A stretch of DNA of 64,000 bases. Source: Pseudomonadota bacterium. GTDB taxonomy: Bacteria; Pseudomonadota; Gammaproteobacteria; Burkholderiales; Thiobacillaceae. The position numbers and the translations under genes are program-made. The DNA lies in assembly GCA_021802945.1 (NCBI GenBank), contig JAJZRE010000002.1, positions 5,202 through 69,201 of the forward strand, written 5' to 3'. The notes under the pieces were generated by a model. The model had not been told where the DNA came from. It made no database searches and saw only the letters and a program-made list of their open reading frames with translations. Below, piece by piece: positions 1 through 64,000 of this stretch (position 1 is the first letter of the stretch; the number at the start of each line of letters is the position of its first letter).

Positions 1-2
1 AG

Positions 3-1373
3 GGTACAAGCACCCTGAAGGGTACAAGGGCGGGACGGCGCTGGCTGCAGACGCTGAAGACCGAGGGCGAGCGGCAGGGCGGGCTGTCGCGGCGCGTCGA
101 ATTCGAGATGCCGGTGCCCGGTGGCGCACCCGACTGGACGCGGTTCCCGCCCGCGGCGCTGGCGTATGTGCCGGAATCCCAGCGTGACCTGATCGTGCCG
201 GTGTTCGAGACGCGTTTTCATCGCACCGCCTGGCTGCTGAAGGGCAAGGGTGGCGCGCAGATCGAAGTGGCGCTGGATGTCGGCGAGGTGGTTTCCGGCG
301 AACGCAGCCAGCCGATCTGCGAGATCGAGCTCGAATTGAAGGCCGGCCAGCCGGACGCGCTGTTCGCGCTTGCGCTGGAATGGGCCGGCGCGTTCGACTG
401 CCTGCCGTTCGACGTCAGCAAGGCGGAGCGCGGGGTGCGCCTGGCGCACGGGGTGGAATCGGCGCCGGTCAAGTCCGTGAGGCTGGCGCTGGACGACGGG
501 ATGAGCGTGGAGGAGGGGTTCGAGGCGATCGTGCAGGCGTGCCTTGCGCAGCTCCAGGCCAATCTGCCGGGTGTGCTGGCGTCCGACGATATCGAGTATG
601 TGCATCAGGCGCGGGTCGCGCTGCGGCGGCTGCGCGCGGCGCTGCGTCTGTATCGCACGGTCTGCGTGCTGCCGGACGATCTGCTGGCCGGCCTGCGCAC
701 GCTGACCGCCGCGCTCGGCCCGGCGCGCGACTGGGACGTGCTGTGCGGCGAAACCCTGCCGGCGATCGCGCCGCATCATCCCGACGCCGCCGTCTGGCAG
801 CGCGGCATGCAGGCGCTGGAGCGGCATCGCATCGCGGTGCGCGCGGCGATGCGGGAGGCGCTGGCCGGCGCCCGTCCCGGCGCCTGGCTGCTGGCGCTGC
901 AGCGCTGGCTGATGCAGCACGGCTGGCGTGTCCAGCCTTCAGGACATCCCGCGCCGGAAGCGCAGTGCGTCGCGCAGCTGGCGCCGCTCGACGCATGGGC
1001 GCGCCGCGCATTGCGGAGGGGGCATCGCGTTCTCGTCCGCGGGGCGCGCGAGTTCGGCACGCTGGCGCCGGCGCAGCGCCACCTGCTGCGCATTGCGATC
1101 AAGCGCCAGCGCTACGCGGCCGAGTTCTTCCAGACGCTGTTCGACGGGAAGCGGCAGGTACGCTATCTGGCTGCCCTGCGCCTCGCGCAGGACAGCCTGG
1201 GCCGGGCCAACGATGCGCACATCGCATCGGTCCTGCTGTCCGCGGCGCAGGTGGAGACGGGCCCGATGCGGGAATTCGCGCTCGGCTGGCTGGCGGCGAC
1301 GCAGGCGGAAACGGCGAACGGTGCGTGCGCGAGGCGGATGCGCGCGTTCCTGGAATTGAAGCCGTACTGGTAG
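3..1373 (+). CDS. CYTH-CHAD domain protein, 5' end outside window
   Basis: The listed ORF begins at 108, but the same frame is open back to base 3 and reads through the typical CYTH stretch 'RRWLQTLKTEGERQGGLSRR', so the true start lies upstream of the window. The visible part holds the C-terminal half of a CYTH (triphosphate tunnel) domain with 'EIELELKAG', then an all-helical CHAD domain whose signature 'VHQARVALRRLRAALRLYR' starts near codon 200. CHAD domains are histidine-rich and known to bind polyphosphate; CYTH domains hydrolyse triphosphate compounds. The sixA gene follows, a common pairing. A decamer AGGGTACAAG is repeated at 1-10 and 19-28. Confidence 0.88.
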   Translation, partial: GTSTLKGTRAGRRWLQTLKTEGERQGGLSRRVEFEMPVPGGAPDWTRFPPAALAYVPESQRDLIVPVFETRFHRTAWLLKGKGGAQIEVALDVGEVVSGERSQPICEIELELKAGQPDALFALALEWAGAFDCLPFDVSKAERGVRLAHGVESAPVKSVRLALDDGMSVEEGFEAIVQACLAQLQANLPGVLASDDIEYVHQARVALRRLRAALRLYRTVCVLPDDLLAGLRTLTAALGPARDWDVLCGETLPAIAPHHPDAAVWQRGMQALERHRIAVRAAMREALAGARPGAWLLALQRWLMQHGWRVQPSGHPAPEAQCVAQLAPLDAWARRALRRGHRVLVRGAREFGTLAPAQRHLLRIAIKRQRYAAEFFQTLFDGKRQVRYLAALRLAQDSLGRANDAHIASVLLSAAQVETGPMREFALGWLAATQAETANGACARRMRAFLELKPYW

Positions 1374-1448
1374 ATTCGGGGTACAGGGGCGTGCGGCAGG
1401 GCGGATGGCTGCTGCATGACGAGCCTGTCATTTTTTGAAGGACGCCGG

Positions 1449-1901
1449 ATGGAACTCATTTTGTGGCGGCACGCCGAGGCCGAGGACGCGGCCCCCGACC
1501 TCGATCGCCAGCTCACCGACAAGGGCCGCAAGCAGGCGGCGCGCATGGCCGACTGGCTCAACCCGCGGCTGTCGCAGGACACGCGGATCCTGGTCAGCCC
1601 CGCCATCCGCACCCTGCAGACCGCGCAGGCGCTGGGGCGGGGCTACCAGCGGGTGCCGGCGCTGGCGCCGGGGGAGCGCGCCGAAGCCCTGCTGGATGCT
1701 GCCGGCTGGCCGGATGCGGCCTGGCCGGTGCTGGTCGTGGGGCACCAGCCCACGCTGGGACGGGTGGCGATGCGGCTGCTCACCGGCCAGGCCGGCGACC
1801 TGGCGGTGAAAAAAGGCGCGATCTGGTGGTTCCAGAGCCGCGAGCGGGGCGGGCAATTGCAGGTGGTATTGCGCGCTGTGGCCACGCCCGACTGGTTATA
1901 A
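1449..1901 (+). CDS. sixA: Phosphohistidine phosphatase SixA
   Basis: 150-residue histidine phosphatase superfamily protein that removes phosphate from phosphohistidine, for example on HPt domains of phosphorelays. The catalytic motif is at the N-terminus ('LWRHAEAED', the RHG-type phosphoacceptor His) and the second His is in 'VLVVGHQPTLGR'. The ATG at 1449 was chosen over the longer ORF start at 1416: the family begins right at this strand and AAGGA lies 6 bases upstream. It follows the CHAD gene on the same strand. Confidence 0.9.
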   Translation: MELILWRHAEAEDAAPDLDRQLTDKGRKQAARMADWLNPRLSQDTRILVSPAIRTLQTAQALGRGYQRVPALAPGERAEALLDAAGWPDAAWPVLVVGHQPTLGRVAMRLLTGQAGDLAVKKGAIWWFQSRERGGQLQVVLRAVATPDWL

Positions 1902-1902
1902 T
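1897..1902 (+). promoter_or_regulatory. Possible -10 box (TATAAT) ahead of the flagellar-like operon
   Basis: A perfect TATAAT overlaps the sixA stop codon, 60 bases before the fliF GTG. No good -35 hexamer is found at 16-18 bp spacing; the nearest candidate, TTGCGC at 1869-1874, is 22 bp away. No sigma28 or sigma54 flagellar promoter signature was found. Confidence 0.3.
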
Positions 1903-1961
1903 CGCGGCGTGACTACCCAAGCCATCAAGGTCAAGCAGCCGAACCCGACAACGCAGACGAG

Positions 1962-3317
1962 GTGCGTCCAGTGCCGGGTTGGCTGAGCAGTCTGCGCGAT
2001 CTGATCGCGGAGGCGAGTCCGCTGCGCCGCTTCATGCTTGCCCTGCTGGTGTTGTTGCCGTTGGTCGCGCTGGCGGTGGCCTATGTCTGGTTCAACCCCA
2101 CTGCCTATCGCGTGCTTTACCCCAAGCTCTCCGACCGGGCGGGCGGCGAGGTCATCGCCGCGCTCGAACAGCTCGACATTCCCTATCATCTGTCCGCCGC
2201 CGACGGCAGCATCGAAGTGCCGGCCGATCAGCTGCACGCGGCCCGCTATCGGCTCGCCGCGCGCGGCCTGCCCCGGTCCGACGCCGACGCGCGGGATGAG
2301 GTCGATCGCGCCCCTCGCTTCGGCGCCTCGTCCCTGGAGGAGCGCCAGCGCTATCAGCACGCGCTCGAAATCGATCTGGCGCGCTCGATCCAGTCGCTGG
2401 AAGCGGTCGATCTGGCGCGGGTCCACCTTGCCTTGCCCAGGGTTTCGCCCTTCCTGCGCGATGCGCCGTCCGCCACGGCCGCGGTGCTGGTGCGCCTGCA
2501 TCCCGGCGCGCGGTTGTCGACCGAACAGGTGACGACGATCCAGACCCTGGTGGCGGCCAGCGTGCCGCGCATGAAGCGCAGCGACGTCCAGGTGCTCGAC
2601 CCGCGCGGCGTCCTGCTGGGCGGCGCGGGCCCAGAGGTGGCGCCGTCGCGGCAACAGGCGCTGGAGCAGGATCTGGCGCAGCGGGCGCTGGCCGTGCTGA
2701 CGCCCTGGCTCGGCAAGGACCGGGTGAGCGTGCAGGTGACGGCAACGCTGGAAGACAGCGACATCGAGCAGACGGTGGAACGGGTGCGCAACGTCGTGGT
2801 GGGCGGCAAATCGCGCCCGCTGGAAAAGACCGTGCGCACCACGCATACCCCGGAAGGCCGCATCCAGCGCGTGAACGCCATCGTGATCCTGGGGTTCGAC
2901 GCGAGTGCCGACGAACGCACGCGCGCAGGAAAGCTGGCCCGCGAGGCGATGGGGCTGGTGCCGGCGCGTGGCGATACCTTGAATGTCTATGCGCTGCCCG
3001 TGGCGGCGCCGGTGGCGCAAGCCGCCGTGCCCACGGCGACGCCCGGGGCGCAGGCGCCTCGCCCGATTCAGCGGGTGCAGCCGCTTGCGCCGCCGCGGGT
3101 CGAGCGCAAGCGCCCGGATTTCCCGCCCTGGGCGCCCGCCGCCGCGGCGGCGGCTCTGCTTCTGCTCGGCGTGACCGTCTGGCTGCGCACGCGCCGGGCG
3201 CCTGCCGCCGAACCGCAGATCGAGGATTTCGACGCCGAACTCGACGCTGCCCGCAACGAGGTGCTGGCCAATCCGCGCGTGACCGCAGACGTCATCAAGC
3301 TGTGGATGCGCGCATGA
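1962..3317 (+). CDS. fliF: Flagellar MS-ring protein FliF, short form
   Basis: 451 residues against about 550 for usual FliF. Order: N-terminal membrane helix (about 25-45), ring-building motifs ('VLYPKLSDRAGGEVIAALEQ', 'DLARSIQSLEAVDLARVHLA'), then 'RGDTLNVYALPV', a Pro/Ala-rich linker, a second membrane helix (about 386-405) and a short tail ending 'ANPRVTADVIKLWMRA', which matches the FliG-binding tail. Between 'DSDIEQTVERV' and 'KTVRTTHTPEGRIQRV' the long insertion that makes the FliF beta-collar is nearly absent. The GTG at 1962 is the first usable start after the in-frame stop at 1899. Its stop overlaps fliG (ATGA). Confidence 0.85.
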   Translation: MRPVPGWLSSLRDLIAEASPLRRFMLALLVLLPLVALAVAYVWFNPTAYRVLYPKLSDRAGGEVIAALEQLDIPYHLSAADGSIEVPADQLHAARYRLAARGLPRSDADARDEVDRAPRFGASSLEERQRYQHALEIDLARSIQSLEAVDLARVHLALPRVSPFLRDAPSATAAVLVRLHPGARLSTEQVTTIQTLVAASVPRMKRSDVQVLDPRGVLLGGAGPEVAPSRQQALEQDLAQRALAVLTPWLGKDRVSVQVTATLEDSDIEQTVERVRNVVVGGKSRPLEKTVRTTHTPEGRIQRVNAIVILGFDASADERTRAGKLAREAMGLVPARGDTLNVYALPVAAPVAQAAVPTATPGAQAPRPIQRVQPLAPPRVERKRPDFPPWAPAAAAAALLLLGVTVWLRTRRAPAAEPQIEDFDAELDAARNEVLANPRVTADVIKLWMRA

Positions 3318-4279
3318 GCCAGGCCGGCATCGAGAAATCCGCCGCGCTGCTGCTCGCTCTCGGCGAGGAGGCCACGGCGGCCGTATTCCGCTATCTGAGT
3401 CCGCTGGAGGTGAGCCGGCTCGGCACGGCCATGCGCGAAGTCGAGGTGCTGCCGCGCGAGCGCGTGCGTGCGATCCTGCGCGACTATGCCGCCGAGGCTG
3501 CCGAACAGACCGGTTTTGCGGCGGATACCGGCCGCTTCCTCGACGAGACGCTCAAGCAGGCCTTCCGCCCGGAGCTTGCGCAGGCCATGCTGCAGCGCCT
3601 GGGGGCGTCGGGCGTGCAGGCCCTGGAAAAGCTGGCCTGGCGCGAGCCGGCTGACATCGCGGGCCTGCTGGAGGCGCAAGCGCCCCAGCTGATCGCCGTG
3701 GTGGCGTCGCAACTCCCGCGCGACGTCGCCGCCGCGGTGCTCGAGCTGCTGCCTGGCAGGACGCGCGCGGACACCCTGCTGAGCCTGGCGCACAGCGAAG
3801 CCCCCGGCGCCGACATACTGCGCGATCTGGACGACTGGCTGGCCGGCCTCGATGCCGCCGCGCCGCCGCAGGGCGAAGCGGCGGTGGCCGGACTGCTGGG
3901 GCAGATGAGCGAGGGGAGCGTGGCCGCTGCCCTCGTCCAGCTCGACCAGAACGACGCGGAGCTGGCCGCCCGGTTGCGCGTGCGCAAGCTTGTGTTCGAA
4001 GACCTGGCGCGGCTGCCCGAGGCGGGCCGCAAGACCTTTTTGCGCAACGTCGCCGCGCGTACCCTGCTGCATGCCCTGAAGGGCTGCGACGCACGCGTGC
4101 TCGACGCGCTGACGGCCGTGATGAGTCCGACGGCGGCGCAGCGCATGCGCGTCGATCTTGACACCCTGGGCGCCCTGCCGGTCACAGCGATCCAGGCGGC
4201 CCAGGAAGAAGCGGGGGCGACGCTGCGGCATCTGGCGGCGGAGGGCGCAATCCAGTTCCCCGAAGAGGAGGCGGCATGA
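3314..4279 (+). CDS. fliG: Flagellar motor switch-like protein FliG with altered torque helix
   Basis: 321 residues from the ATG that overlaps the fliF stop; the ORF track starts 12 bases earlier at a GTG. The whole length aligns with FliG: N-domain ('GIEKSAALLLALGEEATAAV'), a middle domain where the EHPQ-type motif reads 'EAQAPQLIAVV', and a C-domain ('VFEDLARLP'). Against the E. coli C-terminal helix the alignment is gap-free from ALKG onward. K264 and D289 are kept; R281 is Thr, D288 is Val and R297 is Pro. These residues contact the stator in rotating motors. Role in this operon: couples FliF to whatever replaces the C-ring (inference). Confidence 0.85.
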   Translation: MSQAGIEKSAALLLALGEEATAAVFRYLSPLEVSRLGTAMREVEVLPRERVRAILRDYAAEAAEQTGFAADTGRFLDETLKQAFRPELAQAMLQRLGASGVQALEKLAWREPADIAGLLEAQAPQLIAVVASQLPRDVAAAVLELLPGRTRADTLLSLAHSEAPGADILRDLDDWLAGLDAAAPPQGEAAVAGLLGQMSEGSVAAALVQLDQNDAELAARLRVRKLVFEDLARLPEAGRKTFLRNVAARTLLHALKGCDARVLDALTAVMSPTAAQRMRVDLDTLGALPVTAIQAAQEEAGATLRHLAAEGAIQFPEEEAA

Positions 4280-4890
4280 GCACCGACGACGACATTCCGC
4301 TCAAGAATCCCACCGCATTCGAACAGTGGGAGGTGGTGGAGCTCGCCGGATCCGCGAGCGAGGCCGCGCCCCTGCGGGTCGATCCCGAGGCCGAGCTGGC
4401 CGCGCTGCGCGAGGCCGCGCGCGCCGAGGGCTATGCCGAAGGCATGGCTGCCGGGCGGGCAGAGGGGGAGCAGGCCTGCGGCCGCATGAAGCAGCTGGCC
4501 GAAAGCTTTTCCACGACCCTCGACAACCTCGATTTCCGCCTCGCCGACATGGTGCTGGAACTGGCGCTCGACGTCGCGCGGCAGGTGGTGGCGGGCGAAC
4601 TCGCGGCACGGCCGGAGCGTATCCTCGACGTGGTCAACCTGGCGCTGAAGCAGATGGCGGAAACCAGCCGCGAGGCGCGCCTGCTGCTGAATCCGGATGA
4701 CGCCGCGCTGGTGCGTCCGCATCTCGACCAGGTGCTCGACAAGAACCGCCTGCGCATCGTCGAGGATGTGCGCATCGTGCGCGGCGGCTGCCTGATCGAA
4801 ACCGCGCAGGGCGACCTCGACGCCACCCTGCCGGCGCGCTGGCGCCAGGTGGTGCAGGTGCTCGGCAGCAACCAGAACTGGATCGAATGA
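4276..4890 (+). CDS. fliH: Flagellar export ATPase regulator FliH-like
   Basis: 204 residues. The N-terminal half has the Gly-spaced helix repeat typical of FliH/SctL ('[15 protein letters not shown]'); the C-terminal half ('[17 protein letters not shown]', '[11 protein letters not shown]', '[20 protein letters not shown]') matches the V-ATPase subunit E-like domain that binds the FliI N-terminus. It would form the peripheral stalk linking the export ATPase to the ring. It overlaps fliG and fliI by ATGA junctions, so translation is probably coupled. Confidence 0.88.
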
Positions 4891-6284
4891 TGGACCGCAT
4901 CGTCCGCCTGCGCGAATACCTGGCCGACTGCCGCCGCGCGGTGAACTGGGCGACGCCGATTGCGACCAGCGGACGCCTCACCCGGGTGTCCGGGCTGGTG
5001 ATGGAAGCCGTGGGGCTGCGCCTGCCGGTGGGCAGCCAGTGCCACATCCAGATTCCCGGCGGGCAGAGCATCGAAGCCGAGGTGGCCGGATTCTCGGGCG
5101 ACCGCCTGTTCATCATGCCGGCCACCGACATCTACGGCGTGATGCCGGGCGCGCGCGTGATCCCCGACAATCCGCTGGCGGCCCAGCCGCCGCGGCTGGG
5201 CATGCGCTACATCCCGCGCCGCCGCGCGCAGGACCGGGTGCGCCAGGTGCCGGTGGGCGACAGCCTGCTGGGACGCGTGCTCGACGGCGCCGGCCGCCCG
5301 CTCGACGGCCTCGGGCCGCTGATGCTGGGGCGCCGGGTGCCGCTGTACAGCCGTCCGATCAACCCGCTGGAACGCGCGCCGATCCGGGAGACGCTGGATG
5401 TGGGGGTGCGCGCGATCAACGGCCTGCTGACCGTGGGACGCGGGCAGCGGCTCGGCCTGTTCGCCGGCAGCGGCGTCGGCAAGAGCGTGCTGCTCGGCAT
5501 GATGGCGCGTTTCACCGAGGCCGATGTGGTGGTGGTGGGGCTGATCGGCGAACGTGGCCGCGAGGTCAAGGAATTCATCGATCGCATCCTCGGCAGCGAG
5601 GGCATGGCGCGCGCGGTGGTGGTGGCCGCGCCGGCCGACCATCCGCCGCTGATGCGTCTGAACGGCGCGGCGTACGCGATGTCGATCGCCGAATATTTCC
5701 GCGAACAGGGCAAGCACGTGCTGCTGATCATGGATTCGCTCACCCGCTACGCGATGGCGCAGCGCGAGGTGGCGCTGGCGATCGGCGAGCCGCCCGCGAC
5801 CAAGGGCTATCCGCCGTCGGTGTTCGCCAAGCTGCCGCAGCTGGCCGAGCGCGCCGGCAACGGCCGCAGCGGCAGCGGCTCGATCACCGCGTTCTTCACC
5901 GTGCTGATGGAAGGCGACGACCAGCAGGACCCGATCGCCGACGCGGCGCGGGCGATCCTCGACGGCCACATCGTGCTCTCGCGCGACCTCGCCGACGCCG
6001 GGCACTACCCGGCGATCGACATCGAGGCCTCGATCAGCCGGGCGCAGCCCGACCTGCTCTCCGACGAGACGCTGGAACGCACCCGCCGCTTCAAGTACCT
6101 CTATTCGCGCTACATGCGCAGCCGCGACCTGCTTGCGGTCGGCGCCTACGTGCCGGGGGCCGACCTGGTGCTCGACGAAGGCGTCCGGCTGTACCCCCGG
6201 ATGCAGGGCTACCTGATGCAGGGCATGCGCGAGCGAGCGCCGATGGAGGCCGCGCGCGCCGGCCTTGAGGAGGTGCTCGGATGA
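4887..6284 (+). CDS. fliI: Flagellar-type export ATPase FliI
   Basis: 465 residues, normal family length. F1-beta-like ATPase powering type III export at the cytoplasmic face. Walker A is '[13 protein letters not shown]', Walker B '[15 protein letters not shown]', catalytic Glu in '[12 protein letters not shown]', and the family signature '[20 protein letters not shown]' is intact, so it should be an active ATPase. Two adjacent ATGs (4887 and 4890) are possible; the first overlaps the fliH stop. It lies between fliH and fliJ, the usual order. Confidence 0.94.
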
Positions 6285-6733
6285 GGCCGTTTGCGCTGGC
6301 GCGGGTGCTGCAGCTGGCCGAACGGCGCAGCGAAACGCTGGCCCGCGGGGTCAAACGCGCGCACGGGGTATGGCTGCGGGCGCGTGGCCGGCAGGTGCGG
6401 CTGAGCACACTGCGCGACGCGCATATCGCGCAGCTGGCAGGCGAGCTGCGCGCGGGGGTGACGGCGGCGCAGCTGCAGGAAACGAATCGCCTGCAACGTG
6501 CGCAGGCCGCGGAAATGCAGGCCGCGCAGGCCGCCATCGACGCCGCCCATCGCGACTGGCAGGCGCGGCTGGCCGAGTGGCTCCAGGCCGAGCAGCGACT
6601 CAAGGCGCTGCGCCTGCTCGAGCAGCGCCATCTCGCGCAGGCCGCCATCCAGCAGCGGCGCAACGAGCAGCGCGATCACGACGAGCTGGTGGATCTGACG
6701 CATCGACGCGACGCGGGATTGCGGGGGCGCTGA
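6281..6733 (+). CDS. fliJ: Flagellar export protein FliJ-like
   Basis: 150-residue, almost entirely helical Arg/Gln/Ala-rich coiled-coil protein starting '[21 protein letters not shown]', as FliJ does. FliJ is the central-stalk analogue of the FliI hexamer. Sequence conservation in this family is weak, so the name rests on size, coiled coil and position directly after fliI with overlapping stop/start. Confidence 0.78.
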
Positions 6734-7197
6734 TGCAACTGCTTGAGCTCACGTCTGCCGAAATCGCTTTTCTGAAGGCGCCGTCCCAGGCATCCGATGG
6801 CTTGGCGGCGCGCCTGACCCGCAAGCTTGCGGCGACGCTGAGCGCGCGCCTGCGCCTGCCGGTGCAGGCGGTGGCCCAGCCGGCGCCCGAGCCTGTGGAT
6901 GCGCCTGCGGCGCCCGCGTGGCAGCCCGACGCCGCGCTGGCCCTGCTGTGGCTGACGCGCCGCCTGGGCGGGCGGCATGTGTCAGGGCGGGGCGTCTTTG
7001 TCCCCGACAGCCTCGTCCGCACCCTCGATGCGGTGCTGGCGGAATGCTGGCTCGATGCGCCGGGGGCGGCCTCGCTGCCTCCCGCGCTCGCCTGGCACCT
7101 CTCGACCGAACTCACGCTGGCAACGCTCGCCGTGCAGTTGCCGCATTCCCCAACCGACATGACGCGCTGGGCGCGGGAGGTCATCCGGCATGGCTAG
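6733..7197 (+). CDS. Unrecognised 154-residue protein in the fliK/L/M/N position
   Basis: The ATG overlaps the fliJ stop (TGATG) and the stop overlaps the fliO start, so the frame is firmly part of the operon. The ORF track shows it only as the tail of a longer ORF (6265-7197). The N-terminus 'SAEIAFLKAPSQASDGLAAR' leads to amphipathic helices, a Pro/Ala linker (about 55-68), then 'LALLWLTRRLGGRHVSGRGV'. No SpoA (FliN-type) domain, membrane helix or FliK hook-length region is visible. The helical part loosely recalls the region ahead of the SpoA domains in FliM/SctQ; this is only a hypothesis. Confidence 0.65.
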   Translation: MQLLELTSAEIAFLKAPSQASDGLAARLTRKLAATLSARLRLPVQAVAQPAPEPVDAPAAPAWQPDAALALLWLTRRLGGRHVSGRGVFVPDSLVRTLDAVLAECWLDAPGAASLPPALAWHLSTELTLATLAVQLPHSPTDMTRWAREVIRHG

Positions 7198-7525
7198 ATT
7201 CGTCGCGGCAGGCACCTTGCTGCTGTTTCCGTCGTGGGCGCTGGCGGCGACCGATCCCGCCGGCAGCATGCTCACCGTGCTGCTGAGTCTGGCGCTCATC
7301 CTCGGCGGCTTCGTCGCGGTCGCCTGGTTCGTCCGCCGCTATCTGCCGGGCATGGGGGCGCAGGGCGCGGTCAAGGTGGTGGGGACGACTGCGGTGGGCG
7401 CGCGCGAGCGCGTGGTGGTGGTCGAGGTCGACGACACCTGGCTGCTGCTGGGCGTGGGCGGCGGCAACGTGCGGCTGCTGCACACCCTGCCGAAACCGGA
7501 ATCGGCCCAGGAGCGCGCGCGATGA
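7190..7525 (+). CDS. fliO: Flagellar biosynthesis protein FliO-like
   Basis: 111 residues: a cleavable-looking N-terminal segment ('FVAAGTLLLFPSWALAAT'), one membrane helix ('MLTVLLSLALILGGFVAVAW') and a small beta-rich cytoplasmic domain ('VVGTTAVGARERVVVVEVDD'). FliO helps FliP assemble into the export gate. Overlaps its upstream neighbour by 8 bases and fliP by 4. Confidence 0.85.
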   Translation: MARFVAAGTLLLFPSWALAATDPAGSMLTVLLSLALILGGFVAVAWFVRRYLPGMGAQGAVKVVGTTAVGARERVVVVEVDDTWLLLGVGGGNVRLLHTLPKPESAQERAR

Positions 7526-8253
7526 AGGCGATCGTTGTGTTGCTGCTGGCGCTGGGCCTGAGCGCGCCGGCCTGGGCGGCAGACGCCAGCGTGCCCCTGT
7601 TGAGCGTCACGCCCGGCGCGGGCGGGCAGGTCATCGGGGTGCCGGGGGCGAGCCTGCCCTGGCTGCTGCTGTTTCCTTTTCTGCCCGCCCTGCTGCTGGC
7701 GTTCACCGCCTTCACCCGTATCGCCGTGGTGCTGTTCCTGCTGCGGCAGGGGCTGGGCAGCCCGACCGCGCCGCCCAATCTGGTGCTGACGGGGCTGGCG
7801 CTGCTGCTGACGGTTTTCGTCATGTCGCCCGCGCTGAAAACCATCAATGCCGAGGCCTACCAGCCGTATCTGGCCGGCGTGCTGAGCTTCAACGCGGCCG
7901 CCGAAAAGGCCGCGTCGCCGCTGAAGGGTTTCATGCTGCGGCAGACCCGTGCCGAAGACCTCAGCCTGTTCACCGAGGGCGACAAAGGCGTTGATCCCAG
8001 GCGGGTGGACAGCGTGCCGCTGGCCGCGCTGGCGCCGGCCTTCCTCACCAGCGAACTCAAGACCGCCTTCCAGATCGGCTTCATGGTCGTGCTGCCGTTC
8101 CTGGTGATCGACCTGGTGGTCGCCGCCGTGCTGACCGCGCTCGGCATGATCATGCTGCCGCCGCAGCTGGTGTCGCTGCCCCTGAAGCTGCTGTTGTTCG
8201 TCACGGTGGACGGCTGGCACCTGCTGGTCGGCTCGCTGATCGGGAGCTTCTGA
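7522..8253 (+). CDS. fliP: Flagellar export gate protein FliP
   Basis: 243 residues with signal peptide ('MKAIVVLLLALGLSAPAWA') and four membrane helices, the usual FliP topology. Conserved blocks are present: 'FTAFTRIAVVLFLLRQGLG', 'PPNLVLTGLALLLTVFVMSP', 'ELKTAFQIGF' and 'MLPPQLVSLPLKLLLF'. FliP forms the pentameric core of the export gate with FliQ and FliR in the inner membrane. The start at 7522 overlaps the fliO stop and begins the signal peptide. Confidence 0.93.
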   Translation: MKAIVVLLLALGLSAPAWAADASVPLLSVTPGAGGQVIGVPGASLPWLLLFPFLPALLLAFTAFTRIAVVLFLLRQGLGSPTAPPNLVLTGLALLLTVFVMSPALKTINAEAYQPYLAGVLSFNAAAEKAASPLKGFMLRQTRAEDLSLFTEGDKGVDPRRVDSVPLAALAPAFLTSELKTAFQIGFMVVLPFLVIDLVVAAVLTALGMIMLPPQLVSLPLKLLLFVTVDGWHLLVGSLIGSF

Positions 8254-8507
8254 TGGAAGGCATCGCCCGCGACGCGCTCTGGCTGGTGGCGATGCTTGCC
8301 GCGCCGGTGTTGCTGGCAGGGCTGGTCACCGCATTCGCCATCAGCCTGTTCCAGGCCGCCACGCAGATTCTCGAACCCACGCTCTCCTTCGTTCCCAAGC
8401 TCATCGTCGTGCTGCTCGTGCTGGCGCTGCTGGGCGGCTGGATGGGCGGGCAGCTGGTCGAGTTCGCGCGCAGCATGCTGACCGATTTCCCGGGTCTGCT
8501 GGAATGA
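8253..8507 (+). CDS. fliQ: Flagellar export gate protein FliQ
   Basis: 84 residues, two membrane helices, normal FliQ length. The conserved 'ISLFQAATQILEPTLSFVPK' block between the helices is clear. The ATG overlaps the fliP stop by one base. Works with FliP and FliR as the export channel. Confidence 0.92.
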   Translation: MEGIARDALWLVAMLAAPVLLAGLVTAFAISLFQAATQILEPTLSFVPKLIVVLLVLALLGGWMGGQLVEFARSMLTDFPGLLE

Positions 8508-8514
8508 GCGCCGC

Positions 8515-9264
8515 ATGCCCCTGAACGAAGCGAGTCTGTCCGTCTGGCTGTTCGCCTTCGCGCGCCTCGCCGGCTGGGCCGTGTTCGACCCTCTGGCCGG
8601 GCGCCTGCCGCTGCTGTTGCGGCTGTTCATCGCCGCCGTGCTGGCTGGCGTTCTTGCGCCGGGCCTGACGGCCGGTGCGATCGCCCCTTTCACCGTGCAG
8701 GGCATGCTGGCGCTGGCCATGGAAGTCGCGTGGGGCGCGGCGCTGGCGCTCTGCGTATGGCTGGTTTTCGCGGCGGCGAGCGCGGCGCTGGCATGGGCCG
8801 GCCACACCGCGACCGCCGGCCTGCTGACCCTGACCGCCGAGCAGGCGGCCCCGGCGGACGCCGCCTGGCGCGCACTGGCGGGCTGGGTGGCGGCAATGGC
8901 GTTTCTGGGCGCGAGCGGCCACCTGCTGATCGTGCACGCGCTGCGCGACAGCTTCGCGGCCATGCCGGTGGCCGTCCTGCCCGCCGCGACCGACTTGCGC
9001 CAGCTGGCCGAGGCCGGCAGCTGGCTGTTTGCGGCCGGCGTGCAGCTGGCCTTGCCGCTGCTGGCCCTGGCGCTGCTGGTCCAGCTGGCCTTCGGCATCG
9101 TGGCGCGCACCACGCCGGGCATGGACATGTTCTCGGTCGGACTGGGCGTGGCGGCACTGGGGCTCGGGGCCCTCTGGATCGTGGCGGTGCCGCTGCTTGC
9201 ACAGGGCGTCGGCCTGGGCATCGAGCAGCTGGCTGTCTGGCTCGGCAGGCTTGTGCCGAGATAA
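8515..9264 (+). CDS. fliR: Flagellar export gate protein FliR
   Basis: 249 residues with about six membrane helices. Typical FliR motifs: 'LFAFARLAGWAVFDPLAG' at the N-terminus, 'FAAGVQLALPLLALALLVQL' and 'TTPGMDMFSVGL' in the C-terminal half. It ends the operon: flhB and flhA, which usually complete the gate, are not in the window and the next gene is dapA. Confidence 0.9.
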   Translation: MPLNEASLSVWLFAFARLAGWAVFDPLAGRLPLLLRLFIAAVLAGVLAPGLTAGAIAPFTVQGMLALAMEVAWGAALALCVWLVFAAASAALAWAGHTATAGLLTLTAEQAAPADAAWRALAGWVAAMAFLGASGHLLIVHALRDSFAAMPVAVLPAATDLRQLAEAGSWLFAAGVQLALPLLALALLVQLAFGIVARTTPGMDMFSVGLGVAALGLGALWIVAVPLLAQGVGLGIEQLAVWLGRLVPR

Positions 9265-9359
9265 AGCCAGGCGCAGCCAGATAGATTAGAATGCTGCGAT
9301 TTATCGTTGATTCGCCGGAACATCGGCGCGGTCCTGGAATATAGAGCGGCGGAAACAAG

Positions 9360-10250
9360 ATGGCAGAAATGGAAACGGCCAGAGGCAGCCTGGTTGCGAT
9401 AGTCACCCCCATGTCGGACGACGGTGCGCTCGACCTCGACGCGCTGCGCCGCCTGATCGACTGGCACATCGCCGAGGGGACCGACGGCATCTGCATCGTC
9501 GGCACCACCGGCGAATCCCCCACGGTCAGCTACGACGAGCACTGCCTGCTGATCCGCACCACGGTCGAGCAGGTCGCCGGGCGCGTGCCGGTGATCGCGG
9601 GGACCGGCGCGAATTCCACCGCCGAAGCGATCGAGCTCACCGAATGCGCCAAGGCCGCCGGCGCGCAGGCCGGCCTGTCGGTGGTGCCGTACTACAACAG
9701 GCCGACGCAGGAAGGCATCTACCAGCACTACAGGAAGATTGCCGAGTCGGTCGATCTGCCCTTGATTCTCTACAACGTGCCGGGACGCACGGTGGCCGAT
9801 ATGTCCAACGACACCACGCTGCGGCTGGCCGACGTGCCCGGCATCGTCGGCATCAAGGACGCCACCGGCAGCATGGAGCGCGCGGCCGACCTGCTGCGCC
9901 GGGCACCGAAGCATTTTTCGCTGTACACCGGGGACGACGCTTCGGCGATGCCCTTCCTGCTGCTGGGCGGGCATGGCGTGATCTCGGTCACCGCCAACGT
10001 GGCGCCGAAACTGATGCACGAGATGTGCGTGGCGGCGTTCGACGGGAACCTGGCGCGCGCGCGCGAACTCAACAATGCATTGCTGCCGCTGCACAGCAAG
10101 CTGTTTGTCGAGGCCAACCCGATTCCGGTCAAGTGGGCGTGCGCGGAACTGGGGCTGATTCCGCCCGGCCTGCGCCTGCCCCTGACCCCGCTGTCGGCCG
10201 GACAGCATGACACGGTGCGTGGCGCCTTGCGTCATGCCGGATTGATCTAG
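9360..10250 (+). CDS. dapA: 4-hydroxy-tetrahydrodipicolinate synthase
   Basis: 296-residue TIM-barrel aldolase that condenses pyruvate with aspartate semialdehyde in lysine/diaminopimelate synthesis. The Schiff-base lysine is in '[11 protein letters not shown]', the catalytic Tyr in '[10 protein letters not shown]' and the pyruvate-binding Thr pair in 'VGTTGESPT'. The start at 9360 or the ATG at 9369 are both possible; no strong ribosome site separates them. The order dapA, bamC, MBL hydrolase is common in betaproteobacteria. Confidence 0.95.
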
Positions 10251-10303
10251 CGCGGCGCAATGTGCCGTGCCGCTTTGATGCAAGCCTTCGTTTAGGACAC
10301 CTT

Positions 10304-11404
10304 ATGCGTTTACTGCCCCTGTTTTTGATGGTTTCCGTGGCCCTGTCGGGATGCGGCATCGTGGAATCCAAGAAGATCGATTACAAATCGGCCGGCAAGG
10401 TGCCGACGCTGGAAGTGCCGCCCGATCTGGTGGCGCCGACTGCGGACAACCGCTACGTGGTTCCCGATACCCAGGGCGGCGGCTCCGCCACCCTGTCGAC
10501 CTACAGCCAGGAACGCAAGACCGCGCCTGCCGCATCGACGACCCTGCTGCCCACCGAGGAGAAGGCCCGCATCGAGCGTGCCGGCAGCCAGCGCTGGCTG
10601 GTGGTCCAGGCGACGCCGCAGCAGGTCTGGCCGGTGATCAAGGACTTCTGGCAGGAGAACGGCTTCATCATCAACATGGAGTCGCCCGCGACCGGCATCA
10701 TGGAAACCGACTGGGCGGAAAACCGGGCCAAGATTCCGCAGGACATCATCCGCCGCACGATCGGCAAGGTGATCGACGGCCTGTATTCCACCGCCGAGCG
10801 CGACAAGTTCCGCACGCGGATCGAAACGGACAAGGACGGCACCGAGATCTACATCAGCCACCGCGGCATGAAGGAAGTCTATGCCACCGAGGGCAAGGAC
10901 AAGACCGTGTGGGAACCGCGCCAGCCCGACCCCGAACTCGAGGCCGAAATGCTGCGCCGCCTGATGCTGCGCTTCGGCGTGGAGAAGAGCCGTGCCGATG
11001 CGCTGCTGGCCAAGCAGCAGGTTCCGGAGCAGGCCCACATCGTCAGGGAAGCCGGTACGCCGGTGCTGGAAATGGATGAAGGCTTCGACCGCGCCTGGCG
11101 CCGTGTCGGCCTCGCGCTCGACCGCGTCGGCTTTGCCGTGGAAGACCGCGACCGCTCCAAGGGCATCTACTACGTGCGCTACATCGACCCCGAGATCGAC
11201 AACGCCGGCAAGCGCGACGAAGGCCTGTTCGCCAAATGGGCCTTCTGGCGCAGCAAGAAGGCGCAGACCACGCCGCAATTGCAGATCGTGGTCAGCGAAG
11301 CCGGCGAGAAGAGCCGCGTCAGCGTCACCGGGGCCGACGGCAAGCCGGCCGATCCGAATACGCAGAACCGCATCATCAACCTGCTGCACAAAGAATTGAA
11401 GTGA
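10304..11404 (+). CDS. bamC: Outer membrane assembly lipoprotein BamC
   Basis: 366 residues. Signal peptide with lipobox ('VSVALSGC'), an unstructured N-terminal region ('VPTLEVPPDLVAPTADNRY', the BamD-contacting type of sequence) and two helix-grip domains ('RWLVVQATPQQVWPVIKDFW' and 'GFDRAWRRVGLALDRVGFAV'). A periplasmic-side lipoprotein of the BAM complex. The ATG at 10304 is preferred to the ORF start at 10262 because it begins the signal peptide and has AGGA at 10293-10296. Confidence 0.9.
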   Translation: MRLLPLFLMVSVALSGCGIVESKKIDYKSAGKVPTLEVPPDLVAPTADNRYVVPDTQGGGSATLSTYSQERKTAPAASTTLLPTEEKARIERAGSQRWLVVQATPQQVWPVIKDFWQENGFIINMESPATGIMETDWAENRAKIPQDIIRRTIGKVIDGLYSTAERDKFRTRIETDKDGTEIYISHRGMKEVYATEGKDKTVWEPRQPDPELEAEMLRRLMLRFGVEKSRADALLAKQQVPEQAHIVREAGTPVLEMDEGFDRAWRRVGLALDRVGFAVEDRDRSKGIYYVRYIDPEIDNAGKRDEGLFAKWAFWRSKKAQTTPQLQIVVSEAGEKSRVSVTGADGKPADPNTQNRIINLLHKELK

Positions 11405-11420
11405 CGCGGGTGGGGGCGTA

Positions 11421-12179
11421 ATGCGGTTCGCCAGCCTCGGCAGCGGCAGCGAAGGCAACGGCCTGCTGGTCGAGGCCGGCGCCACCCGGGTGCTGATGGA
11501 CTGCGGTTTCGGGCTGGCCGACAGCATTGCGCGTCTGGCCAGGCTGGGCTTGCAGGCCGCCGATCTGGCCGGCATCGTGGTCACCCACGAACACAGCGAC
11601 CACATCGGCGGGGTGGGGCGGCTCGCGCGCAAGCACAAGCTGCCGGTATGGCTGACGGCCGGCACGCTGGCCATGGCGCAGGATCTCGACGGCGTGGCGG
11701 TACGGGTGATCGACAGCCATGCGGCGTTCGCGGTGGACGACCTGGAGATCCAGCCGTTTCCCGTGCCACACGATGCGCGCGAGCCGGTGCAGTACGTGTT
11801 CGGCGACGGCAACCGCCGTCTGGGCGTGCTGACCGATACCGGTTGCAGCACGCCGCACATCGAAGCCATGCTGGCAGGCGTCGACGCGCTGGTGCTGGAA
11901 TGCAACCATGACGCGGCGATGCTGGAAAACGGGCCCTATCCGGCCAGCCTCAAGCGCCGCGTGGGCGGGCGCTTCGGCCATCTGGAAAACGGCCAGTCGG
12001 CGGCCCTGCTGGGCACGCTGAAGCACGGCAGGCTGCAATGCGTAATGGCTGCGCACGTGTCGCGCAAGAACAATACGGCAGCGCTGGCGCAGCGTGCGCT
12101 GGCGGAGGTGCTGGGCTGCGCGGACGACGACGTGCAGGTGGCCTGTCAGACGACGGGATTTGATTGGATCCGAATTTAA
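11421..12179 (+). CDS. MBL-fold metallohydrolase, YycJ/WalJ-like
   Basis: 252-residue cytoplasmic metallo-beta-lactamase-fold protein. The metal motif is 'VVTHEHSDHIGG', with later ligands in 'VLTDTGCSTPH' and 'LECNHD'. The short N-terminus 'MRFASLGSGSEGNGLLVEAG' is typical of the YycJ group of putative nucleases/phosphodiesterases; the substrate is not known from the sequence. It sits 16 bases after bamC. Confidence 0.85.
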   Translation: MRFASLGSGSEGNGLLVEAGATRVLMDCGFGLADSIARLARLGLQAADLAGIVVTHEHSDHIGGVGRLARKHKLPVWLTAGTLAMAQDLDGVAVRVIDSHAAFAVDDLEIQPFPVPHDAREPVQYVFGDGNRRLGVLTDTGCSTPHIEAMLAGVDALVLECNHDAAMLENGPYPASLKRRVGGRFGHLENGQSAALLGTLKHGRLQCVMAAHVSRKNNTAALAQRALAEVLGCADDDVQVACQTTGFDWIRI

Positions 12180-12189
12180 TGGACGGACT

Positions 12190-13568
<1,379 letters not shown>

Positions 13569-13572
<4 letters not shown>

Positions 13573-13913
13573 GCTGGGACATCCTGCTGCTTGGGCTGTT
13601 GGGTGCGGCCGGCTGGTACTGGTATGCCGGCATGCAGGCGCGTGAACAGGCCATCGCGGTGGGCCGCCGTGCCTGTGGCGACGCCGGGGTGCAGTTCCTG
13701 GACGAGAGCGTGGCGCTGAGCCGGACCCGTTTTGCGCGCAACGGCAGCGGCCAGCTGCAATTCCGGCGCGACTATCGCTTCGAATTTTCCGACACCGGCA
13801 ACAATCGCCGCCCGGGCGTCGTCCGCATGCTCGGCGATCGCGTCGAATGGGTCAGCCTCGACGGGGAATGGCAGCCGGGCCACATGGCCAGCGTTGCCCG
13901 GCTGGTCGAGTAA
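13569..13913 (+). CDS. DUF3301 family membrane-anchored protein
   Basis: 114 residues, GTG start overlapping the helicase stop. One N-terminal helix ('ILLLGLLGAAGWYWYAG') followed by a small domain with 'AVGRRACGDAGVQFLDESVA' and 'FRRDYRFEFSDTGNNRRPG', the DUF3301 pattern. Function unknown. Coupled to the helicase gene by overlap. Confidence 0.82.
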
Positions 13914-13964
13914 TCCCGTTTTCCCGAGCGTGCGGCCGTCGCATGGCGTGGCCGCCCCCCGATC

Positions 13965-14903
13965 TCACTCCTGCTCGACTTCGAGGACGGCCAGACTGAT
14001 CTGCTGGCCCAGGTTGGCGTCCCACTCCGCCCAGTCCTGGTAGGCCTTGAGCTTGTCGGCGATGACGGGCTTCATTTCGTAATCGCTCTTGCCTTCGCCG
14101 TACATGCGCCGCACCTCGGACATCAGTATGCCGAAATAGGCTTTCTGGTCTTCGACGAATCTGCGGTCGCCCGTCTTGCCGTGGCCGGGCACGTAGCGTT
14201 TCGCATTGAGGCCGAGCGCCCGGTCGGTGGCCTTCATCACGCCCTTGAAGGTGCCGTCGCGCAGGTTCATCACCTGATGGTTCAGCACGTTGTCGCCGGT
14301 GAACAGGATCTGGTCTTCCACCATCTCGATCATCAGGTCGGTCCTGCTGTGCGCGTCGGTGGAGGAATGAATGCGGAAGGTCTTGCCGCCGATCCTGAAT
14401 TCCTGGCCATCGGCCGCTTCGACGGTGGGGATCACGGCGCGGGTGCCGTCGGTGTAGCCGCCGGTCATGTCCGACATCAGCTTGATCCAGAACGCATCGG
14501 CGCCGTTTCTGGCGAGCTTGATCATGTCGGGGTGGGCGACGAGCGTGGCCTTCGGCCATGCCTCGAGAATCGCCTGGTTGCCCAGCCAGTGGTCGCCGTG
14601 GACGTGGGTGTCGAATACATGGGTGACCGGCTTGCCGGTCGTCTTGCGAATCTGGGCCACGACCATGCGGCCTGCCTGGACGCTGGAGCCGGGATCGATG
14701 ACGACGACGCCGTCCTGGGTGACGACCCAGGCCGGATTGTTCATGAAGCTCTGGTTGGCCTTGGACGGCACGCCCTGCGGACCGTGGATGACATAGGTGC
14801 CGGCGCTGATCTTTTGCGCCGGATAGGTTCGCACCACGTCACTGGGGCCGGCGAGGGCCGGGCTGCAGAAGACCAGGGCGGTGATCAGGGTGATGAGACG
14901 CAT
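13965..14903 (-). CDS. Exported MBL-fold hydrolase, SoxH-like
   Basis: 312 residues starting at the ATG at 14903 with GGAGAA upstream; the ORF track extends 20 codons further. Signal peptide 'MRLITLITALVFCSPALA' predicts periplasmic export. Metal motif 'DTHVHGDHWLGN', further ligands in 'FTGDNVLNHQ' and 'PGHGKTG'. It resembles the SoxH/quinoprotein-relay group of periplasmic metallohydrolases; the substrate is unknown. Last gene of the minus-strand set msrB, FNR-like, MBL. Confidence 0.83.
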   Translation of the reverse strand: MRLITLITALVFCSPALAGPSDVVRTYPAQKISAGTYVIHGPQGVPSKANQSFMNNPAWVVTQDGVVVIDPGSSVQAGRMVVAQIRKTTGKPVTHVFDTHVHGDHWLGNQAILEAWPKATLVAHPDMIKLARNGADAFWIKLMSDMTGGYTDGTRAVIPTVEAADGQEFRIGGKTFRIHSSTDAHSRTDLMIEMVEDQILFTGDNVLNHQVMNLRDGTFKGVMKATDRALGLNAKRYVPGHGKTGDRRFVEDQKAYFGILMSEVRRMYGEGKSDYEMKPVIADKLKAYQDWAEWDANLGQQISLAVLEVEQE

Positions 14904-14972
14904 GGGAATTCTCCGTTCAGATTGAAAGACAAACATGCACAGGCCGGGTGATGGACCCGACACAGGAAGGGC

Positions 14973-15677
14973 CTACCACCACTTCTCGAAAATGATGCGG
15001 TTCATCGGCACGCCAAGATCGTGCAGCAGGATGCTCATGTCCTCGACCATGCCCTTGGGACCGCACAGGTAATACAGCGTGTCGTCCGGCACGTCGAGCG
15101 CGTGCAGCTTGACCGGGTCGATGCGTCCGGTGAGGCCGTGCCAGAGGGAATCGGGCTGGGTGACGGTGATGCTGACGTGCAGGTTGTCGTGCGTGCGGAC
15201 GGCCGCCTCGAGTTCGTCGCGGAACAGGATTTCGCGGCTGTCCGACACGCTGTAGACCAGATGCGCCTGCGTCGGCAGTCTGGCGTCGCGCACGTGGCGG
15301 AAGATGGACAGCAGCGGCGTGACGCCGACCCCGCCGCCGATCAGCACGACGTTGTCGCTCATCTCCGGCAGGTAGACGAACGGCCCCTGGCCCTGGCTCA
15401 CGCGCACGTGGTCGCCGACGGCTGCGCGTTCGTGCACCCAGCGGGCCACCGGATGCCGTGCGCTGGCCTTGATCGCCAGTTCGATCTCGCCCTGATGGAT
15501 GGGAGACGTGGTGACCGAATATCCTGCGGTGTGCGCCGCGCCGTCGACCTCGACGCTGAGATCCACCCACTGCCCGGGCAGGAACCGGAAGCTGCCGTCG
15601 GGAATGGCAAGGCGCAGTACGTGAATGCTGGGCGTGGCGGGCGTGATCGCCGCAATCCGGGCGTCAAAGATATGCAA
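14973..15677 (-). CDS. FNR-like flavin oxidoreductase (FAD/NAD-binding)
   Basis: 234 residues. FAD domain with 'RFLPGQWVDLSV' and 'TAGYSVTTSP' (RxYS-type flavin motif with Gly-Tyr-Ser), then an NAD(P) domain with 'VVLIGGGVGVTPLLSIFRHV' and 'YYLCGPKGMVEDM', ending in aromatic 'FEKWW'. It lacks a fused ferredoxin domain, so it must pass electrons to a separate partner. The start is TTG at 15677, with AGGA a few bases upstream, 3 bases after the msrB stop. Partner not identified. Confidence 0.83.
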   Translation of the reverse strand: MHIFDARIAAITPATPSIHVLRLAIPDGSFRFLPGQWVDLSVEVDGAAHTAGYSVTTSPIHQGEIELAIKASARHPVARWVHERAAVGDHVRVSQGQGPFVYLPEMSDNVVLIGGGVGVTPLLSIFRHVRDARLPTQAHLVYSVSDSREILFRDELEAAVRTHDNLHVSITVTQPDSLWHGLTGRIDPVKLHALDVPDDTLYYLCGPKGMVEDMSILLHDLGVPMNRIIFEKWW

Positions 15678-15680
15678 GGC

Positions 15681-16082
15681 TCAATCCTGTTTTTTCTGGA
15701 AAGTCAGCGAGGCCGAGTTGATGCAGTAGCGCATGCCGGTGGGCGCGGGACCGTCGGGAAACACGTGGCCCAGGTGCGAGCCGCAGCGGCGGCACAGCGC
15801 CTCGACGCGCACCATGCCGTGGCTGCCGTCGGCTTTTTCCGCCACCGCGTCGGCGTTCAGCGGCTGGTAGAAGCTCGGCCAGCCGGTGCCCGAGTCGAAC
15901 TTGGTCGCCGACGAAAACAGCGGCTCGCCGCAGGCGGCGCACCGGTACTCGCCGTTCTCGTGATGGTCCCAGTATTGCCCGGTGAACGCCCGCTCCGTAC
16001 CGTGCTCGCGCAGGATGCGATATTGCTCGGGGCTGAGTTCGGCACGCCATTCGGCATCGGTTTTCGATTTGTCAAAGCTCAT
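15681..16082 (-). CDS. msrB: Peptide-methionine (R)-S-oxide reductase MsrB
   Basis: 133 residues. Repairs methionine-R-sulfoxide in proteins. Zinc ligands CAAC and CRRC, the substrate loop '[15 protein letters not shown]' and catalytic Cys in '[11 protein letters not shown]' are all present; '[11 protein letters not shown]' is conserved. No signal peptide, so cytoplasmic. First gene of a minus-strand set with the FNR-like reductase, and divergent from rubrerythrin. Confidence 0.95.
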
Positions 16083-16117
16083 GAATCTTCTCCGTCAGGC
16101 AAAGAGTGTATACGAGG

Positions 16118-16145
16118 TTGACAGCGTCATCGTAGCCGGTTTAAT
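16118..16145 (+). promoter_or_regulatory. Sigma70-type promoter for rubrerythrin
   Basis: TTGACA at 16118-16123, a 16-bp spacer and TTTAAT at 16140-16145, pointing toward the rubrerythrin gene. Predicted start near 16152 gives a leader of about 130 bases. A second weaker candidate has TATAAA at 16204-16209 without a good -35. Confidence 0.55.
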
Positions 16146-16158
16146 CTTCGTTCAGGTA

Positions 16159-16173
16159 TTAGACTTAGTCTAA
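16159..16173. promoter_or_regulatory. PerR/Fur-family-like 7-1-7 operator ahead of rubrerythrin
   Basis: TTAGACTTAGTCTAA is a perfect 7-1-7 inverted repeat lying just downstream of the predicted transcription start. The 7-1-7 architecture and TTA...TAA ends are those of Fur-family sites; some PerR boxes read TTAGAATnATTCTAA. Placement fits a repressor site. Regulator assignment is inference. Confidence 0.5.
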
Positions 16174-16284
16174 AAACCGCATTTCATCCCCCCGCGAGCC
16201 TGCTATAAACAAGTGGCCGGGCGAGTGGGCGGGATGGATTATCAGTGCTGCAAGGCATGTCATCTAAACCAAGGAGATCAGGTT

Positions 16285-16704
16285 ATGCAACTCAAAGGTT
16301 CGAAAACCGAAGAACATCTGAAAGCCGCCTTCGCCGGCGAATCGCAGGCCAACCGCCGCTACCTCTACTTCGCAGCGAAGGCTGACGTGGAAGGCTACAA
16401 CGACGTGGCCGCCGTGTTCCGCTCCACCGCCGAAGGCGAGACCGGCCACGCGCACGGCCATCTGGAATACCTGGAAAAGTGCGGCGACCCCGCCACCGGC
16501 ATGGCGTTCGGTCCCACCGCCGACAACCTGAAGACCGCGATCGCGGGCGAAACCCACGAGTACACCGACATGTACCCGGGCATGGCCAAGGATGCGCGTT
16601 CCGAAGGCTTCGACGAGATCGCCGACTGGTTCGAGACCCTGGCCAAGGCCGAGCGCTCGCACGCCAACAAGTTCCAGAAGACCCTGGACACCCTGGGCGC
16701 GTAA
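16285..16704 (+). CDS. Rubrerythrin-like diiron protein without rubredoxin domain
   Basis: 139 residues from the ATG preceded by AAGGAGA; the upstream ORF extension has no support. A four-helix ferritin-like fold with diiron Glu/His motifs '[17 protein letters not shown]', '[14 protein letters not shown]' and '[12 protein letters not shown]'. The usual C-terminal rubredoxin [Fe(SCys)4] domain is absent, so electrons for peroxide reduction must come from another protein. The Fe-S oxidoreductase and DUF3501 genes follow on the same strand, a trio often seen together. Confidence 0.92.
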
Positions 16705-16719
16705 TTTCGCCCGGGCAAG

Positions 16720-16749
16720 AAGCGGGTCGGCTTCGGCCCGCTTTTTTTT
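16720..16749 (+). terminator. Rho-independent terminator after rubrerythrin
   Basis: GC-rich hairpin (AGCGGGTCGG-CTTC-GGCCCGCT, with one G-T pair) followed by eight T. It lies 16 bases after the rubrerythrin stop and should separate part of the rubrerythrin transcripts from the Fe-S gene 42 bases further on. Confidence 0.85.
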
Positions 16750-16790
16750 GAACTCGTTTTTCAACTGAGACCAATCCAAATGGAGTTCGC

Positions 16791-18119
16791 ATGAGCACAC
16801 GCGAAGGCAACCTCGACGCCCCGACCCGTCACCCGCTCGACTGGAAAAACCCCGATTTCTTCGACGAGGACAAGCTCAACCACGAGCTTGAGCGCATTTT
16901 CGACATCTGCCACGGCTGCCGCCGCTGCGTGTCGCTGTGCACCGCGTTTCCCACCCTGTTCGACCTGGTGGACGAATCCTCGACGATGGAAGTGGACGGC
17001 GTCGCCAAGGCCGACTACTGGAAGGTGGTCGACGAGTGCTACCTGTGCGACCTCTGCTACATGACCAAATGCCCCTATGTGCCGCCGCATCCGTGGAACC
17101 TCGACTTTCCGCACACCATGCTGCGCGCCAAGGCGATCAAATTCAGGAAGGGCGGCACCACGTTTCGCGACAGGCTGCTTTCCAGCACCGACGCGATGGG
17201 CAAGCTCGCCTCGATTCCGGTGGTGGTGCAGGCCGTCAACGCCAGCCTGAAGAACAAGCCGATCCGCAAGCTGGTCGACAGCGTGCTGCACATCCACCCC
17301 GACCGCCAGCTGCCCGAATACGACAGCGCCAAATTCCGTTCCACCGCGAAGCCGCGCGGCGATTTCGCCGCGAAGGCCGGCGGGAGGACGCCCGGCAAGG
17401 TGGCGATCTACGCGACCTGCTACGTCAACTACAACGAGCCCGGCATCGGCCACGACCTGCTGAAGCTCCTGGCGCACAACGAGATTCCCGCCGTTCTGGT
17501 GGAGAAGGAAGCCTGCTGCGGCATGCCCAAGCTGGAATTGGGCGATCTCGATGCCGTGGCCAAACTGAAGGAAGCCAATATCCCGCATCTGGCGAAGCTT
17601 GCCCGCGACGGCTATGCGATCCTCACCGCGGTGCCCTCGTGCACCCTGATGTACAAGCAGGAACTGCCGCTGATGTTCCCGCACGATGCCGACGTGCAGG
17701 CGGTGAAGGAGGCGATGTGGGATCCGTTCGAATACCTGATGGCGCGCAACGTCGACGGCCTGCTGAAGACCGACTTCAAAAGCCCGCTCGGCAAGGTGGC
17801 CTACCACGTGCCGTGCCACCAGCGCGTGCAGAACATCGGCAACAAGACGCGCGATGCGCTGCAGCTCGCCGGCGCCATGGTGACCCTGGTCGAGCGCTGC
17901 TCCGGCCACGACGGCACCTGGGGCGTGAAGCGCGAATACTTCGACAAGTCGATGAAGATCGGCAAGCCGGTGTTCCGCCAGATGGCCGAGCCTGCGCCCG
18001 ATTATGTCAGTTCCGACTGCGCGATCGCCGCGCGTCACATCCTGCAGGGCATGGGCGAGTCCACCGCGCAGAAGCAGCATCCGATCACGCTGCTGCGCAT
18101 CGCCTATGGCCTCGAATGA
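16791..18119 (+). CDS. Heterodisulfide reductase-related Fe-S oxidoreductase (GlpC/HdrD-like)
   Basis: 442 residues. Two ferredoxin-like motifs near the N-terminus ('CHGCRRCVSLC' and 'CYLCDLCYMTKCP') should hold [4Fe-4S] clusters; two cysteine-rich CCG-type domains follow ('EKEACCGMPKLELG' and 'PDYVSSDCAIAARHI'). No membrane helix. Likely an electron-transfer subunit; its position after a rubrerythrin lacking rubredoxin makes it a candidate donor (inference). It is often paired with the DUF3501 gene that follows. Confidence 0.88.
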   Translation: MSTREGNLDAPTRHPLDWKNPDFFDEDKLNHELERIFDICHGCRRCVSLCTAFPTLFDLVDESSTMEVDGVAKADYWKVVDECYLCDLCYMTKCPYVPPHPWNLDFPHTMLRAKAIKFRKGGTTFRDRLLSSTDAMGKLASIPVVVQAVNASLKNKPIRKLVDSVLHIHPDRQLPEYDSAKFRSTAKPRGDFAAKAGGRTPGKVAIYATCYVNYNEPGIGHDLLKLLAHNEIPAVLVEKEACCGMPKLELGDLDAVAKLKEANIPHLAKLARDGYAILTAVPSCTLMYKQELPLMFPHDADVQAVKEAMWDPFEYLMARNVDGLLKTDFKSPLGKVAYHVPCHQRVQNIGNKTRDALQLAGAMVTLVERCSGHDGTWGVKREYFDKSMKIGKPVFRQMAEPAPDYVSSDCAIAARHILQGMGESTAQKQHPITLLRIAYGLE

Positions 18120-18143
18120 ATCAACGCTTGCAAGGAGAAAAAC

Positions 18144-18728
18144 ATGCCGCACATCACCCGTGACAGCCTGATGAGTCTGGAAAGCTACGCCAAGGTTCGC
18201 CCGGCCATGCGCGCCGAGATCATGGCGCACAAGAAGAACCGCATGGTCGAGCTGGGCGACCACGTCACGCTGATCTTCGAGGACGAGAAGACCATGCGCT
18301 ACCAGATCCAGGAGATGCTGCGCGCCGAGCGCACCTTCGAGGAGGCCGGCATCCAGGACGAGTTGGACGCCTACAACCCGCTGGTTCCGGACGGCAGCAA
18401 CTGGAAGGCCACCATGATGATCCAGTATTCCGACCCGGACGAGCGCAAGGTGGCGCTGGCGAAGCTGAAGGGGATCGAGGACCGCGTGTGGGTCCAGGTG
18501 GCCGACCAGCCGAAAGTGTTCGCCATCGCCGACGAGGATCTGGAGCGCGAGAACGAGGAGAAGACCTCGTCGGTGCATTTCCTGCGGTTCGAGCTCGATC
18601 CCACCTCGATTGCGGCGGCCAAGGGCGGCAGTCCGATCCGCATGGGCATTGACCTCGATGCCTACCGGGTGGAGTCGATGACGCTGGCCGACACGACGCG
18701 CGCTGCGCTGGTGGTCGATTTGGCCTAA
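18144..18728 (+). CDS. DUF3501 family protein
   Basis: 194 residues, soluble. Conserved features of DUF3501: 'RAEIMAHKKNRMVELGDHVT', 'FEDEKTMRYQIQEMLRAER' and 'DELDAYNPLVPDG'. Function unknown; regularly found next to rubrerythrin and the GlpC-like Fe-S protein, as here. Ribosome site AAGGAG lies before the ATG at 18144. Confidence 0.88.
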   Translation: MPHITRDSLMSLESYAKVRPAMRAEIMAHKKNRMVELGDHVTLIFEDEKTMRYQIQEMLRAERTFEEAGIQDELDAYNPLVPDGSNWKATMMIQYSDPDERKVALAKLKGIEDRVWVQVADQPKVFAIADEDLERENEEKTSSVHFLRFELDPTSIAAAKGGSPIRMGIDLDAYRVESMTLADTTRAALVVDLA

Positions 18729-18787
18729 AGTCATAGGCAGGCGGCAAGACATTACGACAGCGCGCCGCAATCCCTGGAGGAGGTGTG

Positions 18788-19999
18788 ATGCTGGATCAAT
18801 TGCTGGTTCATCAGGTGCGGCGACGGGTGGAAGCATCCGGCTTGCCGTTTGTTGTCGAGCTGTGGAATGGCGAACAGGTCGGCTCGGCCGCCGGTGCGGC
18901 GGTGCGGGTGCGGCTGCATCAGCCGGCCAGCCTCAAGGCCATGGCCGACCCGAGCCTGGGCACGCTGGCCCGGGCGTATGTCGAGGGCGCTCTCGACCTG
19001 GAAGGCGACGTCCACGACATCCTCGCGCTGGGCGACCGCCTGTGCAACGCTGGCGACTGCTTGCCGAAAACCGGCTCCGAGGGCTGGAAATGGTGGCGTC
19101 ATACGCGCAGCAAGGATCGCAGGAACATCCAGTATCACTACGACGTCTCCAACGACTTCTATGGCCTGTGGCTGGACACGCGGCGCGTCTATTCCTGCGC
19201 CTATTTCAAGTCCCCGGACATGAGTCTCGACGACGCGCAGGTGGCCAAGCTCGATCATATCTGCCGCAAGCTCGACCTCCAGCCCGACGAGCAGTTTCTC
19301 GACATCGGCTGCGGCTGGGGCGGGCTGATCCTGCACGCGGCGGAGCGCTACGGCGTGCGCGCGGTCGGCATCACCCTGTCGGATGACCAGCATGCCTATG
19401 TCAGCCAGCAGATCGAGGCGCGCGGCCTGGCCGGCCGCGTCGAGGTGCGGCGGATGGACTACCGCGACGTGCCCGAACATGGCGGCTATGACAAGATTGC
19501 CAGCGTGGGCATGTTCGAGCACGTCGGCCGTCCCAACCTGCGCATCTACTTCGACAAGATCAACGCGCTGCTGAAGCCCGGCGGGCTGGCGCTGAACCAC
19601 GGCATCACCACGTCCGAGCCCGATGCCAGCGGACTCGGCAGCGGCATTGCCGAGTTCATCGAAGACTACGTCTTCCCCGGGGGCGAGCTGGTGCACGCCT
19701 CCGACGTGCTGCGCGCTGCCGCAGGCAGCGGCCTCGAATGCCTCGACGCCGAGAATCTGCGGCCCCACTACGGCAAGACCCTGTGGCACTGGGTCACCCG
19801 GCTGGAGGCCCACGCCGACGAAGCGCGGCGCCTGATCGGCGAGCAGAAATATCGCATCTGGCGCATCTACATGGCGGGTTCGGCCTACGCGTTCGATCAC
19901 GGCTGGATGGAACTGTGGCAGGTGCTGGCCGGCAAGGCCGTCGACGGCATGCAGCCGAACTATCCGTTCAGGCGGGATTTCATCTACCGCGATGCCTGA
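18788..19999 (+). CDS. cfa: Cyclopropane-fatty-acyl-phospholipid synthase
   Basis: 403 residues. Transfers a methylene from S-adenosylmethionine to membrane lipid double bonds. SAM motif 'DIGCGWGGLILHAAERYGV'; 'GITLSDDQHAYV' and 'ASVGMFEHVGRPN' are conserved. The ATG at 18788 was chosen over GTG at 18785 because GGAGGAGG at 18776-18783 would be too close to the GTG. The residue equivalent to E. coli Cys354 appears to be Ser ('RIYMAGSAYAFDHG'); this Cys is reported as not strictly essential in E. coli. Confidence 0.93.
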   Translation: MLDQLLVHQVRRRVEASGLPFVVELWNGEQVGSAAGAAVRVRLHQPASLKAMADPSLGTLARAYVEGALDLEGDVHDILALGDRLCNAGDCLPKTGSEGWKWWRHTRSKDRRNIQYHYDVSNDFYGLWLDTRRVYSCAYFKSPDMSLDDAQVAKLDHICRKLDLQPDEQFLDIGCGWGGLILHAAERYGVRAVGITLSDDQHAYVSQQIEARGLAGRVEVRRMDYRDVPEHGGYDKIASVGMFEHVGRPNLRIYFDKINALLKPGGLALNHGITTSEPDASGLGSGIAEFIEDYVFPGGELVHASDVLRAAAGSGLECLDAENLRPHYGKTLWHWVTRLEAHADEARRLIGEQKYRIWRIYMAGSAYAFDHGWMELWQVLAGKAVDGMQPNYPFRRDFIYRDA

Positions 20000-20086
20000 G
20001 CCGCAGCGCGCGGGGTTCCGCAGGCCCGATGATTTGTAATCGGCGTCTGCACGGGCCATCATGCGTTAAAGCAATCAGGAGCACTC

Positions 20087-20944
20087 ATGACGCCACGACC
20101 CATACGCCAGCTTGTCCCTGCCTTCGAGGTCACCGAAGGCGCGGGCGTCACGGTGCATCGCAGCCTCGGCACGCCGGCGCTGAAGAACCTTGATCCCTTC
20201 CTGATGCTGGACCACTTCGGCAGCGACAACCCGGACGAGTACATCGCAGGGTTCCCGGATCATCCGCACCGCGGCTTCATCACCTTCACCTACATGCTCG
20301 ACGGCCACATGGAACACCGCGACAGCATGGGCAACCGGGGCGACCTCAAGGCCGGCGGCGTGCAATGGATGAAAGCGGCCAGCGGCGTCATTCATTCGGA
20401 GATGCCGCAGCAGACCAACGGCCTGATGCGCGGCTTCCAGCTCTGGATCAACCTGCCGGCACGCGAAAAGATGTCCGCGCCGGCCTACCAGGAGTTCTCC
20501 GCTGCGGCCATCCCGGAGGTGGCGCTGGACAGTGCGGCGGTGCGTGTCCTGGCTGGAGAACTGGGCGGCAGGCGTGGCGTCATCGACGATCCGGCCACCG
20601 ATGTCCTCTACCTCGACGTCACCCTGGCGGGCGACGCGCGGTTCACGCTGCCGCTGCGCGACACGCACAATGCCTTCGTCTATGTCTTCGAGGGCAGCGC
20701 CCGTCTGGCCGGCGAGGACCTGGCGACGCACACCCTGGCGGTGCTGGGTTCGGGGGATACGGTGGAAATCCGGGCCGGTTCCGCCGGCGCCCGCTTCATC
20801 CTGGCGGGGGGGCGGCCGATCGGCGAACCCATTGCGCAATACGGCCCCTTCGTCATGAACACGCGCGACGAGATCGAGCAGGCCTTCGCTGACTATCACG
20901 CGGGCCGTCTGGTGCAGGCCAGGGCAACGATGACGGGGCATTGA
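20087..20944 (+). CDS. Pirin family cupin protein
   Basis: 285 residues, bicupin. Metal-binding block 'FPDHPHRGFITFTYMLDG', with 'HRDSMGNRGDLKAGGVQWM' and 'GVIHSEMPQQTNG'. Pirins bind iron and some act as quercetinases; the substrate here is unknown. The 87 bases upstream show no convincing promoter. Confidence 0.92.
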   Translation: MTPRPIRQLVPAFEVTEGAGVTVHRSLGTPALKNLDPFLMLDHFGSDNPDEYIAGFPDHPHRGFITFTYMLDGHMEHRDSMGNRGDLKAGGVQWMKAASGVIHSEMPQQTNGLMRGFQLWINLPAREKMSAPAYQEFSAAAIPEVALDSAAVRVLAGELGGRRGVIDDPATDVLYLDVTLAGDARFTLPLRDTHNAFVYVFEGSARLAGEDLATHTLAVLGSGDTVEIRAGSAGARFILAGGRPIGEPIAQYGPFVMNTRDEIEQAFADYHAGRLVQARATMTGH

Positions 20945-21054
20945 ACGAGCGACCGGCGAGTTGCCTGCGTTCCCGGGCCGGACTGCCGTTTGCGCGCGCG
21001 AGCGCCAGACGAGAGGGATTCTGGCAACCCGCGGGGCGGACAGGGGGAGAAGAC

Positions 21055-21450
21055 ATGGCCGTATTCCTTGCCGACGCGCTGGTGCTGGGACATCTGCTGT
21101 TCGTCGCCTTCGTCGTGGCTGGCGGGTTCCTGCTGGTGCGTTGGCCGAAGCTGGCGTGGCTGCACCTGCCGGCTGCCGCATGGGGGGCGATCATCGAATT
21201 CACCGGCTGGATTTGCCCGCTTACGCCGCTTGAGAATCACCTGCGCCTTCTCGGCGGGGAACGCGCCTACAGCGGCGGCTTTGTCGAACGCTACCTGTTG
21301 CCGATCCTGTATCCCGAGAATTTGACGCTGCCGATCCAGCAGGTGCTGGGCGGCGTGGTCGTGGGCGTGAACCTCGTTGCGTACGCGCTGGCGTACCGGG
21401 CCTTGCGCCGCAAGGTGGTGGCTCAGTCCGCCTGGCGATCCAGGTCCTGA
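21055..21450 (+). CDS. DUF2784 family membrane protein
   Basis: 131 residues, about four membrane helices ('[20 protein letters not shown]', '[18 protein letters not shown]'). Conserved DUF2784 features: '[17 protein letters not shown]' and '[16 protein letters not shown]'. Start at the ATG with GGGGAGA just upstream; the longer ORF from 20941 is unsupported. Its last 28 bases overlap the 3' end of the convergent CDF gene. Confidence 0.87.
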
Positions 21451-22331
21451 TCCGCCAGCGAGACCGGATCTTCCATCGGCTCCAGGTGGGTGGTGATGTG
21501 CGCGTGCGGCACGGCCCGGCGGATGTCGCCCTCGATGCGCTCCGACCAGTCGTGCCCATGCTGGACCGTCCACTCGCCTGGCACCAGCACATGGAAGCTG
21601 ACAAAGGCCCGGGTGCCGGCCTGGCGCGTGCGCAGGGCGTGGAACGCCAGACCTTGCTGACGGTAGCGGTCCAGTATGCCTTCGATGGCCTTGAGGTCTT
21701 CCTCCGCGACGGAAACGTCCATCAGGCCCGCGGCGGAACGCTGCAGCAGTTGCCAGCCCGTCCACACGATGTTCAGGGCCACCAGAATGGCGATCACGGG
21801 GTCGAGCCAGAGCCAGCCCGTCAGCCAGACCAGGCCGACGCCCGCGATGACGCCCACCGAGGTCCAGACGTCGGTGAGCAGGTGGTGTGCATCGGCTTCG
21901 AGGGTGATGGATTTGTATCGCCGGCCGACGCGCATGAGGATGAGCGAGGTGGCCAGATTGATCGCCGAAGCGATCACCGACACGCCGAGGCCGATCCCCA
22001 CCGCCTCGAGCGGCTGAGGATTGAACAGGCGCCCGATGGCCGCGTAGGCGATGCCGACTGCGGCGACGAGGATGAGGAAGCCCTCGAACGCGCTGGAGAA
22101 ATACTCGGCCTTGCCGTGCCCGTGCGCATGATTGTCGTCCGCCGGCAGCGACGCGAGCGACAGCATGGCGAGCGCCATCATCGCGCCGGCCAGATTGACC
22201 AGGGACTCGAGAGCATCGGAAAGCAGGCCGACCGAACCGGTGAGCCACCAGGCCAGGCCTTTGAGCAGAATGGTGGCGAGCGCGGCGGCAATGGAGAGCC
22301 AGGCGTAGCGTTTGAGGGTGGCGGGCAACAT
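21423..22331 (-). CDS. Cation diffusion facilitator family transporter
   Basis: 302 residues with six membrane helices and a C-terminal cytoplasmic domain. Metal-site motifs of CDF exporters are present: '[15 protein letters not shown]' in helix 2 and '[16 protein letters not shown]' in helix 5, plus a His-containing loop '[17 protein letters not shown]'. DxxxD/HxxxD patterns suggest a divalent cation such as zinc or iron; the metal cannot be fixed from the sequence. Confidence 0.91.
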
Positions 22332-22504
22332 GTCGATTCCGGGTGGGCTTCGATCGGGTCCGGATTGGCGCGTCCGGGTCCATTCGGGACGTGGGATTCT
22401 AACTTAGCCACCCGCCGCTCCGCATTCTGAAAGCGCGCCGTGCCCCGAATTCGCGGAAAATGGACCGATCTTTCCTGAAGACAGCGCGCGACTGAACCCA
22501 TAAA

Positions 22505-23011
22505 ATGCCGGACATGAGAATCCTGACTGCCCTCCTTCTGTGCCTTCCGCTCGCCGCCCATGCCGAGTGGCTGGATTTCGAACACGATTTCGAACAGGAC
22601 AAGCCCTGGGTCGAGGTTGCGGCGCGGTTGCCGCCTTACCCCAAGGCCGAGAACCTGATTGCTTTCAATGTCTCGTCGGCGACGCGCAACCGCTTTTTTG
22701 TCGATGCCGCGTCGATCAGCGTCGGTGCCGACAAGGTGGTGCGCTATACGGTCGTGATCGATGCTGCGGGCGGCGCGCGGAACGTATCCTACGAAGGCAT
22801 GCGCTGCGAGACTGGCGAACGCCGCCTGTATGCCTATGGCCACCCGGACGGTACCTGGTCGAAGGCGCGCAACGCGGGCTGGGAGGATATCCGGTTCCGT
22901 TCGCTGCTGTCGTATCACAAGGCGCTGTACGAGGATCATTTCTGTCCCGACGGGATCAATGTCAGGGATGCCAGGACGGCCGTGGACAGCCTGCGGCGCG
23001 GGGTGCGCTGA
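22505..23011 (+). CDS. CNP1-like family exported protein
   Basis: 168 residues from ATG 22505; ATG 22514, which begins the signal peptide '[17 protein letters not shown]', is equally likely. The mature part has '[20 protein letters not shown]', '[19 protein letters not shown]' and '[17 protein letters not shown]', typical of the CNP1-like family of neisserial and betaproteobacterial periplasmic proteins of unknown role. The ATAAAAT just before the start may be a -10 box. The stop overlaps proB. Confidence 0.84.
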
Positions 23012-24132
23012 TGAACTCCGTGGTGGGGCATGCCCGGCGCATCGTCGTCAAGGTCGGTTCCAGCCTGGTCACCGCCGAGGGGCGCGGACTCGATCACGCC
23101 GCGCTGTCGCGCTGGGCCGGGCAAATCGCCGCGCTGACCGCGCAGGGCAAGGAAGTGGTGCTGGTGTCCTCGGGCGCCATTGCAGAGGGCATCGCGCGGC
23201 TCGGCTGGAAGAAGCGCCCGAAGGCTGTCAACGAACTGCAGGCCGCCGCTGCCGTCGGCCAGATGGGGCTGGTGCAGGCGTATGAATCGATTTTCCGCAC
23301 CCACGGCCTGCACGCGGCGCAGGTACTGCTCACCCATGAAGATCTGGCCGACCGCACGCGCTACCTGAACGCGCGCTCGACCTTGCGCACCCTGCTGGAG
23401 CTCAGGGTGGTGCCGATCATCAACGAGAACGACACCGTCGCCACCGACGAAATCCGTCTCGGCGACAACGATACGCTCGGCGCGCTGGTGACCAACCTGA
23501 TCGAGGCCGACTGCCTCGTCATCCTCACCGACCAGCCCGGCCTCTACACCGCCGATCCGCGCAAACATCCTGACGCCACGCTGGTGATGGACGCCCACGC
23601 CGGCGATCCCGAGCTCGAGCGCATGGCGGGCGGGGCGGGCAGCAGCGTCGGCACCGGCGGCATGCTGACCAAGATCCTCGCCGCCAGGCGCGCGGCGCGC
23701 AGCGGCGCCCATACCGTGATCTGCAGCGGGCGCGAGGAGAACGTGCTGCTGCGGCTGGCGGCGGGCGAGGCGATCGGCAGCCAGCTGGTGGCGCGCCAGG
23801 CGCCGCTCGCGGCGCGACGGCAGTGGCTGGCCGACCATCTGCAGCTGCGCGGCGGGGTGGTGCTCGACGCCGGCGCGGTGCGCGCCCTGCGCGAGGACGG
23901 CAAGAGCCTGCTGCCGGTCGGGGTGAAGGGTATCACCGGCGAATTCGAGCGCGGCGAAGTGGTGGCGATCGTCGATGCCGACGGCTGTGAAATCGCGCGC
24001 GGGCTCATCAACTATAGCGCCAGCGAGGCGCGCCGCATCGCCGGCAAGCCCTCGAGCGCGATCGAGGCCGAGCTCGGCTACATGGACGAGCCGGAGATGA
24101 TTCACCGCGACAATCTGGTGGTGCTGGCGTGA
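23011..24132 (+). CDS. proB: Glutamate 5-kinase
   Basis: 373 residues. First step of proline synthesis, phosphorylating glutamate. Amino-acid kinase domain with '[15 protein letters not shown]', '[11 protein letters not shown]', '[16 protein letters not shown]' and '[18 protein letters not shown]', followed by a C-terminal PUA domain ('[19 protein letters not shown]'). Full length. The ATG overlaps the CNP1 stop. Confidence 0.96.
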
Positions 24133-24725
24133 CCACCACGCTGGATCTGCTGCGCCACGGCGAGCCCGTCGGCGGGCGCAAGTATCGCGGTCAGATCGAC
24201 GACCCGCTGTCGGAAAAGGGCTGGGCACAGATGCACGCGGCGGTGGGCGACGCCGCGCCATGGGCGCGTATCGTGTCGTCGCCGCTGCTGCGTTGCCGCG
24301 CCTTCGCCGAGACGCTGGCCGGGCGCCACGGTCTGCCGTTGGTGTTCGACGACCGCCTGAAGGAAGTCGGGTTTGGCGTGTGGGAAGGCAAGTCGGCTGC
24401 CGAGATCGAGGCGGACGCACCCGGCACGCTGGCACGCTTCAAGGCCGACCCGGTGAACGCGCGTCCGGCAGACGCCGAGCCGCTCGCGGACTTTCACGCG
24501 CGGGTCGCTGCCGCACTCGACGAGTTGCTTGCACGTCACGCCGGCCAGCACATGCTGCTGGTCGGCCACGCTGGCGTGATGCGCATGGCGCTCGCGTGGG
24601 CGCTGCACATTCCTCTGGAGCACGCTTATCGGATTGAAGTGGCGACTGCGTCGCTGACGCGTCTGCGTTTCGAGGGCGGCCGCGCCAGTCTGATCTTTCA
24701 CGGCAGTCAGCGCGTCGACCGGTGA
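24129..24725 (+). CDS. cobC: Histidine phosphatase, probable alpha-ribazole phosphatase CobC
   Basis: 198 residues, GTG start overlapping proB. Phosphoglycerate-mutase-type fold with '[20 protein letters not shown]', '[10 protein letters not shown]' and the second His in '[15 protein letters not shown]'. The RHGEP...YRG pattern is that of alpha-ribazole-5'-phosphate phosphatases, which finish the lower ligand of cobalamin. The next gene looks like the cobalamin-binding protein BtuF, which supports this reading; a general phosphatase role cannot be excluded. Confidence 0.78.
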
Positions 24726-25582
24726 TCCGCCGGGTCGCTTTCTGGCTGTGCCTGCTATTCGCCTTGCCGGCGCAGGCGGCCGCCATTCGCCTCATCGACG
24801 ACGTCGGTGACGTTCTCGAATTGCCCCAGCCGCAGCGCATCATCGCGCTGGCGCCGCATCTCACCGAATTGTTGTTTGCCGCGGGTGCCGGGGCGCAGGT
24901 GGTGGGCGTGGATGGCGCCAGCGATTATCCGGAGGCGGCGCAGGCGCTGCCGCGCGTCGGCGACTTCAGCCGCATCAATTTCGAGCGCATCCTGGCGCTG
25001 AAACCCGATCTGATCGTTGTCTGGGTGGGCGGCAACCGGGCGGCGGACATCCATCGCCTGAGACAAATGGGCATTCCCGTGTTGCAGACCGAGGCCACCC
25101 GGCTCGACGACGTGGCGCGCCTGTTGCGCCTGATCGGGCGGGCGAGCGGCCACGCCAAGGAAGCGGAGCGGGCGGCCCGGGATTTTTCCGCGCGGCTGGC
25201 CGCGCTGCAGGTTCGCCCCGGCCGGAAACCGCCGGTGCGCGTGTTCTATCAGGTGTGGGACCGTCCGCTGATGACGGTGGGCGGCACGCACTGGATCAGC
25301 GATGCGCTGGCGCTATGCGGCGCACGCAACGTGTTTGCCGACCTGCACGCACTGTCCCCGGTGGTGTCGCGCGAAGCGGTGCTGCAGCGTGCGCCGGACC
25401 TGATCGTGAGCGGCAGCGACGCACCCGACATGCGCCGAGCGTGGCAGCCTTTTTCAAGCCTTCCGGCAGTAAGAAACCAGGCGTTTGTGCGGGTGGATGC
25501 GGACCGCCTGCATCGTCTCACGCCGCGTCTGATCGAGGGCGTGGCCGAACTGTGCGCGGCGGTTGAGCCTTACACGCGGTGA
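24722..25582 (+). CDS. btuF: Cobalamin ABC transporter substrate-binding protein, BtuF-like
   Basis: 286 residues, GTG start. Signal peptide ('[16 protein letters not shown]') and a two-lobed binding fold: '[19 protein letters not shown]', '[20 protein letters not shown]', '[12 protein letters not shown]' and '[20 protein letters not shown]'. These match BtuF rather than siderophore-binding proteins. No BtuC/BtuD genes are adjacent, so the permease must be elsewhere. The 3' end overlaps the convergent fur gene by 13 bases. Confidence 0.82.
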
Positions 25583-26019
25583 CGCGGGTCGCTGGGCTTG
25601 CGGTTGGGACAGTTTTCCTTGATGCAGTCGGCGTAGATCTGCAGCGAATGGTCGTGGATGGCGAATCCGCGTTCCTTGGCGATCCGGTTCTGGCGCTTTT
25701 CGATTTCGCTGTCGAAGAACTCCTCGACCTTGCCGCATTGCAGGCAGACCAGATGGTCGTGATGGTCGCCCTGGTTGAGCTCGAACACGGCCTTGTCGCT
25801 GTCGAAGTGGTGGCGGATCAACAGTCCGGCCTGCTCGAACTGGGTCAGCACGCGGTAGACGGTGGCCAGCCCGATATCCTGGCCTTCGTCGGAGAGCAGG
25901 CGATACACCTCCTCGGCCGTCATGTGGCGCTTGTCGCTCTGCTCGAACAGATCGAGGATTTTCAGGCGCGGCAGCGTGGCTTTGAGACCGATGCTCTTGA
26001 GATCGGATGGATTGCTCAA
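25570..26019 (-). CDS. fur: Ferric uptake regulator Fur
   Basis: 149 residues. Winged-helix DNA-binding domain ('[20 protein letters not shown]', '[19 protein letters not shown]') and metal-sensing dimer domain with '[17 protein letters not shown]' and a second Cys pair in 'YADCIKENC'. The start is TTG at 26019 with GGAG upstream. Divergent from bamE, the arrangement known for fur/omlA. Likely the housekeeping Fur rather than PerR, judged from neighbours and '[13 protein letters not shown]'. Confidence 0.94.
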
Positions 26020-26044
26020 TGGGGTCTCCAGAACGGGAACGCGA

Positions 26045-26061
26045 ATACGTTATGATACGTT
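26045..26061. promoter_or_regulatory. fur/bamE divergent promoter region with direct repeats
   Basis: The 79-base gap between fur and bamE contains ATACGTT twice (26045-26051 and 26055-26061) around a good -10 sequence TATGAT (26051-26056) pointing to bamE. No clear Fur box (GATAATGATAATCATTATC) is seen. Confidence 0.4.
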
Positions 26062-26098
26062 TTTTTCCAACCGCCCAAACCTTTCCGGTTTCCTGGCC

Positions 26099-27169
26099 AT
26101 GCGTCATTTCCTGATTTCCGCCCTGTTTTTGAGTCTGCTCGCGGGATGTTCCAGCGTCAGCATCGGTCCCCATCGCATCGATGTGCAGCAGGGCAATGCG
26201 CTCGACCAGGAAAACGTCTCCCGCCTGAAGACGGGCTTGAACCGCGCGCAGGTCCGCTTCCTGCTCGGTACGCCGCTGGTCGTCGACCCGTTCCGCACCG
26301 ATCGCTGGGATTATGTGTACCTGTATTACAAGGCGGGGAAACTGACCGAGCAGAAGCGCATCACCCTCTTCTTCGACGGCGACACGCTGACGCGCATCGA
26401 AGGCGATCTGCCGGAGGCGGCGACGCCCCCTGCCGAGCCGGCGTCTGCGCCGCAGTCCGCGCCGGTTACGCCGGTACCGGCAGCGGAACCGGCGCCCGCA
26501 CCGCGCGCCGCGGTGCCGGTGGCACAGTCCGCGCCGGCGGTATCCGAGCCGTCCCCGGCGCCGCTTGCGGCGGCGCCCGTAGTGGCCGCGGTTGAGCAGT
26601 CGGAAGCCCCGGCGACCGAGCCGGCCACGCGGCCGCCAGCGACCGAAACCAGCGTCGTGGCGCCGCTGCCGAGCCCGAAGGATGCGCCGGCCTACGTCGA
26701 TCCGCGCCCTGTTCCCGAGCTGAGCCTGAAGGCTGAAACCGACGTGGCGCAAATCAAGCCGGATGCCATGCCGCCTTTCCCCGAGCCGCATGCGCCGGCT
26801 GCCGCGAGCAACGACCCGGTGCTGAAGTCGCTGAGCGCCTGGGCCGACGCCTGGTCGCATCGCGACAGCGAGGCCTACTTCGCGGCGTACGACGCCAGCT
26901 TTGTTCCGCAGGGCGGCGGCAGCCGCGACGCCTGGGCAGCGCGCAAACGCCAGGTGTTGGGTGCGGCGAAAAGCATCGAGGTGAGAATCGATGCTCCGTC
27001 GGTCGAGAAGGGCAGCGACGGCACGGCGACGGTGACCTTCAAGCAGTATTACCGGTCCGGCAGCTATCACGATGCGGTCGTCAAGCAGGTGCGCATGGTC
27101 GAACGCGACGGCCGCTGGCTGATTACGGAGGAAAAAGTGCTGTCGACCCTGAAGGATGGCCGGTCGTGA
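26099..27169 (+). CDS. bamE: BamE lipoprotein fused to a C-terminal NTF2-like domain
   Basis: 356 residues, while ordinary BamE has about 110-150. Lipobox 'SLLAGCSS', then the BamE (SmpA/OmlA) domain ('[20 protein letters not shown]', '[20 protein letters not shown]', '[20 protein letters not shown]') to about residue 105. A Pro/Ala/Val-rich linker of about 130 residues follows, then '[20 protein letters not shown]' to '[15 protein letters not shown]', an NTF2/SnoaL-like domain of the kind found at the end of some L,D-transpeptidases and TPR proteins. One continuous frame; no frameshift. Overlaps dapB. Confidence 0.86.
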
Positions 27170-27969
27170 GCGTGCGGATCGCGATTGCCGGCGTGTCCGG
27201 CCGCATGGGGCGCGCGCTGCTCGAAGCGGTGGCGGCCGATGCCGGCTGCGCGCTCGGCGCGGCCATCGACCGTCCGGGCAGCCCGCTGGTGGGGCAGGAT
27301 GCGGGTGCCGCCTGGGGCGCCGCCAGCGGGGTTCGGGTGACGGATCGGCCGGCCACGGCCCTGCAGGGTACGCACGCGCTGATCGACTTCACCCGCCCCG
27401 AAGCCACCTTCGGCTATCTCGAGGCCTGTGTCGCGGCCGGCGTGCCGCTGGTCATCGGGACAACGGGATTCGATGAGGCGGGCAAGGCACGCATTGCCGC
27501 CGCGGCACAGCGGATTCCCGTCGTGTTCGCGCCCAACATGAGCGTGGGCGTGAATCTCCTGATGAAGCTGGCCGAGCTCGCCGCCCGGGTACTGGAGGAG
27601 GGCTACGACATCGAAATCATCGAGGCGCATCACCGCCACAAGGTCGATGCGCCTTCCGGCACCGCGCTGGGTCTGGGGCAGGCTGTGGCGCGCGCGATCG
27701 ACCGCGACCTCGCCAGCTGTGCCGTTTACGGACGCGAAGGCGTCACCGGCGAGCGCGACCCCAAAACCATCGGCTTCGCCACCGTGCGCGGCGGCGACAT
27801 CGTCGGCGACCACACGCTGCTGTTCGCCGGCATCGGCGAGCGCGTGGAGTTGACCCACAAGGCCAGCAGCCGCGCCACCTTCGCCCAGGGCGCGCTGCGT
27901 GCCGCCAAATGGCTGCAGAGCCGCGCGCCGGGGCTGTACGACATGCGCGACGTGCTGAATCTGAAATAA
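27166..27969 (+). CDS. dapB: 4-hydroxy-tetrahydrodipicolinate reductase
   Basis: 267 residues. Second committed step of the diaminopimelate/lysine route, downstream of DapA encoded at 9.4 kb. NAD(P) motif '[19 protein letters not shown]', catalytic block '[20 protein letters not shown]' and '[15 protein letters not shown]'. GTG start overlapping the bamE stop. Confidence 0.96.
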
Positions 27970-27992
27970 CCGCTTCGAAACAGGAACCCACC

Positions 27993-28247
27993 ATGAACGC
28001 CGTCAAGGTCTACAGCACCGGCACCTGCCCCATCTGCGTCAAGGCCAAGGCCTTTCTCGACAAGCGCGGCATCGGCTACGACGAAGTCCGCATCGATCTC
28101 GACCGCGAGGCGATGAAGGAATTCGCCGTCGTCACCCACGGCGCGCGCACCGTGCCGCAGATCGTCGTCGACGGCACCTGCATCGGCGGTTTCACCGAAC
28201 TGACCGAACTCGACATGGACGGCGGGCTGGACCATCTCCACCCCTGA
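27993..28247 (+). CDS. Glutaredoxin (GrxC-like)
   Basis: 84 residues, normal for glutaredoxin 3. Active site 'GTCPICVKAKAFL' is a dithiol CPIC rather than the common CPYC; the cis-Pro loop 'ARTVPQIVVDG' and the glutathione-binding 'CIGGFTELTEL' are present. Start at the ATG 27993, 23 bases after dapB; upstream ORF extension is unsupported. Confidence 0.92.
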   Translation: MNAVKVYSTGTCPICVKAKAFLDKRGIGYDEVRIDLDREAMKEFAVVTHGARTVPQIVVDGTCIGGFTELTELDMDGGLDHLHP

Positions 28248-28285
28248 CGGGGCCACTGGCCGGCGCTCGAAAGCGCGGTCAAGCA

Positions 28286-28314
28286 TTGAAGCCGGTTCCC
28301 GGATCGGCTACAAT
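28286..28314 (+). promoter_or_regulatory. Sigma70 promoter of carAB
   Basis: TTGAAG (28286-28291), exactly 17 bp, TACAAT (28309-28314). Predicted start near 28321 gives a leader of about 70 bases that begins directly with the hairpin described next. Confidence 0.7.
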
Positions 28315-28324
28315 GACGGCATTC

Positions 28325-28364
28325 AAATTCAGGCGGGTTCGCGCGAGCGGCTCGCCTGAATTTT
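28325..28364 (+). promoter_or_regulatory. carA leader hairpin, candidate attenuator
   Basis: Arms AAATTCAGGCG and CGCCTGAATTT pair perfectly over 11 bp, with an inner GTTCG/CGAGC stem (one G-T pair), and the second arm runs into TTTTG. It forms almost from the first base of the predicted carA transcript and resembles an intrinsic terminator. No leader peptide or antiterminator was identified with confidence. Confidence 0.55.
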
Positions 28365-28388
28365 GTCACCTGCCTTTCGGAGTCTTCC

Positions 28389-29511
28389 TTGTCTCGTGCC
28401 CAACCTGCCATCCTGGTTCTAGCTGACGGCTCGGTGTTTCGCGGCCTGTCGATCGGTGCCGACGGCATCACGACCGGCGAGGTGGTATTCAATACCGCGC
28501 TCACCGGGTATCAGGAAATTCTCACCGACCCCTCCTATTCGCGGCAGATCGTCACGCTGACCTATCCCCATATCGGCAACACCGGTGTCAATGCCGAGGA
28601 CGTCGAAGCGGACCGCATCCACGCCGCCGGCCTGGTGGTGCGCGACGTGCCGCGTCTGCATTCGAATTTCCGTGCCGGCCAGTCATTGCCGGATTACCTC
28701 AAGGGCCAGAACATCGTCGCCATCGCCGACATCGATACGCGGCGTCTGACCCGCATCCTGCGGGAGAAGGGCGCGCAGAGCGGCTGCATCATGGCCGGCG
28801 CGATCGACGAGGCGAAAGCCCTGGAAGCCGCGCGCGCGTTCCCCGGCCTGGCCGGCATGGATCTGGCCAAGGTGGTCTGCGCGCCGAAAGCCTATACGTG
28901 GAACGAGACCGAATGGACGCTCGGACGCGGCTATGGCCGGCAGACCGAACCGCGTTTCCATGTCGTGGCGTTCGATTACGGCGTCAAGCGCAACATCCTG
29001 CGCATGCTGGCCGAGCGCGGTTGCCGCCTGACCGTGCTGCCGGCCACCGCCACCGCGGCGGAGGCGCTGGCGCTGAAGCCGGACGGCATTTTCCTCTCCA
29101 ACGGTCCCGGCGATCCCGAGCCATGCGATTACGCGATCCGGGCGATCGGCGAACTGGCGGCAGCAAAGATCCCGATGTTCGGCATCTGTCTCGGCCACCA
29201 GTTGCTGGCACTCGCCTCGGGCGCCAGGACCGTCAAGATGAAGTTCGGCCATCACGGCGCCAATCATCCGGTCAAGGACCTCGACAGCGGCCGGGTGGCG
29301 ATCACCAGCCAGAACCATGGCTTCGCGGTGGATCCGGCGACGCTTCCCGCGAATGTCCGCAGCACCCATGTCTCGCTGTTCGATGGCTCGCTGCAGGGCA
29401 TCGCGCGCACCGACGTTCCCGCGTTCAGCTTCCAGGGCCACCCCGAGGCCAGCCCCGGCCCGCACGACGTGAGCTATTTGTTTGACCGATTTATTCAGCT
29501 GATGGCCGACC

Positions 29512-29528
<17 letters not shown>
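28389..29528 (+). CDS. carA: Carbamoyl-phosphate synthase small subunit
   Basis: 379 residues. Supplies ammonia from glutamine to CarB for arginine and pyrimidine synthesis. Glutaminase triad: Cys in '[17 protein letters not shown]', His in '[14 protein letters not shown]'. N-domain '[20 protein letters not shown]'. Starts with TTG at 28389, with CGGAG upstream; no in-frame ATG is near. Overlaps carB by 17 bases. Confidence 0.95.
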
Positions 29529-32718
<3,190 letters not shown>

Positions 32719-32730
32719 AAAGGCAAGGTT

Positions 32731-33207
32731 GTGAACAAGTTCCCCATCACTGTCGTGGGCGCTGAAAAAATGCGCGCCGAGTTGCAGCACCTGAAGAGCG
32801 TGGAGCGCCCCGCCGTGATCCAGGCGATTGCCGAGGCGCGCGCGCAGGGCGACCTGTCGGAAAACGCCGAATACGATGCAGCCAAGGAAAAGCAGGGCTT
32901 CATCGAAGGCCGCATTGCCGATCTCGAAGGAAAATTGTCCAACGCGCAGATCATCGATCCCAAGATGCTGGACGCGGATGGCCGCATCGTGTTCGGCGCC
33001 ACGGTTGAACTGGAAGACGTCGAATCGGGCGATACGGTGACATATCAGATCGTCGGCGACGACGAGGCCGACATCAAGCAGGGCAAGATTTCCGTGTCGT
33101 CCCCGATCGCGCGCGCACTGATCGGCAAGTATGCCGGCGACAGCGTGGACGTGCAGGCGCCGGGCGGCGTGCGCCAGTACGAAGTGCTCGACGTCTTGTA
33201 CAAATAG
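32731..33207 (+). CDS. greA: Transcription elongation factor GreA
   Basis: 158 residues. N-terminal coiled coil with the tip acidic motif '[18 protein letters not shown]', C-terminal FKBP-like domain '[20 protein letters not shown]'. Stimulates transcript cleavage by backtracked RNA polymerase. GTG start, 12 bases after carB; the carAB-greA order is common in proteobacteria. Confidence 0.96.
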
Positions 33208-33208
33208 C

Positions 33209-33667
33209 ATGCGGCGCTTCTGGGACGGACTCGCGGGCGGATTGCTGGTGCTGTGGATCGGCGGCATGTGGGCGATTGGCTACGTCGCCGCACCGGTGCT
33301 GTTTGCCAGCCTGGGCGACAAGCAGCTGGCCGGGATGCTGGCCGGCAAGCTGTTCGGGGTGATGGCGTGGATCGGCATCGCCGCGGCGACCTACCTGCTG
33401 GTTTACCGGTTTGCCCGTGACGGCGGTGCCGCGTTGAAAACCCTGTTTTTCTGGGCCGTGGCGCTGATGCTGGTGCTGACGCTGGCGGGTCACTTCGGCA
33501 TCCAGCCCATCATGCAGAGCCTGAAGAGCCAGGCCATGCCGCATGCGGTGATGCAGAGCGTGTTTGCCGACCGCTTCGCCCGCTGGCATGGCGTGTCCAG
33601 CATTCTCTACCTGATTCAGAGCGCGCTGGGGCTGTTGCTGGTCTGGCGCTCGGGGCTGGCGCGATAA
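33209..33667 (+). CDS. DUF4149 family membrane protein
   Basis: 152 residues with four membrane helices. Features of DUF4149: 'LWIGGMWAIGYVAAPVLFAS' at the start and 'RFARWHGVSSILYLIQSALG' near the end. Function unknown. The ATG 1 base after the greA stop was chosen; the longer ORF start lies inside greA. Confidence 0.85.
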   Translation: MRRFWDGLAGGLLVLWIGGMWAIGYVAAPVLFASLGDKQLAGMLAGKLFGVMAWIGIAAATYLLVYRFARDGGAALKTLFFWAVALMLVLTLAGHFGIQPIMQSLKSQAMPHAVMQSVFADRFARWHGVSSILYLIQSALGLLLVWRSGLAR

Positions 33668-33684
33668 ACCCCGTCAGGCGGCAT

Positions 33685-33981
33685 TCAACCCGGCAGGACG
33701 ATCACAGGCTTGCCAGCGGCGCGATAAATCACCAATATCTTGCCGATCTGCTGCACCGGCGCTGCGCCGGTGGACGCGCAGATTTCCTCCAGCCAGGCGC
33801 GGCGCGTGTCCGGCTCGTCAGTGGCGGCCTTGATCTTGATCAACTCGTGCGCAGCGAGCCCGCGTTCGATTTCCTTCAATACGGCAGCGGTCAGGCCCTG
33901 GTTGCCGATCATGACCACCGGCTGGCGGCTGTGCGCCAGGCCTTTGAGATATTGCCGTTGTGCGGGCGTGAGTGATTTCAT
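33685..33981 (-). CDS. yhbY: RNA-binding protein YhbY (CRM domain)
   Basis: 98 residues starting at the ATG 33981 with GAAGGA upstream; the track's start at 33996 is a TTG. CRM domain with the conserved 'MIGNQGLTAAVLKEIERGL' and 'HELIKIKA'. Associates with the pre-50S ribosomal subunit. Divergent from rlmE, another ribosome maturation gene. Confidence 0.92.
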   Translation of the reverse strand: MKSLTPAQRQYLKGLAHSRQPVVMIGNQGLTAAVLKEIERGLAAHELIKIKAATDEPDTRRAWLEEICASTGAAPVQQIGKILVIYRAAGKPVIVLPG

Positions 33982-34031
33982 GCGTGTTTCCTTCAAATGA
34001 GCGCGGATTGTAGCCGATACAACGGATAGGC

Positions 34032-34703
34032 ATGGCGCAGAAACCCAAGCGAACCAAATCGGGCAGTGCCTGGATGCACGAGCACGTGACGGACCCGTAC
34101 GTCAAAAAGGCGCAACAGGACGGCTACCGCTCGCGCGCCGCGTATAAGCTGCTGGAAATCGACAAACGCGACCATCTGCTGCGCCCCGGCATGACGGTGG
34201 TGGACCTGGGCGCCGCACCGGGGAGCTGGTGCCAGGTGGCGGTGCGGAAAATGAAGCGGCAGGGCAGGGTGCTTGCAATCGACCTGTTGCCGATTGCAGC
34301 GATGCCCGGTGTCGAAAGCCTGGAAGGCGACTTCACCGAGCCGGCGGCCCTGGCCTGGCTGGAAGAAAAGTTGCAACATGGACGGGTTGACCTTGTATTA
34401 AGCGACATGGCCCCCAATATCAGTGGCGTGATGCTGCGCGATCAGGCGCGGCATTACGAATTGTGCGAACTGGCCCTGGAATTTGCAGCGGACTGGCTGA
34501 AACCGGACGGCGCTTTTCTCGTCAAAGTGTTTCAGGGCGTCGGCTTTGAGGATTTCCGGACCCGGATGCGTCAGGCGTTCGAGCAGGTGCAGATCCGCAA
34601 ACCCGACGCATCGCGCGACCGCAGCACCGAGGTATATCTGCTGGGACGCCGCCCTTTGGCTGCAAGCGGCGCGGCGCAACCGGATTCGGTGGCAAGTCCG
34701 TAA
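34032..34703 (+). CDS. rlmE: 23S rRNA 2'-O-methyltransferase RlmE (FtsJ/RrmJ)
   Basis: 223 residues. Methylates U2552 of 23S rRNA. SAM motif '[16 protein letters not shown]'; the K-D-K-E tetrad is visible in '[10 protein letters not shown]', '[12 protein letters not shown]', '[10 protein letters not shown]' and 'RSTEVYLLG'. Followed by ftsH, the classical pair. Confidence 0.96.
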
Positions 34704-34710
34704 AACTAGG

Positions 34711-34740
34711 TTTAGAATGAGTCTAAACGCAATGCGTTTA
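34711..34740. promoter_or_regulatory. Two overlapping inverted repeats ahead of ftsH
   Basis: TTTAGAATGAGTCTAAA (34711-34727) is an 8-1-8 inverted repeat with one mismatch and differs from the rubrerythrin operator core at only two of 15 positions. Overlapping it, TAAACGCAATGCGTTTA (34724-34740) is a perfect 8-1-8 repeat. TAGAAT inside the first could be the -10. No heat-shock sigma32 promoter is apparent. Confidence 0.5.
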
Positions 34741-34776
34741 AATTAATCGTGCTGGGCTCGGCACCAAGGAGTAAAC

Positions 34777-36669
<1,893 letters not shown>

Positions 36670-36694
36670 GCGGCAGGGCGTCCTCAGCCACTAC

Positions 36695-36722
36695 AATAGA
36701 GGGGCTTCTGCCCCTCTATTTT
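36695..36722 (+). terminator. Intrinsic terminator between ftsH and folP
   Basis: AATAGAGGGGC-TTCT-GCCCCTCTATT: a perfect 11-bp stem with a TTCT loop followed by TTC. It ends only a few bases before the folP ATG. TACAAT at 36692-36697 at its left edge could be a -10 box. Confidence 0.8.
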
Positions 36723-36725
36723 CTT

Positions 36726-37565
36726 ATGCCCGTTCTCCACGCCGGTTCGCACCGCCTTCACCTCGATGGGCCCCGCATCATGGGCATCGTCAACGTCACG
36801 CCCGATTCGTTTTCGGACGGGGGACGGTTGTGCGACGTCCAGGCCGCGATTGCGCATGCGCTCAAGCTGCGCGAGCAAGGCGCCGATATCCTTGACGTCG
36901 GTGGCGAGTCCACCCGACCCGGCGCGACGGCCGTGCCTGCCGACGAGGAAATCCGGCGCGTGGTGCCGGTGATCGAGGCGCTCGTTCGTGAGGGCAGCCT
37001 GGTGTCGGTCGACACCAAAAAACCGGAAGTCATGCGCGCAGCGCTTGCCGCCGGCGTGGCCATGGTGAACGATGTGATGGCCTTGCGCGCGCCTGGCGCG
37101 CTGGAGGCGGTGGCAGCGTCGGGTGCGGCGGTCTGTCTCATGCACATGCAGGGTGAACCCCAGAGCATGCAGCAGGCGCCCCGATATGCCGATGTGGTGG
37201 GCGAGGTGAAACGGTTCTTGCAGGCGCGGGTACAGGTCTGCGAGACAGCAGGAATCGCACGGGAGCGGCTGGTGATCGACCCTGGCTTCGGCTTCGGCAA
37301 AACGCTGCAACATAACCTGGCACTGCTGAAGCGCCTGGATCGTCTGGCCGATCTGGGCCTGCCGGTGCTGGCCGGGCTGTCGCGCAAGTCGATGCTGGGC
37401 GCGCTGACCGGGCGCACGGTGGATGAACGCGAGTTTGCCGGGGTGGCTGCGCACCTGATCGCCGTGTCACATGGCGCCCGCCTGATCCGGGTGCACAATG
37501 TAAAGGCCATGCGCGATGCGCTGGCCGTCTGGAATGCAGTGGAGGAATGCAGGGATGGGGCGTAA
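36726..37565 (+). CDS. folP: Dihydropteroate synthase
   Basis: 279 residues; makes dihydropteroate from pABA in folate synthesis. '[15 protein letters not shown]', '[12 protein letters not shown]' and '[15 protein letters not shown]' are the standard motifs. The ATG at 36726 gives the usual about 18 residues before the first motif. There is no Shine-Dalgarno sequence: the terminator hairpin occupies the upstream bases. Overlaps glmM by 11 bases. Confidence 0.95.
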
Positions 37566-38919
37566 ATATTTCGGCACCGACGGCGTGCGGGGCAGGGTGG
37601 GCGAATCGCCCATCACGCCCGAGTTCGTGATGCGTCTGGGCTATGCCGCCGGACAGGTGCTGGTGGCCGATCGCGGCAGCCTGCCGCCGAACCAGCATCC
37701 GACCGTGCTGATCGGCAAGGACACCCGAATTTCAGGCTACATGCTGGAGGCCGCGCTGGAAGCCGGCTTCACCGCGGCCGGCGTGAACGTGCTGATGACC
37801 GGCCCGATGCCGACGCCGGCGGTGGCCTACCTGACGCGGGCGCTGCGCCTGCAGGCCGGGGTGGTGATCTCGGCCTCGCACAATCCGTTCGAGGACAACG
37901 GCATCAAGTTCTTCTCCTCCAGCGGGCAGAAACTGCCCGACAGTGTCGAGGAGGCGATCGAGGCGCGTCTGGATCACCCGATCGTGACGGTCGAAGCGCG
38001 CCAGCTGGGGCGCGCCCGCCGCATCGAGGACGCCGCGGCGCGCTACATCGAGTTCTGCAAGAGCACCTTCCCCAACAATCTCGATCTGCGCGGGATGCGC
38101 ATCGTGGTCGACTGCGCCCATGGCGCGACCTATCACGTCGCCCCCCACGTGCTTCACGAACTGGGCGCCGAGGTGATCGCCATCGGCAACGAGCCGAACG
38201 GCTTCAACATCAACGACGCATGCGGCGCGACCCATACGCAGGCCCTGTCCGAAGCCGTACGCACGCATCATGCGGACATCGGCGTCGCGCTCGATGGCGA
38301 CGGCGACCGCCTGATGATGACGGACGCCGAGGGGCGGGTGTACGACGGCGATCAACTGGTCTACGTCATTGCACGCCATCGTATCCTGACCGGCTACATG
38401 AAGGGTGGCGTGGTGGGCACGCTGATGACCAACCTCGGGACCGAACATGCGTTCGGCCGCATCCATGTCCCCTTCGAGCGCGCGAAGGTAGGTGACCGCT
38501 ACGTGCTCGAACGCCTGCACGCCAACGGCTGGACGCTGGGCGGCGAGACTTCCGGCCACATTCTGTGCCTGGACAAACACACCACGGGTGACGGGATCGT
38601 TTCAGCCCTGCAGGTGTTGCGCGCGCTGCGCGAAACGGGCGAGACCCTTGATGCGTTCACGGCGGATCTGGAAACCTATCCCCAGGTGATGATCAACGTG
38701 CCGGTAGCAAAAGGCTTCAAGCTGGATGCGGCATCCTCGGTCGATGCGTCGGTGGCCGAAGCGGAGGCTGCCCTGAATGGGAGCGGACGGATCGTCCTGC
38801 GCGCATCCGGCACCGAGCCGCTGATCCGCGTGATGGTGGAAGGGCGCGACGCCGATCTGGTACGACACACCGCTGAAACAATTGCCGCCACCGTCAGGGC
38901 TGCCGCCGCGGCCGGGTGA
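37555..38919 (+). CDS. glmM: Phosphoglucosamine mutase
   Basis: 454 residues. Converts glucosamine-6-P to glucosamine-1-P for peptidoglycan and LPS. Begins '[13 protein letters not shown]'; active Ser in '[14 protein letters not shown]', metal loop '[11 protein letters not shown]', sugar loop 'GGETSGHI' and phosphate loop '[15 protein letters not shown]'. The start at 37555 fits the conserved N-terminus; the track's 37516 start is too long. Confidence 0.96.
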
Positions 38920-38928
38920 TTTCCTGTC

Positions 38929-38962
38929 CTGAAATATATCTGTAATATTCGCCCGTTAGTAT
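38929..38962 (+). promoter_or_regulatory. Pho-box-like promoter of pstSCAB
   Basis: CTGAAATATATCTGTAAT (38929-38946) contains two CTGnnAT half-sites 11 bp apart separated by ATAT, as in PhoB sites (consensus CTGTCATAwAwCTGTCAT). A -10-like TAGTAT follows 10 bp downstream (38957-38962), and no -35 is needed in PhoB promoters. Half-sites are imperfect. Confidence 0.6.
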
Positions 38963-39007
38963 GACTGCGTCGCCAAAGCGGCATAGTCAAAACTACCGGA
39001 GATTCAC

Positions 39008-40027
39008 ATGATTACTATCAACAAACTGGCCAAGGGTTCCCTGGCTGTGGCCATGGGCCTGGCTTTCTCTGTTAGCGCGCTGGCCGCTGACATCACCGGC
39101 GCGGGTTCGACCTTCGCCTATGCGATCTACACCAAGTGGGCCGAGGGCTATCAGGCCAAGACCGGCAATAAGGTCAATTACCAGGGCATCGGTTCGTCGG
39201 GTGGCGTCAAGCAGATCAAGGCCAAGACGGTCGACTTCGCCGGCAGCGATGCGCCGCTGAAGGAATCGGAACTGGATGCGGCGCACTTGGTGCAGTTTCC
39301 GACCGTGATGGGTGGCGTCACCATCGTCATGAACGTTCCCGGCATCGAATCCGGCAAGCTGAAACTGGATGGCACGACTGCCGCCGACATCTTCCGCGGC
39401 GCGATCACCAAGTGGAACGCCCCCGCCATTGCCAAGCTGAACCCCGGCGTGACTCTGCCTGATCTGGCCATCACCGTGGCGAACCGCTCGGATGGTTCCG
39501 GAACGACCTACGCATTCAGCAACTACCTGGCCAAGCAGTCGGTCGCGTTCATGCGCGAAGTCGGCGCAGGCAACACCGTGAACTGGCCGGCCAACTCGAT
39601 CGGCGGCAAGGGTAACCCGGGTGTGGCGGCCAACGTCGAGAAGATCAAGGGCACGATCGGCTACGTTGATTTCTCCGACGCCGTGAAGAACAACATGAAA
39701 TTCGTCGCGCTGAAGAACCGTGCGGGCAACTTCATCGTGCCGAGCCAGAAATCGGTTGCCGACGCCGCTGCCGGCGCCAACTTCAAGGTGAAGGGCATGG
39801 CCCCCGACCTGCTGGACCAGGCGGCCAAGAACGCATGGCCGATCACCACCGCCACTTTCGTGCTGGCGTATGAAAAAGGTGCTGATGCCGCCAGGCAGAA
39901 AGCCGTTGTCGACTTCTTCACCTGGTCCCTCAACAATGGCCAGAAAGAGGCCGCTGAACTGGGCTATGTGGCACTGCCGCCCAACGTCGTGAAGATGGTT
40001 GAAGCGGAAATGAAGAACATCAAGTAA
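39008..40027 (+). CDS. pstS: Phosphate ABC transporter substrate-binding protein PstS
   Basis: 339 residues. Signal peptide ('GSLAVAMGLAFSVSALA') then the phosphate-binding fold with 'ITGAGSTFAYAIYTKWAEGY', 'GIGSSGGVKQI', 'FAGSDAPLKESEL' and 'VANRSDGSGTTYAFSNYL'. Periplasmic partner of PstCAB. CCGGAG precedes the ATG. Confidence 0.96.
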   Translation: MITINKLAKGSLAVAMGLAFSVSALAADITGAGSTFAYAIYTKWAEGYQAKTGNKVNYQGIGSSGGVKQIKAKTVDFAGSDAPLKESELDAAHLVQFPTVMGGVTIVMNVPGIESGKLKLDGTTAADIFRGAITKWNAPAIAKLNPGVTLPDLAITVANRSDGSGTTYAFSNYLAKQSVAFMREVGAGNTVNWPANSIGGKGNPGVAANVEKIKGTIGYVDFSDAVKNNMKFVALKNRAGNFIVPSQKSVADAAAGANFKVKGMAPDLLDQAAKNAWPITTATFVLAYEKGADAARQKAVVDFFTWSLNNGQKEAAELGYVALPPNVVKMVEAEMKNIK

Positions 40028-40060
40028 GAAATAAGACGCTGACGCGTTGAACCGATGTTC

Positions 40061-40085
40061 GCCGGGGCAGCCATGCTGCCCCGGC
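40061..40085 (+). repeat. pstS-pstC intergenic hairpin 1
   Basis: GCCGGGGCAGC-CAT-GCTGCCCCGGC, an 11-bp perfect stem 33 bases after the pstS stop, without a T run. It probably stabilises the pstS mRNA 3' end or reduces readthrough, giving more PstS than permease. Confidence 0.65.
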
Positions 40086-40092
40086 TGTTCTA

Positions 40093-40125
40093 CGAAAGCA
40101 GCTGCCGCCTTGCCGGCTGCTTTCG
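40093..40125 (+). repeat. pstS-pstC intergenic hairpin 2
   Basis: CGAAAGCAGC and GCTGCTTTCG form a perfect 10-bp stem around a 13-base loop, directly after hairpin 1 and 35 bases before the pstC GTG. Confidence 0.6.
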
Positions 40126-40160
40126 CAGATATAAAGAACCGAACCGATAGGCACCCCATA

Positions 40161-41138
40161 GTGAGCGAGCCCAGCGCATCCGCCGGAATCGATCTGCATG
40201 CCAGGCAGGTCCGAAGATTCCGGTTGCAGGACATGTTTTTCCATCATTCCACCCAGCTTTTCGCCTTCGTTGTCCTGGCGTCGCTGGTCGGAATTCTGGT
40301 CTCGCTCGCCATTGAGGCATGGCCCAGCCTCAAGGCCTTTGGGCCGGCCTTTCTGTGGACCGATGTCTGGAGCGTGCCGGACGACCGGTTCGGTGCGCTG
40401 GCGGCGATCTACGGCACGGTGACGACCTCCGTGCTGGCGCTGTTGATCGCAGTACCGATCAGCTTCGGGATCGCCTTGTTCCTGACCGAGACCTGTCCGG
40501 TGTGGCTCCGCCGTCCTCTGGGTACCGCCATTGAATTGCTGGCGGGGATCCCCTCCATTGTCTACGGCATCTGGGGTCTGTTTGTCTTCGCGCCCTTGTT
40601 TGCGGAATACATTCAGCCGCCGCTGCAGGCCTTGTTGGGCGATGTGCCGGTCATCGGCGGCTGGTTCTCCGGCCCGCCCATCGGGGTCGGCATTCTCGCT
40701 GCGAGCATCGTCCTGGCCCTGATGATCATTCCCTTTATTGCCTCGGTCATGCGCGATGTGTTCGAAACCGTGCCGCACGTGCTCAAGGAATCGGCGTACG
40801 GCGTCGGTTGCACGACCTGGGAAGTGGTGCGCAATATCGTGCTGCCCTTTACGCGGGTCGGGGTCATCGGCGGCATCATGCTGGGACTCGGGCGTGCACT
40901 GGGTGAAACCATGGCGGTGACCTTCGTGATCGGCAATGCCAACCGCATCAACGGCAGTCTGTTCGCGCCGGGCACCTCGATTGCCTCCACGCTGGCGAAC
41001 GAATTCGGCGAGGCGGATCCCGGCCTGCACATTTCTTCCCTGTTTGCGTTGGGTCTCGTGCTGTTCGTCATCACCTTTGTCGTGCTGGCGATTTCACGCT
41101 GGCTGATCAGCCGAAGCATGGGCTCGGAAGGGTTGTAA
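40161..41138 (+). CDS. pstC: Phosphate ABC transporter permease PstC
   Basis: 325 residues, six membrane helices, BPD-transport domain with '[20 protein letters not shown]' and the EAA-type loop '[20 protein letters not shown]'. GTG start at 40161 ('[16 protein letters not shown]'); the track's longer ORF runs back through the hairpins and is not supported. Confidence 0.93.
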
Positions 41139-41146
41139 TCGACATC

Positions 41147-41992
41147 ATGATGAGTCTTTACACCCGCCGGATCTGGCTGAATCGCATCGGCATTACCCTT
41201 TCCATGCTCGCGATGAGCCTGGGGCTGATTGCTTTGTTGTGGATTTTGTGGACCCTGTTTTCCAGGGGCTTTGCCGTGCTGAGCTGGGATCTGTTTACCC
41301 AGGATACGCCGGCGCCCAGTTCCGAGGGGGGCGGCCTGCGCAATGCGATCGTCGGAAGCGGTCTCATCCTTCTTTTTTCCATGCTGATCTCGACCCCGAT
41401 CGGCATTCTGGCCGGGATCTATCTGGCCGAGTTCGGACGCGTATCGAAATTCGCGTCGTTCACCCGTTTCATGACCGACATCATGCTGTCGGCGCCGTCC
41501 ATCGTCATCGGCCTGTTCGTCTATGCGCTGTTTGTGACAACCACCGGCGGCTTTTCAGGCTGGGCAGGCTCTCTGGCGCTGGCGTTGATCGCCATTCCGG
41601 TGGTGGTGCGCACCACCGAGAACATGCTGAAGCTGGTCCCGACCAGCCTGCGCGAAGCGGCCTTTGCCGTCGGCGCGCCGCGCTGGAAGGTATCGCTCAA
41701 GGTGACGTTGCGTGCGGTCAAGTCGGGCGTGGTGACCGGCGTGCTGCTGGCGATGGCGCGCATCACCGGCGAGACCGCGCCACTGCTGTTCACCGCGCTG
41801 AACAACCAGTTTTTCAGTGCCAACATGGCGAAACCGATGGCCAACCTGCCCGTGGTGATTTTCCAGTTTGCGCTGAGCCCGTATGACAACTGGGTGAACC
41901 TGGCATGGAGCGGGGCGCTTTTGATCGCCTTGCTGGTGCTGGCGGTCAACATCGGCGTGCGCGTCGTGTTCCGCAATAAAGACAAACATTAA
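41147..41992 (+). CDS. pstA: Phosphate ABC transporter permease PstA
   Basis: 281 residues, six membrane helices. 'STPIGILAGIYLAEFGR', 'MLSAPSIVIGLFVYALFV' and the ATPase-contacting loop 'REAAFAVGAPRWKVSLKVTL' are typical. ATG 41147 or 41150. Forms the channel with PstC. Confidence 0.94.
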   Translation: MMSLYTRRIWLNRIGITLSMLAMSLGLIALLWILWTLFSRGFAVLSWDLFTQDTPAPSSEGGGLRNAIVGSGLILLFSMLISTPIGILAGIYLAEFGRVSKFASFTRFMTDIMLSAPSIVIGLFVYALFVTTTGGFSGWAGSLALALIAIPVVVRTTENMLKLVPTSLREAAFAVGAPRWKVSLKVTLRAVKSGVVTGVLLAMARITGETAPLLFTALNNQFFSANMAKPMANLPVVIFQFALSPYDNWVNLAWSGALLIALLVLAVNIGVRVVFRNKDKH

Positions 41993-42010
41993 TTCCTCCG
42001 GAGCTTCACG

Positions 42011-42793
42011 ATGCCCGATCAAGCCATGCCTGCCGGCGAAAAAGTTGCTTTGGAAGTCCGCAATCTGGATTTCTTTTACGGCGATTTCAAAGGCCTCAGC
42101 AATGTCAACCTGGACATCGCCCACAAGAAGGTGACGGCCTTCATCGGGCCCTCCGGCTGCGGCAAGTCCACGCTGCTGCGCACGTTCAACCGCATGTACG
42201 ACCTGTATCCCGGCCAGCGCGCAGAAGGGCAGATCCTGTTCCATGGAAAGAACCTGCTCGACAGGAGCCAGGACGTGAACCTGGTGCGCGCCAGGATCGG
42301 CATGGTATTCCAGAAGCCGACGCCGTTCCCCATGACGATTTACGAAAACATCGCCTTTGGCGTGCGGCTGTACGAGCGCATGTCGAAAAGCGCGATGGAC
42401 GACCGCGTCGAATGGGCGCTCAACAAGGCCGCGCTGTGGAGCGAGGTGAAGGACAAGCTGGATCAGAGCGGCCTGTCGCTCTCCGGCGGGCAGCAGCAGC
42501 GCCTGTGCATCGCGCGCGCAGTGGCGGTGAAGCCTGAGATCGTGCTGCTGGACGAACCGACCTCGGCGCTGGACCCGATTTCCACCGCCAAGATCGAGGA
42601 ACTCATCAACGAGCTGAAAAGCGATTACACCATCGCCATCGTCACCCACAACATGCAGCAGGCCGCGCGGATTTCGGATTACACCGCGTTCATGTATCTG
42701 GGCGAACTCATCGAATTCAACGAAACCGGCACCATCTTCATGCGGCCGGGCAAGAAGCAGACGGAAGACTACATCACCGGCCGTTTCGGCTGA
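42011..42793 (+). CDS. pstB: Phosphate ABC transporter ATPase PstB
   Basis: 260 residues. Walker A '[19 protein letters not shown]', signature '[15 protein letters not shown]', Walker B '[14 protein letters not shown]' and the H-loop '[15 protein letters not shown]'. Full length. The usual next gene phoU is missing; tpiA follows. Confidence 0.96.
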
Positions 42794-42800
42794 TTCCTCC

Positions 42801-42837
42801 GCGCGCCATGGGTCGGACGGTTGACCGTCCGGCGCGC
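42801..42837 (+). repeat. Stem-loop after pstB
   Basis: Inner stem CGGACGG-TTGA-CCGTCCG with outer GCGCGCC/GGCGCGC arms separated by a bulge. No T run follows, so termination here would be Rho-assisted or the hairpin protects the mRNA end. Confidence 0.5.
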
Positions 42838-42890
42838 AGCGCTTACCATCGCGCACTTTTGTTTGGCGGATTCCTGCTGTGGATAAGACT

Positions 42891-43637
42891 ATGCGCAAGA
42901 AGCTCGTAGCCGGTAACTGGAAGATGCATGGCAGCCTGGCGGAAAACGCCGCGCTGCTGGCGGCAATCAAACCCGCTTTGAACGGGATCGAGGCCGCGGT
43001 GTGCGTGCCTTTCCCGTATCTGGCCCAGGCGCAGGCCGCGCTTGCGGGGTCGTCGATCGCGTGGGGCGCGCAAAACGTATCCGAGCATGCCAAGGGCGCG
43101 TTCACAGGTGAAGTATCGACCTCCATGCTGCTCGATTTCGGCTGCAGATACGTGATCGTCGGGCATTCCGAGCGGCGCGGCCTGTATGGCGAATCCGACG
43201 AACGGGTGGCCAAGAAATACATGGCGGCCCAGGCGGCCGGGCTGACGCCGATCCTGTGCGTCGGCGAATCCCTGGACGAGCGCGAATCCGGCGTGACCGA
43301 GTCGGTCGTGGCACGGCAGCTCGATGCCGTGATCAAGGCTGCCGGTGTGGCGTCCCTGGCACGGGCAGTGGTGGCGTACGAGCCCGTGTGGGCGATCGGC
43401 ACCGGCAAAACGGCAACCCCGGAGCAGGCGCAGGCCGTGCACGCCTTCATTCGCGGCAAGGTCGCGGCCCTTGATGCGGGCATTGCGGGCCAGTTGATAA
43501 TCCAGTACGGGGGTAGCGTAAAAGCTGCGAATGCGGCAGAATTGATGGCTCAGCCGGATATCGATGGCGGACTGATTGGCGGCGCTTCGCTGGTTGCCGA
43601 AGAGTTCATCGCGATTTGCCGGGCCGCTGCCAAATAA
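42891..43637 (+). CDS. tpiA: Triosephosphate isomerase
   Basis: 248 residues from ATG 42891; an in-frame GTG at 42879 adds four residues. Glycolysis/Calvin-cycle enzyme. '[12 protein letters not shown]' with catalytic Lys, His in '[14 protein letters not shown]', catalytic Glu in '[20 protein letters not shown]' and the phosphate loop '[12 protein letters not shown]'. Followed by secG. Confidence 0.96.
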
Positions 43638-43661
43638 GAGTCGCCGAGTAAGAATCAAGTC

Positions 43662-44012
43662 ATGGAAACACTGGTCTGGGTCGTTCACGTTCTTGTTGCC
43701 ATTGCACTGATCGCGTTGGTGCTTTTGCAGCACGGCAAAGGCGCCGACATGGGCGCGGCGTTCGGCAGCGGTTCGTCGGGCAGCCTGTTTGGTGCAAGCG
43801 GTTCGGCCAATTTCCTGAGCCGCAGCACCGCCGTTCTGGCAAGCCTGTTCTTCCTGACCAGTCTCGGCCTGGCGTATTTCGGTTTGCAGCAGCACAAACC
43901 GGCGAGCGTGCTTGATCGCACGGTTGTTCCGGCGACGCAGGCACAGCCTGCAGCGCCTGCGCAAGCGCCGGGTAACAGTGCCGGGACCAAGGCAGGAGAC
44001 ATTCCGCAGTAA
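43662..44012 (+). CDS. secG: Protein translocase subunit SecG
   Basis: 116 residues. Two membrane helices around the conserved cytoplasmic loop 'VLLQHGKGADMGAAFGSGSS' and an Ala/Pro/Gln-rich C-terminal tail. Assists SecYE translocation. Located between tpiA and tRNA-Leu, the usual order. Confidence 0.94.
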   Translation: METLVWVVHVLVAIALIALVLLQHGKGADMGAAFGSGSSGSLFGASGSANFLSRSTAVLASLFFLTSLGLAYFGLQQHKPASVLDRTVVPATQAQPAAPAQAPGNSAGTKAGDIPQ

Positions 44013-44039
44013 GCAGTACTATCCGGGCGCATGCCCGTG

Positions 44040-44124
44040 GCCGACGTGGTGGAATTGGTAGACACGCTATCTTGAGGGGGTAGTGACTTCGGTCGTGCGA
44101 GTTCGAGTCTCGCCGTCGGCACCA
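44040..44124 (+). tRNA. leuU: tRNA-Leu (anticodon GAG)
   Basis: Acceptor GCCGACG pairs with CGTCGGC, discriminator A, encoded CCA. Anticodon stem CTATC/GGTAG encloses TTGAGGG with anticodon GAG; T-arm GCGAG-TTCGAGT-CTCGC; a long variable arm marks class II. The D-arm GGTGGAATTGGTAGACAC is typical of tRNA-Leu. Same place and anticodon as leuU downstream of secG in other proteobacteria. Confidence 0.96.
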
Positions 44125-44204
44125 TCAAATTTCCTGATTTGTTCATTAGCATTCGCTATTGAATAAACTTATGTTTTTTAAGATAAAAATATCAATTTTT
44201 CGGC

Positions 44205-44234
44205 TTGACAGTCGGCGCTCCGGACTAATACACT
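44205..44234 (+). promoter_or_regulatory. Sigma70 promoter of the nuo operon
   Basis: TTGACA (44205-44210), 18-bp spacer, TACACT (44229-44234) in an AT-rich stretch after tRNA-Leu, 51 bases before the nuoA GTG. The AT-rich run upstream could act as an UP element. Confidence 0.7.
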
Positions 44235-44284
44235 CGGGTCATAATTACTCAACAGCCTGACAAAGGCGTAGTCGAAGGAACCCG

Positions 44285-44641
44285 GTGCAGGAGAATTACC
44301 TCCCCATTCTGTTGTTCATTCTGGTCGGCCTGGCTTTTGGAATCGGCCCGATCATCGCCGGTGGCCTGCTGGCGCCGCACCGTCCCGACAGCGAAAAACT
44401 CTCTCCCTACGAATGCGGCTTTGAGGCGTTCGAGGATGCGCGCATGAAATTCGACGTGCGCTATTACCTCGTCGCCATCCTGTTCATCCTGTTCGATCTG
44501 GAGATCGCCTTTCTTTTCCCCTGGGCCGTCGTGCTGGAGGAAATCGGCCTGCCGGGCTTCATCGCCATGATGGTGTTTCTTGGCATCCTGGTGGTCGGCT
44601 TCATCTACGAATGGATGAAGGGGGCGCTGGAGTGGGAGTGA
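44285..44641 (+). CDS. nuoA: NADH-quinone oxidoreductase subunit A
   Basis: 118 residues, three membrane helices. Conserved loop '[20 protein letters not shown]' with the redox-sensitive Cys and '[18 protein letters not shown]'. GTG start; GAAGGA lies upstream. First gene of a complete 14-gene complex I operon. Confidence 0.95.
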
Positions 44642-44672
44642 GGCTTTTGAGCCGTTGGGCGGAGGAGGGCGC

Positions 44673-45149
44673 ATGAGCATCGAAGGCATCCTCGAACAAG
44701 GCTTCGTCACCACCAAGGCCGACCAGCTCATCAACTACATGCGTACCGGGTCGATGTGGCCGATGACGTTCGGTCTCGCCTGCTGCGCGGTGGAAATGAT
44801 GCAGGCCGGCGCCTCGCGCTACGACCTCGATCGTTTCGGCATCGTGTTCAGGCCGAGCCCGCGCCAGTCCGACGTGATGATCGTCGCCGGCACGCTGTGC
44901 AACAAGATGGCGCCGGCGCTGCGCAAGGTCTACGACCAGATGGCCGAGCCGCGCTGGGTGATTTCCATGGGGTCGTGCGCCAACGGTGGCGGCTATTACC
45001 ACTATTCCTACTCGGTGGTGCGCGGCTGCGACCGCATCGTGCCGGTCGACATCTACGTTCCCGGCTGCCCTCCGACTGCGGAGGCCTTGCTGTTCGGCAT
45101 CATCCAGCTGCAGAACAAGATCAAGCGCACCAATACCATCGCCCGCTGA
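44673..45149 (+). CDS. nuoB: NADH-quinone oxidoreductase subunit B
   Basis: 158 residues. Holds cluster N2 near the quinone site: '[13 protein letters not shown]', '[19 protein letters not shown]' and '[19 protein letters not shown]' supply the four Cys. Start at ATG 44673 behind GGAGGAGG; the track begins 18 bases earlier. Confidence 0.96.
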
Positions 45150-45155
45150 CCGCTC

Positions 45156-45755
45156 ATGCCGCAGACCGTGGAAGCCCTCTCCTTGTCACTTCAGAATTTG
45201 CTCGGCGATGCGCTCGCGCAGTCCTTCGTTCGGCTGGGTGAACTGACGCTCGTCGTTAAGTCGCAGCATTACAAAGCGACGATGCGTACCCTGCGCGACG
45301 ATCCCGATTGCCGCTTCGAGCAGCTGATCGACCTGTGCGGCATGGATTATTCGGGCTATGGGGATGGCGTTTGGGACGGCGCGCGCTTTGCCGTGGTGGC
45401 GCATCTGCTGTCGGTAACGAACAACCAGCGCGTGCGGCTGCGCGTGTTCTGCCCTGACGACGAACTGCCGGTGGTGGCCTCGGTGGTCGACATCTGGCCT
45501 TCCGCCAACTGGTTCGAGCGCGAGGCCTTCGATCTCTATGGCATCGTCTTCGAAGGCCATCCCGATCTGCGCCGCATCCTCACCGATTATGGCTTCATCG
45601 GTCATCCGTTCCGCAAGGATTTCCCGCTCTCTGGCAACGTCGAGATGCGTTACGACCCGACCCAGCAGCGGGTGATCTACCAGCCGGTGTCGATCGAGCC
45701 GCGTGAAATCGTGCCGCGCATCGTGCGCGACGAGAGCTACGGGGCGGGACGCTGA
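45156..45755 (+). CDS. nuoC: NADH-quinone oxidoreductase subunit C
   Basis: 199 residues, separate from NuoD, unlike the NuoCD fusion of E. coli. '[20 protein letters not shown]' and '[20 protein letters not shown]' are the 30-kDa subunit signature. The stop overlaps the ATG of a short ORF (TGATG). Confidence 0.95.
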
Positions 45756-45889
45756 TGGCTGAAATCCGCAGCCTCGTGATGAAATTGGGCTCCGGTCGCC
45801 CTGTGGGCTTGACGTTCGCCGCGCGCACGCTGGCCTGTGCCGGAATTCACTGTGACGCCGCCGGCAATACAGGCGCGAAGGAAATCTGA
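45755..45889 (+). CDS. Short ORF between nuoC and nuoD (44 codons)
   Basis: Too short for the track. The ATG overlaps the nuoC stop and the TGA lies 4 bases before nuoD. It begins 'MAEIRS', nearly the same as the 'MAEIRN' start of nuoD, but codons differ at several third positions; the rest ('[20 protein letters not shown]') is unlike NuoD. It may be a diverged remnant of an earlier nuoD start, a coupling peptide or a real small protein. Confidence 0.35.
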
Positions 45890-45893
45890 CGTC

Positions 45894-47147
45894 ATGGCAG
45901 AGATCAGAAACTACACCATGAACTTTGGCCCGCAGCACCCGGCCGCGCACGGCGTCTTGCGCCTGGTGCTGGAGCTCGACGGCGAAGTAATCCAGCGCGC
46001 CGATCCGCATATCGGACTGCTGCACCGCGCCACCGAGAAGCTCGCCGAGCACAAGACCTTCATCCAGTCGGTGCCCTACATGGACCGTCTCGACTATGTG
46101 TCGATGATGGTCAACGAGCACGCTTACGTGATGGCGATCGAGAAACTGCTCGGCATCGAGGTGCCCGAGCGCGCGCAATACATCCGGGTGATGTTCGACG
46201 AGATCACCCGCGTGCTGAATCATCTGCTGTGGCTCGGCGCGCACGCGCTCGACGTCGGCGCGATGACGGTATTCCTGTACGCCTTCCGCGAGCGCGAGGA
46301 CCTGATGGACTGCTACGAGGCGGTGTCCGGTGCGCGCATGCACGCGGCCTACTACCGTCCGGGCGGTGTCTACCGCGACCTGCCGGACAGCATGCCGCAG
46401 TATGCGGCGCAGCACACCCGCAACGAAGCGACGCTGAAGTCGATGAACGCCAACCGCCAGGGTTCGCTGCTCGACTTCATCGCGGACTTCACCGATCGTT
46501 TCCCGACCTATGTCGACGAATACGAGACGCTCTTGACCGACAACCGCATCTGGAAGCAGCGCACGGTCGGCATCGGCGTGGTGTCGCCCGAGCGCGCCAA
46601 GGCGCTGGGCTTCACCGGCCCGATGCTGCGGGGCTCCGGCGTCGAATGGGACCTGCGCAAGAAGCAGCCCTACGAAGTCTACGACCGCATGGACTTCGAC
46701 ATTCCGGTCGGCACCAATGGCGACTGCTACGACCGCTACCTGGTACGCATCGAGGAAATGCGCCAGTCCAACCGCATCATCAGGCAGTGCGTCGACTGGC
46801 TGCGCACGAATCCCGGCCCGGTCATCGTCGAGAACCACAAGGTCGCGCCGCCGTCGCGGCTCGACATGAAGCAGAACATGGAAGAGCTGATCCACCACTT
46901 CAAGCTTTTCACCGAGGGCATGCATGTGCCCGCGGGCGAAGCCTATGCCGCGGTGGAGCACCCGAAGGGCGAGTTCGGCATCTACCTGGTGTCCGATGGC
47001 GCCAACAAACCCTATCGACTGAAAATCCGCGCACCGGGCTATGCGCATCTGGCGGCGCTCGACGAAATGAGCCGCGGCCACATGATCGCCGACGTCGTCG
47101 CCATCATCGGCACGCAGGATATCGTTTTCGGGGAGATCGACCGCTGA
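45894..47147 (+). CDS. nuoD: NADH-quinone oxidoreductase subunit D
   Basis: 417 residues. 49-kDa subunit forming the quinone pocket: '[20 protein letters not shown]', '[20 protein letters not shown]' and '[12 protein letters not shown]'. Start at ATG 45894 with GAAGGA upstream; the track's earlier start has no homology support. The stop overlaps nuoE. Confidence 0.96.
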
Positions 47148-47620
47148 TGTTGTCTCAGGAATCACTTGCGTTGATCGACGCTGAAGTGGCCAAGTATCCG
47201 GCCGACCAGAAACAGTCGGCGGTGATGGGCGCGCTGCGCATCGCGCAGACGGAAAAGGGCTGGCTCAAGCCCGAACTCATCGAGTACGTTGCGGATTATC
47301 TGGAGATGCCGGCGATAGCCGCGTACGAGGTCGCGACCTTCTACAACATGTACGACACCCGGCCGGTCGGGCGCCACAAGATCACCCTGTGCACCAACCT
47401 GCCGTGCGCGTTGATGGGCGCGAACGAGATCGCCGCGCATCTCAAGCAGAAGCTCGGCATCGGCTTTGGCGAAACGACCGAAGACGGCCGCTACACCCTG
47501 AAGGAGGGCGAGTGCATGGGCGCCTGCGGCGACGCGCCGATGTGCCTGCACAACAACCACGAAATGCACACGCACCTCACGCCCGAGAAGGTGGATGAAC
47601 TCCTGGACAAGCTGAAATGA
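47147..47620 (+). CDS. nuoE: NADH-quinone oxidoreductase subunit E
   Basis: 157 residues; the track lists it only as the end of a longer ORF. Thioredoxin-like fold with the [2Fe-2S] ligands in '[11 protein letters not shown]' and '[18 protein letters not shown]'. Part of the NADH-oxidising arm with NuoF and NuoG. ATG overlaps the nuoD stop. Confidence 0.95.
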
Positions 47621-48897
47621 GTTTGCTCAAGCCCACCCATCAGGTCTGCAGCTGGACCCGGGCGCTCGATGACCCGGCGTCGCTCGCGACCTACGTCGCC
47701 CATGGCGGTTACCAGGCGCTGCGCCGCGTCGTCACCGAAAAGGTGTCGGGTGACGCCATCATCGCCGAGCTCAAGACAAGCGCGCTGCGCGGCCGTGGCG
47801 GCGCGGGCTTTCCCACAGGCCTCAAGTGGAGCTTCATGCCGCGCGCATTCCCGGGCGACAAGTACGTCGTCTGCAACAGCGACGAAGGCGAGCCGGGCAC
47901 CTTCAAGGACCGCGACATCCTTCGCTACAACCCGCACCAGCTGATCGAGGGCATGGCGATTGCCGGCTATGTGCTCGGCGCGCGCGTGGGCTACAACTAC
48001 ATCCACGGCGAGATCTTCGAGATCTACGAGATATTCGAGCGTGCGCTGAAGGAGGCGCGCGAGGCCGGCTACCTCGGCGACAATCTGTTCGGCACCGATT
48101 TCTGCTTTCAGCTGCATGCGCATCACGGCTACGGCGCTTACATCTGCGGCGAGGAAACCGCGCTGCTGGAATCGATCGAGGGCAAGAAGGGCCAGCCGCG
48201 CTTCAAGCCGCCGTTCCCGGCGAGCTTCGGCCTCTACGGCAAGCCCACCACCATCAACAACACCGAGACGCTGGCTTCGGTGCCGTGGATCGTGCAGCAC
48301 GGCGGCCAGGCCTTTCTGGAACTCGGCAAACCGAACAACGGCGGCTCCAAGCTGTTCTCGGTATCGGGCCACGTCAACAAACCCGGCAACTTCGAGGTGC
48401 CGCTCGGCACGCCATTCTCCGAATTGCTGGAGATGGCCGGCGGTGTGCGGCATGGGCACAAGCTGAAGGCCGTCATTCCCGGCGGCTCGTCCGCCCCCGT
48501 GTTGCCGGCCGACATCATGATGGACTGCACGATGGATTTCGATTCCATCGCCAAGGCCGGCTCCATGCTGGGGTCGGGTGCGGTCATCGTGATGGACGAA
48601 ACGGTCTGCATGGTGCGTGCGCTGGAGCGGCTTTCCTATTTCTACTTCGAGGAGTCGTGCGGCCAATGCACGCCATGCCGCGAGGGTACCGGCTGGATGT
48701 ACCGGGTGGTTCACCGCATCGAGCACGGACAGGGCCGGCCCGAGGACATGGAACTGCTCAACAGCGTGGCAGGGCGCATCGGTGGGCATACCATCTGCGC
48801 GTTGGGCGACGCCGCCGCGATGCCGGTGCAAAGCTTCCTGAAACATTTTGGCCGCGAGTTCGAGCACCATATCGAACACAAGCGATGCATGGTCTGA
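47617..48897 (+). CDS. nuoF: NADH-quinone oxidoreductase subunit F
   Basis: 426 residues. NADH and FMN site '[19 protein letters not shown]', '[20 protein letters not shown]' and '[20 protein letters not shown]'; N3 cluster Cys in '[16 protein letters not shown]' plus a distal Cys. Overlaps nuoE by 4 bases. Confidence 0.96.
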
Positions 48898-48912
48898 ACG
48901 GAATTTAAGAAG

Positions 48913-51288
48913 ATGGCTACGCTCAATATCGAAATTGACGGACGCGTGCTGCAGGTCGAAAGCGGCGACACCATCATGGATGCGGCCAACCAGGCCGGCA
49001 TCACGATTCCCCATTTCTGCTATCACAAGAAGCTGTCGATCGCCGCCAACTGCCGCATGTGCCTCGTGCAGGTCGAGAAGGCGCCCAAGCCCTTGCCAGC
49101 CTGCGCCACGCCTGTCACCGATGGCATGAAGGTCTACACCCGTTCGGAATATGCCATCAACGCGCAGAAGAGCGTGATGGAATTCCTGCTCATCAACCAT
49201 CCGCTCGACTGCCCGATCTGCGACCAGGGCGGCGAATGCCAGTTGCAGGATCTGGCGGTGGGTTACGGCGGCTCGTCGTCGCGCTATCAGGAAGTCAAGC
49301 GTGTGGTGCGCGACAAGAACCTCGGCCCGCTGATCGCCACCGACATGACGCGCTGCATCCATTGCAGTCGCTGCGTGCGCTTCGGCCAGGAAATCGCCGG
49401 CGTGATGGAACTCGGCATGGCCGGGCGCGGCGAACATACCGAGGTGATGCCGTTCCTGGAAAGCCAGGTGGCGTCCGAACTGTCGGGCAACGTGATCGAC
49501 CTCTGCCCGGTCGGCGCGCTGACCAGCAAGCCCTTCCGCTACAGCGCCCGCACCTGGGAACTGTCGCGCCGCCCCTCGATCAGCCCGCACGACAGCCTGG
49601 GCTCCAACCTCGAAGTTCATGTCAAAAACAACAGGGTGATGCGCGTGCTGCCGCGCGAGAACGAGGACGTCAACGAGTGCTGGCTGGCCGACCGCGACCG
49701 CTTCTCCTACGAAGGCCTCAACACGGCCGAGCGTCTGACCCAGCCGATGGTCAAGCACAACGGCCAGTGGAAGGAAACGACCTGGCAGGCGGCCCTCGAG
49801 TTCGTCGCGGATAAATTGAAAGCGATCCCCGCCGATCAGGTCGGCGCGCTGTCGACGCCGTATCGCCCGGCGGAGGAACTGTTCCTGCTGCAGAAGCTGA
49901 TGCGCGGCATGGGCAGCGGCAACGTCGACCACCGTCTGCGGCAGTCCGATTTCTCGCTCGACGACAAGGCGCGCGGCGGTTTCTGGCTCGGCATGCCGGT
50001 GACCTACATGTCGCGCCTCAACCGCATGCTGGTGGTGGGCTCGAACCTGCGCAAGGACCATCCGCTGATGGCGCACCGCATCCGCGAGTCGGTGCGCTGG
50101 TATGGCCAGCTCAACCTGATCAACGCGCACGAGGACGAATTCCTCGGCAAGGTGCACGCCAAGCGCATCGTCGCGCCGTCGCAGCTGGCTACCGCGCTGG
50201 CCGGCGTGTGCCGCGCGCTGGCCGAACTGAAAAACCTGCCGGTACCGGATCTCGCGTCACACGGCGTGGCCGACGATATCGCGCGCAAGATGGCCGAGAG
50301 CATCGCGGGTGGCGGCCAGGGCTCTTCGGGAGGAGAGGGACGCGCCGTGTTCCTCGGCAACATGGCGCAGCATCACCCCAGCTATTCGCAGATTCATGCC
50401 CTGGCGCAGGAGGTGGCACGTCTTTCCGGTGCCAGTTTCGGCGTGCTCGGCGAAGCGGCGAACAGCGTCGGCGCGGTGGCGGTCGGCGCGATTCCGGGAC
50501 GCGGCGCCCTGGGCCGGCCTGCCGTCAGGGGCCTCAATGCGCAGCAGATGCTGGCCCGGCCGCTGCGTGCTTACCTGCTGCTGGGCGTGGAGGCCGAACT
50601 CGACACCCACGACCCGGTGACCGCGATGGCCAGCATCAACGCGGCGGAGTTCGTCGTGGTGATGTCGCCCTACAAAGGCAAGTCGCTGGACTACGCGGAC
50701 GTGCTGCTGCCGATTGCGCCGTGGACCGAAACCTCGGGCACGTTCATCAACACCGAGGGACGCGTGCAGAGTTTCAGCGCGGTAGTGAAACCACTCGGCG
50801 AGACGCGCCCGGCGTGGAAGGTGCTGCGTGTACTGGGCAACCTGCTGGGGTTGACCGGATTCGAACACAACGATTCGAAGGAAGTACTGCGCGATGCGCT
50901 GGGCGATACGCCCATCGGCTCGGTGCAGGCTTTCCTCACCAACGAAGTCAGCGGCGTGAGGGGCGCGCCACCCCAGCCTGTCGCCGGGCTGGAGCGTGTC
51001 GCCGAAGTGCCGATCTACCAGACTGACGCCGTGGTGCGCCGCTCGCCTTCATTGCAGATGACGCTGGATGCGGCGCTCCCGGTGGCGCGCATGCACAGCC
51101 GCCTGATCGCGAAGCTGGGCCTGCAGGAGAACGGCCGCGTTTCGGTGCGCCAGACGGCCAGCGCGCTGACGCTCAAAGTGCAGCGCGACGATCTGCTGCC
51201 CGACACCTGCGTGCGCGTGCCCAGCGGCCATCCGCTGACGGCGGGGCTGGGCCCGATGTTCGGGCCGATCACGGCGGAGCCGGTCTGA
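48913..51288 (+). CDS. nuoG: NADH-quinone oxidoreductase subunit G
   Basis: 791 residues. N-terminal [2Fe-2S] ('[20 protein letters not shown]'), His-Cys3 cluster ('[14 protein letters not shown]'), [4Fe-4S] ('[13 protein letters not shown]') and a molybdopterin-oxidoreductase-like domain. The extra N7 cluster motif found in E. coli NuoG is not seen, so this is the mitochondrial-like type. Confidence 0.95.
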
Positions 51289-52304
51289 TGGAGAGCGCAG
51301 GCATGGACTGGACCGCCATTCAAACCGTCGTCTGGACGCTGGTCAAGATACTGGCGCTGGTGGTGCCGCTGATGCTGGGCGTGGCGTACCTCACTTACGC
51401 GGAGCGGAAAATCATCGGCTGGATGCAGGTGCGCATCGGACCCAATCGCGTCGGTTTCCAGGGCCTTCTGCAGCCGATCGCCGACGCGGTTAAGCTGCTG
51501 ATGAAGGAAATCATCATTCCGTCGGGCGCCAGCCGCGGGCTGTTCATCCTCGGGCCCATCCTCGCCATCGCCCCGGCGCTGGCGGCGTGGGCGGTGATCC
51601 CGTTCACCGATACGCTCGTGCTCGCCAATATCGACGCCGGGCTGCTCTATGTGATGGCGATCACCTCGATGGGGGTGTATGGCGTGATCATCGCGGGCTG
51701 GGCGTCCAACTCCAAGTATGCGTTCCTCGGCGCCATGCGCTCGGCGGCGCAGATCGTGTCGTACGAGATCGCCATGGGCTTCGCGCTGGTCGGCGTGCTG
51801 ATGGCGGCGCAGTCGCTCAACCTCAGCGACATCGTCAGGGGCCAGGCGGGCGGCGCTCATCACTGGTATTTCATCCCGCTGTTCCCTCTGTTCCTCGTCT
51901 ATCTGATTTCCGGCGTGGCCGAAACGAACCGCGCGCCATTCGACGTCGCCGAAGGCGAATCCGAGATCGTCGCCGGCTTCCATGTGGAGTATTCCGGCAT
52001 GGCGTTCGCCGTGTTCTTCCTCGCCGAATACGCCAACATGATCCTGGTCGCCGCGCTGACCACGCTGATGTTCCTCGGCGGCTGGCTGTCGCCGGTGACG
52101 TTCCTGCCGGACGGCATCGTCTGGTGGCTGCTGAAGACCGGCTTCGTGCTTTTCCTGTTCCTGTGGTTCCGCGCCACCTTCCCGCGCTACCGCTATGACC
52201 AGATCATGCGCCTGGGCTGGAAGGTGTTCATCCCCATCACCCTCGTCTGGATCGTCGTGGTCGGCGGCATGATGCAGACGCCGTATGGGTATCTCTTCCA
52301 TTGA
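51288..52304 (+). CDS. nuoH: NADH-quinone oxidoreductase subunit H
   Basis: 338 residues, eight or more membrane helices. '[20 protein letters not shown]' and '[20 protein letters not shown]' line the quinone entry site. Start overlaps the nuoG stop. The element described next follows 10 bases after its stop. Confidence 0.96.
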
Positions 52305-52311
52305 GCGCGCC

Positions 52312-52548
52312 ATGATCCTGGAAACCGCAGTTGACCACTTATCATGTCTCAAAGGCCAGATGGAAACTGAGTTCCGTGCCTTCGATGCGGTTTGTCATCG
52401 GTTTGGGTACGCTACGCACTCGCTGCCGCGTCCAGACAAGCGCCTTGCTTTGTCGCTTCTCCTTGCCTACCCCGGTAGGCAGCGTCGTCGCTTCGCGCCA
52501 GCCACTCGCCTGAACGCGCCATCGAGTGCGTCCAACTACGGTTTCTAG
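52312..52548 (+). CDS. Bridging ORF through the MITE-like element (78 codons)
   Basis: Begins at ATG 52312, 7 bases after the nuoH stop and very likely the original nuoI start codon, then reads straight through the inserted element ('[16 protein letters not shown]', '[19 protein letters not shown]') and stops with TAG one base before the present nuoI ATG. The track extends it upstream into nuoH (52285). It resembles no known domain. It probably serves to carry ribosomes across the insertion rather than to make a functional protein (inference). Confidence 0.5.
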
Positions 52549-52551
52549 GAT
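52315..52551. mobile_element. MITE-like element with 19-bp terminal inverted repeats
   Basis: Left end ATCCTGGAAACCGCAGTTG (52315-52333) and right end, read on the minus strand, ATCCTAGAAACCGTAGTTG (52551-52533) match at 17 of 19 positions. Length 237 bp, no transposase. Internal hairpin TGCCTACC-CC-GGTAGGCA at 52464-52481. Taking AT as target duplication, removal restores ATGATGAAACGG, i.e. an intact nuoI start 7 bases after nuoH. Confidence 0.72.
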
Positions 52552-53038
52552 GAAACGGATCACCAATTTCTTCGGCAGCCTGCTCCTGATCGAACTGCTG
52601 CGCGGCATGAGGCTCACCGGTCGGCATCTGTTCGCGCGCAAGATCACCGTGCAGTTTCCGGAGGAAAAAACCCCGCAAAGCCCCCGTTTCCGCGGTCTGC
52701 ACGCGCTGCGCCGCTACCCCAACGGCGAGGAGCGCTGCATCGCCTGCAAGCTGTGCGAGGCCGTGTGTCCTGCGCTGGCCATCACCATCGAGTCGGAAAA
52801 GCGCGTCGACGGTACCCGCCGCACCACACGTTACGACATCGACCTGACCAAGTGCATCTTCTGCGGCTTCTGCGAGGAATCCTGTCCGGTCGATTCGATC
52901 GTGGAGACGCGCATCCTCGAGTACCACGGCGAGAAACGCGGCGACCTCTATTACACCAAGCCCATGCTGCTGGCGATCGGCGACCAGTACGAGGAGCAGA
53001 TCGCAAAAGACCGCGCTGCTGACGCCCGATATCGCTAA
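52550..53038 (+). CDS. nuoI: NADH-quinone oxidoreductase subunit I
   Basis: 162 residues. Two [4Fe-4S] motifs, '[12 protein letters not shown]' and '[12 protein letters not shown]', plus an N-terminal membrane-associated helix '[17 protein letters not shown]'. The ATG at 52550 overlaps the right end of the MITE-like element; AGGA is directly abutting the ATG, too close to serve as a ribosome site, so translation likely depends on termination-reinitiation from the bridging ORF. The track's 52526 start lies inside the element. Confidence 0.93.
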
Positions 53039-53047
53039 CCAATCGAC

Positions 53048-53674
53048 ATGACCTACACGACCGCGATTTTCTATTTCTTCGCCGCCATCCTGGTATTCGC
53101 CGGGTTGCGCGTGATCACCGCCCGCAATCCGGTGCACGCGGCACTGTACCTGGTGCTGGCGTTCTTCACCGCGGCCGGGCTGTGGATGCTGCTCGAAGCC
53201 GAATTCCTCGCCATCGCCCTGGTGCTGGTGTATGTGGGCGCGGTGATGGTGCTGTTCCTGTTCGTGGTGATGATGCTCGACATCAACCTGGAAAAACTGC
53301 GCGAGGGTTTCTGGGATTACCTGCCACTGGCGGGTTTCGTCGCCGTGCTGCTTGTCATCGAAATGGCCCTGATCCTCGGCAGCCGCCATTTTGGCCTCGC
53401 CGTGATGGGCGCGCCCACGCCGCACGCCGCTGGCTACAGCAACACGAAGGAACTGGGGCGCGTGCTCTACACCGAGTATGTGTATGCGTTCGAACTCGCG
53501 GCGGTGATCCTGCTGGTGGCGATCGTCGCCGCCATCGCCCTGACGCTGCGTCGCCGCAAGGACAGCAAGTATCTCGATCCTGCCGAGCAGGTGAAGGTCA
53601 GACGCAACGACCGTCTGCGCATCATCAAAATGCAGGCCACGCAGAAACCTGAAGCCGGGGAGGGCGGTGCATGA
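53048..53674 (+). CDS. nuoJ: NADH-quinone oxidoreductase subunit J
   Basis: 208 residues, five membrane helices; '[20 protein letters not shown]' and '[20 protein letters not shown]' (the pi-bulge helix) are conserved. The C-terminal tail is charged. The stop overlaps nuoK. Confidence 0.94.
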
Positions 53675-53976
53675 TTTCGCTGTCGCATTACCTGATCCTG
53701 GGCGGCATCCTGTTCGCCATCAGCGTGTTGGGGATCTTCCTCAACCGCAAGAACGTCATCATCCTCCTGATGGCGATCGAACTGATGCTGCTCGCGGTGA
53801 ACATGAATTTCGTCGCGTTCTCGCATTACCTGGAGGACATTCACGGGCAGATATTCGTCTTCTTCATCCTGACCGTCGCTGCGGCGGAATCCGCCATCGG
53901 CCTGGCGATCCTGGTGGTGCTGTTCCGCAACCTCCACACGATCAATGTCGATGATCTCGACCACCTGAAAGGCTGA
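53671..53976 (+). CDS. nuoK: NADH-quinone oxidoreductase subunit K
   Basis: 101 residues, three membrane helices, with conserved membrane Glu in '[17 protein letters not shown]' and '[20 protein letters not shown]'. Mrp-type proton channel small subunit. Overlaps both neighbours. Confidence 0.95.
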
Positions 53977-55991
53977 TGCGCGTGGATATGCAGACGCTCT
54001 ACCTCATCGTGCCGCTGGCGCCTCTGTTCGGTGCGATCGTCGCCGGGCTGTTCGGCAGGCTGGTCGGCCGAACCGGGGCCCATGTCGTCACCATCGCCGG
54101 TGTGGCGGTTTCGTTCATCGCCTCGGTGCTGGTGTTCCAGGACGTGCTCGCGGGCCATACCTTCAACGGGACCGTGTACACCTGGATGACGCTGGGCGAT
54201 CTGCGTTTTGAAGTCGGCTTCCTGGTCGATGCGCTCACCGCGATGATGATGCTGGTCGTCACCTTCGTCTCGCTGATGGTGCACGTCTACACCATCGGCT
54301 ACATGCACGATGACCCGGGCTACCAGCGCTTCTTCAGCTACATCTCGCTGTTCACCTTCTCGATGCTCATGCTGGTGATGAGCAACAACTTCCTGCAACT
54401 GTTCTTCGGCTGGGAAGCGGTGGGTCTGGTGTCCTATCTGCTGATCGGCTTCTGGTACACGAAAGAGACGGCGATCTACGCCAACCTCAAGGCCTTCCTG
54501 GTCAACCGGGTGGGAGACTTTGGCTTCATCCTCGGCATCGGCCTGGTGCTGGCCTGGTTCGGCACGCTCGATTACGCCACTGTTTTTGCCAAGGCGCCGT
54601 CCCTGGCGCGCGAAACCATCACGCTGTGGCCGGGGGCGCCCTGGCACCTCATGACCGTCGTCGGCATCCTGCTGTTCATCGGCGCGATGGGCAAGTCGGC
54701 CCAGTTCCCGCTGCACGTCTGGCTGCCCGACTCGATGGAAGGCCCGACGCCGATTTCCGCGCTGATCCATGCGGCGACGATGGTCACCGCCGGCATCTTC
54801 ATGGTCGCGCGCATGTCGCCGCTGTACGAACTGTCCGACGTGGCCTTGAGCTTCATCATGGTCATCGGCGCGATCACCGCGCTGTTCATGGGCTTCCTCG
54901 GCATGGTGCAGAACGACATCAAGCGGGTGGTGGCGTATTCGACCCTGTCCCAGCTCGGCTACATGACCGTCGCGCTCGGCGCGTCGGCCTACTCGGTCGC
55001 GGTGTTCCACCTGATGACACACGCGTTCTTCAAGGCGCTGCTGTTCCTCGCCGCCGGTTCGGTCATCATCGCCATGCACCACAACCAGGACATCCGCTAC
55101 ATGGGCGGCCTGAAAAAATACATGCCGATCACCTGGGTCACCTCGCTGATCGGTTCGCTGGCGCTGATCGGAACGCCTTTCCTGTCGGGCTTCTATTCCA
55201 AGGAGAGCATCATCGAGGCGGCCAGCATGTCGCATCTGCCGGGGGCCGGTTTCGCCTATTTCGCCGTGCTGGCTGGCGTGTTCGTCACCGCGTTCTATTC
55301 CTTCCGCATGTATTTCCTGGTATTCCACGGCAAGGAGCGCTTTCACCAGGGCCATACCCACGGCAACGAGCCCGACGCGGGCCATGCTGACCATCACGGC
55401 CATGGCCACGGCGGCACGCCCCACGAAACGCCGTGGGTGATCACCGGCCCCTTGCTCGCGCTGGCGCTGCCCTCGCTGGCGATCGGCTACATGACCATCG
55501 AACCGATGCTGTTCGGCGACTTTTTCGGCCGCGCGATTTACGTTGCCGACCGCCATCCGGCGATGCGCGAAATGAACCAGGAGTTTCACGGCGCCATGGA
55601 AATGGGGCTGCACGCGGTGACGACGCTGCCATTCTGGCTGGCGGCAGCGGGCGTGGGGCTGTCGGCGTTCTTCTATCTCAAGCGTCCGGACATCCCGGCA
55701 GCCATCGCGCAGCGCTTCAAGTTCCTGCATCAGATGCTGCTCAACAAATACTGGTTCGACGAACTCTACAGCTGGGTGTTCGCCCGGGGCGCGCGCGCGC
55801 TCGGCGGCGGCCTGTGGCGGCGTGGCGACCAGAACGTGATCGACGGCTTCTTCGTCAACGGTTCGGCGCACCTGGTCGAACGCGTCTCGCGCCTGGTCAA
55901 GGCCTTCCAGTCGGGCTACATCTACCACTACGCGTTTGCCATGCTGATCGGGGTGTTCGCCCTGGTGACCTGGTTTGCGCGCCTGAACTGA
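53976..55991 (+). CDS. nuoL: NADH-quinone oxidoreductase subunit L
   Basis: 671 residues, antiporter-like proton pump with about 16 helices and the lateral helix. 'FFGWEAVGLVSYLLIGFWY' and 'IGAMGKSAQFPLHVWLPDSM' are the core motifs. A His-rich loop ('HTHGNEPDAGHADHHGHGHG') sits before a late membrane helix. Start at 53976 (overlap with nuoK) or ATG 53988. Confidence 0.95.
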   Translation: MRVDMQTLYLIVPLAPLFGAIVAGLFGRLVGRTGAHVVTIAGVAVSFIASVLVFQDVLAGHTFNGTVYTWMTLGDLRFEVGFLVDALTAMMMLVVTFVSLMVHVYTIGYMHDDPGYQRFFSYISLFTFSMLMLVMSNNFLQLFFGWEAVGLVSYLLIGFWYTKETAIYANLKAFLVNRVGDFGFILGIGLVLAWFGTLDYATVFAKAPSLARETITLWPGAPWHLMTVVGILLFIGAMGKSAQFPLHVWLPDSMEGPTPISALIHAATMVTAGIFMVARMSPLYELSDVALSFIMVIGAITALFMGFLGMVQNDIKRVVAYSTLSQLGYMTVALGASAYSVAVFHLMTHAFFKALLFLAAGSVIIAMHHNQDIRYMGGLKKYMPITWVTSLIGSLALIGTPFLSGFYSKESIIEAASMSHLPGAGFAYFAVLAGVFVTAFYSFRMYFLVFHGKERFHQGHTHGNEPDAGHADHHGHGHGGTPHETPWVITGPLLALALPSLAIGYMTIEPMLFGDFFGRAIYVADRHPAMREMNQEFHGAMEMGLHAVTTLPFWLAAAGVGLSAFFYLKRPDIPAAIAQRFKFLHQMLLNKYWFDELYSWVFARGARALGGGLWRRGDQNVIDGFFVNGSAHLVERVSRLVKAFQSGYIYHYAFAMLIGVFALVTWFARLN

Positions 55992-55994
55992 CCC

Positions 55995-57476
55995 ATGCAG
56001 AACAATCTCCTTTCCCTCGTTATCTGGGTTCCGATTCTGGCCGGAGTAGCGGTGCTCGCCACCGGCTCCGACCGCAACGCGGCGCTCGCCCGCTGGGTGG
56101 CGCTGGCGGGCGCGCTGCTGGGACTGATCGTCGCGATTCCGCTGGCCACCGGCTTCGACACCGCCACCTCGGCGATGCAGTTCGTCGAAATGAAGGCCTG
56201 GATTCCGGCGTTCAACATCCACTACCACCTCGGCGTCGACGGCATCTCGATGCCGCTGATCCTGCTCAACAGCCTCATCACCGTGCTGGTGGTGATCGCC
56301 GGCTGGCAGGTGATCCGGGACAAGGTCGCGCAGTACATGGCGGCCTTCCTCGTCATGTCCGGCCTCATCAACGGCGTCTTCGCCGCGCTCGACGGCATCC
56401 TGTTCTACGTCTTCTTCGAAGGCATGCTGATCCCGCTGTACCTGATCGTCGGGGTGTGGGGCGGGCCGAACCGGGTCTACGCCGCGTTCAAGTTCTTCCT
56501 CTACACCCTGCTCGGCTCGCTCTTGATGCTGGTGTCGATGATCTACCTGTATTTCCAGTCGGGCGGCAGCTTCGACATCCAGACCTGGCACACGACGACG
56601 CTCGGGATGACGGCGCAGACGCTGATGTTCTTCGCCTTCCTGCTGGCGTTCGGGGTCAAGGTGCCGATGTGGCCGGTCCACACCTGGCTGCCCGACGCCC
56701 ACGTCGAAGCGCCCACCGGCGGTTCGGTGGTGCTGGCGGCGATCACCCTGAAGGTCGGCGCCTACGGCTTCCTGCGCTTCATCCTGCCGATCCTGCCGGA
56801 TGCCAGCCGCGAACTTGCCTGGTTCGTCATCGCACTGTCGCTGATTGCCGTGGCCTACATCGGCCTGGTCGCACTGGCGCAGGCCGACATGAAGAAACTC
56901 ATCGCCTATTCGTCGATCGCGCACATGGGCTTCGTCACCCTCGGCTTCTTCATGTTCAATCCGCTCGGTCTTGAAGGCGGCCTGGTGCAGATGATCTCGC
57001 ACGGTTTCGTCTCGGCGGCGCTGTTCCTCTGCATCGGCGTCATGTACGACCGCCTGCATTCGCGCCAGATCAAGGACTACGGCGGGCTCGTCAACAAGAT
57101 GCCGGTGTTCGCCGCGTTCTTCATGCTGTTCGCCATGGCCAACTCGGGGCTTCCTGCCACCAGCGGCTTCGTCGGGGAGTTCATGGTCATCATGGCCGCG
57201 ACCCAGGTCAATTTCTGGTTCGCCTTCGTTGCCGCCACCACGCTGATCCTCGGCGCGGCCTACACGCTGTGGATGTACAAGCGCGTGGTGTTCGGCAATG
57301 TCACCAACCCGCACGTCGAGGAGATGAACGACATCAACCCGCGCGAGATCCTGCTGCTCGGCGTGCTTGCAGCCTGCGTGCTGGCCATGGGCCTGTATCC
57401 CAAGCCGTTCACCGATGTGATGCATGTCTCGGTGGTCGACCTGCTGGCGCACGTCGCCCAAAGCAAACTGCCTTAA
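55995..57476 (+). CDS. nuoM: NADH-quinone oxidoreductase subunit M
   Basis: 493 residues, 14 membrane helices. 'YHLGVDGISMPLILLNSLIT', 'FEGMLIPLYLIVGVWGG' and 'VPMWPVHTWLPDAHVEAPT' are conserved proton-channel blocks. Four bases after nuoL. Confidence 0.96.
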   Translation: MQNNLLSLVIWVPILAGVAVLATGSDRNAALARWVALAGALLGLIVAIPLATGFDTATSAMQFVEMKAWIPAFNIHYHLGVDGISMPLILLNSLITVLVVIAGWQVIRDKVAQYMAAFLVMSGLINGVFAALDGILFYVFFEGMLIPLYLIVGVWGGPNRVYAAFKFFLYTLLGSLLMLVSMIYLYFQSGGSFDIQTWHTTTLGMTAQTLMFFAFLLAFGVKVPMWPVHTWLPDAHVEAPTGGSVVLAAITLKVGAYGFLRFILPILPDASRELAWFVIALSLIAVAYIGLVALAQADMKKLIAYSSIAHMGFVTLGFFMFNPLGLEGGLVQMISHGFVSAALFLCIGVMYDRLHSRQIKDYGGLVNKMPVFAAFFMLFAMANSGLPATSGFVGEFMVIMAATQVNFWFAFVAATTLILGAAYTLWMYKRVVFGNVTNPHVEEMNDINPREILLLGVLAACVLAMGLYPKPFTDVMHVSVVDLLAHVAQSKLP

Positions 57477-57485
57477 GGTTCCAGG

Positions 57486-58931
57486 ATGAGCCACGCCATC
57501 ATGCAATACGCGCCTGTTTTCCCCGAGATTTTCGTGCTTGCCATGGTTTCGCTGATCCTGGTGATCGACGCCGCGGTCGGTGACAGCAAGCGTGACCTGG
57601 CCTATGCGCTCTCGCTCGCCACACTGGCCGGTGCGGCGTTCCTCACCGTGCGCGATTTCTCCACCATGCCGGTGCTGACGCTGGGCGGACTTTTCATCGA
57701 CGACCCGCTGTCCGACGTGCTGAAGCTGTTTCTCTATCTGACCGTCGCAGCCGTGCTGGTGTACTCGCGCGACTACCTGCGCGCGCGCGGGCTCTGCAAG
57801 GGCGAGTTCTTCGTGCTGGCGCTGTTCGCGCTGCTGGGCATGATGGTGATGGTGTCGGCCAGCCACTTCCTCACCCTCTATCTCGGCCTCGAACTGCTGT
57901 CGCTGTCCCTCTATGCGATGGTGGCGCTGCACCGCGACTCCAGTGTGGCGACCGAGGCGGCCATGAAATACTTCGTGCTGGGCGCGCTGGCGTCGGGCAT
58001 GCTGCTCTATGGCATGTCGATGGTGTATGGCGTCACCGGCTCGCTGGGGCTGGGCGACATGGCCATCGCCCTGCAGGACGGAACCGACCTGCGCATCCCG
58101 CTGGTGTTCGGCATCGTCTTCATCGTCGCCGGCCTTGCCTTCAAGCTCGGCGCCGTCCCGTTCCACATGTGGGTGCCCGACGTCTACCACGGCGCGCCGA
58201 CCGCGATGACGCTGTTCATCGGCTCCGCCCCCAAGATCGCCGCCTTCGCCTTCGTGGTCCGCATCCTGGGGCAGGGGCTGGAGTCGCAGGTGGGCGATTG
58301 GCGCGAGATGCTGGTGATCCTGGCGGTGCTGTCGATGGCGCTCGGCAATGTCGCGGCCATCGCGCAAAGCAATCTGAAGCGCATGTTCGCCTACTCGACC
58401 ATCTCGCACATGGGCTTCATGCTGCTGGGGATACTCGCCGGCTCGCAGAACGGCTACGGCAGCGCGATGTTCTACGTGCTGGTGTATGCGCTGATGAGCC
58501 TGGGCGGTTTCGGGATGATCCTGCTATTGTCGCGTGCCGGGTTCGAGGCCGACCAGCTGGACGACTTCAAGGGCCTGAACCGCCGCAGCCCGTGGCTGGC
58601 TTTCCTGATGCTGCTGCTGATGTTCTCGATGGCCGGCGTGCCGCCTACGGTGGGATTCTATGCCAAACTGTCGGTGCTGCAGGCCGTGGTCGGGATCGGC
58701 TACGTCTGGCTGGCGGTGGCCGCGGTGCTGTTCTCGCTGATCGGCGCGTTCTATTATCTGCGCATCGTCAAGCTGATGTATTTCGACGCGCCGCTCGACA
58801 CTGCGCCGATCACCGCCAGTCCCGATGCGCGTGTCGTCATGTCGGTCAACGGGCTTGCGATACTGGCGCTGGGGATCATGCCGCAGTCGCTGATGGCGGT
58901 GTGCATCCACGCCATCGGCGCGTCTTTCTGA
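57486..58931 (+). CDS. nuoN: NADH-quinone oxidoreductase subunit N
   Basis: 481 residues, 14 membrane helices. '[20 protein letters not shown]', '[20 protein letters not shown]' and '[16 protein letters not shown]'. Last core gene of the complex I operon; DUF2818 follows. Confidence 0.96.
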
Positions 58932-58955
58932 ACCCGTTCAATTGAACCAAATCGT

Positions 58956-58977
58956 GCCGGAGCAGGTCTGCCCCGGC
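58956..58977 (+). repeat. Stem-loop at the end of the nuo operon
   Basis: GCCGG-A-GCAG-GT-CTGC-C-CCGGC forms a 9-bp stem with one internal mismatch; no T run. Just before it GTTCAATTGAAC (58936-58947) is a perfect 12-bp palindrome. It may partly end or stabilise the nuo transcript before the DUF2818 gene. Confidence 0.45.
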
Positions 58978-59001
58978 GTAACCTAGCCATTCGGATCCAC
59001 C

Positions 59002-59304
59002 GTGAATTTCTCCACTTCCCTGTTGCTGACGCTGGCGTTCGTCGCCGCCAACCTGCCTTTCCTCGTCGAACGCATTTTTTTCGTCATCCGCCCCAAAACC
59101 GGCTCCAAGAATTTCGCCTGGCGGCTGCTGGAGCTGGTGATCCTGTTTTTCGCGGTCGGCGGCATTGCGCGCCTGCTGGAGGGCAATCTGGGCGACATCC
59201 AGCATCAGGAGTGGGAATTCTACGCGGTCAATGCCTCGCTGTTCGTCGTGTTCGCCTACCCGGGCTTCATCTACCGCTATCTGTGGCGGCGGCGCGGGGC
59301 ATAG
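59002..59304 (+). CDS. DUF2818 family membrane protein
   Basis: 100 residues, three membrane helices: 'LLTLAFVAANLPFLVERIFF' and 'VNASLFVVFAYPGFIYRYLW'. Conserved immediately downstream of nuoN in betaproteobacteria, suggesting a role linked to complex I; function unknown. GTG start. Confidence 0.87.
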   Translation: MNFSTSLLLTLAFVAANLPFLVERIFFVIRPKTGSKNFAWRLLELVILFFAVGGIARLLEGNLGDIQHQEWEFYAVNASLFVVFAYPGFIYRYLWRRRGA

Positions 59305-59318
59305 GAGGAAGGCACAGC

Positions 59319-59525
59319 ATGGAATTCAAACTGCGTGGAGACCATGTCGCGCTCTGCGACCTGCTCAAACTTACCGGCATCGCCGACAGCGGCGGGCAGG
59401 GCAAGCTCATGATCGCCAACGGTGACGTCACCGTCGACGGCCGCCCCGAAAGTCGCAAGACGGCGAAAATACGGGCGGATCAGACGGTACGGTGTCTTGG
59501 CCAGACTGTTCGGGTTGTCGCCTAA
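59319..59525 (+). CDS. S4-domain RNA-binding protein, YbcJ-like
   Basis: 68 residues. Small S4 fold: 'VALCDLLKLTGIADSGGQGK', 'MIANGDVTVDGRPESRKTAK' and 'IRADQTVRCLGQTV'. Start at ATG 59319 behind AGGAGGAAGG; the longer ORF in the track begins inside DUF2818. Probably binds structured RNA. Confidence 0.88.
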   Translation: MEFKLRGDHVALCDLLKLTGIADSGGQGKLMIANGDVTVDGRPESRKTAKIRADQTVRCLGQTVRVVA

Positions 59526-59576
59526 GCGTCCAGGCGCGAGTGCGAAGCGGCAGGGGAACGCCCGAGTCCGGGTCCG

Positions 59577-60284
59577 CTATGGACCGTCTTTTCTGAACAG
59601 ATCGACCCGGATGGGTATGTGGAAACTCGCCCCGCCGGCTGCCATGTGCCGGTCGAACTTCGCACGCACCGCAGCGTGAAGCGCGGGGGACAAGCTGTGA
59701 TCGGTATGGGTCACCTTGAGAATCCGGTTTTCAAACTGGCTGAAATCGTCGAAGTGTGTCGGTTGCAGAAAGAAGGTCTGTGATACGAGCGACAGCCGCT
59801 GCGTCGAAACGGCTCTGACTTCCGCTGCAAAAGCCGCCTCCCGCACCGCTTTCTCGTCGTGGAACAGCCGGAGGATGTCGTTGAAATCGCCGGCATAAAC
59901 AGGCTCCGAAATATAGGCCAGGCCGCCCGGTTTCAAGACCCTGCGGATCTCGGCGAATGCATCGTCCATCAACTCGGTCGGCACGTGGTGCAGGGACTTG
60001 AACATCAGGACAATGTCGAAGCGCGCGTCCTCAGCCGGGATGTTTTCGGCACCGCCATACTCGAACTGGACATTGTCCGGCTTTTCCGATGCTTTGTTGA
60101 TCGCGAGCTGTGTGGAATCCACTTCCAGCGCGAGCACCGAGCCGGCCGTTCGGGCAATCAGGCGGGTCTTGTCTGCCTTCCCGCAACCGAGTTCGAGAAC
60201 CTTCGCGCCCGGCAGGGACAGGCGTTCGCTGAGAACCTCCCCCTCGTCAGCAACGCGGGATACATTCGGGTCTGCAATACGCAT
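59577..60284 (-). CDS. Class I SAM-dependent methyltransferase
   Basis: 235 residues from ATG 60284 with AGGAAA upstream; the ORF continues 64 codons further with no homology support. SAM motifs 'KVLELGCGKADKTRLIARTA', 'LALEVDSTQ', 'FDIVLMFKSLHHVP' and 'LKPGGLAYISEPVYAGDF'. A late motif-rich region could fit a small-molecule methyltransferase; substrate unknown. Downstream of mutS on the same strand. Confidence 0.8.
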   Translation of the reverse strand: MRIADPNVSRVADEGEVLSERLSLPGAKVLELGCGKADKTRLIARTAGSVLALEVDSTQLAINKASEKPDNVQFEYGGAENIPAEDARFDIVLMFKSLHHVPTELMDDAFAEIRRVLKPGGLAYISEPVYAGDFNDILRLFHDEKAVREAAFAAEVRAVSTQRLSLVSQTFFLQPTHFDDFSQFENRILKVTHTDHSLSPALHAAVRAKFDRHMAAGGASFHIPIRVDLFRKDGP

Positions 60285-60367
60285 TTCGTCGTATTTCCTA
60301 TAAGGGCTGGATGGATTCGGTGTTGAAGTGCATGGCATGAATTGATCAGCGCTTGCCCAGGCGTGCC

Positions 60368-60637
60368 TCACAAAAAACAGAAGGTATAGCGTCCGGAGTC
60401 GAACGCCAGCGCCATCCGTGCGCCGCGGTTGAGCGCATAGTCCCACGAGCCCCTGGTGGCGCAGCCCTCGTGGCATTCGCTCACGCCCGCCGGCGATTCG
60501 AGATCGCGTTCGCGGTCGTACCAGCTCAACAACATCGTGTCGTCGCCCAGCTGCTGTCGCGCGATGGCGGTCGCCAGCTTCAGCGCGGCGCTGAAATCGA
60601 GGTCGAGTTCAGACGTATCCAGCCGCAGGGTTTTCAT
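60368..60637 (-). CDS. Small AF1514/DUF5619-like protein
   Basis: 89 residues. The ATG overlaps the mutS stop, so it is translationally coupled to mutS. Features: '[20 protein letters not shown]', '[20 protein letters not shown]' and aromatic end 'GRYTFCFL'. The pattern recalls the small AF1514-like (DUF5619) proteins of unknown function; this assignment is from memory of the motif, not a search. Confidence 0.65.
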
Positions 60638-63195
60638 GGCGCGGTGTCAGTCAGCGCCTTGAGGGCGTAGAGCATGTCGAGCGCCGCCTTCGGCGTGAGG
60701 GTGTCGGGGTCGAGTTCGCGCAGCTGGTCGAGCGCGGGGTGCGGTGGCGGCGCGTCGTTGGGGAGATGGGCGGCGAACAGGTCGCCCTGCGGGCCGGGCT
60801 GCAACTGGGCATCCTCGAGTTCGCGCAGGTGGCGCCGTGCCGCGTGAATCACGGGGCCGGGCACGCCGGCCAGGCGCGCGACCTGGATGCCGTAGCTCTG
60901 CGAGGCCGGGCCTTCCTCGACCGCGTGCAGGAACACGAGGTCCGCGCCGTGCTCCTTGGCGTCGAGATGCACGTTGGCGAGCTGGCGGAATTCCTGCGCC
61001 AGCTGGGTCAGCTCGAAATAATGGGTGGCGAACAGGGTGAACGCGCGCGTCGCGGTCACCAGATGGCGCGCCACCGCCCAGGCCAGCGCGAGGCCGTCGA
61101 AGGTCGAGGTGCCGCGGCCGATCTCGTCGAGCAGCACCAGGCTGTTGGCGCTGGCGTTGTGCAGGATGTGCGCGGTCTCGGTCATCTCGACCATGAAGGT
61201 CGAGCGGCCGCCGGCGAGGTCGTCGGACGCGCCGATGCGGGTGAAGATCTGGTCGACGTCGCCGATCTTCGCCGAGCTGGCGGGCACCCACAGGCCGCAG
61301 CAGGCCAGGAGCGTGATCAGCGCCACCTGCCGCATGTAGGTCGACTTGCCGCCCATGTTGGGGCCGGTGATGAGCAGCATCTGGCGGCTGCGGGTCAGCA
61401 GCGCGTCGTTGGGGATGAAGTGCGCGGCCTGCGCCTCGACCACCGGATGGCGGCCGCCGCGGATGACGATGCCGGGCTCCTCGCTGTACTCGGGCGGGTT
61501 GAGCCGGAGCGTGCCCGCGCGCTCGGCCTGGCTCGCCAGCACGTCGATCTCGGCGAGCGCGGCGGCAATGGCAAGCAGATCCGGCACATGCGGCGTGAGG
61601 GTGTCCAGCAGCGCATCGAACAGCGCCTTCTCGCGCGCCAGCGCGCGGTCCTGCGCCGACAAAGCCTTGTCCTCGAAGGCCTTGAGTTCCGGCGTGATGT
61701 AGCGCTCGGCGTTCTTCAGCGTCTGGCGGCGGCGGTAGTCGTCGGGGACGTTCTCCGACTGCGCGCGGCTGACCTCGATGTAGAAGCCATGCACCTTGTT
61801 GTATTCGACCTTGAGCGTGGCGATGCCCGAGCGCGCGCGCTCGCGCGTTTCCAGTTCCAGCAGGAAGGCCCCGGCGTCGCGCGTCAGCGCGCGCAGTTCG
61901 TCGAGATCGGCGTCGTAGCCGTCGGCAATCACGCCGCCCTCGCGCAGCACGCTGGCCGGTTCCGGCTGGACCGCGCGCGCCAGCAGCGCATGCAGGTCGG
62001 GGCGGGCGGCGAGCGCGGCCCGCAGCGCCGTCAGCCGCGCGCGGTCGTCGGGCAGGGCCGCCGCGAGCTCGGGCAGCAGGGCGAGCGTATCGCGCAGGCC
62101 GGACAGGTCTCGCGGCCGCGCGTTCTTCAGCGCGATGCGGCCGCCGATGCGCTCGACGTCGGCGCAGCCTTTCAGCAGCCGGGTAAGCGTGGCAGCGGTG
62201 TCGGGCCGTTCGGCCAGCACGCCGATGGCGTCGCGCCGCCGGGTCAGGGTTTCGCGGTCGCGCAGCGGATGGTGCAGCCAGTGGCGCAGCAGGCGCGTCC
62301 CCATGCCGGTGGCGGTGGTGTCGAGCACCGACAGCAGGGTCGGCGCCGCTTCGCCGCGCAGGGTTTCGGTGAGCTCCAGATTGCGCCGGGTGGCGGCGTC
62401 GAGCTGCACGAAATCGCTGCCGCGCTCGGCGCGGATCGACTGGATGTGCGGCAGCGCGGTGCGCTGGGTAGTCTGGATGTAGTCGAGCAGGGCGCCCGCC
62501 GCCGCAATGGCGAGCGGCAGGTCGGCGACGCCGAAGCCGGCGAGATCGCGGCTGCCGAGTTGCTGCGCCAGACGGGTCTGCGCGCCGGCCGTATCGAACT
62601 GCCACGGCGCCAGCCGGCGCACCGCGCAGGCTGCGCCGTCGAGGGCAAAGTCGTCAGGCGCCAGGATTTCCGCCGGACGCACACGTGCCAGCAGGGCGGG
62701 CAGGGCGGCGGCGTCGACCTCGGTGACCTGGAAGCGCCCGGCGGCAAGGTTGAGCCAGGCCACGCCGATTGCTTCCGTGCCAGGTGCGATCGCAAGAATC
62801 AGGGTGTCGCGCGTTTCGTCCAGCAGCCCGGAATCGGTCAGCGTGCCCGGCGTCACGATGCGCGCCACCTGGCGGTCGACCGGTCCTTTGGATGTTGCAG
62901 GATCGCCCACCTGCTCGGCGATCACCACCGATTCGCCCAGCTTCAGCAGCCGCGCCAGATACTGCTCGGCGCTGTGGTAGGGCACGCCGGCCATCTTGAT
63001 CGGGCTGCCGGCCGAGGCGCCGCGCGTGGTGAGCGTGATGTTCAGCAGCCGCGCCGCCTTCTCGGCGTCGTCGAAGAACAGCTCGTAGAAGTCGCCCATG
63101 CGGTAGAACAGCAGCATGTCGGGATGCTGCGCCTTGATGCCCAGGTACTGCTGCATCATCGGGGTGTGGGCAGTGGGCTCCCTGGCGATGGACAT
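60634..63195 (-). CDS. mutS: DNA mismatch repair protein MutS
   Basis: 853 residues, full length. Mismatch-binding Phe-x-Glu in '[20 protein letters not shown]', Walker A '[20 protein letters not shown]', '[19 protein letters not shown]' and '[20 protein letters not shown]', and the C-terminal helix-turn-helix. Starts '[19 protein letters not shown]'. Lies 19 bases after suhB. Confidence 0.97.
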
Positions 63196-63214
63196 GTGGG
63201 GACGCGTATCGGGG

Positions 63215-64000
63215 TCAGACCTTGAGTTCGGGCGGCAGGTGGGGCGCGATGACCTGCAGCATCTGGCCGAAGATTTTCGGCGTCGCGGCGACGATGTTGC
63301 CGGACTCGAGGAAGCCTTCGTCGCCCATGAAATTGCCGACCAGTGCGCCGGATTCCTGCGCGATCAGGCTGCCGGCGGCGAGGTCCCAGGGCTTCAGGTG
63401 CATTTCCCAGAAGCCGTCGTAGCGGCCGCAGGCCACGTAGCACAGGTCGAGCGCGGCGGAGCCGGGGCGGCGCAGGCCCGAGGTCGCCTTCATCATGTCG
63501 CGGAACATGTTGAGGTAGGCTTCGGCGAAGCTGAAGTCGCGGAAGGGGAAGCCGGTGCCGATCAGGCATTCGCTCAGCTTGGCGCGCTTGCTGGCGCGGA
63601 TGCGGCGGTCGTTGAGCATGGCGCCGCGCCCGCGGCTGGCGGTGAAGAGTTCGTTGCGCGCGGGGTCGAACACGACGGCCTGGGTGATCAGGCCCTTGTG
63701 CTTGAGCGCGATGGAGACCGAATATTGCGGCAGGCCGTGCAGGAAGTTGGTGGTGCCGTCGAGCGGATCGATGATCCACTGGTAGTCCTCGCCGTTTTTG
63801 GCGTCGGCCGAGCCGGACTCCTCTGCTAGAATCCCGTGGTTTGGATACGCGTCGAGCAGGGTTTCGATGATGGCGCGTTCGGCCATCTGGTCGACTTCGC
63901 TGACGTAATCGCGGTCCTGTTTGCTCCGCACGGTGAGCTGGTCGAGGTCGAGCGAGGCGCGATTGATGATCGCCCCCGCCTTGCGGGCGGCTTTCACCGC
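63215..64000 (-). CDS. suhB: Inositol monophosphatase family protein SuhB, 5' end outside window
   Basis: The frame stays open to the window edge ('[19 protein letters not shown]'); the GTG at 63997 is only the first possible codon seen and homologues begin a few residues earlier. Metal site Glu in '[12 protein letters not shown]', '[20 protein letters not shown]' and '[20 protein letters not shown]'. SuhB also takes part in rRNA transcription antitermination complexes. Confidence 0.92.

Follow-up and report, generated by a model that had tools for sequence, protein, structure and literature searches.

A conserved operator in front of the rubrerythrin gene follows a second Fur-family regulator in Betaproteobacteria

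Comparative data confirm that the palindrome upstream of the rubrerythrin gene (rbr) in a 64-kb stretch of betaproteobacterial DNA, hereafter the window, is a real, conserved operator and a predicted switch site. Judged across many genomes, this operator tracks a second, little-noticed Fur-family regulator throughout the Betaproteobacteria. The closest named relatives of the source genome, a draft of 2.55 Mb and 88% completeness that was searched by pattern, are Thiobacillus. We consider it probable that the operator is read by the second Fur-family protein, an autoregulated repressor that would release rbr and a small set of peroxide and manganese genes on oxidation of its metal site. The site, its conservation, its occurrence together with the regulator, the ligand residues and the geometry of the promoter are direct observations; binding, repression and the peroxide signal are what we infer for this protein. 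The features under discussion are listed in Table 1.

Table 1. Features of the window, with the regulator gene found elsewhere in the draft genome
Feature	Position	Strand	Basis
-35 hexamer TTGACA, rbr promoter	16118..16123	+	read from sequence
-10 hexamer TTTAAT, rbr promoter	16140..16145	+	read from sequence
Operator TTAGACTTAGTCTAA (consensus TTAGAnTnAnTCTAA), downstream of -10	16159..16173	+	sequence and comparative data
rbr, rubrerythrin, 139 aa, constant target	16285..16704	+	Pfam PF02915, E 1.4e-29
msrB, divergent from rbr	15681..16082	-	SelR PF01641
fur, ordinary Fur	25570..26019	-	NF006999 183.6 bits, cut-off 146
Second operator TTAGAATGAGTCTAA, before ftsH	34712..34726	+	pattern search; kept before ftsH in three genera
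ftsH, putative target	34777..36669	+	translation; orthologues behind site by tblastn
Second Fur-family regulator gene, 139 aa	C11:14480-14899		found in genome search

The arrangement proposed in the original prediction is present in full. The two promoter hexamers are 16 bases apart and a further 13 bases separate TTTAAT from TTAGACTTAGTCTAA, which is a perfect 7-1-7 inverted repeat. The operator probably lies over the transcription start and its position, directly behind the -10, would fit the blocking of RNA polymerase by a bound protein. Of 72 rbr operator rows, a set in which several genomes are counted twice, 59 have TTGACA or a one-mismatch form of it starting 40-41 nt ahead of the operator, and in other genera hexamers resembling TATACT or TATATT take the place of the -10. 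A consensus promoter scan of the window did not list the rbr promoter, because it requires the second base of the -10 hexamer to be A, which is not so in TTTAAT. The arms TTAGA and TCTAA were fixed by the search pattern; T7, A9 and G10 prevail among the inner bases. In one genome (G185, L205) the operator of the rbr promoter is doubled: TTAGAACCGGTCTAA lies over the -10 and TTAGAGTCAGTCTAA follows it. Downstream of rbr, genes for a CCG-domain Fe-S protein and a DUF3501 protein occupy positions 16791-18728 of the window. A GC-rich hairpin followed by a T run, at about 16722-16747, was noted by eye between rbr and this pair; the scan did not list the hairpin.

The distribution of the site carries the main argument. 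Of 41 genomes of the family, 29 have the regulator, and TTAGANTNANTCTAA (consensus TTAGAnTnAnTCTAA) was found in 24 of these; the 12 genomes that lack the regulator gave no match. A reversed control pattern occurs once. At the level of the order (200 genomes) the corresponding counts are 39 of 68 against six of 132. Fisher p values, which ignore kinship, are 7.8e-7 for the family and 6.8e-17 for the order, and the pattern recurs in many families. The site stands in front of rbr at 20 of the 30 order-level loci that were read. TTAGA-N5-TCTAA has the same position upstream of rbr in all family genomes that have the regulator and an rbr promoter that was read, and also recovers the site in most of the remaining order-level genomes with the regulator. 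Exceptions, with the rbr operator present and no regulator found, are one family genome (G037, 71% complete) and five from the order (G084, G123, G133, G161 and G198), all six being drafts, three of them more than 90% complete. Most of the exceptions have sister genomes with the regulator, and gaps in the draft assemblies are perhaps responsible.

What kind of protein is the second regulator? A search for another Fur-family gene, which the original prediction had suggested, located it on a different contig. The protein is devoid of cysteine and hence of a haem regulatory motif. The best curated models are IrrA (118.9 bits), Irr (113.1 bits) and Leptospira PerRA (91.6 bits); the first two scores do not reach the curated thresholds, 150 and 170 respectively, and the protein falls below the cut-off of every Irr and PerR model. 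Of solved structures, Leptospira PerR 5nl9 is the nearest both by sequence and by fold. The fold comparison used the AlphaFold model of a 98%-identical Thiobacillus relative (pLDDT 79, pTM 0.65), a prediction of moderate quality that suffices for judging the fold but not the metal site.

An alignment of 52 betaproteobacterial regulator rows with 15 Fur rows separates the two groups. H37, N61, D85, H91, H93 and D104 (B. subtilis PerR numbers) are kept in all 52 regulator rows, giving the complete set of PerR regulatory metal ligands (H37, D85, H91, H93 and D104, the last being Asp rather than Glu). The recognition-helix Asn (N61/N63), likewise invariant in the regulator, is Arg in all 15 Fur rows, and the C96/C99 structural-zinc CxxC pair is absent from all 52. 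At the diagnostic positions the Fur rows read R, E, E and C in every case. The fur gene of the window encodes the recognition-helix Arg, the Glu ligands and the CxxC pair that define Fur and are missing from the second regulator; it is an ordinary Fur, as had been supposed, and not a likely reader of the rbr operator. In 45 of the 52 regulator rows a His-His-His run is located where the haem ligands of Irr would be, and the residues of the HHH or HYH found in the regulator are metal ligands as well. Three genomes without the second regulator (G001, G038 and G187; L362-L364) have another Fur paralogue that retains CxxC, perhaps a Zur.

In a phylogenetic tree the regulator clusters with Irr and PerRA at a support of 99/97 and is separate from both Gram-positive PerR and Fur, with the qualification that PerRA forms a long branch whose exact place is unsure. 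By descent, on this evidence, it is a member of the Irr/PerRA branch and not a Gram-positive PerR. The idea of a PerR-like control of rbr is thus upheld as regards predicted function and refined as regards ancestry. Asn61 and Asp104 have been termed canonical PerR residues (PMC8638851) but Irr also has these residues and has no CxxC (PMC8638967), so that they do not separate peroxide sensing from iron or haem sensing.

The genome-wide motif scan envisaged in the original prediction gave further sites both in this organism and in its relatives. Neither of the sequence outcomes named there as refuting, a lack of other sites before stress genes and a lack of a second Fur-family gene, was observed. 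Within one mismatch of TTAGACTNAGTCTAA the draft genome offers only three places, in front of rbr, ftsH and folE2, the last being TTATACTCAGTCTAA on the coding strand (C52:19994). A three-mismatch copy, TTAGACAAAGTCCAG, is 13 bases upstream of the second Fur-family gene. The remaining one-mismatch sites (C38, C60, C62 and C73) lie in or beside unrelated frames, look like chance and were discarded. In addition a related site, TTAGACCTTGTCTGA (C14:24209; L006:1501-1515), is directly before a gene for a LysM-domain protein that diverges from an apparent def-fmt pair, and a counterpart, TTAGACTTGGTCTAA, occupies the same place in another genome (G033, L110:1501-1515); the LysM-domain gene is a possible further target. 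The gene msrB, which shares its intergenic region with rbr in the genus Thiobacillus and two sister genera, is a possible second target of the rbr operator.

Nearly all family genomes with the regulator have a weaker operator in front of the regulator gene. By eye, this operator contains TAGACA, 17 nt from TATCAT or TAGAAT, which is how a -35 would stand, suggesting that the operator overlaps the regulator's own -35. In the ftsH and folE2 sites the odd arm contains TAGAAT or TATACT, possible -10 hexamers; for ftsH it is TAGAAT inside TTAGAATGAGTCTAA that could act in this way. With promoter hexamers inside the odd arms and inside the regulator site, departures from perfect symmetry would fall just where a hexamer is needed.

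In other genomes sites were read before mntH (G012 and G020), a 2-Cys peroxiredoxin gene (G015) and more distant peroxiredoxin genes (G082 and G126), trxB (G101, G129 and G182), oxyR (G005), a ferritin-like gene (G054, L231) and a gene for an RpoS-like sigma factor (G077). The rbr, peroxiredoxin, ftsH and folE2 homologues were named by tblastn and oxyR by NCBIfam; other names come from reading the translations. As expected of PerR, 7-1-7 operators thus precede the peroxide-defence genes rbr, peroxiredoxin, trxB, mntH and oxyR, a set of targets that favours a peroxide and manganese response over control of haem or iron. Among the sites read, in a search with one consensus, none precedes a gene of haem synthesis or iron uptake and the ferritin-like gene is the single case of iron storage.

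The rbr promoter also offers a comparison with OxyR. An OxyR-type box (ATAG-N7-CTAT-N7-ATAG-N7-CTAT with at most three mismatches) was sought in rbr upstream stretches of the order-level genomes and found in 19 of 45 stretches without the regulator against one of 35 with it; shuffled sequences almost never reach even four mismatches. Exact TTAGA-N5-TCTAA shows the opposite bias, with 22 of the 35 against five of the 45. The 35 stretches include all genomes that lack the exact twelve-base rbr site, so the selection works against this contrast. Where the regulator is missing, rbr often carries an OxyR-type box instead. One genome (G119; L317 and L318) has two rbr genes, the first with an OxyR-type half box and the other with a PerR/Irr-type site in which bases are changed. 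Genera of the family without the regulator share one kind of OxyR (65-76% to P0004), in some cases close to rbr. Thiobacillus possesses a different OxyR in which both redox cysteines are present, and we therefore rejected the idea that the second regulator is there because OxyR is lacking. With OxyR not missing in Thiobacillus, its rbr promoter would simply be under another master.

The mechanism that we favour is as follows. With its Fe/Mn site filled, a dimer of the second regulator would bind TTAGAnTnAnTCTAA behind the rbr -10 and block transcription. Peroxide would oxidize the metal site, by the histidine oxidation that is known PerR chemistry, and the protein would then leave the DNA. Rubrerythrin would be made together with the products of a small peroxide and manganese regulon, comprising ftsH, folE2 and possibly msrB in this organism and peroxiredoxin, trxB, mntH and oxyR in relatives, whilst the regulator would repress itself through the weaker site overlapping its own -35.

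Could the same regulator and operator respond to iron or haem, as does alphaproteobacterial Irr? The protein would then repress in iron shortage and let go when iron or haem is plentiful, leaving rubrerythrin to handle iron together with peroxide. The best curated models, the tree and the histidine run at the Irr haem-ligand place all lean this way, and in Bradyrhizobium Irr controls rubrerythrin-like and bacterioferritin genes (PMC3413700). The genes that follow the sites read argue otherwise, being concerned with peroxide, thiols and manganese and not with haem synthesis or iron uptake, as does the lack of a haem regulatory motif, and we regard an iron or haem signal as unlikely. That the ordinary Fur binds the palindrome and represses rbr with iron is very improbable, despite the use of 7-1-7 sites by Fur-family proteins and the presence of fur in the same window. 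The sites follow the second regulator and not Fur, which also occurs in genomes that lack them. As a half-site TTAGACT is unlike the TGATAAT of Fur, and the recognition helices differ in the Arg/Asn position described above; no Fur box with three or fewer mismatches is present in the 64-kb window.

We give scarcely any credence to the proposal that the site belongs to msrB, with rbr a bystander. The shared intergenic region and the role of MsrB in repairing oxidized methionine speak for it, but the operator holds its position upstream of rbr in genera and families in which msrB is not a neighbour. Nor does symmetry by itself count as evidence for the operator, and we rejected it as such: perfect 7-N-7 palindromes number 13 in the window and average 9.5 in shuffled sequence, so that symmetry alone proves nothing and a chance palindrome would be unremarkable. 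TTAGA-N5-TCTAA, however, occurs twice in the window (rbr and ftsH) and not once in 100 shuffles. Sequence and spacing are kept over dozens of genera, the site is absent where the regulator is absent and the reversed-pattern control is near zero. The probability of chance is negligible, and the comparative data already refute it. Part of the palindrome, GACTnAGTC, resembles part of an IscR half-site; an IscR-type site was set aside because occurrence of the site follows the Fur paralogue.

Returning to the peroxide-responsive repressor, OxyR in Proteobacteria, PerR in Gram-positives and Irr in Alphaproteobacteria is the usual division of labour. Zinc-free proteins of the Irr/PerRA branch have so far been described for Alphaproteobacteria, as Irr, and for spirochaetes. 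Our search, which was limited to the open-access literature, found no description of this betaproteobacterial regulator, although annotation pipelines may already label it a Fur-family or PerR-like repressor. The results suggest that peroxide defence in these Betaproteobacteria is under a PerR/Irr-like repressor in addition to OxyR. A broader proposal, plausible but put forward tentatively, is that a zinc-free peroxide sensor of the Irr/PerRA branch belongs to the standard peroxide defence of roughly one third of the sampled genomes of the order, that it swaps with OxyR at the rbr promoter in evolution and that it stands above oxyR in some lineages. The Betaproteobacteria would thereby gain a widespread, predicted repressor of the Irr/PerRA type whose regulon is PerR-like, whose operator is clean and whose promoter design is fixed, and a single regulator is proposed for rubrerythrin, ftsH, folE2, peroxiredoxin, trxB and mntH. 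Cultivable relatives such as Thiobacillus or Sideroxydans allow two questions to be put: do Irr-branch proteins that have neither structural zinc nor a haem motif respond to peroxide or to iron, and by what route does control of a promoter shift from OxyR to a Fur-family repressor?

The system combines attributes of several that are known. Leptospira PerRA (LIMLP_10155, PDB 5nl9), the closest solved relative, has the same five metal ligands, Asn and Asp, and also lacks the structural-zinc C96/C99 pair (PMC8638851); the site in the promoter of its own gene has been reported as similar to Irr boxes (PMC8638967). It differs in sharing only about 30% identity, in being a spirochaete protein and in its known regulon. 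Irr and IrrA provide the best family models, join the regulator in the tree, lack CxxC and have the Asp and Asn; the Irr box, TTTAGAA-n3-TTCTAAA, is similar to the operator here. Identity is 32-38%, however, the regulator lacks the haem regulatory motif and its predicted targets are peroxide and manganese genes. Irr is moreover stated to be limited to Alphaproteobacteria (PMC8638967), and PerR- and Irr-type regulators have been predicted for Acidithiobacillus (PMC2631029, PMC2621215). PerR of Bacillus and Staphylococcus shares the regulatory ligands, the Asn and Asp, a 15-bp 7-1-7 box (TTATAATnATTATAA; PMC545781) and peroxide-defence targets, but has a Zn(Cys)4 site, occupies a separate branch of the tree and recognizes a box with different inner arm bases. 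The PerR regulons predicted in Deltaproteobacteria include rbr and ahpC, with other palindromes, such as AATAGGAATCGTTCCTGTT, and with perR mostly adjoining its targets (PMC545781). In other Betaproteobacteria, where the regulator is missing, OxyR-type control would act on the same target gene through its own four-part box in place of the palindrome.
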